Assembly: GCA_021399445.1 (NCBI GenBank)
Contig: JAJTUQ010000005.1
Span: 1,798,001 to 1,862,000 of the forward strand
Direction of reading: 5' to 3'
Source of the DNA: Xylogone sp. PMI_703
Lineage: Eukaryota > Ascomycota > Leotiomycetes
DNA: 64,000 nt
Shown: in pieces, positions 1 through 64,000 of the stretch
How positions within the stretch are numbered: the stretch's first letter is position 1
Layout of the letters: each line of letters begins with the position of its first letter
The notes under the pieces: model-generated
Database searches by the model: none
Seen by the model: the letters and a program-made list of their open reading frames with translations, nothing else
Told to the model about the DNA's origin: nothing
Program-made: the position numbers and the translations under genes

Positions 1-748
1 GCCTAGGTCCTTGGACGCTCCTATTCCCCATCTAACACATTTATCATTATCGCATCCGCCACCAAACATCTCCTGGACTAGATTCTTAGCTTTCTCAAAG
101 CTAGTCCCAACACTCACACACCTCTCTCTCGCATATTGGCCACCACCATGTTTGACTCCAAACGCCTTGACAACAGTCATGACTTCTCCAAATGCACCAA
201 CTGTCCAGTACGGTGGGACCAATATCTATTCTTACACTCTAGATAACGATTTCACCGAAGCAGCCTTGATATTGAAACGTCTGGCTACCGCTCTTTACGG
301 TTTAGTATACATAGACCTAGACGGTTGTTGCGAATGGTCTCCAGCGCTGCGGTTGCATACCGCAAAGTCGTCCCAAGGTATTGACTGGAGAGTCCAATGG
401 CCGCTGCTCAAGACAATTAATCTGCGAAGTGGATGGGAACTCGATGCTAGTTCCTCGCTCCAAGATATGCTGCAAGTTCGAAAGGCTAACGATGAGGCGA
501 ACAGCATGCAGTCCTATCTTGCGAAACTGAGACAAGGACAGCAGTGGGTAGAGGTGAACAAGGAGGATCTGGAAGCGAAATATAACCACCTCTGGACGAG
601 CGATGCGGATCGGCAAAAGCGAAGAGCCATGGGGCTGGAGAATGCCTCACTATTGCGTGCGATTAGAAGGATCAACGAAGAAGTGAACCATGATTGGGAA
701 GAGGTAATGGCAGCGGAAGAGGCGAACGTGAATACCTGGGATGAGTAA
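1..748 (+). CDS. Leucine-rich-repeat-like conserved protein, 3' part
   Basis: This is an open frame running in from the left edge. The codons at 2-10 are in frame and the first apparent start at 11 is TTG, so the true start lies outside the window. About 248 residues are visible. They begin with LRR-like segments (HLTHLSLSH, then THLSLAYWPPP about 25 residues later, then LVYIDLDGC and LLKTINLRSGW). The C-terminal third is charged and probably helical, with many Lys, Arg and Glu (EANSMQSYLAKLRQG through RRINEEVNHDWEEV). The frame ends at TAG... TAA-type termination after WDE at 746-748. No intron is visible. The spacing of the LxxL pattern suits an F-box/LRR-type scaffold, but no F-box can be seen because the N-terminus is missing. 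Function is not assigned. It lies tail-to-tail with the vib-1-like gene. Confidence 0.7.
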   Translation, partial: PRSLDAPIPHLTHLSLSHPPPNISWTRFLAFSKLVPTLTHLSLAYWPPPCLTPNALTTVMTSPNAPTVQYGGTNIYSYTLDNDFTEAALILKRLATALYGLVYIDLDGCCEWSPALRLHTAKSSQGIDWRVQWPLLKTINLRSGWELDASSSLQDMLQVRKANDEANSMQSYLAKLRQGQQWVEVNKEDLEAKYNHLWTSDADRQKRRAMGLENASLLRAIRRINEEVNHDWEEVMAAEEANVNTWDE

Positions 749-2466
749 TGATTTCCATTCTTATGGGACGGGGGTTTCAATGAGTTATAGATTCCATTAG
801 CATGACCATACAGAAATATCAAAAGCATCACTATTAACTTTTGAAAAGGGACTGAATTCATTAGACCCGTACATAATAAATAATCAGACCCTGAATATTG
901 AAAGAAACCAAGCATTCTAATCCATCAAACTTTTACCATATCCTACCAATCCTACTCCAATCCTACTCTAACCATCACCATTCCACCATCCAAACCCAGA
1001 CCCAAATCTAATTCCAATTCCAAATTCCGATCCCCTGGACTCTTGAAGAGCCCCGCTCCACATCCCAAGTTCCCAACACCCCAGCAAAAAAGCGCAACAA
1101 AAAAACCTAGCAGGGAAAAAAGGACCAACAAAGCAAAATCTCCACATCAATCCACCTTGGCACATACACACCCTCGTCTCCAAGTCCCAACTAAATCATC
1201 ACTCGCCCAGACGGTCAGACCTCCTCCTCTTTCTTCTTCACCCTAAAAGCTGGGTCGGTCCGTCCCAGCAGCAGCTAAATTACGGGTGCCCGTCACCGCC
1301 ATGAGATAATGATGGCCCGTGCCTACTACACTACGGGTACTGGCTCACGGTCCACCGACGTAATATTGTGGTATGTGGTGGTGGTGCTTACGCCTTCAAC
1401 TTTCAAGTTTTGGACTTTGCTGGCAACCACTTCGGCCAACGCGATGAAACGAAACTAAACGTAGTGAAAATTTACCTGGGAAGGTATGGTGCCCATGTCA
1501 TCTTGCTGTGGGATCCTCTGGGTTGCATTGTACTGTAGAGCAGAGTGAAGCTAAGGATGCATGTCATGATATGATGTGATGTAATGAATACGATGTAATG
1601 TGATGTGACGAAGAAGAAGAATCGAGAAAGCCGAGTAGAAACGGCAGGAAAATGAAAGGATATCATAAAACTTCCCATACTGGATAATTTTTTTCTTTAT
1701 CTTTTTATTTTGACACAAAGCTCCGACCAAGAAGACAAACAGGACAGGAGAGAAGTCGTTAGAAGAGAAGGAAAATAAGAGCAAGAAATCTTCCTTCCGA
1801 TTATAAGCAGACGTCAAAAAAAGAAAAGAAAATCCAGCACTAACGTCACACATCTTCTCTTCCTCCACCATATTCCCATGTGCCCTTTTCCCTTGATTTT
1901 AGCCCCTCTTACATTTGTTGCACACAAAACCCGCACATCCAACATTGCAAAAAACAATCGATAAATATGCAAAAAGAGCCCGTCTTATTCCAGCACAGTA
2001 AAAATTCCCAACAGCATTCGGCAAGTGGTATCCCTTTTTCATGTTTCTAATGAAAATCCCGTATTCCCTTATCCCTTAATCCCTTTCCCAGAGTTCGAGT
2101 AAAATAAAATCATACACAAAGACTATTTCCCATAGCAATTCCCTTTTTTCCCTATAGCTTCTTCAGCCAAATTCCTATATTTCCTAGCGCCGTTATCCAA
2201 GTGATTTCCATGATCCCATTCCCAGGCCAACTAGCTGGTAGAAAAGAACAAGCACGATGCAAGCAGCAAAAAGCAAAGCCGACGAACTGAAGCGACGGAC
2301 ATGATGATAGCAGGCCGTAAGTGTCTTACGTGAGCGAACGCAGCCGTTAAAAACGTATCTCGTGCGACTATTCCAACAGAACAGTAGGCACCGTGGTTGA
2401 ACGCAATGCCTGCAGCATAAAATATTCATCGAATCTGATCGATGCGGGAGCTTAAACATCAACCCT
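749..2466. other. Convergent intergenic region
   Basis: This is the space between the 3' ends of the LRR-like gene (plus) and the vib-1-like gene (minus), so it should hold two 3' untranslated regions. It is A+T-rich with many homopolymer A/T runs and short low-complexity stretches. Small open frames here (for example 1551-1871 minus, 2193-2462 minus) have no recognisable content. No transposon or RNA gene was seen. Confidence 0.6.
1556..1622. repeat. Degenerate GATGT/GATGTAAT tandem repeat
   Basis: A short imperfect tandem array of GATGT-type units (GATATGATGTGATGTAATG and neighbours), followed by a GAA triplet run (GAAGAAGAAGAA). It lies in the convergent intergenic region and is a simple-sequence tract with no other evident role. 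Confidence 0.6.
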
Positions 2467-4988
2467 CTATTGGGTCAGTCCATGCTGAAGTAGGGCCGGA
2501 CCGGTAGGAAAGTATCCTCTCGTCTCCGATGTTCCTTCCCATCTACCACATAATCTGTCTTGCCCACTGGTTAAACTGGGTAGCATATACCCGCTCGTAA
2601 ACTCCGATTTGACTTTTACGTCAGACGAAGTAGGAGGCGTAGGCGTGTATCTCGTGTCATGTCCTTCATACATCGCCGAAGGGTAGTAGGAATACCCTGG
2701 GGTTTCAACAATGCCTTTCACCTCTTCTGCGGAGAGCACTGGCTCCATCGGGATTTGTACAGAACTTGGGCGATAGTGGTGTGCTTGACCACTGCCGTAA
2801 GAACTGCCGTAACCTTGAGACGACAACATGGATGAATTCCCAGACATGCTGAGATCACCTCCTAAACGCGACGAACCTCCTGTTTGGTATGAACCACCAC
2901 CGCCGGCCCCTCCTGGGCCCGTGGTTGCGTTGCTGGCCCGGCGTTCGCTTTGATAGTGACCAGGCGATCTGCCACGCACTACCATGGGCGCAGACATTCG
3001 CGTTGCCACCTTAACCCAGCGTTCTGGTTGATGCTGGCCAACGTCCGCAAATAACTCCACTAGGAGGTGATAGTATTGTTGCGCAGCTCGCCGCTTACCG
3101 TTGTTCGCAGTTGCACATTTAAATTGTATGCGCTCAAATGTTGCTTCTAAGAGCGGCTGGTTCGGTGCAGTTCCAAAGCCTTGATCATAAAGTCCTCGTG
3201 GTCCACTTCCAAGGCCATTGTCGCCAGCATATAAGTGTTGATGAGGGCGAGGCTGGACCGGCACACGTGGCGGCTTGTCTTGGGGGCCTTTGTCTCTCTT
3301 AGGGGTGTGTTGGACGAGGTCGATGGGCTTTCCATCGATACCATCCACCACTGCTGCGATGGAGAGAGCCCATCCGTGGACTTGTACAGATCCGTGGTTC
3401 TGCATTAGAAAGACTGACACATTATTCTGCACTGCGGGATGCAGAGTAAAAGAACAATTTAGTGCAAAGTAGTTCCTTCTGTAACAAGTCCAGTCATTAT
3501 CGGCAAGGAAAAATCCCTTGTCAATCTTTCCAAATATTTCGGGCCTGACAACTTGCCCATCTGAAGTTTGGAGCTGGTGTATTTGCTCCGTCGGATTTAG
3601 CGGTGGGCTGCCTTCCACTTGCGAGTGCTCCATGTTGGGGGTCGTGAAACCACCACTCGATGACGGAGATAGGGGAACGCTTCTTAGACTGCCCGAGGGT
3701 GGTGACCTAGAGAGAATTTCGGAGGCTCGTCTCAAGTTGGTACTGTAAGGATCTCGGGGAGGGAGAGATGATCCTGGATTCGGCAAGGCTTGACGCGATG
3801 GCGGCGGCGCCATTCCAATCGATCCCTCTCTTTTGTGCATGGAATGTCAGCATGCTCTCTCTCGGACAAAGAATAGACAGAAGGAAAACGGCAAGATGGA
3901 AGGTTGCAATCAGCTCTGCGTTTGATCAGATATCACTTACAGAGGATTTAGAGCAGGCTTCCGATCCGGTAGAGAGTAGGGGGCGGTGTTCTGAGGATAA
4001 TACGAGCTCGGGTTGGTCGAGTAGTTCGAGCTCAGACTGTTTGTCGAATAGAGGTTTGAATATGAGGAATATGGCAAGGTAGAGTTGGACGCAGGCTGTG
4101 GATTTTGCCCAGTGGAATATACAGGATTGCTATGATGGACGCCGGGCTCCGACCTGAAGCTAGAGAGTGTCCAATCAGTCTCGCTGTAGTCAAAATAAAA
4201 AAGTGAAACCAGTATGGCTCTTGATTTTTGCCTCCGACAAAAAATAACCACTGTTCAGCGAATCCTGATTCAAGTTTGTGATGTACCTCAACTTGTCTCA
4301 AGGCCACTTGGCTCGTGTGTGTAGGACAGAAAGTACAGAGGGGGGCGTGGGACAAAAGAGGCGAATAACTGCCGCGTGATACCCGTCTCGGTGGTGTTCG
4401 CAGGAAGGCGAGCAATGGTAAGCGGCAGCCTGTGTAGTACGGAAGAAATGTAAAACAGATGGAGAAACGTCGTGGCACATTCGCGGCTTCAACAAAATTT
4501 TTTGAACGCGAAATGCATCTCTCCCCCAGCAGATGAAAAAAAAGATTGATGGTTATGGTGCAAGAGCCAAGCCCCAGCAGCCGCGTCTGTGCCAGCCTGT
4601 TCCTGAAGCCCTTACTTTGTTTTGGGGTGTAGCAAGGCTGCGGGAAACACGCAGCGGCAACACCAACAACATCCACAACCAACACCACCAACATGAAGGA
4701 AGCAAGTAAGCAAGCAAAGTAAGAAATCAAGCAAGCAATCCAGTGAATGTAAAGCGCCCAATGACAGAAACAACTAGCCGTCAACTTACCGCAAATCATC
4801 AGTAGTTGGAATAGTCATATACCGCAAACCCATATCCGAACTCAGCGAAGGCGGGTGAATAAAGTCCTGCTTGGAAGAGCTGTCAGGCCCTGTATGAGGC
4901 TCGATGCCAGTGTAAGCGACTGGATCTTGGAGATTACCAGTTTGCGAAAGCATGAAGCTCTTGAGGGTGAGATTTGACGGTGGGAAGA
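2467..4988 (-). CDS. vib1: VIB-1/XprG-type Ndt80-fold transcription factor
   Basis: This is a p53-like Ndt80/PhoG DNA-binding regulator. In Neurospora and Aspergillus the family controls heterokaryon-incompatibility death, starvation-induced proteases and cellulase expression. Exons on the minus strand are 4988-4790, 4153-3941 and 3829-2467. Junctions are GTAAGT donors and CAG/AAG acceptors and keep frame (DDL-R-SEPG and NPL-EGSIG). From the ATG at 4953 the product is 579 residues. The Ndt80 domain spans about residues 222-422 (GKIDKGFFLADNDWTCYRRN, then the MQNHGSVQVHGW and YYHLLVELFADV blocks). Flanks are Ser/Pro/Gly-rich, as is usual for the family. The frame stays open upstream of 4953 to an acceptor (CTCCAG) at 4989 (SNLTLKSFMLSQTG), so an upstream exon may supply a different start. 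The intron 4154-4789 is long (636 bases). Orthology to vib-1 rather than another Ndt80 paralogue rests on the sequence around the domain start. Confidence 0.85.
4677..4740. repeat. AAGC tetranucleotide low-complexity tract in vib1 intron
   Basis: Imperfect AAGC/AAGT repeats (GGAAGCAAGTAAGCAAGCAAA, then ATCAAGCAAGCAATCC), preceded by an ACCAACA-rich stretch. The tract lies near the donor end of the long first visible intron of the vib1-like gene. It is probably replication-slippage sequence. Confidence 0.55.
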
Positions 4989-6347
4989 CTGGAGAAAGAG
5001 AAGGTTAGTAACTGCATGCATTGCTCGAGTGAGATGCTGAGAATGTTTCAGAGACAATAGCTGTGCTTTATAGGGAGCAAGATGGAAGGCCAGACGTTCA
5101 AGTCTCGAGGGGTTCGGAGGAAGAAGAGCAGGAGTTAGGGAAGGAGAGCATGGAAAGGGAGAAGCCTGTTTGAAGTGGAAGAAGGAGCAGTAGTTTGCTG
5201 GGACTCGGGTATCACCAGCAGATGTCCACCAGCGAATCCTTGCCCGCTGTTTCGGCCACAGCAGCGAGCAGTTTCTCACCCACCCCTCACCAGCAGGGCT
5301 GAGAGAAGTCACTGCTCGCCGGCGGTAGTCATGGTCATCACAGGCCGCGCTGTCCGCTGACAAAGGATCTGTGCCGGTTCTCTGGTCCGACGTGACTCAA
5401 CCCACTAGAGAAACCCCCGAGACTGCTGGGAAGCTTGGGGTCTGGCATGCTAGAAAATGGCCCCCGTTAGCGTGCAGCAGCAGCCAAACTGGTGGCACTT
5501 CTAACTGACGAGGGCGAGCCTTTTCTCGGAGAATGCAAGTCTTCTCAGTGTATGCGTGTGCGTGTATGTGTATGCATGTTCATCATCTACACATGCTGTA
5601 TATATATCTATACATAGGATTATACAGATATAGTCTGAGGTGCTGTTGTTCGAGGAACGCTTTGGATTGTAGAAGTTGCCTCATAGAGATGGAAATCAAA
5701 CGCGCCAACCTGGACTGTGCCCAGAGCAAAGCCGTAGTGCTCCTTCCAATCTCGGACCGTAAAATCGTAGAGCGGCGTAATGAGAGTGACAAGAGTGACA
5801 ATGGGAAGGGAGCCAGCAAAGAAAGAAAGAAAAACCACATAGACAGGAGACAAGGCAGCCGACACAAAGATGGAAGGAATGGCTCTCGGGGATAGGATTG
5901 TAGTGCTCACCTTGGTTCATTTGCCGTCCAGGCCACACCGTCAATTGTCTAGACACTCTTGACAAAAACCTTCTTCCCCAGAATTTCCCTCTTTCTCACG
6001 GTCGCGGTAGACTGCCAAAAGGCCAATGGAGTCGAGTTGGTTCTGAATCGTCGACGACGGGAATTTAAACGGAGATGTTCTGGTCTGGCGGGTGCTTGCT
6101 GGGGGTGGTAGCAACTCGGCTCAGGTGCTGCTGGGTCTAGAACCTTTTCTTCCTCTCTCTCTTCTGCTGCTGCCGGCAACGACCCTATTTCGAGAGCAGC
6201 TCGTAATGGCAGGCGAGCCAGCCAGCCAGCGGGGGACCTCAACGACAAAGGACGCGGGTCTATTTTCCGGGGAGAAAACAAAGAACAATGCCCACACCCA
6301 CGAGAAAGGTATAATTAATGATGAAAAAGAAGGATATATCTCGAGAA

Positions 6348-6388
6348 ATACACGCGCGCGCGCACGCACACACCGACACACACCACAA
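6348..6388. repeat. Alternating purine-pyrimidine (CG/CA) microsatellite
   Basis: A strict purine-pyrimidine alternation of 26 bases (6348-6373), mostly CGCGCGCGCG flanked by CA steps, followed by a broken CA repeat to about 6388. Such tracts are the classical substrate for left-handed DNA. It lies about 1.4 kb upstream of the vib1-like coding start. Confidence 0.75.
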
Positions 6389-8185
6389 GTCACCCAAAGA
6401 TGAGGTGCGAGTGAGTAGAGAGCACCCGAAATGGACTCCCCGCACAGGGAGAGGAGGGGGCGGGCGGGCACAAGGTGGGTAGGAAGGAAGCAAGAGAAGA
6501 GAGTGAGATGCGTGAATCTGGCGGCGAGGTATAAATTCGGGCGTGCGCAGCGAGCAGCAAGAGGTTAGTGCCTGCGGGCGCCTAGCCAGCGAGCGATCCC
6601 GTCGCAGACAGGGAAAAGGGCAGCGCAGAGGGCGCCGGAGAGGGGGGGAAATAATGGAGAGGTGAAGGGTACCGATAGGTGATGGGTGTCACTGGGGTGG
6701 TGAGTGGTGATGGGAATGGCAAACCCAAGCACTACTGAGGCACCCGTTCCGGCAAGCACAGGCCAGCGACCGACAGGCGGGCGTGCGTTTCCCAGCGCCG
6801 GGGAGAAGCAGTTAGGGGAAGGCGGATCGGGGGCCCCTTCCCTGGCGCAGATGCTGCTTAATTGGGGCTAAGGGCTAAAAAGGGCCTGAGGGGCTTTCCT
6901 CTGTCAATTGACAAGCCCTGGGGGGAGACTACGACAGGCGGGCCTGGGCTGGTGTCCTCAGGCCTGCTGCTCGTGCAGTGGTGCGCTGAAGTGGGTGCTG
7001 AAGGGCGAGTGGAGGGCTGCGCAGGGTGCAGGTGAGCGAGATCCACACTACTGTCAGGTCCTCTCCGGCTGCCCGCCCGCTACTGTAATTAGTCAACCAC
7101 CGCTACACTCTATCCCGGATAGCCTTCCCTGCCCGTACGCTAAAGTACCGCTAACGCCAAACTGTGGACCACCGCGGATCCCTCGTCAACGATCCCTCGA
7201 ACCTTGACCACTTCGCAGCAACAGGCCAGAACCGACTTTCAATGACCGATTCAATGCAAGGGAGAGCGGAGGAATCAATCCCACGCTGCCCTTATGTAGC
7301 TACTGCTCCTGCTTGTTTGAGTGCCTCCTTGCTTCCTTACTTGCTTGGTTGCTGCTCTCTCGCAGCACGCGGCTTGCAATTCTCGCTGAATCAGGCGGCG
7401 CGACAGAAAAAAAAAGCGCGGCAATGTTGGTGGTTGTGGAAAGAACGAAGCGAATTCGCAGTGATATACCCGCTCCTGTTTTTTGGTGAGCTTGGGGCCC
7501 TGTACGTATGGTGATGCGATTGTGTGCTCTTCCTAACGGAGAGTTTCTGAGTGGATGGAGCTGGTTCGGGTCCCGGAGATGTGTGTCTGGATGTCTCGAC
7601 TGGTGGAGAAGGTTCCCAACCGTTCAAATAAGAAGACCAAGAAGGAGAAAACTGGTGAGATACTGATTTCGTCTACTACAAGGCTATCAGGATGTCAAGG
7701 CTCCGTCAGCCACCGATGTGTATGGCCTTCCCAAATCGTAAATGTGCCCTGGAAGGGTATTCTCAACGGGGAGCGTATGTGTGTGAGAGGGAATATGCCT
7801 ATGTACGTGTCTTCTATGTGCGTATCTGCGTGCGGGTACCTGGTCTGCCAGATCCACGCCGCCGCTGTTGTGCTGCAGCTGTAGCTTGTGGTGGTAGTAG
7901 AAGTGTAAGAGGTAATAGCAGTAGCCCGCGTATGCGGTTATAGGTATGGATTTGGATGTGGGTGTGGGTGTGTGGTAGAGTGAGAGTGAGATTGAGAGGA
8001 AGGGCGAGATTTAGGTTGATGTGTGTGTGATGTGCGTGATGCCACAGGCTGATCTTACAATACTTCGTCGCAGCGCGTCCCGTCTCCGAACCAGGGACAG
8101 ATTCAGATCCAATTCCAATCTTGAAAGAGCACGGAGCTCGTCAGGGTCCGCCAAGGGCCCTGCTCTCGGATCTAAATATGACTCT

Positions 8186-8400
8186 CGTCTCTCTTTTCGT
8201 CTTTTATTGATTTTCTGTTGTCAGGGTTGCTCTGGGGTGCCTGCCTTCGTCCGAACTCTCCTGCTTTCCTCAATGCCTCTCGTGCTAGATCTGTTCTTCG
8301 CCTACTCTCCTCTCGTCCTGTCTTCGTTTCTTCTTCGTTCTCTCGTTCCTTCTCGCTTACTCCTCTTCTCTCGACTCGAATGCGTAATCAAAAAGTGAGA
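8186..8400 (+). promoter_or_regulatory. Plus-strand polypyrimidine-rich block
   Basis: About 200 bases strongly biased to C and T on the plus strand (runs such as CTCTCGTCTCTC and TTCTTCTTCG). In fungal genes, CT-rich stretches on the coding strand often sit just before the transcription start. Here no plus-strand gene follows that I can recognise, so this could mark a non-coding transcript divergent from vib1, or simply be biased sequence. Confidence 0.3.
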
Positions 8401-10759
8401 ACCGCTTATCAACCCTGGCTGCTTTCTGCGGCTTCTGTTGCTGGTATTATTATCTCTGAAGCTGCAGTCAGACCGGAGTAATGCGCGAATCTCGATCTTG
8501 CCGCGGGCCCACGAGGGAATGGCAAATGAACCCAGCGCCTGGCTCTTCAGATGGCGGCGGCCACGGGCTTTCCCAGCAGGCTATGACAACCTTACGATCG
8601 ACGCGCTGCGGGGCCACTTCCTGTTGCTTGCAGCTACGAGCGCCGGATTTCGTGCGCCGCACCGTGCACCAGGCGGGCTGACCAGGGCTGTAGATTATGT
8701 GCTTTCTTGAATAAGAAAGAAGGGCTCTTCCAGGGTTGGCTCGATGTTATGTCAGACTCGTCAGGGTTGATCTGACCTGCCGTCTTGCTGTTCGCGGGTC
8801 AGATCACACGCTCAACACCCACCCAGCTGAAAAAGGACCAGGCAAAAAGGACGGTAAGTCCGCCAGGCCTTGCTCTTGATAACTCTAAATTGGTGGCTAC
8901 CAGCGAGTTTGCTTGCTGATGAGTGGCGGTGTGCGCAGAAGGGATGCCTCTCAATTAGCTGCCGCTCAGCCTTCTGTCAGCGTTGGAGGAAAAGCGGCGT
9001 CCACCAAGGCTTCAGACACCTCAGACGCACCACACTTTAAAATTGACGTGGCTACCTAGGGAGGGGGAATTATCTGGCCCCTTGGTCCCGAGAAATTGGA
9101 TAGAGATGATGTAGAGCGAACGGTGCACCAATGCCACAGGCTGTGTGATACGTCAAAAGATGGGAGACGTAAAACGGCCTGGAAGTATGATATGGTTCAA
9201 TGGGTAACGGCTGATAGAGATAGAGATGCTGTGGCTCTCTGTTTGAACTCTTCTCGCTTCACTCAAAGTTCTTAGGGGAAAGATTTACTCTTGGGTCACG
9301 TAGCCCCGACGCCTAACAGATGTATATATATACAGACCAGCTTCTACTGAAATGGCCATCAGGCGCTGGAAGGCCGCCGCAAGCGCCAGGATCCCAGGTT
9401 TTGTCTACGGAAGCAAATAATACGTGTGAAGATCCCACGCGGCAACCGTCTGACCGAGGCTTTGCTCTTCAGTATCAACCACGTACAGTCTCGTGCAATC
9501 GGGGATTGGATACTCCTGCCCAACTTGGATGAGAGCAGGCTCGTGCAACAGAATCTAATCGTGTTAGGAACCAAGTGCATACCGGCAGGTAGTGCAAAAG
9601 ATGAAGGCCTTCCAAGATGCTCTTGGATCTGGGATCATAGACTTTTCCGTAGATGAGGCAGCGCAAGCAAGCGCGTCGAGCAATGAAGGTTTGTTTGGTG
9701 GGTAGCTGTCAAGGCTTCTCTCACTCTCTCTGTCCGTCTCAATCTTTGGCCATGATTTTTGCCCGAATCAGGCCACCGCATGGCGACCAATCTCCTGCCA
9801 CAGCGCAGACCGCAGCAGGAAAAGAAGGCAAGAGGTTATGGGGCAGGGCCAAGCGGCCAGGTGAGTGGACAATGCATGATCGTGGAAATGCAGTGACCCG
9901 AACATTACACCTCTCCTTTTTCCGTCTCAGGTAACGTCGCCCACGAAAAAGGTTTGCTGGTGCTGCATGCAGGAACCACTCAAGCATCTGAGGCACCGCT
10001 GTCTTTCAACGAGGGGATCCTGAACCCAAAGGCGACCCACTAAGCATCAAAATATGATGTGTCGTATGTCTAGGTATAGAGTGCCGGTAGATTTGCGAGA
10101 TTGCCCTAGGTCTTGCACGGGAGCCTCGCAGCCTGAGAGCCAACAAACGTCCGCGGGTGGAACCTCTGGGCCATACCTACTCGCGGCATCCGGCTCCGGG
10201 GAAGAAGACCTGGGAGCCACCTCGCTCTCCTCAACACTTGGGCGGGCGTCGTATAGCCCATCGAGCCCATCCACAGGGCAGCGCGTGAGACTGAGTATGC
10301 GAGCAGCAAAGCAGCAGAACAGAAAAGGAATTCGGGCCTTATTGGCGATAATGGGCACCACATGGCCTCCAATGAGGGCGCGAGCATGGCCCAGAAGAGG
10401 ACTCTGGTGATTGTCCGGGGCATGGCGATGCGTCGTCTCCTGGAGTGGGAGGTCACCCGCGCGCACCGCCAGGGGGTGGCCTCTGCTCGGTACCGATTCA
10501 ATAGGGTTGCCGAGATGTTTCTGCGTGGTTGCGATGCGACTTCACGACGCCACCATAGCAGACATGCCCGTTAGGTGAAACTCTGATGCGCATAAATCCA
10601 TTCTCATAGTGCTGATCGGGGATCTCAGATCACGCAAGGCCTCCTCTACCAGATCCCTCTGGAGCTTCCCTGGTTCACTGGAGCCGGATTGGCTGGGGCA
10701 CAGCTGCTTTGAGTCTGGGGAGTTCATGGAGTCCAGCTACCGTACAGTAGCTTGGGACC

Positions 10760-10793
10760 AGCCAGCTGGCTCTGAGCTTTCCTTCCAGAGCCA
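10760..10793. repeat. Palindrome plus adjacent hairpin
   Basis: A perfect 12-base palindrome AGCCAGCTGGCT (10760-10771) overlaps the left arm of an 8-base inverted repeat, TGGCTCTG (10767-10774) and CAGAGCCA (10786-10793), with an 11-base spacer. There is no neighbouring gene whose 3' end would make this a terminator. Confidence 0.6.
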
Positions 10794-11867
10794 GGCTAGC
10801 AACCGGAGCAGAGGTGTTCTTGGGTAGGCACCTCGGGCCCTCATGCCACGATGCCACCAAAGCACACGCCCTGAGCTGGCGGGAAGCTCCAGCCTATTCC
10901 AGCCGTCCAGCTCTGACTCAGGACGGATTGACAGCTATGACAGTCTGGAGCTAACTGAACTTTGTTCGCATTTCAATGATTTCCTAAAACGGGGCCCAGC
11001 ATTGCGGTGGTTGAGCCATGGAGACGTGTTGGCTGGCCTCCATCGGGGAATGATGGGCGTCAGGGTGGGATTGCACATACTTTTCTCCTCATGATACGCT
11101 TACTCGATCGTGTCTGGCTCGACGCCTCGTTTTTGCCTCGTTTCAAGGCTCCAGTAAGCAAACAATAGGGAGCGTTGGAGCAAAGCTGTGGATGTAACAT
11201 CTACCCTTCTGCGCAGTCTTCCTCCTTCCCCCCACCACGACCCAGAGCAGGCGCGGCCAGTGCCAGGACTACAACCCAACGCTGCAGCCGTCTCCATTGA
11301 GCCATGTAGCAGATCTAGAACTCGAGGCGTCGTGTTCGAGAATTCGGAATCGTCCAGGACCAGCATGCCGGGATAAACTGAGAGGAAGGATGGTGACTTT
11401 GAAGGCATCGGGAACTCGGGCGTCCAACGTCGGGTTATTTTTTTTTCTTTGCTAAGAAACCGCCCATCATATTGCAGCTGCGGCGCCTGAGTGGCAAGGT
11501 CTCAGTTGGACAGCTGCGCGACGCCTTCCCTCACGGTGATGACATCAGAGAACCAAGCTCCCGTCGAGCAGCGGACGCACCTACCGTCTCAGCAGGCGGT
11601 GTCTCGCATCGGGGCCCGGCTCAAACAAAGACAAGAGGGCCAGCAGCCAATTAGGGGCATGACAAAGCAGAGGGCAGCCATAGGCTACTTTGTACTGTAA
11701 GTGTGCATACAGAAGGGTCCAACCTTTTTCTAGACGCATAGATCAGCGCCATGCATCGAAAGGGCGAGCTACCAAGACTTCCAACCTCCCAAACCGTTTC
11801 CAGCCTGCCTCGACGCCCACGACACACTCTCCTCTCTCACGGGTACGCCCTCCAGCATCCTCTAGCA

Positions 11868-11945
11868 GACACATTGGCATACACTGACATGCACTGGCAT
11901 ACATTGGCAATCACTGACTGGTGAGCACTGGCAGGCACTGACACA
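11868..11945. repeat. Imperfect 10-12 base tandem repeat (CACTGGCA-like)
   Basis: Successive imperfect copies of a CACTGGCATACA-type unit (ACATTGGCATACACTGACAT, then GCACTGGCATACATTGG, AATCACTGACTGG, GAGCACTGGCAGGCACTGAC). It is a short minisatellite in the gene-free region. Confidence 0.7.
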
Positions 11946-12544
11946 TGCACCCACAGCAGCAGAACCAAAGAACGGAACCGCAGCCTGGCTCCCCCGAGCT
12001 GGCGATGATGTCTGGCAGAGGATAAAGCGATAAACGATTAAACGAGGAAGGGACGGCGGCCGTGTGCTGCATCTGTCCAGAAGCTATCGAGAATGCATTT
12101 TCGTTTTCCAATATCTCCGTCACCAAGTCGCTCTTTCCCACGGTCACGCCTTCCTGCCGCATCCTGCACGCTGCCATTTCCATCCATTTCGCTCGTATGC
12201 TCACCACGTGAAGCTGGGTCGCAGAAGGCAAAGCCCGCCTTTTCTGCTGCTCCTCCCTAGGAGTGCAGTGCAGCAACTGTAATTGTGCGCGTTGGAAGGA
12301 TGCAGAAGAGCATTGCAGCAGAGCCTTGCCGAGCCAGATAGATTCCTTGCTCCCCTCGACATCTTTTGCCGAGAGGTGCATACAATATCGAGAAACATTG
12401 ATCCACAATCCCAGCTGGTCTTTCTACGAAATTTGGCTTTCATGCTAGCGTAGCCGGGACCGAAGAGGTTTAGCTCAGCAGGAAAGAAGATGGGGAACGT
12501 AACGGTCGACTGATGTATCATGCTCATCTTTGAGCCATCAGGGC

Positions 12545-12585
12545 CAGCACCCTGGCATCATCCCAGCCTTTGCACCAGGGTGCTG
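12545..12585. repeat. Perfect 11-base inverted repeat, 19-base loop
   Basis: The left arm CAGCACCCTGG (12545-12555) and the right arm CCAGGGTGCTG (12575-12585) are exact reverse complements. The element can form a stable G+C-rich stem. It lies in a gene-free region and no function is evident. Confidence 0.75.
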
Positions 12586-14188
12586 ATCTGGAAAGGCCAG
12601 GAAAATTGACTATTGGGCCAGGGCTGGGTCAGTCTTGGAGGGTTGAGGTAACGGCATCTCTCCTGTGGTATGGCTTTCGCAGTAAAACGAAAGTGGCTCA
12701 CCTCGCTGCATCACTGTCGCGCGCATTGCCTATGGGCTGGATCGAATAAGATTTGGATGTGAATTGCGACACAGCATATTAGGAGAGAGATGGGCGCTGC
12801 CGGATCGGCTCGAGGGACCTTTAATTCCAGGGCCTGAGGGCTTTCCAGGAGACTGGAATAGACCCTCCAAACGACAGGAGCAGTGCTGACGGGAGCACGC
12901 AAACAAGCAGCAGGCCGTGGTCAGTACAGTAGAGGGAAGGCTCTGGGGATCAACTGGGACCGCTAGGGTACGGTACGGCATCTGCAGACGGTCCTTGTCG
13001 CAGGAGGCCCCAGAGTGGGCTTCGCTGTACAGAAGCACCCTCCGCCTACAACAGCCAGGAGTGCCATAACCCATAACCCACCGTAGCACATCTGGAGCAG
13101 CCAACACCTGGAGAGCGTGCTTTCTAGCAAAGCACACTTGTCATATTTCACAATCCCAGCAATCTGCCCTTTCTTTGGGGGTGGAGAGCAAGTTGCACAG
13201 CAGCCGCCGCAGCCCGCAGACGTGCTCTTTTCGTTGTTCCCTGGTGCTTGGGCCGTTGCCTGTCCTTCCTGCTGCTGTGCTCTGCTCTTTGCTGTTGCTG
13301 CCAGGGCTGTTTCTGATCCTGCGGCACTCGCGACCGTACAGCGCGGAATGAAGGGGGCGATGGAGTTCTTCGGGATCTACCAGGAATTGGGAAGAGGGGG
13401 AAGGCGTGGAAGAGCATCCGGATCCGCAAATGCCCCCTTCAGCAGGGCTCTCGAGGTTTGCGCTGGAAATTGGCTTTCGCACGGCGTTCTTGACAGGATG
13501 GCCAGGCTGCCAGGGCTGCCCCCGTTCGGGCTTAGCGGGGATGATGGCGCAAGCTGCAGCCTCGCCACACCAGAACTCGTTCCCGAGGGCAGTTGCAGGC
13601 ACAGGGCAGGGGCCTGGCACAGGCGTGATGGGCGATGGGGGGGGATGTTGGTTAGGGCCGCCAGGCGCTTATCTCTCTCGCGCATCCGGCTTCGATCATC
13701 CGGGCGACGCTTGGCCCTCTTCGGGCTCCCTCGGCCATAGTAGCGAGAGTAGCTCACAGTAGCTCCCAGCGGCAGCCACGCAGGTCTATTGCTACTCCCT
13801 GGCCCTTCCGCACCACCCCAGCGGCTCCTTGGCTCAACGGTGCAGCTCTCTGTTCCCGGAAGCAGCAAAGCAGATCTACAAAGGAGCTGCCGTGTGCGCT
13901 GGTGCTGCTTGTCTGCCAGTCTGGTACGGTCCAGTACGGCAACAATTCTGCACACAGTAACCATAATTACATGGGATGCCAAGATGTTCGACGTCAGGAG
14001 AAAAAGAAAAGGAAGAGAGGTCAGCATCGCAAAAGGAAAGAAGCCAAAGCCACCGACTCCATTTGCCACAGCTCCAGCAACATTCCTCCGGAGTCAACAG
14101 GCCCTCGGCAGCATACCCGATAAAAAGGAGCTGCTGACCATCTCACGCTCGTTAATGGATGACCGCGGAGACGGAGGAACTGTACAGC

Positions 14189-14209
14189 ACTGTACTGTAC
14201 CAGTACAGT
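14189..14209. repeat. TACAGTAC-type palindrome (9-base arms)
   Basis: Arms ACTGTACTG (14189-14197) and CAGTACAGT (14201-14209) flank a 3-base spacer. The element sits in a cluster of TACAG/CTGTA words that starts at about 14180. It is the most symmetric example of a motif scattered through the non-coding parts of the window. Confidence 0.75.
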
Positions 14210-16490
14210 AATTGCTCATGGCTCACGGTGCGTGGGTTGGAGGGATTGGATTGCAGGCCTCTGGACTCTGGATTCTGGATGCAGAGATGAGTGATACTTT
14301 ACGAAACGGAGAACTGGATGGACGGACGACCCAGGCAAGCAGCAAGGTTCCTTACCCTCCCCCCAAAAAGAAACGACGCATTTAGCGGGATTGTTTCCGT
14401 CAGTGTGTTGCCAAAATCCCTCTGCCAGGGAGAATCACGTCCCTCGCCCATCTGATGCCACTGTGCCGTTCTGAATAGAGCGATACGAGAAACTCAATAA
14501 TAAGCATGACTTACATCTCTCTCTCGCTCACACACTCTCTCGTCCTAGTATCGTGCTGACGTGGATCCCCAAGCCTTCCGTGGGACGACAGTGGATGGCA
14601 CCGGCCGGCAGATGATGCGCATATGGAGGCTCGCCTGGTGCAGCGCGCAGGTAGAGCACAGCAACAGTGAAAGGAGCGCCCGTTATTGGCTGGCACTATG
14701 GTTCGACCTGGCTGCAGGAGACGGCGATAATCTCGCTGGATAAAGCAAAAAAAGAGAAGTTGGTTCTCTGGGTCTTTTGCGGTTTCGGTTTCAGAGACCG
14801 CGGTGAAACAAGCAGATTTGACAGGATCAAGGAGGAGCTGCCATGGCCATTAATTGGCTTTCCTATGACTATGGTTTGGGCCTTGGCACGCGTTGCCTCT
14901 GCTAGTGTTCCGAAGATGGACAATCCCCATCAGCACCAGGTACAGTAATGTTAGTGGGAGGGTGGGCTCGTAAACACTCAATTCACCTTATTCTTTTGCT
15001 GGGGAGGATATTGCGCGCGGAGCCGGCGGTAAGCGCGAGTTCAAGCGTAAATCTTGTCCTTCTATTGTGGTAGGTACAGCGTCGGGAGCACTGGAGAGTG
15101 CCGTCGTCTTCTCGCAGGTCTCTCTAGTGGCCCTGTGGGTCTTTTCCCAAGAGTCTTTCTGGCCCGCGCTTGGGCCTTCATCTCTTAGCCTGGTCCGCTC
15201 CTTACTCCGTGCCTCCTTAGCAGCGCCATCTCCGAACCCTTTTTTTTTACCCGCCGTCCCTGATGCTGATGCTGATCACAGACAAGAGCTCAAGCTCTCT
15301 ATTGCTCTGTGCGTGAACCTCTCACAAGCCCGGGTCTCACAGCAACATACCTGGTTCCGGCATACAAACCGACGAACACCTCCTGCCAACACGGCGAACC
15401 CATCACGAGCTTCTTGTGCTCCGACCAAGCCATCTCCCTCATACGACGTTACGCTGGAAATTGTTGTTGTGGCTGTACACCACTTACACATTTGCAAAAC
15501 CAAAAAGTGAGGAACAGTCTAACTGCTCACATTGTCTGTCCATCGCGACACCAAAGAAGATCTTTCCGATCAGAAGCAATGAAACAAGAACACCGAGATC
15601 CAAGGTTACAGTTGAAATTCCCCGATGATCCCAAGTGTCCGGGATTGACCCTCAACAACCGCGGTCACCAAGCGATTACGCGCAAGGCACCAGCCCAGAC
15701 ACATCGTTGTTGAGACGGCTACCTGCAGAATTTCTGCTAGCATCCTCTCCTCTTCTTCCTTGTCCCCGTCTCCTATGATATCAGATGCAAAACGGCGGCT
15801 CACATCCTCGCTGCATACGAAAATGGATATATTTTCCAATCCTTACCATCATCGTGGTCTACGAGGGTTCTTCCGTATATCATTGCCTTGGTGCCGAGTT
15901 GCTGGGTCCCAAGCAGAAAAGGAGGCGTTGAACGTTGTGCTTCTGGTTTTGCTTGGGATCGGAAGTTTATCATCCAATGAACTCCACTGCCCTTAACAGA
16001 TGACCAGACTCGAAACATGGCGGTGATGGAAGCCAGCAGTAGTTTGGCAGTAAGGCAGGATGACTTCTCTGGATTGGAGTACTCGATGAGGAAGAGTCCG
16101 CATTTTGGTCAAGCAAGCAAAGGCATGAACAATGATCTGGCCCGGCTGCCGACCAGGCACTCGGGACCACCAGAGAAGCAGGTGAGTTGTATCTTTTCAT
16201 CAGTGTCCATTTCTTTGCCTCGATTTGCTTTAGTAGATGATGAGGCGGCTAAGGAGTCCTCATTATGCATCACTCTATTTCCTGTTACCTCCTCCTTGGC
16301 CAGATAAACTCTCCGAGATCTATAGTACGACCGCAAGGTTCCACTGTTTCTCTTATCCTCCTCTCAAATCCCACATCTTCAACGGGGCTGCTGTTATCCC
16401 CCATTCCGTTCTTTTCTATGGACTTCTGCACGACATATTAGGATCGACTGTACAACTCACTCTAGCATGAAAACCAAAAAGGCGGTGCGG

Positions 16491-16543
16491 TAACGTAACG
16501 GCAACGGCAACGGTCACCGTCAGCCAGCCAGTCAGCCAGCTAA
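16491..16543. repeat. Nested short tandem repeats (GTAAC, GGCAAC, CAGCCAGT)
   Basis: Three adjoining simple arrays: GGTAACGTAAC, then CGGCAACGGCAACGG, then GTCAGCCAGCCAGTCAGCCAGC. The last is an 8-base unit repeated with variation. Simple-sequence DNA at the boundary between the G+C-richer and A+T-richer gene-free blocks. Confidence 0.65.
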
Positions 16544-16549
16544 CATCGG

Positions 16550-19500
16550 CACTGCGTTATTGGGCGCAAAGGATCAAAACCTTAGATCCAGTCATACGGC
16601 GCTATCCAGGTGCTTCTTACCAGCCCAATTAACCCTGGGTTGTACAAGACTAGCACCACAAGACATAATCTTAGGCTAAGTCTGTCCTATCCTCCCATTG
16701 CTTGCCTCGCATTGTTCATGCATTCAGGGTCCTTTCTCTGCCCAAATCAATGTAAGAATGTCAATTTCCAAGTGGCAAGGCAGCAGACAACAGCACTCCA
16801 GACGCTGAACCCGGTGATCACAGTATTTCGGGTGCGTGTGCATTTCCTCCTTCCGCCATGCAAGATACACCTGTCTCCAGTCATTCTATCCCATCCCTTC
16901 TCGCCTCATTTACCTACAATGTATGTTGTAGCGGCCCCCTTCCAATTATAGCACCCATTCTCCCTAGCCCCATGTTCCCTTACAGTCTGCCTTGCTTGTT
17001 TCTTGGTCGATTTCCGTTGATTCCTGTCATAGGATACACTGCAGCCCGGGGAAGGTATCATTTGCAAGGGTGTATCAATTCTTTTTCAACGATCCATCTT
17101 GGCTTGGGCTTAGCCCGGGTCAAGAAGTTAGGCTTGTGATCCCCGTGAGTATATGTGTTGTTTATGCATTGGCGCGAGAAGAGGTCAGGCAGTTTCCATA
17201 TTCCTCGGGATTTGAAGAAAGTGAGGCATTTAGTTGCGCGTCCTGTTGCTGTCCGCGTCATAAGTTGAGAATAGCACGATATTCGTAAAGCTCCATTGCT
17301 TCCCTATGTTCAGGCTAAGCTTTGAGGAGTAAGTCGGGTGTCTGTCCGGCTCCTGATCTCAGGCTCCCTATCTCTCTATTTCGGGCTTCATGCTTTAGTA
17401 TGCCCATGGCCCCTGTGTAGTTCACTACCAAGTGACACGTGTACCATTCTTGGACGCTGAAATTGGACTTGTGAAACGGTGGCTCTTTTGCGTTCCAACT
17501 TTGTGTTTTGTGCTATGTGGTATTGTTGTTGAGTAAAAGGGGCTGGTTCGATGACTAATCAGGGCGGCTCTCGTTGCAGTTGGATTGGAAGCTGGTACAG
17601 GGGGCGTTGAGAGTATGCGAAAGAATGGTGAAAATCGCGATTTTGGTCTTATGGAAATGATAGTAGAGTGAGCTTCTTCTTGGCCGAAGGGAGTAGTGCT
17701 GAGTATTGTCTGAAAGAGTAAAGACACAGAGCAAGATAGGGGGAGAGATCTGCTCAGGAGAAGAAAACAAAATCAACTCATTTCAGGTGCAGAAATGAGA
17801 GCACAAAGTAGTGGCAGATATATATCCCAAAATAATTCAATCAATGCTAGGATTTGCAAGAATCGAACCAAATAGACCAAAACTATATCTCCACCTCTTG
17901 TCCCCACTCCCTCAAAAGCGTCCTTTAAACCTCAAATGTGGTAATACGTCTAATACGTGCCTCATGTGTATCCGCACCACAATCTTCTCCACTCCCACCA
18001 TCCTTAATACGCCAGTAACCCAGCGTGGATCCATAGCGGTAGCGATGAATACTACGGTAGTAGTAGCAGGGCAGCATGTTAGTCAAAAGTTTAATCACCG
18101 CCTCTATGTTTCCTGGTCTTGTCGAATAGCCAAAAAGCTGGAATAGGGGAGGGATGTACCAAAGAGGCGGGTGTCATTGGGATAGATACTTTGTACGTTC
18201 AATTCCTCTTGCTCTCTCTCCCTCTCTTTTCCTTCCTATTTATCTCCCTACCACTCGCTAACACATTGGCCCAGAAAGGCTGAAGAATATCGATGGCGAG
18301 AAGAAATCGACTGGAGAGAGTTATAGTCGTTATTACGTGGTAGGGAAACGGATGGATTACCGGTGTATTTCAAATGGTGTTGGGTACCACTTACTAGGAG
18401 GCATCTCGTTCGCATTTTCGTCTTGAGAGAGGAAAGGTGTGAGATTTTTTGAGGTATAACGGTGTGTATGCATACATCTGTTAATGTTTCTTGGTATTTT
18501 GATTCTCTTTTCATTCGTGCCTGTGCTGATGATAATTGCCGTGGCTTATAGGTCGGGGTTATTTCTTTGTGGTATTGATTTAGGTGTGTATAGTTGGATT
18601 GATGATATTGTTAATAGGGTGGTAGATATGTAGAAGTGTGGATTGATGGAGAAATAGGAAGAAGAGATTTTTGCATTGGTATATTGGGGTTTGGGTGTTT
18701 TGATATGATTGGGTGTTTTTTTTTCCTACGATTCTCTTCTCTCTATTTATTTGTAATAATATGTTTGCTGAGGAACTTGTTACATCTCTTGACCTTTTGT
18801 AATTCGATTGTTTGGATTTAGAACCGCGAACAAGAATATTCGGTCTACATCCAGTCTTATGTGTTAAGATTCTTCAGTTGGGTGAGTCTCTCTTCTATTA
18901 TCATAACAAGGGGCTCTGAGCTGGTGCAGTTCATAGCTGGTACAGTGTTTGGCCGGAAGGAGAAGGAGAGAGATGCAATGGGTACTGAAGCTATATGTAT
19001 TTTATTATTCCAGTTTTGGTTTCAAAGAACTACGATGTGCTTTTGTTAGTGACTACGGCAGCTGAATCTCTCCTTAGAGAGACTATACAAGTAGGCTCTG
19101 GCCATGGCATATACCTCGAACTATAAACCGTGGCTTACAGTATTGGTGTTATAGTAGAAGGGAAGATGGGTGCTACGCTTACTTTATAGCGCAGAGATTT
19201 ATATGGAGATGGCCATTCACAGTTCTCAGTAAAGAAACAGTAAGGCGATTAAAATGCCATACGGGTGAGATTTAGTCATAGTTGGTTACTTTGTTGTACT
19301 AGCTTTGGCGCTGTCTTCTGTCGACAGTGAGGCTTTTATTGGTTGTCAGATCAAAATCAATATCCAAAAATTTGACTCTCAAACATAACAGGCCAAACTA
19401 TTATTTTCCTATGCAGTTCTTGAACATCTCCTTGATAGTTCTGTTTATAAAACTTGTTTCTGTCAATTGTCCCACTCCGGCTACAAATAAACCATTGCGG

Positions 19501-20525
19501 GATAGTTGTTATAATAATTAGTACTCACCATGAACAGAACTGCGTGGTGATGAGAACTGACTCCATTACTTGCAATATAAATGCTGCTACTGAAATATCA
19601 CTCTAGCCCACAGGACCAAGTTAGACGTTGTGGTTTATTTAGATGCAGCTGGAAAGCTAAAGCATGCCAGGAGTAATCTTGATATGGATCCTTACGGTGC
19701 GATATTGGCAGCCAGTCTACAATATCTCCTGTGTCCCAATATCCATCTATGATGAACCTTCATACCCTCTAGTACCGAGATTTTAGACGTTAGTTCGAAA
19801 TCATTAACATCTTGATAAGCCCAAAGGCACCTAAAAATGCGGCCAAAACATAATCATTATGAGAAAGACTATTCCAGGGCATACGGGATGAAGTAGAACT
19901 AGAAATGCTACTGACCAGCATTCAAAGCTCATAGCTTCTCATGTGGGACTATTGGTCTCCCCTTCTTAGGTCTAGCGGGACTATATTTTATCATCTCTGT
20001 CTGCAGAAATTGTGGGTAGTGGGAGGAGCAGACCTAGTACAGGTGGGCGGAACGGATCACCTTTTATATATTTAAACTGCTTTTACTATGAGACAGAACT
20101 AGGTTTTAACGAGGTTTAAAAACAGAGGACACCGTAATAGAAGCCCGCTCACTACTCAGTGATGAAAGCACAGTCACCATGCTTGAGAAAGGCACGAGGG
20201 ATTCAATATTATATTTAATATTGTATGGTAGTTCTTGTCCTCTTCAAGATTATATCGTAAGGCTAAGTACCTCATGGTGGTCATTGCTTTGACAAAATAA
20301 TGTCAACCACATAGGCATATGGAAGTTCCATAGCCTTATCTAGTAGTTCCAACCAAAATGGAGGAAATGATGGCACTGATGCTATTACGCATGATGCATT
20401 GCCACATCGCTGGAGTTAGAGTAGGCCATATTACTGGCACTTAGCACTTCGCAATTGCCTAAAATACTCTTGTCCTTAGATTTGTAGGATCTGATCTATA
20501 CTTCAATGGAAATATAGAATATTGA
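16550..20525. other. A+T-rich gene-free region upstream of tim21 3' end
   Basis: About 4 kb with only short frames of hydrophobic or low-complexity content on both strands. No domain, repeat family or RNA gene is recognisable. Several stretches (19.3-20.5 kb) look like decayed sequence with many stop codons in all frames. An 8-base inverted repeat CAATATTA/TAATATTG lies near 20196-20215. The tim21 3' untranslated region should occupy the right end. Confidence 0.5.
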
Positions 20526-20603
20526 TGATTGGAGAGGAAATCGACCAATTATCGTCTGTGGTCGATTACCTCTCGTGACGGTTCAAATCCAATTGCATGC
20601 GCT

Positions 20604-21445
20604 CTAGCGAGTCCATTCCACGCCGAAGAATCTGGTCTTGCTTTTCCCTGGGCTATCTGGTTTAGTATCTGCATTTTCCAGCCATATACGAGGATGGCCC
20701 TTAACGTCCACAGCAAGATATTTGTAGACAAACTCATGATCTGATGGCCTTTTGATCATATGCAAGTTGACTACCCCAGTATTCAACGGTCCTTCAACCT
20801 GCAAGCGAGTCAGATCTAGTTCACATTTAGCCCGTGGTAGACTCACATTAAAATGCATTTTCAAATGCTCAACACCCCTCTGGTCTTTCTGGATGGTCGA
20901 TCTGCATGATGTAGTTAGCATATGTTGAGTGGGGAAGCCCTAGAGATCCCTACGCAATTGGTCTTGCTCTCCTCCACTTGTTCCAGGTTGGTTCACCATA
21001 GGCAGTTATTTTCTTGCTATCACCCAATAGTTCAATACATCTTGAGTCTCTTTTCACTTGGTCGACTGCCCGATTGAAGTGACTAGTTTTGCTGTCTGGG
21101 GAAAAGACATCCGTATACATAAAATATGCTACGCCGCCCTACATAATCTTCCAGTTAGATATATTAAGATATAGGGCCATCGCCGAGACTAACCGTTAAA
21201 ACAGCACCCACTACTAACATTGAGAAATTGAATGTCTGTTGTGTAGTCCTTGCTACTTTCTCTCGCGCAGAAAGTTCCCCCCATGCGACCCTCCCATCAT
21301 CATTGAAAGCTGTGACTGCCTTTCTTCTAGGCTTTGGTGTAGTAGTGCCAAGACCTGTTTGGGTTGCATACAATCGTGCAACAACAATTGGTCGCAGCGC
21401 TGAAGGAATATTAATATGAGGAGTGGTTCGACTGATTGGAAGCAT
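20604..21445 (-). CDS. tim21: Tim21, TIM23 translocase subunit
   Basis: This is a subunit of the mitochondrial inner-membrane TIM23 presequence translocase. Its intermembrane-space domain docks on Tom22 and links TIM23 to respiratory complexes. Exons on the minus strand are 21445-21194, 21138-20954 and 20901-20604, with introns of 55 and 52 bases that keep frame. The product is 244 residues. Visible parts are a basic, Ser/Ala-rich presequence (about residues 1-35, with RPIVVARLYATQ), the conserved VAWGELSAREKVARTTQQTF block (about 53-72), one membrane segment (about 74-92, FNFSMLVVGAVLTGGVAYFM), and the intermembrane-space domain containing SDHEFVYKYLAVDVKGHPRI and ending FFGVEWTR. Length and order match the family. 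It is divergently transcribed from the ArfGAP gene, with 308 bases between the start codons. Confidence 0.93.
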
Positions 21446-21753
21446 TGCGAACCGGCCAATTCGTGCACAATGTTGGAGTCGTTATGGGGGCTTTGGCTTC
21501 ACATGTTCGTTCGGTGATTGAAGCTTGTATGGATCTGTTAGACGTGGGGAATGCTTACCCGAAGGTATGACGCTAGGCTCTTTTGGTCCTAAGTCGTGTA
21601 CTCCAAACGTTCTAATCGCAATCTGGCTCCCTACGGGCAAGAATTAATTCCTCCATTGACACCATTCACTGTGGATGCCCGCCGAACAGCGCAGTTACTC
21701 TTTTCCTCATCCTGATAAAGCATACTTAAACTCTTTAATCGGAAAAGGTAAAG
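21446..21753. promoter_or_regulatory. Bidirectional promoter, tim21 / Glo3-type ArfGAP
   Basis: The 308 bases between two divergent ATGs (21445 minus, 21754 plus) must contain both 5' leaders and both core promoters. No clear TATA box was seen. The sequence contains a CTCTTTTCCTCATCC pyrimidine tract (about 21699-21713) on the ArfGAP coding strand, a typical feature close to fungal transcription starts. Confidence 0.6.
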
Positions 21754-23426
21754 ATGGCGGCAGCGTTGGCGTCAAAGCAGCAATCGCAGAAAATATTTGA
21801 GAAGCTGAAGAGCAAACAGGCCAACAAAGTGAGTGGTCTAGATGCTACCCCCTTTCCACATGAACTGAGTTAATGGTTCGTCAATGACGCAGGTATGCTT
21901 CGATTGCGGACAGAATAACCCTACTTGGACTTCTGTTCCATTTGGTATCTATCTATGTCTTGACTGTTCTTCGAATCACCGCAACTTAGGGGTTCATATC
22001 TCCTTCGTACGATCAACCAATCTTGACCGTTGGTGACTCCCGATTCCACCTGTTTATATATACTAAGGACTCTTTGTAGAATGGCAATGGGATCAATTAC
22101 GAATTATGAAGGTGGGAGGAAACGAGTCAGCAACGAAGTTCTTCCAATCCAACGGCGGAACCGCAGCTCTGAACAGCAAAGATCCAAAGACAAAATACAC
22201 CTGCAATGCTGCAGTGAAATACAAGGACGAACTTAAGAGACGTGCTGCAAAGGATGCTGCGGAGTATGAACAAGCATATTTGAGATGATAGACCAGTACT
22301 AATAGTGGTAATAGCTATCCAAATGAGGTGGTGATCACTGATGTCGCAGCGGCCTCAGCTGATGGCAGTTCTACGCCAGCTGGCGATCCTGATGATGATT
22401 TCTTCTCATCCTGGGATAAGCCTGCTATTAAACGACCAACTCCTCCGATATCTCGGTCTGCGACACCTTCTGGTCGCACACCGTCCCCTTTTCTCAATGC
22501 GAACGCGAATGGCAATGGTATCGCTAGGGCAGCATCACCACTTTCCAACTCGGAGACCACTGCTCCCACGACAACTCGTACAACCTCTTCTGCCGTTCTA
22601 CTTAAGAGCACTGCAACAGGAACTGCTGCCAGGAAAGCCAATGTGTTAGGCGCCAAGAAGGCAACGAAACTCGGCGCGAAGAAAGTCGGCGATGCCATCG
22701 ATTTCGATGCTGCAGAGCGAAAGGCGAAGGAGGAAGCCGAAAGAATTGAGAAGTTAGGATACAATCCCGACGAAGAAGAGGAAGCAGCAAAGAAAACCTC
22801 AACCATCAAATCTACTGCCTCTTCTCAGATTGCATCCCCAACACCAGTGAGTCCCGGGCGAGCGGGATATGGATCAGGTCACTCCCGGGAGCGCTCTGCA
22901 AGTGACATGGAGCGTTTAGGCATGGGTATTGGGAGACTTGGCTTCGGCCAAGTTGGTGGCTCTAAGCCCGCAGCTGCTCCAAAAAAGATGGGTGGATTCG
23001 GATCTGTTGGCCCCATCAAAGCAACTACTGAAGGTGAGGAGAGCAATGTGCAAGTATTTATCTCTTGATTAACAAATTTCCGTAGATGACGATGAGAAAT
23101 ATGCCCGTCAAAAGTTTGGAAACCAAAAGGCCATCTCCTCGGACGAATTCTTCGGCAAAGGGGCTTACGATCCAACTGCTCAGAACGAGGCTAAGTCACG
23201 GTTACAAGGATTCGAAGGCGCAACTGCTATTTCCTCCAACGCTTACTTTGGACGACCAGAAGAGGAAGCCGAAGCTGATGACTATGGTGATCTTGAGACT
23301 GCCGCGAAGGACTTCATCCGCAAGTTTGGTGTCACCGCTGGAGATGACCTAGAGAACCTAACGCAAGTTCTTGGTGAAGGCGCATCGCGACTCCAGGGCG
23401 CAATTCGAAATTATCTCAATGGGTAA
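21754..23426 (+). CDS. glo3: Glo3-type ArfGAP (ADP-ribosylation factor GTPase activator)
   Basis: This protein stimulates GTP hydrolysis by Arf1 on COPI vesicles in Golgi-to-ER retrieval. Exons are 21754-21828, 21893-22028, 22080-22263, 22315-23033 and 23086-23426. The four introns are 51-64 bases, and all junctions keep frame (for example TNLD-QWQWDQL and KDAA-DYPNEVV). The product is 484 residues. The ArfGAP zinc finger is C27, C30, C47, C50 with the arginine finger R55 in HRNLGVH, followed by [12 protein letters not shown]. The middle is Ser/Pro-rich with [11 protein letters not shown]. The C-terminal part holds the Glo3 regulatory motifs ([34 protein letters not shown]). These motifs separate Glo3/ArfGAP2-3 from Gcs1-type proteins. 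A plain open frame seen from 22328 is only the fourth exon. Confidence 0.93.
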
Positions 23427-24334
23427 TGGGGAGTAGCTACGGGATAGGCTTTTGGGTGCAATCAGTCATGTCTTGAAACAATGGCCCAGAATGAGTGTGG
23501 ATGAGTGTGCAGAAAGATAACAAGAAAGCTGTGAACAAAGTTGGCCAAGCCAATGGTCTACTTTTTACGAATTTAGTATAGAAGGCGTGTAATAGCACTG
23601 GCAATTAATTGATGAAAATAGGCTTATATACTTACAAATGAGGTACTTATCCGTATCTTTTTCACTGCATAGTCAAACTGGTACATAAGTACGAAGTCGT
23701 GGGAATAACAAGCCACAGTCCAGCCAGCCCTTAAAGAGATCGATAGATTGGATTTGATCGCTAAACTCGGCTCGTTCTCGCTTAAGCGACCGTGGCGAAT
23801 GGTGTACAGCGATCGACCGGCTATCTAGCGAGCAAGTTTCTGTGGCTTGAAAATGAGATCATAATCCTCCTAGCGTCATCTCCCATTCTCTTAGATCCAT
23901 CTCGAGGCGTGACGCTGAGCTGAACCGGACCCAGAAGATATGATGCAAGCTGAGATAGTTATCAGCGCGATTAGCACTCTCAGATTACGGACGATGGCCA
24001 GCTCAAAGAAAAGACCATTAGTTCACCTCGTAAAAAGCAAATTGCTTTTCTCGGAAATTGGTATCACTAGTACCTGGTTGAAGCACCTGCTGCCAAGGAA
24101 GAATGTGAATCAAGAGCTGAATCTGGAATGATCAAACTAAGCTAAACGGCGCCATACGAACTGGTCATTAAGCTTGAATCCTTTGCACGCCATTGTAGCA
24201 CACATAAGGTTGGACAGCGGCCAAACTTTGTTTTTGCCCTGCAATCCAGACAACACCCTCCTTCTGCTCAACATATACCCTCAACTTGAAGTTGATTGTA
24301 GGCTCTGAAAGCTACTAAGGCGGAGGAACTGAAA
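23427..24334. other. Intergenic: ArfGAP 3' end to PNS1 promoter
   Basis: A tandem-gene interval of about 0.9 kb that should contain the 3' untranslated region of the ArfGAP gene and the PNS1 promoter. Only one short frame (23940-24131, plus) is present and it has no recognisable content. No RNA gene or repeat was seen. Confidence 0.55.
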
Positions 24335-26155
24335 ATGGCGGATTACAATCAACAGCAGCCTTACGGTGGTACAGCTGCCTCTTACTACCGTCCCCCAAGT
24401 GGAAGCGCGCAGCCAAACCAACACTCTTATTATCCTCCACAACAGCAAGGAGCCACTCCAATGCAGAATATGTCATATCCACCTCCACAATATGGGGAGC
24501 AGCAGCAGTATAATAATCAGCAGGCCTACGGAAATGGTCAAGGGCCCGGCAAGCAAGATTTCCACCAGACCTTCAAACCAGAAGGATCTAGATACAAGGA
24601 TATATGGGCAGCACTCCTCTTCTTGCTCGTCTTTGCTGGCTTTATCGCTGTCTCCGGGTTGGGACTCTATGGCTATAGTGCTACGAAAGGGCAACAGGGT
24701 GGTGGAATATACGGAGATGCGAGCAGGGTTGGGTTGAATACTAATACAATTATTCTCTTGTACGCACTTTTTCTATTGTTCTGATATTGAAAATAGCTCT
24801 GACATGATAACAGCGCCTTTGTGCTTTGCGTGGCATTCGTTACATCTCTGGCTTACTTCTGGATCATCCGCACATTTACAAAACAGTATGTCAACGCTTC
24901 ACATCTACAGAAATAGATATCTAACGTTCTTCACTCACTTAGGGTCATTTACATAACCGGCATCCTACAGATTGTCTTTGGTATAGGTACTGCAATCGTC
25001 TACTTCGCACGACACTATTACAGTGCAGCAATTGTATTCCTAATCTTCACGGTTTTCTACATAATATGTTTCATCTCCTGGATACCACGCATCCCCTACT
25101 CAGTACTAATGTTAAGGACGATAATTGATGTCTCCAAACGCTACGGCCATGTTTTCATTGTTTCTTTTATAGGTGGTCTCCTCGCCACTGCATTTGGTGC
25201 CTGGTTCTCCGTTACACTTGTTGCTATCTATGCCAAATACGAACCAGGAAGTGCAGCGTGTAATGTTGGCGGAGGAGGTTGCAGTACGGCAAAGGTAATT
25301 GGCCTGGTTGCCTTTGTTACCTTTGCCGGCTATTGGATCTCGGAGGTTATCAAGAACGTTATGCATGTCACTATCTCAGGTGTATATGGTTCGTGGTACT
25401 TCTACTCCCAAAAGCCAATGGGGGTTCCAAGTGGAGCTACACGCGGGGCATTCAAACGAGCTATGACAGGCAGCTTTGGGAGTATCTGCTTTGGAAGTCT
25501 ACTTGTTGCCATTATACAGTTCTTGAGGCAAGCGGCAAGTGTTGCGCAACAACAATCCGCACAACAGGGGAATCTTGTCGGCGAGATTGTGTTTTGCCTA
25601 CTACGCTGCCTTATCTCGATTTTGGATTGGGCGATACAGTTCATCAATGAGTATGCCTTTTCCTACATTGCTCTCTATGGGAAGGCGTATATTCCTGCCG
25701 CGAAGGTATGTGCTTTGCTGTTTACTATATCACCATAATCACAACCCTTATTCAAATTCTTCAGCTTGACACTAACCTAACCTCCAAAGGCAACTTGGCG
25801 CATGATTCGAGATCGCGGAATGGATGCTCTGATCAACGAGTGCCTCATCAACCCTGTCCTTACAATGGGTGCTGTATTTGTAGCCTACCTATGCTCTTTC
25901 TTAGCATACCTTTACATAGAGTTTACCAAGCCCGCATACAACAGCAGCGGTTCCTTCACTCCCGTCGTCATGGCGTTTGCGTTCTTAATTGGGCTGCAGA
26001 TTGCCAACGTCTTCTTAGTACCTATTAAGAGCGGTGTCGCAACATTCTTTGTTGCAATGGCATTTGACCCAGAGGTTCTAGTTAGGGAGTATCCGGAGCT
26101 TTGGCAGGAGTTAGTTAAGGTTTATCCTCGGGTGCAACAGGCAGTACATTGTTAA
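24335..26155 (+). CDS. PNS1: PNS1, choline-transporter-like membrane protein
   Basis: This is a CTL/SLC44-family polytopic plasma-membrane protein. Animal relatives transport choline; the yeast protein has no established transport role. Exons are 24335-24759, 24814-24885, 24943-25705 and 25790-26155, with introns of 54, 57 and 84 bases. The product is 541 residues, the usual length for fungal Pns1. The first 70 or so residues are a Gln/Tyr/Pro-rich cytosolic tail (YPPPQYGEQQQYNNQQ). The first membrane helix follows KDIWAALLFL (about residue 90 on). Ten or so hydrophobic helices then follow, with family blocks YGSWYFYS, TRGAFKRAMTGSFGSICFGS, NEYAFSYIALYGKAYIPAAK and the C-terminal FFVAMAFDPE. 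It is in tandem with the ArfGAP and SUR7 genes; no functional link is implied. Confidence 0.93.
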
Positions 26156-27067
26156 GGATAGTGACGGTGGGGAGAGGTTGTTCAAGAAATTATGTCAGTA
26201 AAATCGATATAGATCCAAATACTATTAGAAAAGCCTAAAACATTAATTAATTATCGTTAAATTTATTCCTTCTCTCACCTTCCTTTGAGATATTTCGGCC
26301 TCAATGGAACATTTCATAAGAAGAGTAAGTGGAGGTGTTTTTGAGAACATCCGTCGTGAAGGTCTAGGCCACCGGATTCCCTGTACATCTCCACCACATT
26401 ATCAGTTAAGGGTGTGATACACGTGTATTGGGCCAGTAGTTATTGAGAAATCTAATAGAGCTGAGATCCGGATACGAGAGGGACGCGTGTGGACTGAGGC
26501 TTGCTGGCAGAAGTTACTGCAAATCGCTTGCGTGTGCCACAGCTCCACAAACCGTATCAGCCACTCTTCAAACGCCCCAGCCTCACATGACGTATCCTAG
26601 CCAGGGGCACGTCAACCACAAGAACAGCAAATCACCAATAGAATGCAGAGCGCAACTCAAAGTTCAAACCGGTTTGAGACGGTATACCGGTAGTGCCTAT
26701 TAGCATGGATACGAGTCGATAGTCGATGTGCGAGAGGGGCAAAAGAGAGGCAATTTGACAGCGGAAGGAGACCCCTATTGGGAAGGGATCAAAGGAAACT
26801 TGTATTGGCAGTACAGTTGTCAAAGAGGGGAGACTGAATGATGTAAGAAGAGGTCATGTCTCTTTGTAGTGAATTATGCTTCTAAGTGAGACTATTAATC
26901 TTCTGGCTTTAGAATTGTTGGGGTTCTGTCTCGGCCTTTTTTCATCTCAACTCTCTATATCTACTAGTCTTTGCCTAACAAAACGCATTTCCTACCAACA
27001 TTCATTTTCTGCAAATCCCTTGATCACATTGAAATTTATATGTACTTTCTTGTCAGAGAAAGTTAAC
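26156..27067. other. Intergenic: PNS1 3' end to SUR7-family promoter
   Basis: About 0.9 kb, A+T-rich near both ends. One frame at 26443-26703 (plus) shows no family resemblance. The last 150 bases before the SUR7-family ATG contain CT-rich words (CTCTATATCTACTAGTC) suited to a fungal core promoter and 5' leader. Confidence 0.5.
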
Positions 27068-28215
27068 ATGCGCTTCACCGCTCTTTTACCATTTGCTTGT
27101 GCCGTCGTCGCCTTCATATTGTCTATGCTATGTCTCTTTGCAGGCCATAAGCGTGGCTTCATGGAAGACTATCATATCTTGACAGTAAGTCACCACTTGT
27201 CTTATTCTTAGCTTTACAGATCAGTGTGCTTATATTTGCTTAGGTCAATACTTCCACGCTGGGCCATAACCTCTTCAACGATACTGCAAGCTCATCGTCG
27301 GGCATATTTGGATCCTTGTTCAGCAATATTACAAATACTATCGAAAATGACTTAGATGGAGCCCTTGACGACCTCGCAGATAAACTTTCTAAAGAGCTTG
27401 GGATTGAACAATGGTATAGCCTGCACTTGATGGATCTATGCGAAGGAACCTATGCTCCCAATGCCACAGCCAACAGGGCTAAAAAGAATGTCACAAGTTG
27501 CACAAATGAGACTGCTATGTGTGAGTTTTGCACCACTGCCGCTTGAATGTATATATACAGAATGGAGCAGATTAACTAAACTTTGGATAGACCATTTTGA
27601 TCTGGAAAAGACTCTTAATGAACAGTTATCAGTGGGAGATCTCCATATCAATCTCTCGGATATCGGCTGGCCAGACACCATACAAGATGATGTCAATAAA
27701 GTCAATGTAGCTCTTGATGCTACATTTGTGCTTTATGTGATTGGAATTGCTGCAGCCGGTCTCTTGATACTTACCAGCTTTGTCTCTGTCTTTTTGAACG
27801 GATCGCGACTTGTTAGCTTTGGAAATTGGGGTCTTGCAGTGGTAAGTGATCTTCAATTTTTGATCGCAAATTTCCCAAATTCTGTTAGATATAAGTAGAT
27901 TTATGCTCATACCACACTTGCCAGATCTCATTCCTCACTCTCCTCGCTGCTTCAATAATCGTGACCGTGTTCCAAGATAAAGCCGCAAGCGCGATTAACA
28001 AATACGGCAATGATATAGGAGCATACGCATACAAAGGAAAGAAGTATCTTATCATCACCTGGGTCAGTGTTGCAGTCATGTTTTTGGCTGTGCTGGCTTG
28101 GATGGTAGAGTTTTGCGTAGGCAGGAGGAATAGCAGGAGAGAATACACCGAGAAGAGGATTAAGGGACCAAGGAGCAGAAAATGGGGACCCACGCCACGC
28201 AGAGCCTTAACATAA
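27068..28215 (+). CDS. SUR7/PalI family plasma-membrane protein
   Basis: A four-span membrane protein of the claudin-like SUR7/PalI superfamily. Members organise eisosome/MCC membrane patches or assist pH signalling and cell-wall integrity. Exons are 27068-27184, 27244-27520, 27591-27841 and 27925-28215 (introns 59, 70 and 83 bases, all with GT-AG ends and frame kept). The product is 311 residues. Helix 1 is at about residues 4-26. A long extracellular loop of about 145 residues has several N-glycosylation sequons (NTS, NDT, NIT, NAT, NVT, NET) and the family-type YSLHLMDLCEG segment with a later cysteine. Helix 2 is about 175-200, helix 3 about 210-231 and helix 4 about 253-276. A basic cytosolic tail follows (RRNSRREYTEKRIKG). 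Which subgroup it belongs to (Sur7, Fmp45-like, PalI) cannot be settled here. Confidence 0.85.
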
Positions 28216-28561
28216 TGGTATGCTCATGGGGATTTGTTCCATGGGAAGTATTCGTGGTATCGAAACTTCTAACTGTTTCATTGTTCAACTCAACTAGGGC
28301 CAAACTCGAGATACTCCAGATACTCTAGTTGCACAGAGATAGTTAACTCCGAATTACTCTGTGTCTACTCATAATTATGTAGATTACCTAGTTTCATTTA
28401 GATAATGTTTAATTCGATCACTTGACATATGAAAGGTGGTTTATAGAGAAGAGATTGTAACAAGTCACGTGGTTTCGCGACTTCACCGCGAAACTGTTAA
28501 GCGTCATAAATCTCAACCTCGAAATTGACTCCTTGTTAGAAAGCATCAATCCATCCCTCCA
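28216..28561. promoter_or_regulatory. Intergenic/promoter of RAD51-paralogue gene
   Basis: A 346-base interval that must contain the SUR7-family 3' end and the repair-gene promoter. It is A+T-rich. The palindromic word TTTCGCGACTTCACCGCGAAA (split around 28472-28492) has a TTTCGCG/CGCGAAA inverted pair. TTTCGCG/CGCGAAA resembles the MluI cell-cycle box core (ACGCG) and E2F-type sites, which often control S-phase genes in fungi; functional use here is inference. Confidence 0.4.
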
Positions 28562-30727
28562 ATGGATTACCACTCAATCCATGGCCAGGATATATCCAAC
28601 TTTTCCTCAGATTTACCACGTACTGCATCCTATATATTAGATGTAGAAAACCCCTATCAGGACTGACTTAGCTACAGATCGTCTGCCTGCTGTCTCGGCC
28701 GCCCAAGCTCTAGAGGAATTAAACTCTTCATCTAAGAGGTGGATTTCAACTGGGTTACTGTCACTAGACTATGTGCTTCAGGGCAAAGATATTCCTTTGC
28801 CTGAGGATAGCACACCTGAAGATGGGTCCACCTTTGGTGGTGTGTCGAGAGGGAAGGTGACAGAGGTCTTTGGACCTCCTGGGGTTGGCAAGACGGCATT
28901 CGGGTCAGTTATACCTCTGTTGTAACTCCAGACTTCACATAATGCGCCAGTTAGATTACTAATAGACATGATCTTACAGTATGCAATTGACTGCGAGTGC
29001 GTTACTTGCTGGTGAACGCGTTATATGGGTAGGTTAGTATACTTTATATTCTGTCTTATTTGGATATGTCATTTTTCTATTTTGCAGTCCATCGGATTTC
29101 CAAAAAAAAAATCAAACCATTCTCTTATCGCCGCCATGAGATACCTCGCGAGGCAATCAGGAAGTGAAGTGTATAAGAAACCAGATGATTTAGCATCTTC
29201 TCCACTGAACACATAGTCATCAAATGAGCAGGCTGGCAACTCCCATATTAAATAACGGGTGCTAATAGTCCAATAATAAGAGATGCCTCTCATCATCGAG
29301 GCCTGATAATGTTGCTGTTTTCTCTGCTTTTAGGGGTAAGAGGAGGCAGTAAATGTAATGGAAGTCCATTTTAATTTCACATGAATTCTGTTATTTTGTA
29401 TAATTGAAGGGCTGGTTATCATTCTATTCCATAATCGACAACTCTCTCATCTTATGGCGCGCCAAGGTTATAAATTGGATGGAACGTAACATGCTTATGT
29501 TATCCTAGATGGGGCACATCCAATATCGATGCCACGCTTTTCAGACGTTATCACCTCATTTAAACCTTCGGCGCCTGCAATATCAACATCAGTACCACCA
29601 GATCTCTCGGGAAAAGGCAGCTTATCTGACCTTCAAGACAATCTCACTCATATCACCACCCCAACGCTGGCGCACCTAGTTGCGCTTCTTTGTCACCCAG
29701 TTCCAGGCTTGTTTCCCACTGGCACAAGTCTCATCATGATAGATTCCTTATCTACACTTGTAGACACTGCGTTTCCCAAAAATGCAGACTCATCTAATAT
29801 GGCTAAAAAACCTGGAGGTATGTTGCTTCTAAATCAACCTTAGCACCGTCATGGATCACTTTTCCTGTGCCCATTATTCGAGCCTTCCAAGAATATACAC
29901 AAAGCTAACGTTTTCACCTATAGCTCCTAATCCATCAGCAAGGAAATTTCCAGTGCTTCAATACTTAATCACCTCTCTCCACAAATTAGCAGCTACTTAC
30001 AATATTGCTATTGTTATTCTTTCCCAGTGTGTTACTAAGATGCGACCGGGTGCAGGTCCCGCTCTTGTCCCAGCTATCAATACTACAGCATGGGAACAAG
30101 GCTTGGCTTGTAGAGTTGCGCTATTCAGAGATTGGGGATGGGAAGTTGATGGAAATGAGGGCAATAGAAAGGTGATTCACGCACGTTTTGCAGAGGTATT
30201 GAAGGCAGAAGGCGTCAGTATGCCTCCTAATAGCAGGAGAGTAGTTGCATTCGAGATTATTACTGTGAGTATAGCTATCCACGCATTAGATTATAAGGGC
30301 ATGCAAGTATCACTTCAACTATTTGCTGACAAATCCTGAAAAGGAAGGATTAAGGCCTGTTTCTCTCCCAGAAATACAGCAAGACAATAGACAGCTATCT
30401 TATAACCCTATAAGCTCCACGCCATTGCTTCCTCGTAAACGAAAACTGTCCGCTACTGGTCTTGAAATACCTGATAGTGAGGGCGAAGATGACGAGGATT
30501 ATGGGTGGGCAGAAGACGATGAAGAAGCAGTCCCGGAAATGCCGCCTCAGTGGCAGGGCAGCGAGGATATTCTGGTACCCCCACCTGGGGAATTAGAAGC
30601 TGATAGTGAGAATGAGGAAGATGACACAGAAGAGAAAGAGGGAGAACAAGAACCAGAAGAGAATATCAGCCGAAAGATTGGTTTCAAGGACGAGATTGAC
30701 GATAGTGAGGACGAGTTAGCACTTTGA
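28562..30727 (+). CDS. RAD51 paralogue (Rad55/Rad57 class) recombination mediator
   Basis: A RecA/Rad51-fold ATPase that in yeasts helps load and stabilise Rad51 filaments on single-stranded DNA. Exons are 28562-28619, 28678-28903, 28980-29032, 29509-29817, 29924-30264 and 30344-30727. All junctions keep frame, giving 456 residues. Walker A is GPPGVGKT (about 85-92), with the preceding RGKVTEVF typical of RecA-fold paralogues. Walker B is LIMID (about 187-191). Later blocks are AATYNIAIVILSQ and WEQGLACRVALFRDW. There is no helix-hairpin-helix N-domain like that of Rad51, and the C-terminus is an acidic Glu/Asp tail (about 110 residues), as in fungal Rad55-like proteins. Intron 3 is 476 bases, far longer than its neighbours. 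The first junction (phase-1 donor GTACTG) is the least certain. Rad55 rather than Rad57 is my preference but not secure. Confidence 0.82.
29033..29508 (+). other. Oversized intron of the RAD51-paralogue gene
   Basis: A 476-base intron (donor GTTAGT, acceptor ATCCTAG) splits the WV-DGAHP sequence. Other introns in this gene are 58-106 bases. A good acceptor (CTATTTTGCAG, ending 29087) lies only 55 bases after the donor, but using it leads to an early stop about 26 codons later. The extra 420 or so bases therefore look like an insertion, carrying a poly-A run (29101-29110) and no recognised element. A 63-codon frame from 29025 reads across the donor into it and is not thought to be real. Confidence 0.65.
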
Positions 30728-33700
30728 CAACTTGAAGATAAAACACTATGCGAGGTCAATACCTTTCTTTCAATCTGCGGAGTATTGTCACCGTGATTTA
30801 ATAGGTGGCTCGCAATGATAATAAATTGCACATGCTCCAAAGATGGTATTGACCTCCAAAAAATCCTACCTCTCTCAACTATAGGTCTTATCTTGAACAG
30901 AGAAAGAAACATATTTCTACATATGGGTTCACCATTCACCGAAATCAATTCATAGCTGTTCAAGATAGTATGATACAGTTAGAGTGGATAATAATGATTC
31001 TTTCAAACCATCTTCTTGGTACAGGAAAGACCTCTTCCAAAATACACCTGACTGGATGGAAGAAATCAGTTTTGTCAAATATTCGGGTCCTTGGCGGACC
31101 TGTTTGCGGCAAAAATCAGAACGGATTTTCTATAAAGAATGTGGTATGATGTGATTATTGTATACCTTTTACCGGCATTGCTAATCATGACAGCAGATGA
31201 TGGAATTGACACGCCGTCACGTTATTGCTGTCGTCAACGGCTTTCTTAAGATGCTGCATCAGCCTAAAATCGCAATTATCTTAGCGGCAACTCAATCTCT
31301 ACTTCAATTATGTATTTCCATACCAGACGTTTCGCTGCATCCAGGCTTGAAACCTTGGCTTCCACAGTGGGCCGCAGACCAAGTAGCTGACTGGATCATA
31401 CTATGACCTCGAAGGGACGATGTATCCGTCTAAAATGATTGATCAATATTCTATATGCAGCAGAGTCTCCACCAGTGGCTATTGTCACCATCATAGCTAC
31501 ATGATCTCAGTACTATTACTTCCTCTGTTCCCCCACGGAGATTGGTAACAAAACATAGAACATCACCCTTCTGGGAGGCTGTTATCAATACAGTATCAAT
31601 ACAGGGATGCCTTTTGCTCCGGGACATAGACTGGTCTTTTGCCTTGCCAGCTTCCTGGATAGTGCGTTTCAGCGCATGGCCCGAAGGAATCGGACTACCT
31701 TTCAACTTCTACAAACATAGAGTCCGATACTCATATCATAGACGGCCAGGATTTCGCAATACGCTTCCAGACGCGTAAACTACCTAAGTATTCTGGGATA
31801 ATAGTACATGTTTCATGTCACTCGTATTGGTATTACGGCGGCACAGCAGATTAACTTGGAATCTCAACCTCAACACAATAGAGTAATTCATAATTTGACG
31901 GCCAACGTTGTGGTGCTCCGAATAATGCGGGGGCTTTGGGAGAGAGGCCCGGTAAGCGGTCTCTTTGTCCAACCATCTTGTGAGATCTACACTAATCTCC
32001 CAAATGCATTTTGAAAGGGCGTTAAGACAAATTGCATTGCTCTCGACACCAACAAAGAAGTTAGGCCTAGTGCTCAGGCTCATGCCAACATCCACTAGAT
32101 AGCTTTAGACGACGCCAACTATGGCGGGGGTCAGCTTGCTCGGGGGTCCTGATTTTATCCGCCAACCCACGACTCGCAAGTGATCCAACTTCCAAAAAAG
32201 CAAATTCCACGCCACATTGTCGAGATGTTGGTTGTACTCTCCTCCCCTTTCCGCGGAGTCATCTCTATCCCCGGTTGTAGTATATTCGGCGTGGCCAAAA
32301 GAATCAGGACTCTACTTCCGGCAAATCGGACCGACAGAAACGGTATCTCTTTTACGAGAGTTGCATCAACCTCTCCGATATGGGAACGTGCCCAGCGTAT
32401 TACCCATAGAATCAGTTATGACGCCCATCTGAAAGTCAAGTCAACTTATTGAACACTTGTTGAAATGCGATATTCAGAGATTTTTGTTTCATCGCTATGT
32501 CTCAACGCGTAAGGCCAAGGATGCAAGGCGGAACACCTCTTTTCAACTGAAATGCTTAATATACATTCCTTGCATCTATTACGATTAACTGCTACTCCTA
32601 GTGGTGGACCGAAAAATCCAGCGAACCTGGGGTTGCAACCAGAGAGTTATTGCGATGCTAGGGTTGGGTCGTGTACGACTTGGAAAGCAGTAAGCTTTCA
32701 ATATGGCAAGATGACGTGCGATGTCGCGATGATCTAGACTGCTTGGCAGGCAGAATCACATACAGAAGATTCAACGCCTTTCTGGCTTACCGGTTCACCA
32801 CGGAGACGAAGAGGAAAAGAAGATGGTATTGAAAAAGACAAAAGAGTACAGAGTACAAAAATACATGTCACTTCCCCAACGAGGGTGACTATGGCGGAAT
32901 GAGGACACGCGATCCCCGCCCCCGCATCCCGTCTGAACCCCACCAGCGCCATATCCCGATGCTACCCCGCGATATCAAAAGCACCAGCTGGAGGCGTAAG
33001 TGCCATTCTTTGAGTCTGCAGCACCCACACCCGACTCCGAAGAAAGCATATTTCGGAGCCAGCCACCACAGCCTCCTGCTGCAAAGTATGGTGCAATACC
33101 ATCTCCTCCTTCTATTCAGCACATACGGTATGAGTGCGTCTTGGCAAAGATAGGCTCCTTGCGCTTTGTTGCGGGCTTCAGGCCAACTGCAACCCTTCAA
33201 CACCCTCAGTCAGGCTGATCGTCGAGTCAGACGTACCACGTTGCAGCTATTCCGAGGGGTTTTGCTGGCATGGAATCCTTTTTGCAGTAGAACGGTGCTT
33301 GGTTGAGTGTGGTCAGGATTGATGGAGCCTCCCTGAGTCCCAAGGAACGGGGTCCCCAACGGTTGACGACCCGCCAAACTTTGTCGCATAGATATACGAA
33401 GATTACGTACTAGGTTGGGCCAAGAATCGGGACGCCTCATCCCAGCAGCACGGATCCTAGAGGAATACTGCTTAGGCTGTGATAAAGGCTTTTCCTTTAC
33501 CACATCACATCGTATTCATTGGCCAACCTGCTGATACCCATGGATGCGAAGGACCTTAATCTGGGGAATATGTTGCCGGTATGTCATTTTTATGTCATCT
33601 AATATCAACTTTGCGAGACTTGAACCCCCAATTCCTCCATCTTCCGCTATCGGATTAGCATGATTTATCATCGTTTGCTTCGACGGGCTTCTAGACTTCG

Positions 33701-36700
33701 AGATCATTCCCCACAAACGTGGGGTTTGGTATCATCGATGGGAATGCTTAGCTCAACGCGCTGGATATGGCGGCTTCGTGCAGACGCCATACAGCTGTCT
33801 CTAAGAAGTACCACCAATTATGTGGGTCCATGATGCTTACTGACCAGGTACTACGAATTGGCGCGTTGTAAGGGATGGGCTACGTTGCCCTGCAGTGGCT
33901 TGGAACTGCCTACTTGAGAAGATAAGAAAAGACGGTGAGCGATGGTGGTGTCCGCAAGGCTGGGAGGGTGTTGCTGAATCCAAGCCAGGAGAGTCTGAAT
34001 AGCATCAAAAGCCGAGATGTCGTCTGATTGCACCCTTCAGGGCATCGAGGTGGGATGATATTGCTCCGTCTATGGTATGGTGAAGCACGACATCGTTCCC
34101 CGCCACGGGTTGCCGCCCATAAGCCAGCCAAACACAAGTGCCGACAGATGCTGGCCTTCTTGGAGAATGCTCCTTTCAAATTCCTCGGAGCATTACAGTA
34201 CATTGCATGTGCAGCTCAGCTACCTACTAACGGTAAAAGATCCACCCCGATCCGCCATTCAATGCTAGGTATTCTACCTTTGGATCTGTTCAGTTTGAGT
34301 GCGATTCTCCAGGTAACTTCAAGCTGGAAATATGAGCTTAACTCTTTCGATATTACAAGAGCTATAGTGACAGTAAAAGCTGATTATACCCCCTCGGATT
34401 GCGGATCTCACTTTGGTACATCTTGACCAGATAACCTGCAGCTGTTCCGCCGTTCCGTTCCGTGCTGTACAGGATTGTAACGTGCAAGCACCAAACCTCA
34501 CCGCTAGATCCAAATAAAGCAACAAGTCACCTTTCTTCGGTGTACATCGTACGTTGTTAGGTCAGAAAAGAGAGATCGTGGAGATGGGCTATGCAAAAGC
34601 AGGCTATGACCAGGCGTTGTGCAGCCACAAAGGGCGTGATACCGACAGTTGGCGGAGCCGAGACTGTGTCGTATGAATGGCTATCAGGAAGACAACGTAT
34701 GTGTGCTGTCATGAAACTTGACAAGTCAAAGTGCAGAATATCGGTGATTGAAGAAGAGCAACGAGGAAAAGGTGAGGGTATACCCCGCATTTGTGATATC
34801 TCACCTCCACAATGTCTCCTGTCGTTTATCATAGGGCACACAAACAACATCCCAAGACTTTAGGCCGAGAAGGCATAATTTTGTGCTCACCGCATCACTA
34901 AAGACCTCTTGTAAATAGTGGGTGAGTCACACGACGCTGCATATGAAGAGTATGGCGTGAAAATAATGCTATCGTTTGCAAAACACCCAAGGCTGTCTTC
35001 AGCATGTCCACCATCATACCCAAAGCTCAGATCATTTGCTGGCTTCCTTGGACCCTTTGCCTCTTCTCTCCCATTCTGCATGGTTTTTGCCTTCACGTCC
35101 ACTTCACAATCCTGCACACTGCGCGCTGTTGACAATTTCTTTACTCATTCTGCCTTGTCAACAAATCTTCCCAGAAGCAATGTATCTTTCTGCAACCCGG
35201 CACCCTGTCAAGGCTACAAGGATGATCCACTCCCTTGAAAGAATCAAAAGGAATACCAACATATTTTGCAACCCGTTAGCCAACAGAAGCGACAAGATCG
35301 ACTCCTCTATAGTGCCAAGCCCAATATACCAACAGCTTTTTGTTTCACTTGAACTAAGCCGGATTACCCTTCCAGTGTAGAGCCGCCAAAGACGAAATAT
35401 GCCGGCAGGGCTGCGGCAAAGTACCGAAACAAGAGAGATCCAACCCACTCGCAATCTGGCCGGATAGATTAAATTTTGACTACCTTAGCCCTCTTTGACA
35501 GGACCCCGATAAGGATTTGCGCCTAAAGGAGGGCGGATATTAATTACGCCCAGACGGCAAGGATCCATATTGCTGCAGCCTTCTAAGCGCAGTATTATGA
35601 TTGTCTCCAGTTTGTTGAGATCTGCCATATTGATAACGGGGACACTTGGCGGCTAGAAACATGAGATCTGGCCCGATCCAAAGCGACAAGTCAATTCTGC
35701 CTCAATTTTGTACCGGTACAGAGGGAATAATCACCACAGCCGTTTGATTTGCATCGGGCCTATTGGAAATTTTACCCAGACGAAAGAGTGGGTACAGTAA
35801 CTGAAGCTCAAAGCCTTAGCATAAACATTGCCCAATGCAGCACGATCTGTCCCCAAAGAGACAATTGGATCAGGGATCCTATCATGTGAAGGAAAAGAAG
35901 GTTTGCGTCGATCAAACAAGCTCTAACTAAGGACCCCCAATGTAACAAGATGCCGGCTTTTTGTGATTCCTCATCGCATTACATCCGTATTCTGTGTTCT
36001 AACTGGAACGCATAGTGGGACGACGATGATTACCCCACGCGATGTTACCCCGCCATGAAGAAAAGAAAAATGTGCCGAGAGGATGACTATGGTGGTGCCA
36101 TATTCTGTGATTTAGTGCAATGAAGATTTGAAGCAGTCACGTCCTTTATGCAGATTCGATATCAGAACGGTGGTTGGTGACATTGTAGTTATGAGTGTTG
36201 TATGTGTCGATCGGGCACAAAGAATGAAGGGCCACGATACTTGGGGGAAAGGCTTCATATGCCAGACTAAGAGATCTCCTCAGGTCTTACAGTACGGTCC
36301 TCGGCTAGTGCTATTACTTGCCTATTCTGCTAAGCACAGCTCCTCTTTTATAATTGTCGTTGTATGAATATACAGTGTATCCTATCTCTTTCTCCTAACA
36401 CAGTAATAAATTTTTACCAACCAACATAAGCTATCGGCATGGAACAAGATGCATCTCAGGTTATTGCATCTCTACCTTTAGCCCAACCAGGTGTACCTTT
36501 CATTAAATCCTTACAAGGTAGCTGGCATCCTGCGAGCCCAACAAGAGGGGAATGTCGGCTATTTCAACGGCAATAACAAGAGAGCAATAGAAGCCGCTTC
36601 AAGTACCACTATTCTACCGTAGGCTCTTCTTGTACATTTGATCTCGAGTCAAGTGGATGAGAGGAAAAGAGGAGAATAATCCGATGCACTGAGCGGAAAA

Positions 36701-37900
36701 ACTAATTGTAGTCTAGGACTAAATTGTCCTAAGCTGCAATGCACGTTTACACTTTCATGTAATGCCGATGTCCTTCTTGTACAGCACAAAGACCACCTAA
36801 TCCCCGAAGTGAAGATATCCAATATTCTTTCCCAGAATCGCAATACAATAGAATCTCCGGATTCACAGGAAAAGCCATGACCTCCGCCGACTTCCGATCC
36901 GGATATCGGCACCGAGATGCACAACTCAACAGCGAGATGTGATCGGATCTCAGAGGTCTAGCAAGACAAGATAGGCCATCTTGGAGTCTCAAGAAGACAT
37001 TGCACGGAGATATGGATTCAATCGGCGAAATATAGAGTCCTTGGCATCTATTCCGCAAATGCAGATGTATGCAGCCAGCGTATTTCCCGACTGTAAATTA
37101 CCTGCATACATACCCGTACATAGCTCACAGTATGTGAACCTGTTGTACCTCTTCGGCATGCAGCTCTCTTGCATTCTTCTTCGCTGCAAGGATATATACT
37201 TCACGACCGTGAGATACGATGGGGGCTGGATACATACTGCGGTAGATAGGGCCTAACACGGTGGTACCTCGAACCGAGGGCGTACAAGTAAAGTACCTCG
37301 TCTCGTATGTGGTATGTCCGACATGTATTCATATATTCATACATAAGTCCAGGTACAGGCCGGTTGCAGGAGAAGTATTGGAAGCGTACATGTACATACA
37401 GATATACATGGGTGCGACAAATAGGCAGATACACTTTTTCCTTCCCGCGCTGGTACATCCGGGGGGGTCTAATTAATCTCTCGATCCCAGTGCATCGAAA
37501 ACATGTTGCTCATCCCGCGGAAAATAATCAATCCCAGGTACAGTGCAGTTACATGCTCATGCAGAGCAAATGAAGCGTAGATTAAATGCCACACTTATAC
37601 GCACCCAACCACAGGCACACATGTGATATCCATGATATCCACAGCGCAACCAACCCAGACTCTATCACCTATCTCAGGTTCCGTCTCCAACCAACCCCAA
37701 CCTGCAGGAAGGGCAAGAGGGAAAGTTCCCGAGCCGCACCACCACTACGGGAAGAAAAGAATAAAGAGAATCAAAAAGAGAGAAAAGAAAACGTCCAGTC
37801 CCAGCGCCGCATTCACGCACGCCCTGACCTGATGTATGCCCAGAGAAGCAAACCAATTGCTCAAGCATTTTATCAGAACCATCATCAAAAGTGAGCCACA
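30728..37900. other. Gene-poor region downstream of the RAD51-paralogue gene
   Basis: About 7 kb with mixed composition and only short frames. A frame at 31197-31406 (plus; 69 codons) follows a plausible branch point and acceptor (GCTAATCATGACAGCAG), so it could be an exon of an unrecognised gene, but I found no partner exon. Other frames (34028-34426 plus, 33910-34203 minus, 34591-34863 plus) overlap on both strands and are not convincing. No transposase, reverse transcriptase or RNA gene was recognised; decayed mobile-element sequence is possible. Confidence 0.45.
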
Positions 37901-39898
37901 AGAGAGCGAGAGCGAGACTGAGAGAGAGAATGGATAGTGCCGTGCCAGCAAGGTACAGTACAGTATCCTCCCCAATTCAGTTACTGTACAAAGAAAGCAA
38001 CCAACTAACCACAACGGACAATCACCAATTACACGTCCAATCCCAAAAATGAAGGACAGAAAACTCACCAAACCAAGTTAAGCCCAAGCCAAGCTCTACC
38101 GTGTACATCAAAGACGTCAAACGGGGGGATCAGGGCGCATAAGCAGTAAAAGCCAACCCAATTCCCCAGAGACCGGGAAACCAGGCTCCGACCCCAGACT
38201 GTGGTGGTGGTCTAGAACACAAAGCCCTTATCTCTCTACGAAAAGAAATCAGGGAAGTGATGGAAACCAGGGGAAAGAACAACAACAACCATTGCAGGAC
38301 ATAGACCATGGGGAAAATTAGGCGCGAGAATTTCTTCCGGAGTACTGTACTTATTCTTTGCTCTTGATCTTGATCGCGTCGCTTGTCTCAGACACCCGTA
38401 AGGTCTGGAATCCAGGTCCCGTTCGATTGATTGACGGGGTTGATTGATGGGTTTGACGGATTACGTATGACGACAAGTACAGTACAGTATGATACAATCT
38501 GGTTAACATGTGAAAAGAAGCAAAAGAAACAGAGACAAAAACAGAAACACGGGATGAAACGACCGTTTACTTACGCATCTCGGGTCAACCAGCCCATGGG
38601 GAATGCATGAAATCGCATGTGAAGCCGGATAGCAACAATTGACAATTGATTGCGTGTCAATTGCTGGGTCAACTATGATGTATTGCATCTTGAGCCCCGA
38701 TAAGGAAAGAAGACGTTTGTTTGTTGTTTGTTGTTGTCTGTGTTGTTCTTTTCCCCGCACGGAAAAAACCAGAGGGAGACGTCATCTCGAGATGCCGTTG
38801 ATGTAATTCCTCGAAGAGAGGTACCTCCGTACCTTCCCTCTCACCTCTCTGATCTTCCCTCCGCACACACGTGAAATCATTCCACTCCCGACTCCCTCTC
38901 CCTTACGCTCTCTTTACACCCAGCCTTCCTCTGCGGTTCTGCTTCTTGGCGCTCTTCGTATATGGCACAAATCACATTTCACCTGTCCATCAAGGTGCAT
39001 GCACAGACTGTCAAGGTCTCTGAAGTGAAGTAAAGGATACAAAGTGGTCTTCATTGATTCTTAGCTAAGCTCTTTCTCATCCTGCACTACTCCTACTCCC
39101 CTCTGCCCCTAAGCCTCCTCACGCCCGGCTGAGTCTGCCTAGCTAGCCCATCACCAGTCCACTGTAGTATCCTCGAATGTTTGTATGTATTCCTAATAGT
39201 AGAGAAAAGCCCTCGAATTAATCCTCACTCCCGTGACCCCGTCCGTGTCCATCCCAGACCAACCATCCCATCACGTCCCGTGACCCTAAATCCCAAACCA
39301 AGTCTATAAAGTAGAAATAAAGAACCTTAAACCCTATTCGTTTCCTCAAGTCAAGAAAGGAGATCGGAACAAAGAATACCAAATGGAGCGGACTCGTTGG
39401 CAGAAAAAAAATAGATTGAGCAGAAAAAGCACAAATCATCAAAAAACTCTCACAAAATCAAAAGTCTATAAGCCTGCGTGCGCTGAGAAGTCTATATATA
39501 CATCGTGAGAAGGTGGCCGTGCAAAGGTGGTGCGTAAATGGTGCGCGTATTGGCGAACTGGATGGAGAAGGGTGTAGCCAGTGAGCGAGTCATCTCAAGT
39601 CATGACACGCATGCAAAAAAGCATGACTTCCCTCAAGATTATCGAGCGAGATGTGGCTGGTCCTCGCCCGATACCTCTTATTCGTCGATTTAAGGGGGAA
39701 ATGTGTTGTCGAGGGGTGGCGGTGACGCAGAAATAATTTTCTTGCGTTGTGAATTGTATCTCCCTTTGACGTCCAACCTCCGAAAATTACTGTAGTAGAA
39801 AATTCGTGAATCGTTCGTTATTCGCCCCAGGGACTGCTGCTGAAAGTCGAGTCCCGCGAGACCATCCTAGCTGAAAGACAGGCAGCATATGCTTCCCT
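37901..39898. other. Region 3' of cre1, with CT-rich block
   Basis: The right part should contain the cre1 3' untranslated region (minus strand). There are AGAGAGCGAGAG-type purine runs at about 37897-37930, two clusters of GTACAGTACAGTA (about 37951 and 38476), and a plus-strand pyrimidine-rich block at about 38831-38950 (CCTTCCCTCTCACCTCTCTG) that begins right after a TACCTCCGTA motif (38822-38831). No coding region was recognised. Confidence 0.45.
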
Positions 39899-41206
39899 TC
39901 ACAGTCTGTCCATGAGATCATTGCCTGCGATGCTCCCGGTGGTGCTGCTCTGACCACTGGAGTTGAACCCTGATTCGCCTGTCAACAGATCCTGCACCGC
40001 CACTTTGGGTACCTGAGGCACCGGAAGTTTCCGCTGCGTGCCATCCGTTCTCGACATAATGTCACTGATGGTAAGGCCGCTGCGAGGAGTCGGTGTGTGC
40101 TGAATGCTGTGGTACTGGCCATCGAGATTCTGGGGCTCCATGGGGGCGAGTGCGGGTGTGTGGCTCAAGGAGAGGTTACGAATGGTGGGCAGATCGTAGC
40201 CACCGCCGTATGGTCGGAGACGAGGCGAGTGAGCTGGAGTGGCCAGAGGAGTGTGGTCAGGAGTGGGTGAGAGCGAGTCATGCGAGAAGGTTGGTGAGGA
40301 TGGAGCGGTCGAGTTGGGAGAGTTGGGTCGAGAGCGCTTTGCATGACGGTGGTGGTGGAAAGAATCATCATCCTCATGCGAGTGCGAGCGCGACATCGAG
40401 TAGGCCGACAGCGAAGGTAGGTGGTTGCGGCTGCTATGGCTGCTGTGGCTGTAATATGGGTGGTGACGCGAGGCGCCGTGGTAGGAGGAATGAGTAGATG
40501 CTGTAGCTGGCAGGCTCTCTCGCTCGACCTGGGTGGCAGCGGTGGCTAGGAGGTTGATATCGAGGTTGGCACCGCTGGGGAAGGTGCTGGTGCTGCTGCC
40601 ACGGCTGTAGGGGTTGAGGTTGGAGTGTGGCAAGCCCGTGGCGTACGAGGAGAACGAGTGTGGTGGAGAGACGTTGGGAGAGCCCACGGTCGAGACAGGA
40701 GCAGAGCGTGAGATACTCTTGCTCGGCGGTGGCATCATCTGGGCCATAGCACCCTGCTGCTCCTGAACTGCTTGGGCAACGGCCTGTTGAGCCTTGTTGC
40801 TTCTTCTCGAGTTGGGGTTGTTGTGGATGCGCGAGTGTCGAGTCAGTTCATCAGAGCGAGAGAAGCGCTTCGAGCAGCCAGGGAACTGGCAGGCGTGAGG
40901 CTTCTCGCCCGTGTGAGTGCGGATGTGACGAGTCTGATGCTCGAGTCGGTGGAAAGCCTTGTCGCAGAGCGGGCACTTGTAGGGACGAGGAAGATCCTGA
41001 CGGTCCTCACCGGCGTGCTGAGCACCCATCATACTGGGTGGCATCATACTTACGGCTGCCATTTCGGTATCTTGTGGTTCTTGCTGTTGCTGTTGTTGCT
41101 GGGAGAGTAAGGCGAGCTTCTGGCGGGCAGCCTCCTGATCCCTCTCGACGGTAGACTGCGGATTCAGCAGACTGGAGAAATCCACTGCTGAAGAGGCGCG
41201 TTGCAT
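39899..41206 (-). CDS. cre1: CreA/CRE1 carbon catabolite repressor
   Basis: This C2H2 repressor binds SYGGRG sites and shuts off genes for alternative carbon sources (cellulases, xylanases, alcohol and proline use) when glucose is present. It is a single exon of 435 residues starting [10 protein letters not shown], the conserved CreA start. A polyglutamine run of seven is at 36-42. Two fingers follow: C78-C81-H94-H98 and C106-C111-H124-H128 ([19 protein letters not shown] and [16 protein letters not shown]), joined by the TGEKP linker and matching Mig1/CreA helices. Downstream are the [17 protein letters not shown] segment and the conserved C-terminal repression region ([12 protein letters not shown] through KVAVQDLL). 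No frameshift or missing key residue was seen. Regulation is usually by autorepression, phosphorylation and nuclear export. Flanks are gene-free for several kilobases on both sides. Confidence 0.97.
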
Positions 41207-42060
41207 GTGAACGTCGCTGCGAATCTTCTGTTCGCAGCGAGGAAGGTAAGTGGTGGTGAAGGTGAGGTTGAGGGCAAAGGGCGGCGACGATGATAAGCCC
41301 AGTGTCCTAACTAATTTTTTTTTCTCTCAAGAAATAATTTTCCCTCTCAAACTTCTTCGTCTTTCTCTGTGGTTTTACTATTTCTGTATTCCTTTTCTCT
41401 GATCTAGGATCACAAGTGTCCTTGAAAGTAGTACGTCTGTATCGACGGTGACGAGGGCACTGGAATCGGGTTCGCTAAAAGCGTATAAGAAGCGTTATGC
41501 GAGGTGATAGCGAGGGCGAGATGAAGACGAAGAGGCAGTGATGGCGAAGATGTCTTCAAGCTCAAGGCGAGTGATGCTCGTAGCAAAGGTGAGAGGTGAG
41601 CGAGATAGGTAGGTATGGTGAAGTTGTGGTGGAAGAAAGTTGGGAAGTTGGGGAGCAAAAAGTTTACGAGGGCGCGAGGGTGGTGTGGGTTGGGGTAGGG
41701 AGGAATATAACAGATCTGGGCGGGCGCAAACGATGACGGGGCAGGACGGAGCTGGGCCAGATGTGCCGGGACGGGGTGGGTTGAGCGTGGTGGCTTGTCT
41801 TATACGGGAAAGAGGAAGGAAGGGGGGGGTTCAGTCAGTGGAGGGGAGCCCGAGCCAGGGGCGCTCGAAGGGGGAAACGCGAAAAAAGGAAGGGCAAGGG
41901 GGTGGATTGTGGGTTGTGGAGGGGGGTGAAGGGGGAGAAGAGGGAGAAGGGGGGGGGAGGGTGTGCATGAGGAGACGGGGCCCGGTGTGTCGCTGGGAAA
42001 AGCGCGCGGTTGAAAGGCTGCACCCAAACTCCATGCTGTAATCACAACTCTTTTTCCCTG
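41207..42060 (-). promoter_or_regulatory. cre1 5' leader and promoter with polypurine/polypyrimidine tract
   Basis: Immediately upstream of the cre1 ATG the minus strand is pyrimidine-rich. From about 41804 to 41970 it becomes an extreme purine tract on plus (GGGGGGTGAAGGGGGAGAAG and similar), that is CT-rich on the coding strand, 600-760 bases before the start codon. A GTGGGG word (SYGGRG-type) occurs slightly further upstream at about 42109-42114, which fits autoregulation but is a low-information match. An 82-codon minus frame at 41658-41410 starts with TTG and has no internal ATG, so it is not a credible upstream ORF. Confidence 0.5.
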
Positions 42061-44321
42061 GTGCGGGCCCTGCGACCCAAGTCTGGCCGGCGCTGTGGGT
42101 GCTTGGGTGGGGAGTGAGGCAATGCCTAGGGGGCCCCCGTGGGCGGTTGAGCCCAGCGCTGGACGATGGCGCGGTTGGTGGTGCGCAACTCGCTCCAGCG
42201 CAACACCGTTCACGGCGCCATCCAGTGATCCTGTGCTTCTTGCTCTTTTCTCTGCCTGTTTACATATTACATACTTGTCCCGGGCGTTGTAGTTGGAGTT
42301 GTGTGGTTGTGCCTGTGTCATGGCGAATTGTATGGTGGTTGTGTTGACGTTGGCGTGGAGAGAGAGCGGAGAGCCATAGAGAGGAGAGAGAGGAGAGAGC
42401 TGCTCCGGTCCCAGGTACTGTGCCTGTATGTACCTTTCGACCTCGACGGCCCGAGGTAAGGAACAAAGTACATTATTATCTCGGCCGGATCATTCTGTCG
42501 TAATATTGCTTGTGATCGTTGACTGCTTCTCACGGCATATGGTTATAGCTAATGGTTATGGTTACTACCCGGTTCCTGGACCGTACAATCTTCCCATCTT
42601 CTTCTCATCGATTGTTGTCAAGCACATGCTTCAGATTCAGCGGCGATAGCAGGAGAGAAAAAAAATTTCCCCAAGGCCGCCCCGCCAACGCGGAGCCCAC
42701 CACGACTCCGCCAGCATCCCATCGACCTCTTACTGTGACCCTCCCGACTCAGAGGCAGGCCGTTTGGGCAGTGTGCCCGAGCCTGGAGAAACTGCCAGAA
42801 AGAGAGAGCGAGGACGTACTCAAAAGGAATGTCTGTCCTGTCCTGGAAGACGGTACAGGGCGGATGTATCGCGATGGCGAACGAGGCTTGCGTGCGAGGG
42901 AATGTGCTCGTCCTCCCGCGGGTGCAACACCATGTCGTAAGAGGTCGAGGTCCCTTCGAGTTGTACGGTACGGGCGCCTTCCTCCGTACTGCGGTCACTT
43001 CACCACAGTCCACGCACCAGCTGTCTTAGGTCATCACGTCGTCAAAGATCACAAGAAGGAAGATGAATGGAGTCTGCATCCCAAGAGCCCTATCTGCCTG
43101 GGCGCCTGATGCGCGCAACACCGCCCGCTGGAAGATGCCGCTGCACTCATGTGAAATTAAAACACTATTATGGGTAGCGGGGGACTGGAGCAGAACGGTG
43201 AAATACTCGGTCCTGCCCGGTGGTATCATGTTTGAGGATCTCTGCTACTCCATGCGACTCTGCGACTCTCTAATCTCTCTTCTCTTCGCCTTCGTCCTCG
43301 CCTCGTTACTGTCTCTGGCTTCTCCTTTCTTTCTCCACGCCCGGCGCAACCACAGATACCCGAGCCTGGGACCACGGGCCCGGAACACCGCAGGGTCTCG
43401 ACCTCTTTGCCATGAAGCCCTCCGCAATGTCTTGGGACTTGTACAGGACAGGACCGCAGCGGTGCGCTGATTGCCACATGTGGAGGCGGCTGAGCCAAAG
43501 GATCTAATTTCTAGCACCATACAGGCACAGGAGTCGTGCTAATGGAGACGCTGGAGGTAAGCAGTAGACAGGGAGCCTGATAAGGACAGCGCGACGCAGA
43601 CGACGATTCCTGGGGAAAGCCGGAGAAGACAACGCCATTGGTGGATTCATTGCAAGCTTCAGAGTGCCGTATCAGAAGGCGATAGGTTCGAGAGATACGG
43701 CATTCCAGTATTGGACGGGCTCTAGATGGCCAGAAGCAGAGGGCGCAACGAGAGAAGTTGACCGGGCCCCGTCCCCCATGGGGGCGCCTGTCGCTTGCTT
43801 GCAAACGGTCTGATAATTGCTTTTTGGATGGACCGTGGACGCGGCATTGCGCTTGGTTTGGGGGGAAAGAGCGGGAGGTCTGGATGTCGGTGGTCGTGTC
43901 CGAGATGTTTGGTTTGGAGAGACCGTCATATCTCACCAACAGGCCTATGCGCAACAATGATGCGCTTCAAGACCCAACACGATTGGGTGCAGATTGGGAC
44001 CAGACAGGATTAGAGAAGCACCGGGCCCAGTCAAACCCGCCGAATCGACCACGACGACTCAAGCCAGAGGCACAAGTGTGAGATCTAGAGCATTGCAGAG
44101 ACGTTATGTCAAAGGCTTGTCGTTGCCAAGCGTCTCGATACGGTATTCTCAATTTTACTGTACTGTATATTGACTGCCTGCCTGTACGGAGCAGATTATG
44201 TGGTAGCCTCGAGCGTTCTTTTATCGCAGCCTCACTCCACGGGTGAGCTTGGTGCGAGGTCATGTATCGCGCATGTGAAAATTGGGTGCGAAGGTACATG
44301 CGATAGACGCACGGTACAAAG

Positions 44322-44332
44322 GTACGGAGTAC
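44322..44332. repeat. GTACGGAGTAC motif copy
   Basis: An 11-base near-palindrome. The same core TACGGAGTA (or its complement TACTCCGTA) recurs at 46727, 47705, 51897, 56749, 57433 and 57893, always outside the genes I annotate. It could be a protein-binding site or debris of a dispersed short repeat. Confidence 0.55.
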
Positions 44333-47300
44333 GAGAACGAGGCTCGCGAGGATAGGGCTGTAGCCAACAACCTTTCGGCCCCAATTCTCCCGTCGCCTAG
44401 GTGCTGATCGACCGCCAGCCGCCGCGCGACAAAAGCAAAGTCCCGCCGGTTCACCCTCTCCCGTAGATGGCTAAGATGGGGAAATCTACTCCAGAGTACG
44501 GCACTAGGTGTCGATCCCGATCTTGCAAGGCAGCGAAAATCAGATGTGGGCATGATGCATCTTCGCTCGTTTGCTTTTACTTTTGCTTTCACTTTCCTCA
44601 ATACAGGCCCCCTTTGACTCACTTGGATCTTAAGACACCACGGCTACTGTTGATTCGTGCCAACTCGTCTCGTGCACTGGCTCTGCCACACTTTCATCCT
44701 CCTGAGCTGGGCATGGGAGCACGCGATGAGATGGTCAGGCGTGGGGGAGCAGCACAGTAAGCCGTCGAATTGCGCAGAAGCAAAGAGGGCACATATTCGA
44801 CCCCGGGGTTGCGCAGGCAGATAGCTGCAGATACAAAACGTGGGGAATAACGTACAGATAACTGCCATGGGGGGAGAATTTAATTAATTAGGAAAGGAAA
44901 TAACTAATCGGGCAACTACAAACACCATGAGTTTTATCGCCAGCCTTCAGCCTCTGCTTGCCGTTAGGCTGAGATAGGAAGGACAGGAAGCGATGGACAA
45001 TAGGGTTTGTCTTTGCGGGAACCAAGGTCAGCAAAAGGACTACACCCGTAAGGAAGCAAACTTTTATTGTGTTGGTATTATTATCCTCCTCAACCTACCA
45101 AAGTACACTTCTTGTCCCACGTGTGCAATAAGAGGTACTAATACACCAGGCAGAAAAAGTAATAATGCAAACACGTAAGCTTAAGGAATCACGACCAGGC
45201 AAGCAAGCAAAGAGATGAAAAGGGGGGAGAAAAGAAATTTAAAAATAAACCATAATCCTGCCGAAAAAGATGTCACCAACCAACAGGATGAGATGGAAAG
45301 ACAGGATTTCGAGTAGCAACCCTCTCGGCGGGTTACTGGGCTGAATGAAAAGAATTTTATAAATAAAGCTGGCCAGTGAGGAGTAGCGAAGAACGAGGAC
45401 CAAAGGAGACGAAATGCGACTGTCAGAGAGCTGTGAGAGAAGGCGCGCGCTAATCAGAGCAGAGAGCCGAGAATTGCGTGTGCTGGAGAAGAGGTGAGCA
45501 ACAATGTGGCAACGCAGAGCTGGGGCAAGCGCGCAAGGATCAGGTTGCTTTGCTTGCTTCATCTGCTTTGTGCTTGCTCCTCCACCTCTTGCCCTTCTTC
45601 TGTTGGCAGTGCGGTGCTGTGTTGTACGTCTTGCTTCTCTGGCGTGGCTTGTGCTGCTTCAGCGTGATGCGTATGCGTATGCTTAGGTGGATGTGTATGT
45701 GTTGTGTTGTGCTTGTACGTCCTTTTGTGGCTTCGTCCAGGGTAATTTGCTGGATTCCAAGGATTCCTCGGGCGGAAGCTCGGAAGCATTCTCGTTGTTG
45801 GGAATTAAGGAAAATTTTGTAGACCTGGTTGTTGTGGTGGTTAATGCTGCTGGGCTTACGGTGCAGTACCGCTGCTGCTACCGCTATGGCAGCTCAACAC
45901 GTAGGGCAATCCATGGAGGGTTTGACCACTATCATACGTTACCCCGGACTAGAACCTACCCCGACTACAACCCCCCTTACAGCATTTTGTTGACAGGCAA
46001 TCAGACCCTTTCCCAGAACTCCATGCAATCTGGGATGAGACACGGGGTTTGAGCAAAAGCTGCAGTAGGCTTTTGGTCCTTGCCCTGGGAGTTTGAGCAG
46101 TGTCGGATCCGCAGCCCTCAACTAGGGCTTGGTTGGACGGTGTTTGAGCAGAACCCTCCACAGCTCCCAGGGCTGATGTGCTGGTAGATCCGTGCAAGAC
46201 ACGTACGGTAAGACACGTGCATGACTTTCATTCTCTTTCCTGCCAATCCAACCTCCAACCCAGCCTCTAGACGCACGCAATCACGAGAGTGGACAGGAAG
46301 AGAGATTACCGTGTAGATTTCCATTATCTAACAAAAGCGCACATCAAACCAAACCTCCTTTTCCCCGAGCTACACCCGATCTACCTCCTGGTCGCTCTTC
46401 TCCATTATTACTGTGCAGTACCGTATCAAAACCACCATTGTAGATCTATCCCCATAACCCCATCCCATCAAAGACAAAATTCATCAATGTGCAATGGCAC
46501 CTGGCTCGCCTGGGGCATGTGTACCCTCGTATCTACGCTGATCCCAAGATCCAGAATCAGCAGATCCTTTCTTTGCAAACCCCCAAGTGCGATCTTCTTC
46601 AATCCATCAATGCGACCTGCAATAAACTGAGGTTGCAATCAAATTAACCCATTCTCGGTATCCCGATACGCTCCTCCATGTACTCTTTTCGCCACCACAA
46701 AAGATACGGCAATTCAACGCCAACAATACGGAGTAAACAGCCAAAACCCCAAATTCCCCAGACTCTCCGCGAAAGTGATCGACCATGGCTTGCGAAACAG
46801 TACGGAAGTACAAGAGGGAGCTCATGCAGAGGCCGCCCAAAAAGGTGAAACAAGCCTTTATGGATGTCTCTGCGGGTTGATTATATCGCAATGCCAGTAT
46901 TCTGACAAACTTTGAACTTGAACCAATCGAGATAATCTATGCACTATCACCGCAGAGCTCGCACAAAACTACAAATGCAGAAGAGCGCAATGCAAAAAGC
47001 ATGTCAGTTGTACTGTGGGTAGTCTAGTCCTCCGTTTTTCTCAAATTGAAGACCAGGTCACAATGGGTCGATTATGATGCGCCATCCTTCGGTATCTCGC
47101 GAGATTCTGGCGTTTCCTGTTTGCATCGCCCCCCACTGCCGGAGCTATCTGTTGGGACTGTTCCTTGCTTTTGGACAGTGATCTAGACCTCGTGCCCCCT
47201 TGTAACTTTTGATAACCCCGTCTCTCTGTCCCTCTCTTTTTTCTTCCCAGCTGGGTAAAATCAACAGAGCAGGCAGGCAAGCAAACAAACCTTCAATTAC

Positions 47301-47704
47301 CAAAATTCGCTAGTAAATCCTATTTGAAAAAGCAACAATAATCTAAAAAGTAAAATAATTATAGCGAGTAAGTAATAGATTCTACTGTAATCAGTCAACT
47401 AGCGCGTAACGATCGGAATAGAACCCCCCTCAACCATCGACTTCAACCCCCAGGAGTCACTTCTTCAACACCCCCTCCCCCTTTACCTCCTCCAACCGAC
47501 CAAATCCAGTATATCTATCCGATTCACTCCAAAAAGCAGAAGATTCAAAACCCGCAGCTGCCTGGATGAAAAATAATCCTAGTTAATTAAGCAGACATAC
47601 ACACAAGGGCTTATTGAAAACGTACCATTTTCCATGTGATAGCTATTACATTACAGTACGATGCGTACGGTAGATGCGTTGTTTCTCTATCCTGTCCTCT
47701 CCTT

Positions 47705-47715
47705 GTACGGAGTAC
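47705..47715. repeat. GTACGGAGTAC motif copy
   Basis: An exact second copy of the 11-base word seen at 44322. It is followed after 5 bases by CGTACGGAACGG, a related GTACGG word, so this spot is a small cluster of the motif. Confidence 0.55.
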
Positions 47716-50700
47716 ATCCCGTACGGAACGGAACACGCAGGAAATGATTACCCCGGTTCCGATCACTGTATTATTCCCCCCCGTTCCAGCCACTGGAAAG
47801 ATTATCTGCCCTTTCTCCGAGACGTCCTTGTAATGGTCATTTTTATTATTGTAAATTGTATCTTTACGTACGAGAAAGGTAGGTCATGCAAGTGTGTCCA
47901 GACAGATTATCTAGCTTGCAAGACGGACGTCGGTATATCGGTCATGTCGGCAGATGGAAAAGATGGGTTTGAGCTAGGTTGCTCCGTACGTACATACAGA
48001 CGTAAAAAAGTAATATGGGGAATAAGGTGAGGATGATCAGCATTGTCAAGAGATCGTTCCCCACCCCCTCTTACACCTTGTATGCGTGCTCGGCGTGATA
48101 GATGGGTCGTTTGTTATTCATCTGCGGGCTTCGATTACTCACAGCTCTAGACTTTGTCAACGACGCCCTTTTTTTGCCTTACAGTACCTACAGTCCAGTA
48201 ACTAGGCGTACTCGGGAACTCAGCCTTCTTTTTCCCCGACTCTCCGACAACTGACACATCGTCTAATTATACTTCTCCATACTTTTCCCCTCCGCTTGTG
48301 CCTTGCTTTCCCGCTACCACTCCGGATCGCCGGGTAGCAAGTAGCTGCTTGTCAATGACCAAACTGACTTACTCAGTTCACCACGCAGCCCCCGTAACGT
48401 GCCTCGATCCTACAGGATCCAGGGATTGTGTGGTGTTTCCCCGAGGAAAACGGCAAACTTGTCGTGCGTTTTCTGGGGAGAAAAGGGATGAGATTGCGAA
48501 AATGCGAGAGGGGGGAGGGTGTATGTGTTGTAAAACTCCAGGGGTGGCGATAACGACTTTCCTAGCATTTAGCATGTGCCTGTAGATCATATAGACCAAA
48601 AGATCTAACGGGATATTGTATCCCACATCATCAACAACCACCACCGCATTCTAGGCTACATTGATCATTTAATTTATCCAAATCTCAGATAAGTGATCTG
48701 CCGTTTTTCCCCTTACATTTAATCTATGTTTATCTTTGTTTAATCAATTCTCCTTCGTGCTTATCTCTACCGTAGATTGGTTAGTCCCCCGCAAAAGTAT
48801 AATCTAAATTTCCCGAGCTGGCAGAATGCGTAGGGTAAAAACGGCTGTTTCGAGGTTGCTTGTACAGCACTAGCTGCACCGGATGTCAACTCCTACGCAG
48901 CATCATCTGCATTTAATTTATATTCTTCTAATCAGGGGAAATATTTATGGGAAAGAAAAGCGTAGTCAACGTTGTCGTGCATTGCGACTTATGCACATGT
49001 GGGGCGATACAACAGAAAGGTTACAGTACGGGCTTCTCAATGCACCTAGGGAAGTATTGTACCTGTACGGTACATCCGTACCATCCGCACCGTACCTTAC
49101 CATAAGACGGATGAAACAGCCTGGAGTGTACGCTCCGTGCTCCGTGCCCTGCATCCAATTTGGCCTGATGGTGCCATTCTCAGACAGAGGTGCCCCCGAA
49201 TAGGGCTCTATTTCATGCCCTCAAGAGCATGTAGCTCCCCCTTTTTACCCCTTCGCTGCAGGTAACCTTCGAACCGAGCTCGCTGCTTCATCCCCAACAT
49301 CTCTCCTCTGGCCTTGCCTCACCTCATGTCGGCTCGCATTCGGATACGTGTTGCTTTTGCTCGTATGTCTAAATCAAACTGCGCCTCTCAGCTCAGGATT
49401 CACGGCTCAATTGAACTGCCCGGGAGAATTACGGCCGTTGGTGGCAGGCGGCAGGCGACCAACAACAGACGAGAGACGAGCAACAGTCCTTCCGGGAAGC
49501 CATCCCGACAATTGGATACAGTAAGACGCCACGGCAGCTGGAGTGCAAATAGCTGCAAGAGACACAGGAGATGGAGTGGTTAGCAGTGCCTGATTTGTCT
49601 GAGAATCTCAGCCCAAGACTGAACCGCAGGCTACGTTGTCTTGCCGGTAGATGGGAGCGGGAATGCGGAGAGCTGGGGGAGATTGGACGTCTGGGGTACT
49701 TCCGTAGGTTGCGTTACGGCAGCACGGGCAGGATGGAGCAAGACCGGAGCCATACGAGAAACACATGCAACCATGAACGGTTTGTCATTCCAATGCGTGC
49801 AGTCTGTGGCCATGGAATAAGACTTCCGTATGTTGTTGAGATGGAACGGTCCTCGCTTGCTTCTCAATGTCTTGGTTTTGCTTTTCGCCCGGGACTCGTC
49901 CCGTGGAAACGTGCAGATAACCAAGAGGGATTCTAGATTCCGGTGTCTAGATGCTGCTACACCGCTCTGCCTGTCATTTTTTTTCTTTGCAACTGATTCC
50001 GGCGGCTATCGTGATAAAGCACGTCTTGTCTAGCACCTATTACTGATCTGTATGATGCTACCCAGAGGGCTAACCTGGCCGTGTAAATGTATGGCCGAGG
50101 TGGAGCGTTTGCTTGTGGCTGCTCTGCCTGCAATGCGAAGCAATTTCTCTTCGTCAGGGTTTAGACTCGCTGCTAGACGGGGGTTGGCATTAGTCGTAGA
50201 TCATTGTGCACCACCATAACAACGCACTGCTCACGGAGGTGTGATTCCGGATGAGTTTTCTGCTGCAAAAATCAACACATCAACACTGCATCGCATCATC
50301 CTTGGATTCCTGGTAACGGCTGAATGCTTTGACTCAGCGCAGTGGCGGTATGAGCACTATCACAGTGCATCTATTCCCATATTCTCACCTCCATTTTCTG
50401 AGATGCCTCATCCACGATCCCGGAAATAGCGCCCTCATGCTTCTCCCACCGGAGCCATTCTCGGAATCCACCGCGAAGAAAATGGGGCACTGTACCCTCG
50501 CACTATCCTCGGGCGCCTCTTACGCACTGGACAAAGCTTGGACATTCTGGCGCAACCTCAGCTCCACACTCTCAGATAAGGGTACCAAGGGGAAGAAAAA
50601 TTTTCCGTCTCCCTTCTTTTCAGGTAATTTGGTGACTTTCGCGGGATAGGATGTTCAGGGTACAGGAGGCAATTATTAGTCTCGAAAAATAACAGACTCG

Positions 50701-53700
50701 AGACAGAGTCCACTATAGTTTGCCTCGGCTTGGAAGTATTTTTTTTGAGAAAGACAGAAAAAGAAAAAAATAATTACAGCATCAGCCGAGTCTCCGCATT
50801 CGTAATCCCTTAGCAAGGGGATATGTCGGAGTTCAACCGAGAAATCATGTAATGGAATCTAGAACGCGCACGTGCAGGGTAGAAGCGGTTAGCGAAGGCG
50901 AAAAAAGAAGGGGAGGGGCAAGGGTAGGGAAAACTCAGAGATAAGGTAAAACTGGAGAAGGATGGCATCATAACCGCATCCATGGCAAGGATCAGCCAGG
51001 GGAAGGCCTGGGAATGAGGCGTTTGGCGTGGATGCTTGGCGCTCAGCATCCCCAGTCAACTGCCGACCAGAAACAGGTCCTTCCTCGGGACTTTTCGGTC
51101 CAATTACAGTGGCATTTCGAGACAAGCATGCCAGGAGCCGTCCCAATCCAGTAACTGCGGTAGACCCAACGCTCCAAAGAGGACAGCTCATACAGAAGTG
51201 CATCCTGTAGCAGAGATGCGATCGGTTGCAGAATAACATGGTTGAGATGGCGGTATTGTTTCTGCTATATGAAACTCGGTGCAACTTTCCTTTTGATACG
51301 GATGTATGCACAGTGCCACCAGACCGATCCCCATTCGACAAGGTACGAAGAGAAGAAAGATTGCGATATCAAAGCTTCTAATTTTATCCCCACAGAAGAA
51401 AACGCCCTCAACAGCCTTATCTCCAACCAAATACGGTTCCCCACTATTCGCGAGGAATGCCCGGGGTGCGAATATGCAACCTGAATCCACAATCTGCTAG
51501 ATGCACGCCCCTTCCTATCTCAAGTCATCCCTGACTTGGTGATTCTTCAACCTCCGACTCATCCTCGGCATCAGATAACTCAACCTTGGCCTCGCCCAGA
51601 AGCACTGCCGACAACGGACCGAGCACCGTTGAGAGTGTCAATCTTTTCGATTATCGCATCCGCAGCGCTTGTGAAGTTGTGCGCGAAGGAGACCTAATGC
51701 GAATAATGAGACCGGCTCGTTTTGTCGCCCGGTGTCCATCAGGGTATCAGTACCTTTGCCGAGGTACCACCTTGCAATTTTACTACCCGCAGTACATGGC
51801 TCCATGTACAGTACCATTGAACCCTGAAGCTCGATTCGAGCCCCCGGATACGCCCCCCAGCGACAAATCCTCCACATGAATCCATCAGACAGCACATACT
51901 CCGTACACGTACACTTGAAACCGTCTTACCCAAACTCACCGCACAAGAGCTACAAAGTTACACCGACACAATTCTGTAACGCATAAAAAAACAAGCGGCG
52001 ACTCCGGGGTTACGCGACACGCCCTTCTACAAGGTTGTTCTAGAAGGCCCAAGGAATCAGGGGTAAGATGCAACCCGCATAATCCAGCGATTTAGTCTCA
52101 AAGCATCACATAATAATATGTGTCCATAACTACTACAAAACACAATGCTTGTAACCTGCTCCTAAAGACGATCGAAATAGTCAACGTTACCCCGCATAAT
52201 AATCCATCCCAGTCCTACAAGGATCAAGAATCTCAATTGAAAATTTCCCCGTTCGAAGCCCCAGGGGGAAAAGGAACAGGTATCGCGTAAAACCAATATT
52301 CCCACAAACCGCGGTTCTGGGATTCGTGGCCCTTCTCCATCTCTCTTCCCCTAAGAGGGTCTACTTCCCGAGAATATGGTATGGGGTGCTGCAGAGGAGA
52401 GGGGCTTATGTTCTCCCAATTCCTGTTTTTTGCGGGGTTTGGCGGCATTTCGGATATAGAAGGTACTTAATTACCATGTTGTACAAGGAACATCTACAGC
52501 CACAGTCCAGTCAGCCAAGTCGAATCCTGGGCTGAAGTGCATTGCCTCGTAGATGCAGATAGAAGGGAGGAGGGGGATTGAGAAGGTTTCCGAGGCAGGC
52601 AGGTACCACGGATTGTCTTCGGTCTTGTAGGTCTGGGGTTACGGCACGAAAGACAGTCACTGAATGGGGCTTGGATTGAGATCCATCATGGCGGACTGCG
52701 TCTCCGTGTCGTTTCAGGGGTATGTGGTGTACTGTTCCATTACGCTAACTCCATACTTCTCAATAAAGGAAGGAAAAAGGGAGAGAAGGAAATGGTGAAG
52801 TTACAGTATTGTAACGTTCCTTATCTCCAGGACTGTTCTTCGGCCTTCCCTTCTCAGCAAAGCCAAGAGCGGCGTTCAGCTCAGGCTTTAGAAAAAAGAA
52901 AAGAAGAGCACTTTTCATGTTAGCACGGCGGATATGGCGTCCATTGGTGCGCAAATGACCGCGTTTATCGGTAATTTACCCCAAAGTATTGCCGATCAGC
53001 TGATGCTTGGGCATGCGTTCTGGGGGAGACGAGGCTGAGGCGGAATGCCGTAGCGCTTCCACGCCGAGGCTTTGGCCTGAAAGAGAAATCCTAGGCTATG
53101 AGATACGGAATGGGGATTGGGGATTGCGAGTTTTGCATAAGCATGGAAGTTACGGCGGGGTTTAGTTCCCTGACTTGCAGTGTTTACTGGTAAGGAGTTT
53201 ATCATGTTCTCCAGTCTGATACAAAACAGCCTCCGAAATGATCCGATTAGAAGATAATGTGTTTTCAACCCTGCGTTTAAAACAAACGAATACCATATCC
53301 TCTCCCTTTCTTCAGTAGCGTTTCAGCTAGGGAGATCTGAAGACTACTGTGTGGGTACTTTAGGTCGCGCTTTTTAATGCCGAGATAGCAAAATCCCCAT
53401 GTTTCAACCCCTTTAGATATAAACCTGGGGCACTGCTTTACCGCGCTAGTAAAACAACACGGTACCGGCACTATCGGATGTACAGTACTGGAACTAACTA
53501 CCCCACAGACTTTCAATATTGGAACAGGGGAAGGAGGGAAGGGACCTCCCTCAATGGGAAAATTACCCCTTGTGGAAGAGACGCCTCAGTAAAACGACAA
53601 GGCACTCTACGCAGTGTGATTGGTGATGCCTCTTTCCTAAGAAATAGAACAAGAACATGCTCATCTATCATTTTATCTAAAAAAATAAACCATGCTTAAT

Positions 53701-55285
53701 CATTTGCCTATCAAAGTCCCCCATATAGAGAGCAAAAGATTTAGGATAAATTAAAAAAACTGCAAGCTTATCAATAAAATTCCCCGCTAAAAAGAAGCCT
53801 AGCTTCCCCCACAAAGATCGCCCAGACGAGAGAGAATATGCCCGCGGGTAAATGGTTTCTGGCTCTCAGATACTTTAGTACAATGGAAAAGATATCGGGT
53901 AAATTCAATCCGAACAAACAAAGCTGAGTGAGGCCGCCCCATGTAACGAGCCGTCTTATCCACCGTTTGGGATTCCTCGGGATCAAGCGTGGGGAATGCG
54001 TGCGTACGCTGTAGGTGTGTGGTTATCACGCCGCTCCTCCTTTTACGGACTACAGTACCTTACCTTATCTTACCCCGTATTTTCATGATATCCCCAGCGG
54101 GAATTACAGTAGCGGTTTCTGGGTTTTGGGCGTGATTTGATATGGTACTTTACCGGTTACAATGGGGGTGACTGCGGGGGATACGTACCACTCCCCTGTT
54201 CTTCCCTTTTGATATGATTGTGAATGGGTACGGAATGGGAATGGCACGGCAAGTTGTTATGATCAACGCTCTTCCTGCAGTGAGTGCGGAGTAATTGTAG
54301 CTCATTCATCCCTACTGTATTGCCCTCGGGCTCAGAGCTAGGATCTTGGTGCTTATTAGATACTTAGATGCAGTACTTAGATGCGTGGTACTTTTGGATG
54401 AAACGAAATCTGGGGTAGGAGTCCGCGCAACCCCTCTTTGGGGAATCCATTTGCTCAGATCTTCATGGCTGGAGATAGTAGTGTATCATCGCGGTGGCGG
54501 GATATGCGACCATGGTTAGATTTGCCTCCAAACCCCATTCTTCTTCTGTAGCTCTTCTTCGGAAAAGATACTTCCGAACTACTGAAGAGAGCATCTCTAC
54601 AGTGGAAGTGAGTAGGAGAGGTACGGATGATTAACAAATCACTGATAACGGATTGAAAGCTGATACGGTACGGCGCGGGGTGAGTGGTGCTGCATTAAAT
54701 TGCATCTGTGTGCTTGCAGCAGTTTGCTTTTCTTTTCAGATTGAGATATCGTCTTGCAGGTTATTGTCTTGATATGATGGGTTGAAATGTTATGATTAAT
54801 GTCTTTGATCTCCTACCTTTAATCAACTGTTTTGCTTTACTTCTACTAGTATTTCAAGTTAGCTGCGTCACGACGGTGCAACTAGCTGAGCCAGACTACT
54901 GTCAGATCGATCACAACTCCCTCAACCTAACATAAAACCAACAGGGCTTCACCTGATACATGATTTCCTAGGCAGTACTTCCGTAATCCACAGCCCAACG
55001 TCACAATAAAGCTTATCCCCTCCTGTCCCACGCTGCACAACCTCAACCCGAGAGTCTGGTGCTGACAGCCATGCAAGCTGCAGGCTGAACAGGTACGGTA
55101 CAGGCGCGGGGGCAGACCTAGGAACTGGCCCTGTACAATATATCCAGCACGAGCGATATCACCAGCAGAATACGGTAGTGGCTCACAGTCTGGACAACAC
55201 CCGGTTTAGGATAAATTGGTTTCCCTTTCAACCTTTTTGGCTACAGTTACACGGCTGCGCATTTGTTGGAGGCGGATGCGGTCTA

Positions 55286-55318
55286 GAAGCAGGCGAGGCA
55301 AGGTAAGGTAAGGCAAGT
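55286..55318. repeat. AGGCAAGGTAAGGTAAGGCAAG short tandem repeat
   Basis: A 5-base unit (AGGCA/AGGTA) is repeated about five times. Simple sequence in the gene-free region. Confidence 0.55.
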
Positions 55319-55932
55319 TGGCTTTTTTGACGCAAAGTTTACGGCCCGTTTGTTCCTGCTGTGGCCACGTTCGTGGTATCTGAGAAGGTACTTGTTACTT
55401 TTCTTTTTCCTGGTGCTTCTCCCTGTTGGGTGTGGGTAGTGAGCTTGATAAGGGTACCTTTTCTTTGGCCCTTCGGTCCTAATATGGTGGCTCCCGGCGA
55501 ATAATGGCCATATTGTGGGGAGGTCAAAAGGATACGTTTGATGCGCCACCCATTGTTCACGTGCGAGGTATTATTGCCTTGTGTCCGATGGCGATAGTGC
55601 AATAGATAGTACAGTACAATAGCGATAGTATCAAAATCGTTAGTCGCGATGCTGGCTCAATATCCTGGCACTGGATAATTTTGCAGTGTCCCTCCGATAC
55701 TCCCCTAAGCGCCAACCCCATCGTGATTCCACCCAGCTGGATCACAGGCTGATCTAGTGTTCCGCGTACGGCTAAAAGCGCACCGCATTTAGGCAGGCCC
55801 CAGCCGAGCTAGGCTCTGCTTCGGAGATGCAGGCCTGTAGGCCATCGACCTGATCCACCACGCCGGGTTCAGGCTTTCAGCGGTGAGCATCTCCAGCGTT
55901 GCAGTAACAGTACGATGCCAGCGACTCCATTC

Positions 55933-55958
55933 CCATTATTCCCTATGGCGAATAATGG
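55933..55958. repeat. Inverted repeat CCATTATT / AATAATGG
   Basis: Perfect 8-base arms at 55933-55940 and 55951-55958 separated by 10 bases. A related AATAATGG word also occurs nearby at 55500-55507. No gene end is adjacent. Confidence 0.55.
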
Positions 55959-58900
55959 AGATCAGCCAGCGCAATAGCCAAGCCAACCCCAGGGCTAAGT
56001 GCGAAGGTTGTGTTTTCTTACGTGTGTCCTGACTAAAGCAGTGGCTCCCCGTCCTAATTGGGCCATACGAGATATCGATAAAATCTTTTGTGCGATGGGG
56101 AATCACATGAAAATTTTCTTGTCCGGTGGGGGCTTCCAGGTCAGGTAGAGAAAAAACCTCAACAAATAATGCTGCTGGGGCTAACTGGTTTTTCTTTCAC
56201 GAGGTGCACAGGAGTGGATTTCACAGCAGGATAGTTCGCAGTGACTGTAACTGTAACAGTTCGGTCGGACTGATGTTCCTGTTTCGTGGGAATCCAATTG
56301 AAAGTTGAGGACCTTTTCACACAATGGTTTCTCGGAGGAATCTCAAAAAAATGGAGACCTCCCAATAGACAATGCCCGTTTGATTAAGAACGGCTGGTGC
56401 CGACATCCAGATCTGGGATCTTCCGTCCGTGCTGCACGATTTTAATATAAATCTCTGTCCGAGATTAACCTCACGATGGCGCCAGATATACATGATATGT
56501 GCATACGGAGGAGGCTACAGGTACAGCTACAGATGGGCGTGGGAGTGGGAGCGAATAATTAGGGCAGGTGTTATGTTTATTGCGTGGTTGTTTGAGATAT
56601 CGTACCTCCGTACCCCCCTTTATGCATTTACGGTCAAGCTGCACTTTCCTGGAGTGCTGGTTTGTTGCTTAATAATGATTCTTGGAGAAGCTTCTCGCCG
56701 AGGACAATACACTTGTAGGTAGGCCAAAACCCTCGGGTTTCATCCCAGTACGGAGTATCGACATAAAATTTTGAGAGCACTGTGAAAATGCCTGCACAGT
56801 AGCAGTGTAAGCCCCGCACTAGTGGGGGTTTTAAGTAGGTGCCATCTCGGGCCCGACCGATTCAGGTCCTCGATGCAGCGACCTTGGCGTCGTCGTTTAT
56901 CCCTGGGTCTCTCTCTCTATCCCAGAACTCTAAAAAAAAGTTTCCGAAATAACAGTTACCATAATAATGGAAAACTTTGCGGAATCAACTACCTCACTTC
57001 GTAGAGAGTATAACAATAGCAGCTAGGATATTCGGCACACATCAATCGATCGTCGTTGTTTCTTCCTCTCCCCACTCAACACGTATCTCCGCATAAATGC
57101 ATAATGGAAATATGATAAGCATAGCACTTACACAGGTCTACACAGTATGTACCCCTCCTTCGGGAACGATGCCGATGAGGAGTGATTCGCTCTTTGAGGG
57201 CTCTGTCTGGATTGTACGGTGAAGCATTCGATATCAGAGGCACTTCTAACGAGCATGCATAGGCCATTGGAGTTGAGGTACATGAGCGATTTGGATGGTC
57301 TGCAGAATCACATAGGCAATAGGGTAAGTGTACTGTGCTACTACTGCACCGGACTGGGCTGTATTGCGACATTCTTATCATCCACCGCTTAGAAGCGGGT
57401 CGACGTCCAAAGGGAAAGCGAGTCGGCATGAATACTCCGTATGGACGCCAGACGGCGGGGAGAGAAAGGAAATGGACGATTGATTGACTCTCGATACGTT
57501 GAGGAAGAAATTGTCTTGTCTCAAAAGATACAATCCAGCAGGAATTTGATGCAATTGATACACTACCCCTTTTCTGTTTTACCCGAATATCAGCCTTTCT
57601 CTTCTCGCCACTGAAGAATGCCCGTGCCTCTTATCATCGCCATTAGACGGTGGACATGGCAGCTTCAAGATTGCGGCACCGGAGAGAGGATCCACCGTGC
57701 CCTGCCGCTACCCCAAAAGGAGACTCCAAGAGGGTGTTTGAGGTCGTAACCACTGTCGGTTCACGGCACAGATGTCTCTGATCGTGATGGAGATAGGGCA
57801 GGATTCACTCAGAGACTGTACGGTTATCCTCAAACATCGCTGGCTTGGCGATAGGGTAATTGGGGTAGAACGGTACGCACAGAACCGTTGCATACTCCGT
57901 ACTGCGAAGGATACACACACATGCTGATTTACTAGATCAACCCCTCCCCCCAAGACCACACCCCCCACGCTCGCGCGGGCCGGGAGATGCGCCTCTTATC
58001 AGCCCGAACCCCGGATGCGACATGGGGCTGGGGCTGAGGCGTGGCGGAGGGACACAGTCTGGATGCACGTGGGCTTGGGTTCAACCGGAGCTTCATCTTC
58101 ACCAACAAACTGTCAGGCGCAATGGGTCACGTCCGGAGTGCAATGCCGTGTACTTGCTCGATGTCTCACCTCTGGAGGAGGGAGTGATCTCCCCTGCGAC
58201 TCGTCTGGTTAGTGTACTGTACCGGCACTGTAACGATCATTCCTGTGTTGAGACATACCGTGTACCGTGTACTGCACTGCTCCCTCCACACTCCTCAGTG
58301 ATACCCGCACTCCTCCGATTTATTTCCGTGTAAAATACGGGGACGAGATGTGGAGAGCAGCCAGGTTGCTTATTCATGCGAGCAGTGGCATCGTTCGAGG
58401 CCAGAGGGGACCGGCACGTGGAATGACTCGGTATCGTCACGTGATATTGATCTTGTGGGGAAAAGGTAAACCAAAAGGTCTCAGCTGGGCCTTCCGACTT
58501 CACCCGGATTCACCGGTACACAGGAAAGACCAAGGAAAAGACAAGAGGGTCCCCCCATCCAGCTGGCAGGCGCATGTATCACCCGATGCGGACACACGAA
58601 CAGACGACGCAGAGACAGAGATTCGATGCAGGTAGGACCGAAAACGCCGAAAAGAGCCACAGTACAGAGGTACGCTTCTAGAGTGTTTGTTCTTTTGCTT
58701 GAACTTTTAGTATCGTCCTGCACAGTAGTAGTAGATTGTTCCACGGTACAGTACTTTGCCCCTCGGAAAAGAAAAGAAAGAAAGAAAAAGCAAAAGCCCC
58801 TTATTTCCGCATTATTGTGGGGAAATTTCTAGCAAGTTTCTGGAAGCCCAATCTCTGCCGTTTCTAATGCATAACCTAATAAGCTTGCTTTTTGCCCTGG

Positions 58901-60461
58901 TTTTCAGTGGAGACCCTCTTTGCACATAACAAAAGATTTTTTATTGTACATAAAGCTTAGGGCTTGGGGTTATGGATAGCGGTGAGGGATGAATCATGAT
59001 CCACGATTCATGCAAAGAAAAAGAAAATTCTGAAAAGAAGGACTAAGAGGTATGAAGTATTGAAATTGCTCCACCTTTTGGAATAGGGATTGATACCTTT
59101 TGAGAGATTTTGATCTTCATGGTATTGCTGTCCGGGGACAATTTGACTCATGTGCTAAACCTTGCTCCTTCCCGCTGCATTTAGTAGGGCAGATAGAGAA
59201 GAAAGAAAAAAAAGAAAAGTACAGAGGGGCCAAACCCCATCTCACCACAGAGAAGAATCTGCATTCTCAGACTTCACGGGGAAGATAGTGAAATTGATCC
59301 ATCGGGGACCTATCCTATGAATTATCATGTATCTGATACTGAAGCCAGATCTAAAACATCCATTAGACCGAACGAGCCGCCCGAATCGCGGCTATCTGTC
59401 GGCAATTTGCAAAAGTACGGGGATGGATCTACAGTAGCAGTGCGCAATGAAGATCCAAGCGCGTAACTAATGACAGTACTGGGATTCTTTTGATTCAACT
59501 CTAAGCAGATATGATAGTCCGTGATAGCCTGGCATGTGACGGGTCCATTGGGAAGAAACTCATGCAGGAAATAGTTGTAGTTACAATACGGTAGTTTTGA
59601 TGCCTGCTTCATATCGACGTAGCTCTTGGCGTTTGATAGGGAAATTCAATAATAATTTGAGGACGAAGCTACGGTATACCCCATACTGCTCGTGTTTTGT
59701 TCCTGGATCATTCCCTATCAAGCTTGTTTCTCTCTTAGAGGGATGCTTAATAACCTGGGAAAAGGCCGCGACTCCGCAGAAGACGGGAAAAGGGAGGTTC
59801 GTGTGCGGGCTTGTGCGTCATCAGCTGGAGCGCGGCGAGTGTGGAGATGGTGTATCGGCATTCGGGGTCTCCGACTAGAGCATTCATTACTCGAAGGCAG
59901 CTGAAGAAGTGAGATAAGGTAATAATCATGATGCCCAGAAGTTGACGAGCATGACGAGCATCGCAAGGTCAGGCCCGAAGTAGTTAATCGCGTAATCGTA
60001 TCTTTTTTTTCAGCAGAGAAACCATACGGAGGTACACTGACTCGGTTGCTGTCCAGGGCATGGGAGGTGAGCCCTGCAAAATGGCGCTTGGTTCCGCGCG
60101 CATTGCCATTACGAGTATTCCCGGCGATGTCATCATCAACATCCTCTAACCCACCTTCATCCATCACATCTCACATCTTCGCCGACGTCCAATATGCTGT
60201 CGTCATGACCATTCTGATATCAGCAGCCATAAGCCAGCTGGAGTCATGTCTTCATGACTACTGTACTCTCCTCACCCGGCACCCACTCCCCAGCAAAGGA
60301 CTTGCCGTGCACACGCAAGCATGGTGTTTTAGCTTTAACCTTGAAGGGAGGTTCGACGATGAATCCAGTGGGTTTATTTCATTTTGTCACGGGTAATTTT
60401 TTTCTAAAATCTCATATGAATAGTTACTTTTATCTTTATATTTAGTTATATATGGCTTCTC

Positions 60462-63400
60462 TCAAGCATGTGTTAACATATGTCTTGTAAGACTGAATTT
60501 TTGGCTAAAAGCTCTATCGCAATGAGGACAGCTATATGGTTTCTCCCCTGTGTGCACTCTTATATGTTCTGTGAGATACTCTTTTCGAGTAAATCTTTTA
60601 TCGCAATGGGGACAGCTATATGAGCTCTCTCCGGTATGTATTAGCATATGTCTTGTAAGATGGTGATTTCGAGTAAAGGTTTTATCGCAATGGGGACAGC
60701 TATATGGTTTCTCCCCTGTGTGCCCTCTTATATGTATTGTGAGATGTACCTTTCGAGTAAAACTTTTATCGCAATGGGGACAGCTATATGAACTCTCTCC
60801 GGTATGTATTCTGATATGTCTTGTGAGGTCATCATTACGAGCAAAAGTTCGATTGCAATGGGGACAGCTATATGGTTTCTCCCCTGTGTGCCCTCTTATA
60901 TGTACTGTGAGATGTTCCTTTCGAGTAAAACTTTTATCGCAATGGGGACAGCTATATGAACTCTCTCCGGTATGTATTCTGATATGTCTTGTGAGGTCAT
61001 GTTTTACGCCAAAAGCTTTATCGCAATGAGGACAGCTATATGGTTTCTGCCCGGTATGTGTTCTTATGTGACGGGTCAAGCGGGACGTGGACGGAAATAC
61101 TTTGCCACAGCTCGGGCAACCATAGGGACCGCTCTCTGCAGACAAGCTCTTGAGAAGTGCCGCTGGCTGCAGCAAATCACCACCTTGGTTATGCTCTATG
61201 TGGCTGCCAATATGTTGAGTAAGTTTCAACTTGTCAGCACAGTGTTGAGGACAGTAAGGGCATATTAGGGAGCGAGGACGGTAGTTATTCCACTTCTGTT
61301 GTAGCACAGTTTTTGCAACATCATTATACTATTTTATATTATTAACATAGTCCCAAATATTTGTGACACTGCTTACCATTTCATCTACGAACGATTTCCA
61401 GTCCGTGTCATGATGCTGCAATAGGCAAGGATGTGGCTTGTGTACTTTGCAGGTGCTTCCCTGTATACTCTTGCTCTTATTGAAGCAACGCCCGCGGTTA
61501 TTGTTCTTGGAAGCATGCTCAAGGACCAAATGGCGTGGGTTACAGCAGCCTGATTTCCCATGGTTGCACAGGTGAGATACTTCCAGGTTTTCTAATTATA
61601 TTAGCATTGGCATTTATCTTTGACTGTATGAAGGCACAAACCAATGACCATCTTTTCCCATTCCCAGGGAGTGAGTCTACCAGAGGCCAGCATTATCTTT
61701 CGAAGCATATGGGTTTTACAATAGGGATGCTTGGGAGGCTTGCATCTTCTTCCCCTCTGGATCCGCTTGCACTCATATGAGGTCAGGCACCTATTACTCA
61801 GGTCGGAGAGATTTGTTTGGTCCTTGTTTACGGCCTGTAGACCATACTCCTCTTCAGGGTTGTCAATCCAGAGACTCAATCGTTTCCAGGCCCATTTGCA
61901 CATCCGTTCTCTTGCATGCCCATCGAAAGCTAGTTTGGAATATTCGCCGCGAGTCATTTTGCCATATGCGAGCCTAGCATGCTCTTTATCAAATTGTTTC
62001 CGAGCAGCTTTTGAGACGACCCTGAGATGGTTAATCCCGGGCAAAATCTTTCCTCCAGTATACTCTTGCTCTATATCCTGATGATAGTCAGGATTCTGCT
62101 CATGTTCAGACTCTGAATCTGAATCAAATTCAGAATCAAGATCGGACTCGGAGGAGGATTCGGTGCCATTCTCAGACTGCGAATCGCTTTCAGAGCTGGT
62201 GTCAATGCTCAAATTGCCATTTGTATCTCTGCTGACTTCTGGCATATCTTTGAGGAGAACTGGGAGGCTGTTGTCTACATCTCCGGGCATTGTCCTCCGA
62301 AGGAGCCAATTTGTGACTTCCGGCAGCAGCTCAGATCGGTATCCCTCTGGATCGGAAAAGTAGTCTGGAGCTCTACCGTCTCTAAGGTACGAGTCAATGA
62401 CCTTGACAATAGCATATCCGCAACTCCACCCATCGGATGGTCCAAACTGGAGGAGGTTGATTGTCCCTGTCCAGCCCAAGTTGAATGCATTGCTGAGGGC
62501 GCTCATCAGGTTGGTGGCTGCCTCTGTGTCGCTTAATCCAGCCATACTATCAAAGACCGTGACCAGCCCGCTCCGTCTCTCAAAGTCCACCAGTTGCCAG
62601 TGATTGCCGCCTACATGTAAAGCTATCAGCGTCCTTTGACCTGCTTTTAATGCGGGTATTAAGCATGTGGCCCGCTCCTTGGGATTAAAATGAAGGAAGT
62701 GGGGGGAACAAAGTGCCCCAGCTATGCCAATATCTCTTAATTCTGGCTCAACGAGGTGATGACCTGAGTGTTCTATCATCATACACAAGATTGCCCGAAG
62801 CGTATCGTCATCGAGCCAGGTGCAGTCTCCCGTCATTAGTTCAATGACGTGCTCTACAGTAGGCAACATCGATGTGACCCATTCTTTGTCTGTGAGATCA
62901 CTGTCATAGACCTTGATGCTTTCTACTGTATTATCTTGAGAGCTGCTTGGTATGTCAGTCTCGATTTCAATTCCATGGGGGGAGGAGGGAGAGGGGCAGG
63001 TTGAATTGGCACTTGTCTCCGGCGCTGGGACTCGCGTGAGCTCTTCTATTGCTGTAATTATCGGTTCGTCCTCCAGCTCAATAGGTGCTATCACGTCCGT
63101 CTCGTGGCTTGATTCAACTGCCTCTTCTGGAGCGGGCATGGTCTCAGTGGCGGGTTCGTTCGAGACTTCATTTATCATAGCGGGATCGGACTCGTTACCT
63201 GCAGAAGCATCAGCAGACTCATTATCAATAGCAGGTTCAGGGTTGATCTCATGTGTAGTATGAGTCTCATGTGGAGGTGAGGAAGGTGAGGAGGGTTCAT
63301 GCGTGGCTTCATTAGCTAGCTGATACGCATTGTCTATTATATGTTTATCGGCATCAACTGTGGATACCGTTTTAGCGGTTGGTAGACCGCTATTAGTTGT

Positions 63401-64000
63401 AGAAGTCCTTCCTTGAGGCCTCGTGGGAATATCACGCCTGGTATCCCGGCGGTTGCACTCATTGTAGTATCGGCCGTAGTCCTGTCGTGAGTATTGTTGT
63501 GGACTGGGCCAATCATCTTGATAATAGGGACGCCTTTGTGAATAGTATCCGTCATCTTGGCGGGGCCCTTCTCGCGGCCATGAATGTCGAGGACGAGAAT
63601 ATGAGTCATATTGCTCATCTCGCAGCGGGTATTGACGAGGAGATGAATATCTGTGAGCATATTCATCTCGGTGGTAGTCCTGCGGGCGGCAACGTTCATA
63701 TTGTTCGTCTCGAGGCCGCTTCTGCTCTCGGTATTCTTCATACCTGCGATTCTCCTCTCCGTCCTGGCGGTGTCCGTGCTCTTGACGGTATTGACTTGGC
63801 CGGTATGAATGCTCTGAGCTTTGGCGAGGCGACCGCGAACGGGGAGCTGATGACGGTCCCTGGCTGCATGGTGGTTGCGGTTGGGCTTTGATTGAAAGTA
63901 AGTTGTCATATCGTAGACCTTTTGCCAATCTTCTTTCTAGCTCCTCCCTTAGGTATTTTCTATGAGCAGCATCCTTGCCCCGTTTTAAGAGATACTCCAC
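60462..64000 (-). CDS. Ulp1-like protease / His-Me finger / C2H2-array fusion protein, 5' partial
   Basis: The frame enters from the right edge. Exons on the minus strand are 64000-61642, 61591-61347 and 61295-60462, giving 1145 visible residues. Parts in order: an Arg/Tyr/Gln/Asp-rich region (about 60-200); an acidic Glu/Ser/Pro linker; a C48 Ulp1/SENP-like protease domain (about 375-560) with H467 in GGNHWQLVDF, D484 in VFDSM, Q520 and C527 in LQFGPSDGWSCGY; an Asp/Glu/Ser stretch; a His-Me-finger zinc-binding module (about 760-840) with EVSHLCNHGK, CCNPRHLVLE and a Cys/His tail; then nine C2H2 fingers ending at the stop. Intron 1 (61641-61592, GTTTGT to TTAG, branch TGCTAAT) is well supported because it restores the IENLEVSHLC motif. 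Intron 2 (61346-61296) removes an in-frame TAG. The finger frame has no ATG before its sixth tandem finger, which argues against a separate gene. A mobile-element or selfish origin is possible; function unknown. Confidence 0.75.
60465..61115 (-). repeat. Tandem C2H2 finger array with 168-base higher-order unit
   Basis: Eight fingers follow one another at 84-base spacing. From the second tandem finger on, linkers alternate strictly between TGESSYSCPHC and TGEKPYSCPHC, so the repeating unit is two fingers (56 codons, 168 bases), present three times plus a remainder. The nucleotide sequence is also strongly repeated (GCAATGGGGACAGCTATATG recurs). This points to recent unequal duplication. Confidence 0.85.
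61296..61346 (-). other. 51-base intron with in-frame stop, before the zinc-finger exon
   Basis: On the minus strand it runs GTTAAT to CAACAG. The length is a multiple of three and the flanking frames are the same. If it is spliced, WDY joins directly to KWNNYRPRS and the fingers are attached. If retained, translation ends at TAG after five codons (VNNIK), producing a protease plus His-Me protein without fingers. The branch-point match is weak, so this junction is less certain than the first. Confidence 0.55.

What the first reader, a model, noticed from the sequence alone, without database searches (positions are those of the whole stretch)
60462..64000. Protease, His-Me finger and long C2H2 array joined in one gene
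A Ulp1/SENP-like cysteine protease domain, a homing-endonuclease-type His-Me zinc module and nine C2H2 fingers appear to be parts of a single protein once two small introns are removed. I know of no characterised fungal protein with this order. A DNA-targeting array, a possible nuclease and a de-SUMOylating-type protease in one chain would suit a selfish or genome-defence element that finds a DNA site and alters chromatin proteins there. The domain calls are sequence-based; the biological role is inference.
Basis: partly seen in the sequence, partly recalled or inferred. Interest (0 to 1): 0.88.

Follow-up and report, generated by a model that had tools for sequence, protein, structure and literature searches.

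The report
Fungal protease-nuclease-zinc-finger fusion gene with helicase
A fungus carries one intact gene whose predicted protein joins a SUMO-type protease, a DNA-cutting-enzyme domain and a DNA-reading finger array; broken relatives and a linked helicase gene suggest it belongs to an undescribed selfish DNA element.

Summary
The gene (P) runs off the window: with adjoining genome sequence it is a 1174-aa, four-exon gene, ATG at window coordinate 64135, TGA at 60464-60462. Order: low-complexity N-terminus, Ulp1/C48-like protease, I-PpoI-type His-Me module, nine C2H2 fingers. A decayed paralogue on contig C12 has the same order, the same phase-1 intron inside the His-Me module, and the later part of His-Me plus fingers in one uninterrupted frame, so the fusion is real. 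Protease and nuclease catalytic residues are kept.

New here: P lies in a 20,651-bp segment bounded by 55-bp inverted repeats; a 25-bp core of them was found only at these two places in the 50.1-Mb genome. The one other long intact gene recognised there is a UPF1-like SF1 helicase (H). P and H share a 58-bp upstream motif. The three strong H-family loci all lie within 10 kb of P-family loci. No known transposase was found.

Best reading: a low-copy P+H selfish or mobile element using a finger-guided His-Me nuclease and a helicase. The fusion is near certain; mobility is about even odds: no target-site duplication, no second intact copy, activity untested.

The parts
60462..64000 (-). gene P; continues past the window to ATG at window coordinate 64135; 1174 aa
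   Evidence: spliced model; colinear C12 paralogue
61642..64000 (-). exon 2 (to 64042): low-complexity Arg/Tyr-rich then acidic N-terminal part, C48-like protease, start of His-Me region
62210..62932 (-). C48/Ulp1-like protease region (aa 385-625); His495 at 62602-62600, Asp512 at 62551-62549, Cys555 at 62422-62420
   Evidence: PF02902 16.1 and 18.4 bits, under cut-off; C12 paralogue 23.6 bits, over cut-off; motif positions
61592..61641 (-). intron, 50 nt, GTTTGT..GCTAATA..TTAG, phase 1
   Evidence: conserved position and phase in C12 paralogue
61377..61591 (-). exon 3: His-Me finger/zinc module with S820, H821, H835, E839, N844 (I-PpoI S97, H98, H110, E114, N119)
   Evidence: PF05551 30.4 bits; I-PpoI profile match; positions; residue roles from PMC9587614 section 9
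   Evidence: absent from C12 paralogue, which reads through
60462..61328 (-). exon 4: nine C2H2 fingers (one atypical, eight canonical) as alternating 84-bp units in a 168-bp tandem array; TGA 60464-60462
60367..60421 (+). left 55-bp inverted repeat of the candidate 20,651-bp element (partner at C21:1878964-1879017, 17 kb beyond the window)

Best explanation
P is one protein of 1174 aa: a low-complexity N-terminus, a C48-type (SUMO/ubiquitin-like) cysteine protease, an I-PpoI-type His-Me nuclease module and nine C2H2 fingers. It belongs, with a UPF1-like SF1 helicase (H), to a low-copy selfish or mobile element; the copy here is C21:1858367-1879017, bounded by 55-bp inverted repeats. Proposed working: the fingers bring P to a DNA site, the His-Me module nicks or cuts it, H unwinds the broken strand for copying or strand transfer, and the protease removes SUMO or ubiquitin-like marks from local chromatin or repair proteins. 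Shown by sequence: the fusion, the intact catalytic residues, the P-H linkage, the inverted repeats, the decayed relatives. Inferred: cleavage, protease substrate, mobility, target.
For: Fusion. Nuclease residues. Inverted repeats: a 25-bp core found at 2 places in 50.1 Mb with up to 3 mismatches allowed, both exact, inverted, control 0; 87% over 55 bp, similarity stops at AGTGGG on the outside. H: 1140-aa open frame, UPF1-like, AAA_11/AAA_12. Shared 58-bp upstream motif, 86%; the query that covered it matched, for this motif, only the P and H 5' flanks. Linkage: 3 of 3 strong H-family loci lie within 10 kb of one of 6 P-family loci (12 of 23 weaker rows set aside, see Tried and rejected); leaving out C12, through which H was found, two of two has chance about 6e-6 (the 10-kb limit was set after seeing the distances). 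P and H are the only long intact genes recognised in the segment; a DUF4419 match there has a stop inside and 'T3' copies are fragments. Finger diversity is concentrated at DNA-contact positions: mean 4.0 against 1.7 residues, permutation p 0.003, or 0.011 leaving out structural positions.
Against: No target-site duplication at the inverted repeats. No second copy of the repeats in the genome scan and none above shuffles in five relic loci. No DDE, tyrosine recombinase or HUH protein found in the segment (Pfam). P' is only about 29% identical to P, so no recent jump is visible. Gene order is H-P on C21 and C12 but P-H in the C19 relic. The predicted finger target was not enriched in the segment. 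Structure models of protease and nuclease were poor, pLDDT 43 and 49. No relative of P was found outside this genome.
Confidence: 0.5

Rival explanations
1. P is a domesticated host regulator: a finger-targeted de-SUMOylase whose His-Me module is only a zinc-stabilised scaffold. H is a neighbouring co-regulated host gene and the inverted repeats mark an old, dead insertion.
For: Both genes are intact among decayed sequence; they share a 58-bp upstream motif; no TSD and no second copy of the repeats; finger arrays are typical of transcription factors.
Against: The His-Me catalytic set is fully kept in P; five other P-family loci exist as relics, a pattern of repeated gain and decay; no P orthologue was found elsewhere, as might be expected of a conserved regulator, though the collections hold few fungi.
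Confidence: 0.25
2. P is a genome-defence factor: fast-changing fingers recognise transposons and the nuclease and protease silence or damage them, in the manner of KRAB-ZNF or PRDM9 arrays (that comparison is recalled).
For: Finger units are homogenised (F4 and F6 identical at 82 of 84 bases, both differences in contact codons), with diversity at contact positions; the C12 paralogue has a quite different array.
Against: One locus only, so no population or orthologue test; the positional statistic rests on seven fingers; the paralogues found are decayed; linkage to H and the inverted repeats is not explained.
Confidence: 0.15
3. Two genes: a protease gene ending as in the listed 880-aa model, and a separate finger gene.
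For: P0001 ends before any His-Me or finger sequence; TAG at 61329-61331 in the genomic frame.
Against: The P0001 donor GTCATT is poor, while GTTTGT 7 bases on restores the frame and matches the paralogue's GTAAGG donor in position and phase; the paralogue joins the later part of His-Me and fingers in one frame.
Confidence: 0.05

Closest known systems
KolobokP DNA transposons (Kojima and Bao 2022, PMC9587614; abstract, passages and section 9 seen)
   Same: Mobile element with short terminal inverted repeats encoding an I-PpoI-type His-Me nuclease with S97/H98/H110/E114/N119
   Different: KolobokP has a DDD/E transposase, long terminal direct repeats and a small separate nuclease, in animals; here the nuclease is fused to a C48-like protease and fingers, with a UPF1-like helicase and no transposase found
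Ginger1 and Mutator transposons with Ulp1 domains (PMC2836005; abstract passage and other passages seen)
   Same: Ulp1/C48 domain encoded by a mobile element
   Different: In Ginger1 Ulp1 is attached to a DDE transposase; no His-Me module or long C2H2 array in the passages seen
Crypton elements with C48 peptidase (PMC3212892; passages seen)
   Same: C48 peptidase encoded by an element (oomycete CryptonF and CryptonS)
   Different: Tyrosine recombinase elements; none found here
I-PpoI / His-Cys box homing endonucleases
   Same: Catalytic segment; profile match E 1.3e-5
   Different: Not in a group I intron; two extra residues between the first two Cys of the SHLC..C motif; fused to other domains
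KolobokH of fungi (RecQ helicase; mentioned in PMC9587614)
   Same: A fungal DNA element carrying a helicase
   Different: [quoted passage not shown] here a UPF1-like SF1 helicase as a separate gene

Membership tests
Peptidase C48 (Ulp1/SENP) | PF02902 over its cut-off | tested here: inconclusive
   P 16.1 and 18.4 bits against 20.7; C12 paralogue 23.7 and 23.6, over
Peptidase C48 (Ulp1/SENP) | His-Asp-Cys triad in order | tested here: met
   H495, D512, C555 in HVGGNHW, VFDSM, GWSCGY; the first two align with SENP1 in a weak match, E 0.41
Peptidase C48 (Ulp1/SENP) | C48 fold | tested here: inconclusive
   Single-sequence model pLDDT 43; Foldseek lists SENP2, SENP5 and NEDD8 protease in 6 of the top 8 rows but at E 0.47-1.2; VIA-align rows uninformative
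His-Me finger / I-PpoI group | PF05551 over its cut-off | tested here: met
   Second in-window exon frame 30.4 bits against 27; longer spliced piece 26.1
His-Me finger / I-PpoI group | S97, H98, H110, E114, N119 | tested here: met
   S820, H821, H835, E839, N844
His-Me finger / I-PpoI group | DNA cleavage | not testable with these tools
   needs purified protein
rDNA intron homing endonuclease | lies in a group I intron | tested here: not met
   Rfam at gathering thresholds on L008, L046, L047: 2 matches, both tRNA; gene has spliceosomal-type introns
DDE or tyrosine-recombinase transposon | transposase/recombinase in the element | tested here: not met
   Six-frame Pfam scan of the segment outside P and H, E up to 0.01: only DUF4419; P and H scans
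DDE or tyrosine-recombinase transposon | terminal inverted repeats | tested here: met
   55 bp, 87%; core found twice in the genome
DDE or tyrosine-recombinase transposon | target-site duplication | tested here: not met
Starship | DUF3435 captain at one end | tested here: not met
   15 rows in the genome, none on C21
Helitron | HUH Rep plus PIF1 helicase | tested here: not met
   H is UPF1-like; no Rep found

The most novel reading that the evidence does not exclude
A new class of eukaryotic mobile element that moves without a DDE, tyrosine or HUH enzyme: a C2H2 array aims an I-PpoI-type His-Me nuclease at a chosen site, a UPF1-like SF1 helicase drives strand transfer, and a fused Ulp1-type protease strips SUMO from repair or chromatin proteins to tip repair in its favour; a natural zinc-finger-guided homing nuclease.
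Probability: 0.2. Interest if true: 0.92.

Novelty: new variant of a known kind. Interest (0 to 1): 0.66.

Why it matters
Ulp1 proteases and His-Me nucleases are each known as passengers in DNA transposons, beside a transposase or tyrosine recombinase in the passages seen. One chain joining protease, nuclease and a long DNA-reading array, paired with a helicase inside inverted repeats, would be a natural counterpart of an engineered zinc-finger nuclease. It would also make testable why mobile elements repeatedly recruit SUMO/ubiquitin proteases. That it is not in print rests only on the titles and abstract openings listed by ten paper searches (one search was for the organism) over open-licence papers.

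Tried and rejected

Set aside before the linkage count: 12 of 23 rows, E from 3.4e-11 upward; several lie in long open frames that look like ordinary cellular helicases, two short ones (C21:4582798, C19:7540550) may be further relics and are not within 10 kb of a P locus; three rows on L032 were one frame read three times by mistake, so the C48 hit there was not rechecked.

Full report
Setting. The window is C21:1798001-1862000 of a 50.1-Mb fungal genome. The neighbouring helicase protein is named in NCBI as from Xylogone sp. PMI_703; Xylogone is in Leotiomycetes incertae sedis. The gene in question runs off the end of the window, so adjoining stretches were fetched.

The gene. On the minus strand, exons 64135-64094, 64042-61642, 61591-61377 and 61328-60462 (window coordinates continued past 64000) give 1174 aa. 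The three introns are 51, 50 and 48 nt, with GT..AG ends and branch-like motifs. The listed protein model P0001 has the same first intron, but then uses GTCATT as donor, loses the frame and stops at 880 aa. The GTTTGT donor 7 bases on restores the frame to VIENLEVSHLCNHGK. A decayed paralogue on C12 has an intron at the same place and phase with the donor GTAAGG, giving VLIDGLDVSHLCNNGK. The second in-window intron is absent from the paralogue: after a frameshift inside its His-Me module, the later part of His-Me runs into C2H2 fingers in one frame of 186 aa (L009 5477-6037). The TAG at 61329-61331 is therefore best read as the acceptor end of an intron. No transcript evidence was available.

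Domains. Residues 385-625 are a C48-like protease: below the Pfam cut-off in this gene, over it in the paralogue, with His495, Asp512 and Cys555 in the expected order; SENP1 is among the weak sequence matches (E 0.41). The His-Me module passes PF05551 and keeps the five I-PpoI residues named in PMC9587614; the paralogue pieces keep them too. The fingers are one atypical plus eight canonical C2H2 units, in a 168-bp, two-finger tandem array. F4 and F6 are identical at 82 of 84 bases and both differences hit contact codons; over F3-F9 the four contact positions hold 4.0 residues on average against 1.7 elsewhere, p 0.003, or 0.011 among non-structural positions. These are repeats within one gene, so this is suggestive of diversifying change, not a test between species. 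The N-terminal part is Arg/Tyr-rich and then acidic by eye.

Relatives in the genome. Besides the window, five P-family loci were found: C12:3024223-3026261 (colinear protease, acidic linker, His-Me, fingers; with stops and frameshifts; about 29% identity), and fragments at C1:5800278, C19:7018179, C21:4658638 and C19:7492252. The genome search gives lower bounds. No relative was found outside the genome, in collections with few fungi.

The segment around the gene. A 55-bp sequence starting 40 bp past the stop codon (window 60421-60367) recurs inverted at C21:1878964-1879017, 87% identical; similarity stops at AGTGGG on the outer side. A 25-bp core of it was sought in the whole genome with up to 3 mismatches: two places, both exact, inverted, 20,651 bp apart end to end, control zero. 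Inside lie P, an open 1140-aa UPF1-like SF1 helicase H at C21:1871937-1875359, a DUF4419 match with a stop inside it, and fragments of a gene family ('T3') with a better copy at C1:3840986. A 58-bp motif, 86% identical, lies 238 bp before P's ATG and 322 bp before H's ATG; in the genome search its only matches were these flanks. No transposase, recombinase or Rep domain was found. The flanks show no target-site duplication. A tRNA gene lies about 225 bp outside the right repeat.

P and H travel together. Of 23 rows in a genome search with H, 11 fall in three loci: C21 (intact), C12:2972576-3024226 (relic broken over 52 kb, ending where P' begins) and C19:7492573-7494788 (relic, about 240 bp from a P fragment). 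All three lie within 10 kb of a P-family locus; the other 12 rows were set aside as weak or as probable cellular helicases. C12 was how H was found; for the other two the chance is about 6e-6, with the 10-kb limit chosen after the fact. The order is H-P on C21 and C12 but P-H on C19. H has relatives in Mollisia scopiformis (44%) and in an unnamed record (42%) and then weaker matches; whether P lies beside them could not be seen.

How it would work. Inference, in order of support: the fingers bind DNA (strong by family); the His-Me module can cut (residues intact, untested); H unwinds nucleic acid (motifs conserved with its relatives; RNA or DNA unknown); the protease acts on SUMO- or ubiquitin-like conjugates (family, weak HMM). 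Together these suit a site-directed break followed by helicase-assisted copying. Domestication as a regulator remains a real rival.

Known systems. Ulp1/C48 domains occur in Ginger1, Mutator and Crypton elements (PMC2836005, PMC3212892; passages); an I-PpoI-like nuclease occurs in KolobokP and a RecQ helicase in KolobokH of fungi (PMC9587614). In what was seen, each sits in an element with a transposase or tyrosine recombinase, and none joins protease, nuclease and fingers in one chain. No title or abstract opening listed in the ten searches describes such a protein. It works like an accessory-rich selfish element; it is not a member of these families on the tests made.

Noticed in passing
C21:1879243-1879316 (L047 6244-6317): tRNA gene about 225 bp outside the right inverted repeat of the candidate element; may be chance or a target preference.
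   Followed up: no
L008 5162-5824 (window coordinates about 64161-64823): P's 5' flank holds a 36-bp x 5.8 and a 55-bp x 2.2 tandem array and 37-nt inverted arms 360 nt apart, one arm being part of the motif shared with H.
   Followed up: partly
C20:70978-72320 and C20:96019-96384: A Starship-type DUF3435 gene lies 24 kb from a C48 open frame within 100 kb of the contig start; possible Starship cargo.
   Followed up: no
C20:6244698, C21:1247887, C22:2589102: Three other PF05551 His-Me loci; no significant similarity to P in the 10 kb around each.
   Followed up: partly
C1:3840986-3841253 (L055 = C1:3839000-3842500): Better-preserved copy of the 'T3' gene family whose fragments are scattered inside the candidate element; it was not searched against Pfam.
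   Followed up: partly
C19:4059067-4059219: A 153-bp stretch 92% identical to DNA between P and H.
   Followed up: no
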